From NCBI GenBank assembly GCA_946885645.1, contig CAMPGU010000164.1, positions 1 to 9,059 on the forward strand: a stretch of 9,059 bases of DNA, written 5' to 3'. Under the pieces are notes generated by a model. It saw only the letters and a list, made by a program, of their open reading frames with translations. It did no database searches and was not told the DNA's origin. Both the position numbers and the translations under genes were made by a program. Positions 1 to 9,059 of this stretch are shown piece by piece (position 1 is the first letter of the stretch; every line of letters begins with the position of its first letter). This DNA comes from an uncultured Haloferula sp. (GTDB lineage: Bacteria; Verrucomicrobiota; Verrucomicrobiae; Verrucomicrobiales; Akkermansiaceae).

Positions 1-14
1 ATCCTGCACCGGGA

Positions 15-2195
15 CTACGGTTCGCCGCCGGGAAAGATTTCCTTCACCGGGGTTTCCACGTGCTCGTCCATCCAGCGTACCAGGGCTTTTTGAAGCGGGG
101 CCAGAACCTGCGGCAGATCCTCAGAGAGGTCGTCGCGGCAGTCGGGATCGGTGGAGATCCGGAAAAGCCCGTAGTGGCGGTTGCCCTCGCTGCACGGCGT
201 GCAGACCACCTTCCAATTGCGGGTCCGCAGGCAGCGCTGTTTCGCGACGATCACCGGCTGATCGTACTCCGGCTTCATCACGAACTGATGATTGAACGAT
301 GTATCGATCAGGGTCAGCTCGTCCATCGGGGGCAGGGGCGGGCGCTCCACGTCCGGGACACGGAATTGAATGAAAGGGAAGCTCGTTTCCCCGTAATAGG
401 GCAGGTCTTCGTCCGACGGCCCTTGGCTCATCCAGCCCGCCAGGCTGCGTCCCTCCCAACGGTCCGGGGGGGGCACGCCGGTGAGTTCGAGCAGGGTGGG
501 AGCCAGATCGATGCTGCGGACCTGGTTCGGGATCGAGCGGGGCGAAACCCCGGGCGCACGGATGGCGAGGGGGACGTGGAAGCAGTGGTCGCCGCCGTTG
601 AAGCCCAGCCCGTGGGTCAAGGTCACGCCGGGCTCGTAAAGGTCATCGCCGTGATCGGCGGTGACGACCACGATGGTGTTCTCGGCCAGGCCGTTGCGTT
701 TCAAGGCCTCCATGATCTGGCCGAAACAGTCGTCGAACTGGCGGGTGCAGCCGTCGTAGAGCGCGCGGATCTGGCGGATGTCCGCCTCCGGCAGCGCGCC
801 CAGCTTGTCTTCCAACGCGGTGCCGCTGACAAATTCGTCGATGTCGAAGTCCACGCCCGTGAGGTTTTTCCCCTTGTAGGCGGGATCGGTGAACATCCGG
901 TTGTAGGGCTCCGCGCAGCGATAGGGCAGGTGATTGCAGGAGTAAAAGACGTGCCAGAAAAAGGGCCGGCCGGTCTCCGCCTGCGAGGTCAGTTTTTCTT
1001 CGACCCGCTTGGTCACCACCTCCGGCGTGACGAATTGAGCGAAGGAGCCGATCTGGGGGAAGAGCTTGTAGCCCAGCGGATTGTCGAAATACAGAGGCAC
1101 CACGAAGTGGGCCATGAAGACCGCCTGGCTCATGTAGATGCGGAAATTGTCGAAACTGGAGACCGAAATCTCGCGGAAGCCGAGCGGCATCATCTCGTAA
1201 TATCCCGCGCACCAGTCACCGATGGCCGCGGTATCGTAGCCCTTTTGCGCGAGCACCTCGGCGACGGGGAGGATCGCGGCTTGTGCGGACTCCACCTGCT
1301 CTTTTCCCGGGTACATGTGGCGGATGCCGCTGGTGTGGGGATAGGTGGAAGACATCACCGACACGGCGGATTCCAGTGTGGAGGCCATCGGCACGTAGCA
1401 GCGCTCGAAGCGGACGGCATCGCGCGCCCAGGCGTCGATGTTCGGCGATACTCCCGCTGCGGCCGCGCCGTCCTTTCGCTCCGGGGAATATCCGGCGTAA
1501 CCGAGGCGATCTCCCCGCAGCGAGTCCGAACCGATGATGATGACGTTCACCGGTTTTCCCGCGGCGGAAACGGTAGTCGAAGCGGCGGCCCGTTGATCCG
1601 GCACAAAGGCCATCGCCCCGGCGGCCAGCAGACCGGTGGCGAGGGTCGCCACTCGCCAGCGCGGCCTCAGGCGGAAGATCCACCAGACTGCCGCGGCGGA
1701 CCCGGCGACCCAGGGCAGGACGGAAAAGAGGAAGCCGTTGACCGCGGGGCGCCAGGACTCCGGCGGGAGACGCAGCAGGTCGTAGTACCAGCCCCCGAAT
1801 TGGGAGTCGTTGAGGAAGTAGGGACGGCTGTGGATCAGCCGGAGCATGAAGTAGCCGTGCAGCAGGATCGTCGCGGCCAGGGCGGGCAGAGCCACGGCAC
1901 CCTGGCGCTGCCACGGGATCCGGCGCGCGAGCACGGACATCAGCGGGAGGATCAGCAGGATCGCCGCCACCCAGAGGATGGCGTAGGCGGAAAGGACCAG
2001 CAAGTTCTGGCCGATCAGGTAAGCAAGGTGGTCCTCGCGGGCGAGCTTGCTGAACTTGTTGTCCATGCCGCCGGTGCTGTTCGCCAGGCGGGACAAGGCG
2101 CTTGCATACTGGAAGGCCAGGAAAATTCCGGCACCGGCCGCGGTTCCCCCCAGGAGGGGTTTCCATCCGGTCTTGGGTCTCGTCGATACGCTCAC
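15..2195 (-). CDS. Membrane-anchored alkaline phosphatase/sulfatase-superfamily enzyme with Thr in the nucleophile position
   Basis: The 726-residue protein starts at a GTG. About five hydrophobic segments (near residues 15-35, 60-90, 99-121, 151-176 and 182-199) precede a soluble domain from about 216, probably periplasmic. Superfamily marks are the metal-ligand strand VIIIGSDSLRGDRLG (D224), SPNIDAWA (250-257), YPHTSGIR (285-292), TADHGDD (512-518), HVPLAIRAPG (540-549) and IDLAPTLLELTG (562-573). Twelve residues before YPH, where sulfatases have Cys or Ser of the CxPSR box, this protein has Thr273 in STLES, with no Pro and no Arg. It is therefore unlikely to form formylglycine. Thr nucleophiles and a five-segment anchor are known in LtaS-type phosphoglycerol transferases, and Thr also in EptA/MCR-type phosphoethanolamine transferases. 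I infer a phosphotransferase or phosphodiesterase acting on envelope lipids or glycans. It lies 33 nt downstream of the unknown membrane-protein gene, probably in one transcript. Superfamily is secure; substrate is unknown. Confidence 0.88.
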   Translation of the reverse strand: MSVSTRPKTGWKPLLGGTAAGAGIFLAFQYASALSRLANSTGGMDNKFSKLAREDHLAYLIGQNLLVLSAYAILWVAAILLILPLMSVLARRIPWQRQGAVALPALAATILLHGYFMLRLIHSRPYFLNDSQFGGWYYDLLRLPPESWRPAVNGFLFSVLPWVAGSAAAVWWIFRLRPRWRVATLATGLLAAGAMAFVPDQRAAASTTVSAAGKPVNVIIIGSDSLRGDRLGYAGYSPERKDGAAAAGVSPNIDAWARDAVRFERCYVPMASTLESAVSVMSSTYPHTSGIRHMYPGKEQVESAQAAILPVAEVLAQKGYDTAAIGDWCAGYYEMMPLGFREISVSSFDNFRIYMSQAVFMAHFVVPLYFDNPLGYKLFPQIGSFAQFVTPEVVTKRVEEKLTSQAETGRPFFWHVFYSCNHLPYRCAEPYNRMFTDPAYKGKNLTGVDFDIDEFVSGTALEDKLGALPEADIRQIRALYDGCTRQFDDCFGQIMEALKRNGLAENTIVVVTADHGDDLYEPGVTLTHGLGFNGGDHCFHVPLAIRAPGVSPRSIPNQVRSIDLAPTLLELTGVPPPDRWEGRSLAGWMSQGPSDEDLPYYGETSFPFIQFRVPDVERPPLPPMDELTLIDTSFNHQFVMKPEYDQPVIVAKQRCLRTRNWKVVCTPCSEGNRHYGLFRISTDPDCRDDLSEDLPQVLAPLQKALVRWMDEHVETPVKEIFPGGEP

Positions 2196-2228
2196 GTGCG
2201 GGGAACGGTCGCAGGCACGCCGCCGGGG

Positions 2229-3328
2229 TCAAGGAGCGTCCTTCGGCGGCTCCACGTGGACCCAGCGCGGAGCCACGATTTGCTCGATGACGACGCCGCG
2301 CAGCGATCCTACGTCCGCGGGAAAGCGCAGGCGCAGGATCAGCGACGCCTTTCCCTCCTGGAACTTGAGCAATAGGCGTCGAGTGCCTTCGCCAGCTCGC
2401 TGCCGGCGGGGGCGTAGCCGAAAAGATGCTCGAGCGAGTCCTTCGCCGTGAGCCGGTAACAGCGCCAGCGCTCCGGATCTGAAAACTCGTGGCTGAAGTG
2501 GAGGTCGCGCTTCGCCCAAATCCGGAAGTCGAAGCTCCGGTCTGCCGGCCTCGTGGTCGCGTATCGGTCCCAAGACATCGGCTGGTGGCCGACCTGCGTC
2601 TCCCAATCGACCTTTAGCTCCATCGGTCCGGTTTGCTCCAGCAGCAGGTTCTCCGGTTTCCCTTCCTCGACCTCCGCCCGGACCACCCAGAAAGGCTTTC
2701 CTTCCGGCAGGGTGGGCTGGAACAATGTCATGCGTTTGAATTTCAGGGACTTCTTCGGCCGGGCTTTCCACTCCTCCTCGATCAGCGGTCGGACGCGCTC
2801 CGGATGGCGGACCAGCGGGAGGAGCGATTCAAGCGTGTCGGCGGCCAGATAGCGGCGGACCACGGATTCCACCTCCTCTACCAACTCCCGGGCCGCGAGG
2901 TCATCCTTGGCGTCCTGCTCGATTTTCTCGCGCAGGACCTCGTGAGATGCTTCCACCTTCTTCTCACCCTCTTTCATCGCCCGCAGCGACCAGAAGCCCG
3001 CACCGGCGAGAACGAGCACGATCAGCAGGAACCAGCCGTAGGGAATGCCCGGAAGGCGGTGGCCGGTTCCGCCCCAAGGCTGCTCGACGCTTCCAAGGCT
3101 TGCTTTTTCGCCGAGGATCGCCTCGAGGCCGGGTTCCACGCTGCGGCCGTCGAAATGCTCGCGGGAGACGCTTTCCAAGCGTGCCGCAGGTTCCTGTCCG
3201 GCAGCGGGCCAGGAGGGCGGTGTACCGGGCTGCGCCGGCTTTTCCTGTCCGAGGCGCACCACTTTTTCCACCGCCGGGTCCTTGTCTTCAACGACTCGCA
3301 GTTTCGGTATCGGATCTTGGTCGGCCAG
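2229..3328 (-). pseudogene. Single-pass membrane protein of unknown function, frame broken near the 3' end
   Basis: I do not recognise the family. A disordered, acidic and Pro-rich N-terminus is followed by one membrane segment (about residues 96-115) and a charged, helical, possibly coiled-coil stretch (about 116-165). A soluble C-terminal domain rich in Trp and charged residues follows. Near 2372 the frame is lost just after KALDAY. The original frame then reads about ten residues of rare codons (TCA, AGT, AGG AGG) to a stop at 2339. The -1 frame reads on with typical high-GC3 codons as LLKFQEGKASLILRLRF and ends at 2229. Restoring one base gives exactly 366 residues. The start is uncertain. 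Reading CTG at 3328 as Met gives MADQDPIPKLRVVE, which looks like a natural N-terminus. GTG at 3271 has an AAGGA site 7 nt upstream, and TTG at 3376 is also in frame. The cause may be mutation or a sequencing error. It precedes the sulfatase-fold gene by 33 nt. Confidence 0.7.
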
Positions 3329-3391
3329 GAAAGGAGAACGCGGACCGAGAAAAGCCGTAAATGCCGTTCGACGCAATGCCCGCCTTTGCCT
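3329..3391. other. Short divergent intergenic region between the two envelope gene pairs
   Basis: These roughly 63 bases separate the leftward membrane-protein gene from the rightward glycosyltransferase gene. Any promoters for both pairs should lie here or just inside the reading frames. There is a small A/T-richer patch (GAGAAAAGCCGTAAATG, near 3348-3363), but I see no convincing -35/-10 pair and no operator-like palindrome. The exact width depends on two uncertain start codons. Confidence 0.35.
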
Positions 3392-4519
3392 ATGAACCGC
3401 GCGACGCCGCCGATGCCTGCACGGATTCTCATTTGCACCGCCGCCTTCGGCGAAGGTCACAACAGCGCCGCCCGCAATCTGGCGCTCGCCCTGCAGGCCG
3501 CGGGTGCCGAGGCCCGTGTGACGGATCCGTGCATGCTGGGAGCGCCGGTCAGCACCAAGTGGATCTGCAAGGCCTACCGGATCATCACCACCCGCGCGCC
3601 GCGCCTGTGGTACCGCGTTTACCTGAAGACGGACGAGGTGGATTTCACCCGCCAGCGCTTCCCGCTGATGCGCAAGCCGGAGCGCAAGCTCGGCGAGCTG
3701 GTCGCGGAATGGAAACCCGACGCCGTGGTGGCGACCTATCCGCTGTACCCGTATTTCCTGGAGCGGCTATTGGACGGGCAGGCGGACCCGCCGGCGATCT
3801 TCACGGTCGTCACCGACTCCATCGAGATCAATGCCGCGTGGCTCAAGGCACCCACCGGGGAATGGATCGTTTCCGATCCCTACACGCGCACGGCCATGAT
3901 CAAGTCCGGCTTGCCCGCCGAGCGGCTGATCGATACCGGGTTCCCGGTCCATCCGGACTTTTCCCGTCTGGAGCCGGTGCCTGCGGATGATCCCTGCGAG
4001 CCCTTCCGCGTCCTCTATTTCACCACCGGCCGACGTCTCCAGGTCCGCCGCATTTCAAAGGCGATCCTGCAGACTTCACCGAGGACGCAGATCACCATCG
4101 TGCTCGGCAGGAATGTCCGGCACCTGTGGCGCAAGGCGAAGGAGATCCGCGATGCCTTCCCCGGCAGGGTGAAGCTGAAGGGCTGGACGCGCAAGGTGCC
4201 GGCGCTGCTTACCTCCCACCATCTGGTGGTCGGGAAGGCCGGGGGAGCCACGGTTCACGAGGCCATCGCGGCCCGCTGCCCGATGCTCGTCCATCATCTG
4301 GTACCCGGTCAGGAGGAGGGCAACCTGCGACTCTTGGAAACGATCGGCGCGGGATCCCTGGCGGAGAGCCCGGAGGCCCTGCGCAGTGCGGTGGCCGATC
4401 TGCTGGCGGACGACGCCGCCCTCTGGCGCGCCATGAAGCGCAAGCTCGCCGTCCACGGTCGCAATGCCGGCGCGATCGCCGCCGCGCGCCATATCCTCGG
4501 GCGCTGCGGGGATCCCTAG
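3392..4519 (+). CDS. GT28-type glycosyltransferase, MGDG synthase/processive diacylglycerol glycosyltransferase-like
   Basis: The 375-residue protein has the two-Rossmann layout of GT-B enzymes. The N-terminus reads ARILICTAAFGEGHNSAARN, with the GxGHxxAA loop typical of MGDG-synthase-like domains (G20, G22, H23). The C-terminal half has the nucleotide-sugar and acceptor motifs of Glyco_tran_28_C: GKAGGATVHEA at about 281-291 and PGQEEGN at about 305-311. Known relatives (MGDG synthases, UgtP/YpfP) transfer Gal or Glc from a UDP-sugar to diacylglycerol at the cytoplasmic face of the membrane; MurG is a more distant relative. I infer a membrane glycolipid product; donor and acceptor are not determined. 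An in-frame ATG at 3413 would give MPARILI and is an equally good start. Neither start has a clear ribosome-binding site. I chose 3392 because the extra codons have the local high-GC3 pattern. The HAD gene follows after 12 nt, and the gene is divergent from the membrane-protein pair. Confidence 0.86.
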   Translation: MNRATPPMPARILICTAAFGEGHNSAARNLALALQAAGAEARVTDPCMLGAPVSTKWICKAYRIITTRAPRLWYRVYLKTDEVDFTRQRFPLMRKPERKLGELVAEWKPDAVVATYPLYPYFLERLLDGQADPPAIFTVVTDSIEINAAWLKAPTGEWIVSDPYTRTAMIKSGLPAERLIDTGFPVHPDFSRLEPVPADDPCEPFRVLYFTTGRRLQVRRISKAILQTSPRTQITIVLGRNVRHLWRKAKEIRDAFPGRVKLKGWTRKVPALLTSHHLVVGKAGGATVHEAIAARCPMLVHHLVPGQEEGNLRLLETIGAGSLAESPEALRSAVADLLADDAALWRAMKRKLAVHGRNAGAIAAARHILGRCGDP

Positions 4520-4531
4520 CCGCAATTTCCC

Positions 4532-5131
4532 ATGACCTTCCTGTTCGATATCGGCCGCGTCCTGCTCGACTTCCATTTCGAGAAATCCCTGGCCACCTTG
4601 CTCCCGCCGGACACGCCGGATGCGGTGGAGCGGCTGATGGTCCTGCTGGAGAGGAAGGACGAATTCGAAAGCGGACTGGTCGAGAGCGAGGTTTACGTCC
4701 CGTGGGCGATCGAGCGGCTGGGAGGAGAGATCGATGCGGAGAAATTCACCCGCGCCTGGCGGAATATCTTCACGCCGGTGGAACCGATGTGGCGGGTGGT
4801 GGAGAGCCTTTCGGCGGCAGGACACCGGCTGATCCTGTTCTCGAATACCAACGGGCTCCATTGCCCGTGGATCTTCGAGAACTACCCGATCTTCCGGCAC
4901 TTCCCGGAGGCCGTGCTTTCCTACGAGGCGAAGTCGATCAAACCCGACGAGGCGATCTATCGCCACGCCATCGCGAAGCACGGCCTGAAGCCCGCGGAGA
5001 CCCGCTACATCGATGACCTGGGCCCGAACATCGAGACCGGGAAGCGCCTCGGGTTCCGCTCCTGGCAATATGACCTGAACGATCATCCGGCTTTCGAGCG
5101 CTGGCTCGCGGTGGAGCTGATGCACGGGTAG
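4532..5131 (+). CDS. HAD-superfamily phosphatase, YihX-like (HAD-IA)
   Basis: The 199-residue protein has all four HAD motifs in order. Motif I is FDIGRVLLDF with nucleophile D6; the usual second Asp is replaced by Gly8, as in YihX-type and other DxGxV members. Motif II is LFSNTN (S104, N105). Motif III is KSIKPDEAIY (K137). Motif IV is YIDDLGPNI (D161, D162). A helical cap lies at about 15-85. The run SNTNGLH...YP and the KPDEAIY region closely resemble E. coli YihX, an alpha-D-glucose-1-phosphate phosphatase. That substrate is an inference by resemblance, and other small phosphorylated metabolites are possible. The gene starts 12 nt after the glycosyltransferase stop and is probably co-transcribed with it, which would fit a sugar-phosphate role. 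Its stop codon is 15 nt from the stop of a possible convergent small gene. Confidence 0.87.
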   Translation: MTFLFDIGRVLLDFHFEKSLATLLPPDTPDAVERLMVLLERKDEFESGLVESEVYVPWAIERLGGEIDAEKFTRAWRNIFTPVEPMWRVVESLSAAGHRLILFSNTNGLHCPWIFENYPIFRHFPEAVLSYEAKSIKPDEAIYRHAIAKHGLKPAETRYIDDLGPNIETGKRLGFRSWQYDLNDHPAFERWLAVELMHG

Positions 5132-5146
5132 AGCCCGGCCACTTTT

Positions 5147-5344
5147 TCAACTGCCCGATAGGGGATTCGCGGGCCGCGCGGTGGGGACGATCTCCGCGAG
5201 ATGGAGGCCCGCTCCGCCCTTGGTCTCCGCCATGCGTTTCTTCCGCGGCATCTTCTCCACCGGCAGCCACGCGTGGAACACCCCGGAAAGCGTCAGGGCG
5301 AGCAGCATCTTCGAGACGATGCGGGTGGGGGCGATGGCTTTCAC
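5147..5344 (-). CDS. Possible small 65-residue protein with an N-terminal hydrophobic segment
   Basis: The family is not recognised. A GTG start at 5344 gives 65 residues. These are a basic N-terminus (VKAIAPTRIVSK), a hydrophobic stretch (MLLALTLSGVFHAWL, about 13-27) that could be a signal peptide or anchor, a basic KMPRKKR stretch, and a tail ending PANPLSGS. A GGAAG sequence lies 9 nt upstream of the GTG. Third codon positions are almost all G or C, like the neighbours. The opposite-strand frame here shares those third positions, so codon bias alone cannot choose the strand. I prefer this strand because the protein looks more natural and fits a layout convergent with the HAD gene and divergent from purD. 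It may equally be non-coding. Confidence 0.4.
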   Translation of the reverse strand: MKAIAPTRIVSKMLLALTLSGVFHAWLPVEKMPRKKRMAETKGGAGLHLAEIVPTARPANPLSGS

Positions 5345-5451
5345 TGCCGCCAGCTTCCCATGGAAGCGGGGACTTCGACCATTACGCCATGACGTGGGGG
5401 CGATTTGGGGGTTGAGTCCGTAACCGCCGTGCCCCACAAACCGCTCCGGAA
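5345..5451. promoter_or_regulatory. Intergenic region upstream of the purD-pyrR-pyrB operon
   Basis: The operon has no other upstream gap, so its promoter should lie here. The best candidate is weak: TTGAGT at 5412-5417 and CACAAA at 5435-5440 with a 17-nt spacer, only about 12 nt before the purD ATG. I found no PurR-box-like palindrome, no PyrR-binding loop and no leader terminator. If the small leftward gene is not real, the gene-free stretch is 5132-5451 and I see nothing else in it. Confidence 0.25.
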
Positions 5452-6708
5452 ATGAAGATTGTCGTCGTGGGAAAGGGCGGGCGCGAACATGCGCTGGTGA
5501 GGGCATTGTCGGAGTCCCCCGGCAGCCCGGAAATCTTCTGTTTTCCCGGCAGCGACGCCATCTTGCAGATCGCCAAGCGGGTAGCCGCGAACGGCCTCGA
5601 ATCGCTGGTGCTGTGGATGCAGGCTAACCGGATCGACCTCTGCGTGGCCGGGGAGGAAAGCTATCTGGTGACGGGCGAAGGCCTGGCGAACCTGTGCGAA
5701 AAGGCGGGTATCCCGTGCTGGGGGCCGCATCTCCAATCCGCCCAACTCGAAGCGAGCAAGGAATTCGCGAAGCAATTCCTGCTGCGCCATGAGATCCCCA
5801 CCGGCAAGGCAATCGCCTGTGCGAACCTTAGCGAAGCCCGCGATGCCATCGGCGGGGAATACCCGACGGTCTTGAAATTCGACGGCCTCGCCGCGGGCAA
5901 GGGCGTGGCCGTATGCACCACGGAGAAGGAGGCGGAGGATTTCCTCGAGGAGGTCTTCGTCGAGGAGCGCTTCGGTCCCGGGCGGCTGTTGGTGGAGGAA
6001 TTCCTCACCGGCCCGGAGGTTTCGATCTTCGCGGCCATCGTGGACCACAGATTCATGATTTTCACTCCGGCCCGCGACTATCAGCGGATCGGCGAGGGGG
6101 ACACGGGGGCGAATACCGGGGGGATGGGTGCCGTGGCCAGCCGCAAGCTGATCCCCGCGAATCTCCTCGCGGAGATCGAGTCGAGCATCGTCGCGCCGAC
6201 CGTGAGAGGCCTGCGCAACGACGGGCTGCCCTACCGCGGTTTCCTCTACTTCGGCCTGATGCTCACGCCCGGGGGGCCGAAGGTGATCGAGTATAACTGC
6301 CGTTTCGGCGATCCCGAGTGCCAGGCGGTAATGCCGTTGGTGAAAGGCGATCTCGCGGGTTTCTGCCTCGCGGGAGCGAAGGGCGAGCTGCGGGAAGACC
6401 TCATTTCCTTCGACGAGGGCTGGAGCGTCTGCGTGGTGCTCGCCTCCGCCGGCTATCCGGAAAGCTCGCGCAGCGGGGATGTGATCCGCGGTCTCGATGA
6501 CCTTGGAACGGGGCGTGTCTATCACGCGGGTACCCGCCGCAACCGGGAGGGCGAATGGGAAACGAACGGCGGGCGCGTTTTGGCGGTGGTGTCCGGAGCG
6601 GATTCCCGGCAGGATGCGGTCGCCGCGGCGCATTCCGCCGCGGACCGGGTCTCCATCGATGGCATGCAGCGCCGCAGGGACATCGGAATCATGCATTTCA
6701 ACGATTGA
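5452..6708 (+). CDS. purD: Phosphoribosylamine-glycine ligase (GAR synthetase)
   Basis: PurD joins glycine to phosphoribosylamine using ATP, the second step of de novo purine synthesis in the cytosol. The 418 residues match the usual length of about 420-430. The N-terminal domain opens with KIVVVGKGGREHALV. The ATP-grasp core shows KFDGLAAGKGVAV (142-154), EEFLTGPEVSIF (182-193), GEGDTGANTGGMGA (214-227) and EYNCRFGDPECQ (280-291). The C-terminal domain has ASAGYPESSRSGDVIRGLD (331-349). One difference stands out: the segment usually DHKR before the GD.DTG loop is DYQR (209-212), a conservative lineage variant or a small active-site change. It is the first gene of the rightward operon, and its TGA is followed after 3 nt by the pyrR ATG. 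Loss of a dedicated gap before pyrR implies joint transcription of purine and pyrimidine genes. Confidence 0.97.
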   Translation: MKIVVVGKGGREHALVRALSESPGSPEIFCFPGSDAILQIAKRVAANGLESLVLWMQANRIDLCVAGEESYLVTGEGLANLCEKAGIPCWGPHLQSAQLEASKEFAKQFLLRHEIPTGKAIACANLSEARDAIGGEYPTVLKFDGLAAGKGVAVCTTEKEAEDFLEEVFVEERFGPGRLLVEEFLTGPEVSIFAAIVDHRFMIFTPARDYQRIGEGDTGANTGGMGAVASRKLIPANLLAEIESSIVAPTVRGLRNDGLPYRGFLYFGLMLTPGGPKVIEYNCRFGDPECQAVMPLVKGDLAGFCLAGAKGELREDLISFDEGWSVCVVLASAGYPESSRSGDVIRGLDDLGTGRVYHAGTRRNREGEWETNGGRVLAVVSGADSRQDAVAAAHSAADRVSIDGMQRRRDIGIMHFND

Positions 6709-6711
6709 TTG

Positions 6712-7242
6712 ATGAGCCGCATTCTCGGAGCCGACGACATCGAGCGGGGCATCGTCGCCCTCGCCACCGCGATCCGTGAACGCACCGCGGGCAAGCCGAT
6801 CGCGCTCGTGGGCATCCGCAGCCGCGGGGACGAGGTCGCCGAGCGCCTGTGCAATCATCTTGCCGCGGAGGACCGCGAGTTGGCCTTGGGCATCCTTGAT
6901 ATTTCTCTCTACCGCGACGATTACGAGCACCTGCGGGAGAACCCGAAATTGCAAGAAAGCGATATCCCGTTCCCGGTCGATGATGCCCACATTATCCTGG
7001 TGGACGACGTTCTTTTCACCGGCAGGACCATCCGCGCCGCGCTCGATGCGCTCTCCGACTACGGCCGGCCGGCGAAGGTGGAGCTGGCGACGCTGATCGA
7101 CCGCGGCCACCGCGAGATGCCGATCCAGCCGGATTATACGGGCATTCTCCTGGAGACTTCCCGTCATGATCACGTGCATGTTTCCTTGGAAGCGTCCGAT
7201 GGAGAGGACAAGATCGAAGTCGTAGCACGAACCCCGGACTGA
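6712..7242 (+). CDS. pyrR: Bifunctional pyrimidine operon regulator/uracil phosphoribosyltransferase PyrR
   Basis: The 176 residues match PyrR in length and order: ALVGIRSRGDEVAERL (31-46), LGILDISLYRDD (59-70), IPFPVDDAHIILVDDVLFTG with the PRPP loop VDDVLFTGRT (97-106), LIDRGHREMPI (128-138) and the tail DGEDKIEV (163-170). Family knowledge: PyrR binds pyr mRNA in a UMP/PRPP-dependent way and often also converts uracil plus PRPP to UMP. The start is ATG at 6712, three nt after the purD stop; a TTG at 6709 is in frame and less likely. No PyrR-binding leader is visible immediately upstream, since that region is purD coding sequence. The local regulatory target is therefore not evident, and the enzyme activity may be the main role. 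It is followed after 3 nt by the unknown membrane protein. Confidence 0.95.
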   Translation: MSRILGADDIERGIVALATAIRERTAGKPIALVGIRSRGDEVAERLCNHLAAEDRELALGILDISLYRDDYEHLRENPKLQESDIPFPVDDAHIILVDDVLFTGRTIRAALDALSDYGRPAKVELATLIDRGHREMPIQPDYTGILLETSRHDHVHVSLEASDGEDKIEVVARTPD

Positions 7243-7245
7243 TCC

Positions 7246-7929
7246 ATGCTGCCAGAACGCCGGAAAACCGCCGAGGAAATCGCGAAACTCCGCGAGGACA
7301 TGGGTATTCCCGGCGCGACCGCCGCGCCGGTGGAAACCGCTCCCGGACCCGCCGCCTCCCGTCCCGAACCGGACGACGGTGACGCCGCAGGCGAAGGGGG
7401 CGAGGCTGCCCCGCGGCCCGCGGCAAAGGCGGTGCGCTCGCTCCGCAAGTCCGAGCAAGCGCCGGCAGTGTCCGCCAGTAGCGCGCCGCGCGAGAACGGC
7501 GGGGCGATACCCGCCCGCCGCCGCAGCGAACGCGAGCTGATGGAGCTGCGGCGGACCCAGGCGACGCCGCCCGACCAATCGATCGCCTACATCCGGAATC
7601 TCGCCGTCCCGTGGCCCTTGGTGGCGCTGGGTTATCTCCTGCCGCTGACGGGTGCCTTGCTGGGCTGGCTGTCGGTATGGACGCCCACGGTGATGGAACC
7701 GGATTTCCCGGCCATGTGGATGGCCGATCTTTCGCGCGAGCCCTGGCTTGGCAGCGCGGGTTTGGGCGCGCTCCTCGGACTCTGTCTCGCGGGCTTGCTG
7801 CTTGCCGGGTGGTTCGGCTGGAAGAAGCCGCGCTCCCGCCATCATGCGGGCTTCATCGCGGTCATCGCCGTTTTGATCATCGTCTTCGCTCTTGTCCTCA
7901 AGTTCGCACCTGCCGCGCATGGCCCGTAA
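7246..7929 (+). CDS. Unknown three-segment membrane protein within the pyr operon
   Basis: I do not recognise a family. The 227-residue protein has a soluble, Ala/Pro/Glu-rich and probably disordered N-terminal half (1-115). Three hydrophobic segments follow (about 122-145, 169-191 and 200-220), with a short loop and a basic KKPRSRHH turn between the last two. The N-terminal half holds a recurring motif LRx5P at 15-22, 66-73 and 101-108. Two of these belong to longer similar helices, RRKTAEEIAKLRED and RRRSERELMELRRT, exactly 86 residues apart. It starts 3 nt after the pyrR stop, and its last 11 nt overlap the start of pyrB, so translation is probably coupled. The position suggests a lineage-specific partner, but the gene may be only a passenger. 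No transporter signature such as a UraA/UraF motif is seen. Confidence 0.82.
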   Translation: MLPERRKTAEEIAKLREDMGIPGATAAPVETAPGPAASRPEPDDGDAAGEGGEAAPRPAAKAVRSLRKSEQAPAVSASSAPRENGGAIPARRRSERELMELRRTQATPPDQSIAYIRNLAVPWPLVALGYLLPLTGALLGWLSVWTPTVMEPDFPAMWMADLSREPWLGSAGLGALLGLCLAGLLLAGWFGWKKPRSRHHAGFIAVIAVLIIVFALVLKFAPAAHGP

Positions 7930-8839
7930 GGATCTTCTCGATATCAGTTCGCTCGACCGGGAGGAGATCGATCTCCTTCTGGATCAGGCGGTTCCTTTCA
8001 AGGAGCTCTTCACCCGCTCCGTCAAAAAGGTTCCCGCCCTGAAGGGGAAGTCCGTGCTGATGCTCTTCTACGAGCCGAGCACGCGGACCCATTCCTCCTT
8101 CGAGGTGGCGGCCAAGCGTCTCTCCGCGGACGTGACGAATTTCGATGTCCCGCATTCCTCCGTCGTGAAAGGGGAGTCGGTGCGCGAGACGATCGAGACG
8201 CTCCAGGCGATGCGGACGGATTTCATCGTGGTGCGCCATGGCCGCAGCGGCTTGCCCGGCATGATCGCCGGAATGACAAAGGCGAGCGTGATCAATGCGG
8301 GCGACGGGGCCCATGCGCACCCCACCCAGGCCTTGCTCGATGCCTTCACGCTGAAGGAGGTTTTCCCGGACCTGAGCGGCAGGAAGGTGCTCATCATCGG
8401 TGACATCCTCCACAGCCGCGTGGCGCGTTCCACCAGCACGATCCTGAAGCGGCTGGGCGTGGAGGTCGCTTACCTCGGGCCCGGCTCGCTGGTGCCGAGG
8501 AGCGGACCGGAGAACATCCGGCGCTTCACCGACTATGAGGAGGCGATGAAGTGGAAGCCGGATGCGGTCTATCTCCTGCGGGTCCAGATGGAACGGCAGG
8601 ACGTGCAGTATTTCCCGAGCCTGAGGGAGTATCACAAGGTGTATGGGATCACCGAAGAACGCCTGAAGCGGATCGACGGGGAAGGCATGTATCTGATGCA
8701 CCCCGGACCGGTGAACCGCGGCGTGGAGCTCTGCGACGGAGCGATGGATTATTCGCGATCGCTCATCAACCGGCAGGTCGAGAACGGCATCGCCGTCCGC
8801 ATGGCGGTGCTTTATTGGCTGAAGCCGGCGGAGGAGTAG
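7919..8839 (+). CDS. pyrB: Aspartate carbamoyltransferase catalytic chain
   Basis: PyrB condenses carbamoyl phosphate and aspartate in the second step of pyrimidine synthesis. At 306 residues it has the length of a normal catalytic chain. The carbamoyl-phosphate site is YEPSTRTHSSFE (51-62), followed by the mobile-loop VVKGES (82-87), where K84 is the expected catalytic Lys. Then come HAHPTQALLD (132-141), GDILHSRVARS (161-171), RVQMER (221-226) and MHPGPVNRGVEL (260-271), the last contributing to the aspartate side. The common STRTR is STRTH here, as in some other bacterial enzymes. ATG at 7919 overlaps the end of the preceding gene by 11 nt. A longer frame upstream (to 7892) is less likely because MARKDLLDIS is a natural start. 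No pyrI or pyrC follows; instead a REP hairpin begins at the stop codon, whose TAG (8837-8839) is part of the repeat head GTAG. Confidence 0.97.
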   Translation: MARKDLLDISSLDREEIDLLLDQAVPFKELFTRSVKKVPALKGKSVLMLFYEPSTRTHSSFEVAAKRLSADVTNFDVPHSSVVKGESVRETIETLQAMRTDFIVVRHGRSGLPGMIAGMTKASVINAGDGAHAHPTQALLDAFTLKEVFPDLSGRKVLIIGDILHSRVARSTSTILKRLGVEVAYLGPGSLVPRSGPENIRRFTDYEEAMKWKPDAVYLLRVQMERQDVQYFPSLREYHKVYGITEERLKRIDGEGMYLMHPGPVNRGVELCDGAMDYSRSLINRQVENGIAVRMAVLYWLKPAEE

Positions 8840-8858
8840 CACGACGTTCCACGTCGTG
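8836..8858 (+). repeat. REP-like unit 1: GTAG head plus palindromic hairpin, overlapping the pyrB stop
   Basis: GTAG at 8836-8839 is followed directly by CACGACGT-TCC-ACGTCGTG (8840-8858), a perfect 8-bp stem with a 3-nt TCC loop. A GTAG or GGAG tetranucleotide at the foot of a hairpin is the form recognised by REP-associated tyrosine transposases (RAYTs). The pyrB TAG stop lies inside the tetranucleotide. The unit may also stabilise the operon mRNA 3' end; there is no T-run for intrinsic termination. Confidence 0.75.
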
Positions 8859-8913
8859 TGGGGGTGGACGGAGGGAGAGGCGTCGCCTTTGGGAAAGGGG
8901 CGGACGGGAGGAA

Positions 8914-8936
8914 CGCGACATGGAATGTCGCGCTAC
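8914..8936 (-). repeat. REP-like unit 2, inverted relative to unit 1
   Basis: Read on the minus strand this is GTAG (8936-8933) followed by CGCGACAT-TCC-ATGTCGCG, a perfect 8-bp stem with the same TCC loop. It differs from unit 1 at two stem positions, each balanced on the other arm (G-C against A-T, and A-T against G-C). The pairing is therefore conserved while the sequence differs. Confidence 0.75.
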
Positions 8937-8937
8937 T

Positions 8938-8973
8938 AAAAACCCCGCCGCGGCGGATGGCCGGGGCGGGGTT
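8938..8973 (-). terminator. Intrinsic terminator of the leftward pseudopilin-like gene
   Basis: The inverted repeat AACCCCGCC / GGCGGGGTT (8941-8949 and 8965-8973) forms a 9-bp arm. It continues after one G-G mismatch with CGGC/GCCG and a 5-nt loop GGATG. Read leftward the stem runs into TTTTT (8942-8938), a proper terminator tail. On the plus strand there is no T-run after the stem, so it mainly serves the leftward gene, whose stop is 28 nt away. REP unit 2 starts immediately beyond it. Confidence 0.78.
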
Positions 8974-9001
8974 GATGAGAAATCAGCGAGATCGGCCGGG
9001 C

Positions 9002-9059
9002 TTACCAGGTCTTGATGTCGTCGCCTTCACCCAGCTTGCCATCCTGGCCATAGCTGTAG
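9002..9059 (-). CDS. C-terminal end of a type II secretion-type pseudopilin/prepilin (partial)
   Basis: Read leftward from the right edge, the frame gives YSYGQDGKLGEGDDIKTW and a TAA stop at 9004-9002. The pattern S-x-G-x-D-G-x-x-G-x-x-D-D-I followed by a Trp-containing end is the usual tail of GspG/PulG-like major pseudopilins, where Asp residues in this segment bind calcium. Such proteins are numerous in Verrucomicrobiota and Planctomycetota genomes. The N-terminal methylation motif and helix lie outside the window, so the assignment rests on 18 residues. It is convergent with pyrB and is followed by a clear terminator. Confidence 0.7.
   Translation of the reverse strand, partial: YSYGQDGKLGEGDDIKTW

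Follow-up and report, generated by a model that had tools for sequence, protein, structure and literature searches.

The window, i.e. the whole stretch of 9,059 nt analyzed here, harbors at positions 6709-8839 a pyrR-like gene, an unknown-product gene (7246-7929) and pyrB, which run in the same direction and lie close together or overlap. The pyrR-like gene and pyrB, as well as the product of 7919-8839, putatively aspartate carbamoyltransferase, are named by the look of their sequences. The end of pyrB and the features following it are:

7919-8839, plus strand: pyrB (aspartate carbamoyltransferase), 306 aa, with its TAG stop (8837-8839) inside the left GTAG head
8836-8858, plus strand: left REP unit, GTAGCACGACGTTCCACGTCGTG, with GTAG head, 8-bp stem and TCC loop; 0 mismatches to the pattern
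8859-8913, no strand: spacer of 55 nt, the mid-part of which is able to form a further stem
8914-8936, minus strand: right REP unit, GTAGCGCGACATTCCATGTCGCG, inverted, GTAG outward; 0 mismatches to the pattern
8941-8973, minus strand: terminator-like hairpin extending up to the right REP unit, its arms being 8941-8954 and 8960-8973, with a T-run on this strand
9002-9059, minus strand: 3'-terminal part of a convergent gene that runs beyond the window, ending in ..SYGQDGKLGEGDDIKTW stop

The pair had been described by a sequence-only reading as two facing 23-nt units 55 nt apart, each composed of GTAG, an 8-bp stem and a TCC loop, and its coordinates proved exact, with no mismatch. Each 23-nt unit forms a perfect 8-bp stem and the whole pair spans 101 nt. 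Both units have the GTAG foot and short palindrome of a REP unit, and they are arranged as in a REPIN, inverted and with GTAG outward around a spacer of some tens of nt (55 nt in the window). Their stems differ at positions 6/22 (A-T versus G-C) and 11/17 (G-C versus A-T), and both stay paired. In the whole window no third unit was detected at up to three mismatches to the pattern of the sequence-only reading, and 200 shuffles yielded 0 matches to the unit pattern at the same tolerance. The one match in Rfam scored 17.5 bits, where the gathering score is 140, and was dismissed as chance.

Folded as single-stranded DNA, positions 8834-8938 (105 nt) gave a z-score of -5.0 against shuffles, 0 of 200 being as good. 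This fold consists of two small hairpins plus a middle stem, and the two-hairpin form (-24.1) was better than a long hairpin (-18.9). As RNA, the 101 nt were folded into one long hairpin, unit paired with unit, at -45.8 kcal/mol.

Two details at this locus were absent from the sequence-only reading. The stop codon of pyrB, TAG at 8837-8839, lies within the left GTAG (8836-8839), and just right of the hairpin pair lies the hairpin at 8941-8973 (minus strand), which probably ends the convergent gene. The C-terminus of pyrB reads WLKPAEE in the window and WLKPAGE, with the same end point, in the three relatives L001-L003; it looks native, so that the protein has been neither cut nor lengthened by the element. 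A terminator scan gave two sites, 8791-8809 (plus strand) inside pyrB and 8944-8957 (minus strand), and no intrinsic terminator, i.e. a hairpin directly followed by a T-run, at either REP unit.

For comparison of the site, 80 of 190 loci encoding a pyrB relative were kept. The five closest were 88-94% identical and all from Verrucomicrobiota (four MAGs and Luteolibacter marinus, G005); at 94% stood genomes G001 and G003, which are MAGs by title. The similarity of the window to all five close genomes stopped at 8828-8839. Among 30 of the 80 loci that were inspected, no GTAG- or GTGG-type unit of the window's geometry was found within 300 nt after pyrB; one of them (L004) had only a GCGG-headed hairpin with 7/8 pairs near the pyrB end. 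Both results speak against a fixed terminator, and the comparison of orthologous loci suggested by the sequence-only reading thus revealed no conserved element here. An orthologous empty site was not found in the five close genomes, in which the downstream side is not conserved.

Presence and absence could be followed at another locus, L158 in G003, where a REPIN lies between two same-direction genes. It is also present in G001, with one head being GTGG. The corresponding flanks are separated by unrelated stretches of about 254 nt in G002 and 139 nt in G005, neither of which contains a unit. The intergenic stretches differ among the genomes, and an exact empty site was not seen at this locus. 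The REPIN locus L160 proved unsuitable for a second comparison of this kind, as its flanks lie on different contigs in G002, G004 and G005 and some 5 kb apart in G001, where two matches to the pair stand in tandem.

Related units were then searched in other genomes. The degenerate pattern of the sequence-only reading gave 0 matches in viral contigs, and at three mismatches it matched in 7 of 20 genomes. The reversed control, however, gave one match in each of four genomes, and the sequences matched in G006 and G020 were not unit-like. A wider degenerate pattern, GTAGCRCRACNTNNNANGTYGYG, was therefore used without mismatches. It gave 200 matches, spread over 8 of the 145 genomes sampled from the family (G002 79, G005 44, G003 26, G001 22, G004 16, G097 9, G144 3 and G026 1), the positions retrieved from this search being the first places of each genome; the reversed control matched once in the 145 genomes. 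Copies, which the sequence-only reading had proposed to count in the host genome, are numerous in some relatives (1-79 matches in 8 of 145), and no match was found in 137 of the 145 family genomes or in 377 of the 386 genomes sampled from the order. In the order sample nine of 386 genomes matched, with one match each in G016 and G377, which lie outside the family set. Within the genus of G003, 7 of 18 genomes had the pattern. C-G at pair 8/20, the form found in the window, occurred among these 18 genomes in G002 only (3 copies); the stem variant of the window is rare.

The fetched loci, window included, contained 45 adjacent unit pairs, in which only units with at least 7/8 pairs were kept: 32 had GTAG outward, nine were in tandem and four had GTAG inward. 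The outward excess (32/45) corresponds to p = 1e-10 against 1/4. Twenty of the regions behind this count, as well as behind the pairing and gene-end counts below, were hand-chosen and are mostly places with several units; the remaining loci were search-returned, and some of the counted units are tandem copies or orthologues and hence not independent. One of the 32 outward pairs is in fact one 27-nt palindrome that was read once from each strand. The other 31 fall into 18 at 101-111 nt (the window's 101 included) and 13 at 144-198 nt, and their spacer sequences differ between pairs. Orientation and spacing, which the sequence-only reading had proposed to count, speak for a REPIN, the pairs being mostly inverted and with a narrow length class of 101-111 nt to which the window belongs.

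Pairing within the stems was analyzed in 94 units. Pair 6/22 was A-T in 30, G-C in 61, G-T in 3 and A-C in 0 units (Fisher 1.7e-21), and pair 8/20 was A-T in 67, G-T in 23 and G-C in 4 (p 0.006). Pair 11/17 was Watson-Crick in 92/94 units, which 0 of 10000 permutations reached, and A-T at this pair was found in the window alone among the 94. These three stem pairs were left free by the search pattern, which makes the test fairer than a comparison of 23 distinct rows of units flanking different RAYTs: there all 8 pairs change on both sides, and since those units were picked for pairing, 100% pairing is built in. The family thus keeps its units foldable, be it through selection or through copying of one arm from the other. 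The view that the stem changes in the window are compensatory and therefore under selection holds insofar as pairing is kept across the 94 units; both variants of pair 6/22 are, however, common in the family, so that the window's pair need not show two fresh mutations. Copying from arm to arm could keep the arms paired without selection. In most of the 94 units GAA precedes GTAG (84, 79 and 77 by position; loci from L081 on), versus GGA and TTA in the two units of the window. Some units continue with TGCTTC, giving a longer imperfect palindrome GAAG..CTTC, which the two units of the window do not have.

The sequence-only reading had suggested looking for a RAYT gene flanked by the same unit. 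All 10 relatives examined had matches to PF01797, the family of Y1 HUH transposases. Two of the RAYT-like proteins, those of G004 and G005, are 69% identical and their genes stand between REPINs of the window's family. A third, from G002, is 88% identical to the G004 protein, and its gene likewise has a unit on either side. The stems flanking these three genes are the family's common ones, not the exact stem of the window. No RAYT as close as those of G002, G004 and G005 was found in five of the eight REP-bearing genomes (G001, G003, G026, G097 and G144).

The proteins of G004 and G005 reach the gathering cut-off of PF01797 and have the HUH and Tyr motifs and the fold. Against NCBIfam NF047646 (REP-associated tyrosine transposase) they scored 62 and 60 bits (E-values 6e-17 and 2e-16) and did not reach its cut-off of 80 bits; they are hence called RAYT-like. 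A model of P0001, which is identical to the G004 protein, was built from 88 sequences (pLDDT 89.8) and had as its best structural match 4er8, i.e. TnpA-REP bound to a REP hairpin. Searching solved structures by sequence alone yielded nothing below E 0.05. An IS200-type transposase gene in G003 (L147, G003:C3:65492-65833), which has a REPIN of the window's family on one side, was rejected as the cognate RAYT, since the units are one-sided and it passes the IS200/IS605 model.

A profile of the G004 and G005 proteins matched in 66/145 genomes at E 1e-20. From these many matches 30 RAYT loci were read, and GTAG/GTGG hairpins lay within 450 nt on both sides in 14, on one side in four and on neither in 12. 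Under a wider rule their density near RAYT loci was 1.15 per kb, versus 0.17 in a mononucleotide shuffle. RAYTs with at least 69% identity were flanked by the family's stem, and the one at 61% (G144) by a stem with one pair swapped. At 51% identity or less the stems mostly differ more, with the exception of L172 (47%), which has a unit with one pair swapped. The trend between RAYT identity and stem divergence is therefore not clean. Many different hairpins flank the RAYT-like genes of the family (L166-L195), among them GTGG-headed ones (L174, L176-L178, L181 and L183) and 9-bp stems with 4-nt loops (L171, L174 and L176). At L169 (G144:C1:5595379-5596011) a RAYT-like match with one in-frame TGA is still REP-flanked, by a unit with one swapped pair, CGCAAGTT.

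Gene ends were examined at 88 units. In 48 of them a frame that stays open for 100 codons or more ends in the TAG of GTAG, compared with 9 and 33 for the two remaining frames; the count concerns open frames rather than gene calls, and one unit with less than 400 nt before it was left out. As Di Nocera 2013 (PMC3733652) already states that GTAG REPs often supply the stop codon to flanking ORFs, our count is an agreement and not a discovery.

REPINs have been described in Pseudomonas fluorescens SBW25 (Bertels and Rainey 2011, PMC3116915), where each of three groups in the one genome has a cluster beside its own RAYT. Those elements likewise consist of two REP units inverted around a spacer and folding into hairpins; they differ from that of the window in stem sequence and phylum. 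Excision was observed in sequencing reads of SBW25, whereas our data comprise presence/absence at one locus only. According to Di Nocera 2013, 24 GTAG families exist and Opitutus terrae is rich in them. Its GTAG-17, -19 and -20 share with the window the phylum, a GTAG or GTGG head and a short palindrome, but the dimers of GTAG-17 and GTAG-19 have 1-2 bp spacers, versus 55 nt here. The description of the window's element as belonging to a little-described Verrucomicrobiota family is thus weakened by the Opitutus terrae REPs reported in 2013. In geometry the unit equals REP-Sm of Stenotrophomonas maltophilia (group 3 TnpA-REP; 23 nt, perfect 8-bp palindrome, 3-nt loop and GTAG foot; PMC8266576). 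This host is distant, and its proteins belong to subclass 2.5 with a median of 151 aa (Quentin 2018, PMC6006769), against about 215 aa for the RAYT-like proteins. The latter resemble TnpA-Y1 subclass 2.7 of that survey (median 213 aa, [ND]HVH and WQ motifs, GT[AG]G flanking REPs), which the survey places in Cyanobacteria and few other phyla. Compared by motifs and length, the Y motif YI[LR][NQ]NP of this subclass differs in individual letters from YIFQNP and YIRENP found here, and the G005 protein has NHIH. Among the matches listed in open-licence PMC papers there was none on REPINs of Luteolibacter or Akkermansiaceae. The new part lies in the variant of the stem, in the group of hosts and in the many REP/RAYT pairs that this group contains.

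We interpret the 101-nt pair as a REPIN, i.e. two inverted REP hairpins moving as one small non-autonomous element (probability about 0.9); it is very probably one more small parasitic repeat of a type described before. Copies, inverted pairs and RAYT-like flanks in relatives, together with the lack of a conserved element at the site, support the same proposal of the sequence-only reading. By analogy with known systems, the REPIN is most likely moved by a RAYT-like HUH enzyme. This RAYT/TnpA-REP endonuclease would act in trans and bind each single-stranded unit at its GTAG foot and its hairpin; following the known chemistry, its tyrosine would cut beside the unit and the element would be rejoined elsewhere. 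The genome of the window presumably holds further copies and a cognate RAYT. The present copy lies between pyrB and the convergent gene, the left GTAG supplying or overlapping the pyrB stop, so that no damage is visible.

A single long RNA hairpin of -45.8 kcal/mol at a stop codon between convergent genes would also suit an RNA element of the pyrB transcript, in which the units pair at the 3' end and stabilize the message or block read-through into the convergent gene. We regard this as unlikely, since no T-run follows the left unit and a separate terminator-like hairpin stands alongside. The position is moreover not conserved, the similarity of 5/5 relatives ending at 8828-8839 and 29 of 30 relatives being without a GTAG/GTGG unit within 300 nt of the pyrB end, with only the GCGG hairpin in L004, and units related to it are found where many further open frames end. 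A secondary RNA effect is possible and compatible with a REPIN. Somewhat less doubtful is a decayed remnant, i.e. REP units that persist, no longer mobile, in a host whose RAYT is gone: G001 and G003, at 94% pyrB identity, have 22 and 26 units but no close RAYT, and the window's units are without the GAA extension. However, both units retain GTAG, their 8-bp stems are perfect and they are still arranged as a pair, whereas a remnant would be expected to have lost one of the units, and gene absence in the MAGs G001 and G003 is weak evidence. That only one pair is present in the window could point to a chance inverted pair beside a terminator; this is refuted by the empty shuffles at three mismatches and by the repetition of related units in relatives, and we consider it extremely improbable.

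Beyond the REPIN itself, Luteolibacter and its kin might carry a set of REP/RAYT pairs in which changes in the head (GTAG or GTGG), stem and loop went hand in hand with changes in the RAYT, with the REPIN preferring gene ends, where GTAG becomes the stop codon and insertion would be harmless by design. This joint proposal is speculative and we rate it as rather improbable, its odds being lowered by the L172 exception. If true, the foot read by the transposase would double as a stop codon. On our reading of the literature, RAYT/REPIN pairs have been studied mostly in Proteobacteria; one bacterial family with many RAYT-like genes and differing flanking hairpins is a natural data set for the questions of how the hairpin and the HUH endonuclease acting on it change with each other and what makes the repeats gather at gene ends.

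Three proteins, P0043, P0053 and P0056, combined Y1_Tnp with other domains (PF02621 in one and PF02580 in two); P0056 is named D-tyrosyl-tRNA(Tyr) deacylase by a source. In 16 of the 80 kept pyrB loci (L044, L047, L054, L057, L058, L060, L062, L068, L070-L072, L074, L075 and L078-L080), belonging to Hymenobacter and one Solirubrum, which we take to be Bacteroidota, pyrB was 79-82% identical to the Verrucomicrobiota pyrB of the window, and this identity suggests a gene transfer between the phyla.
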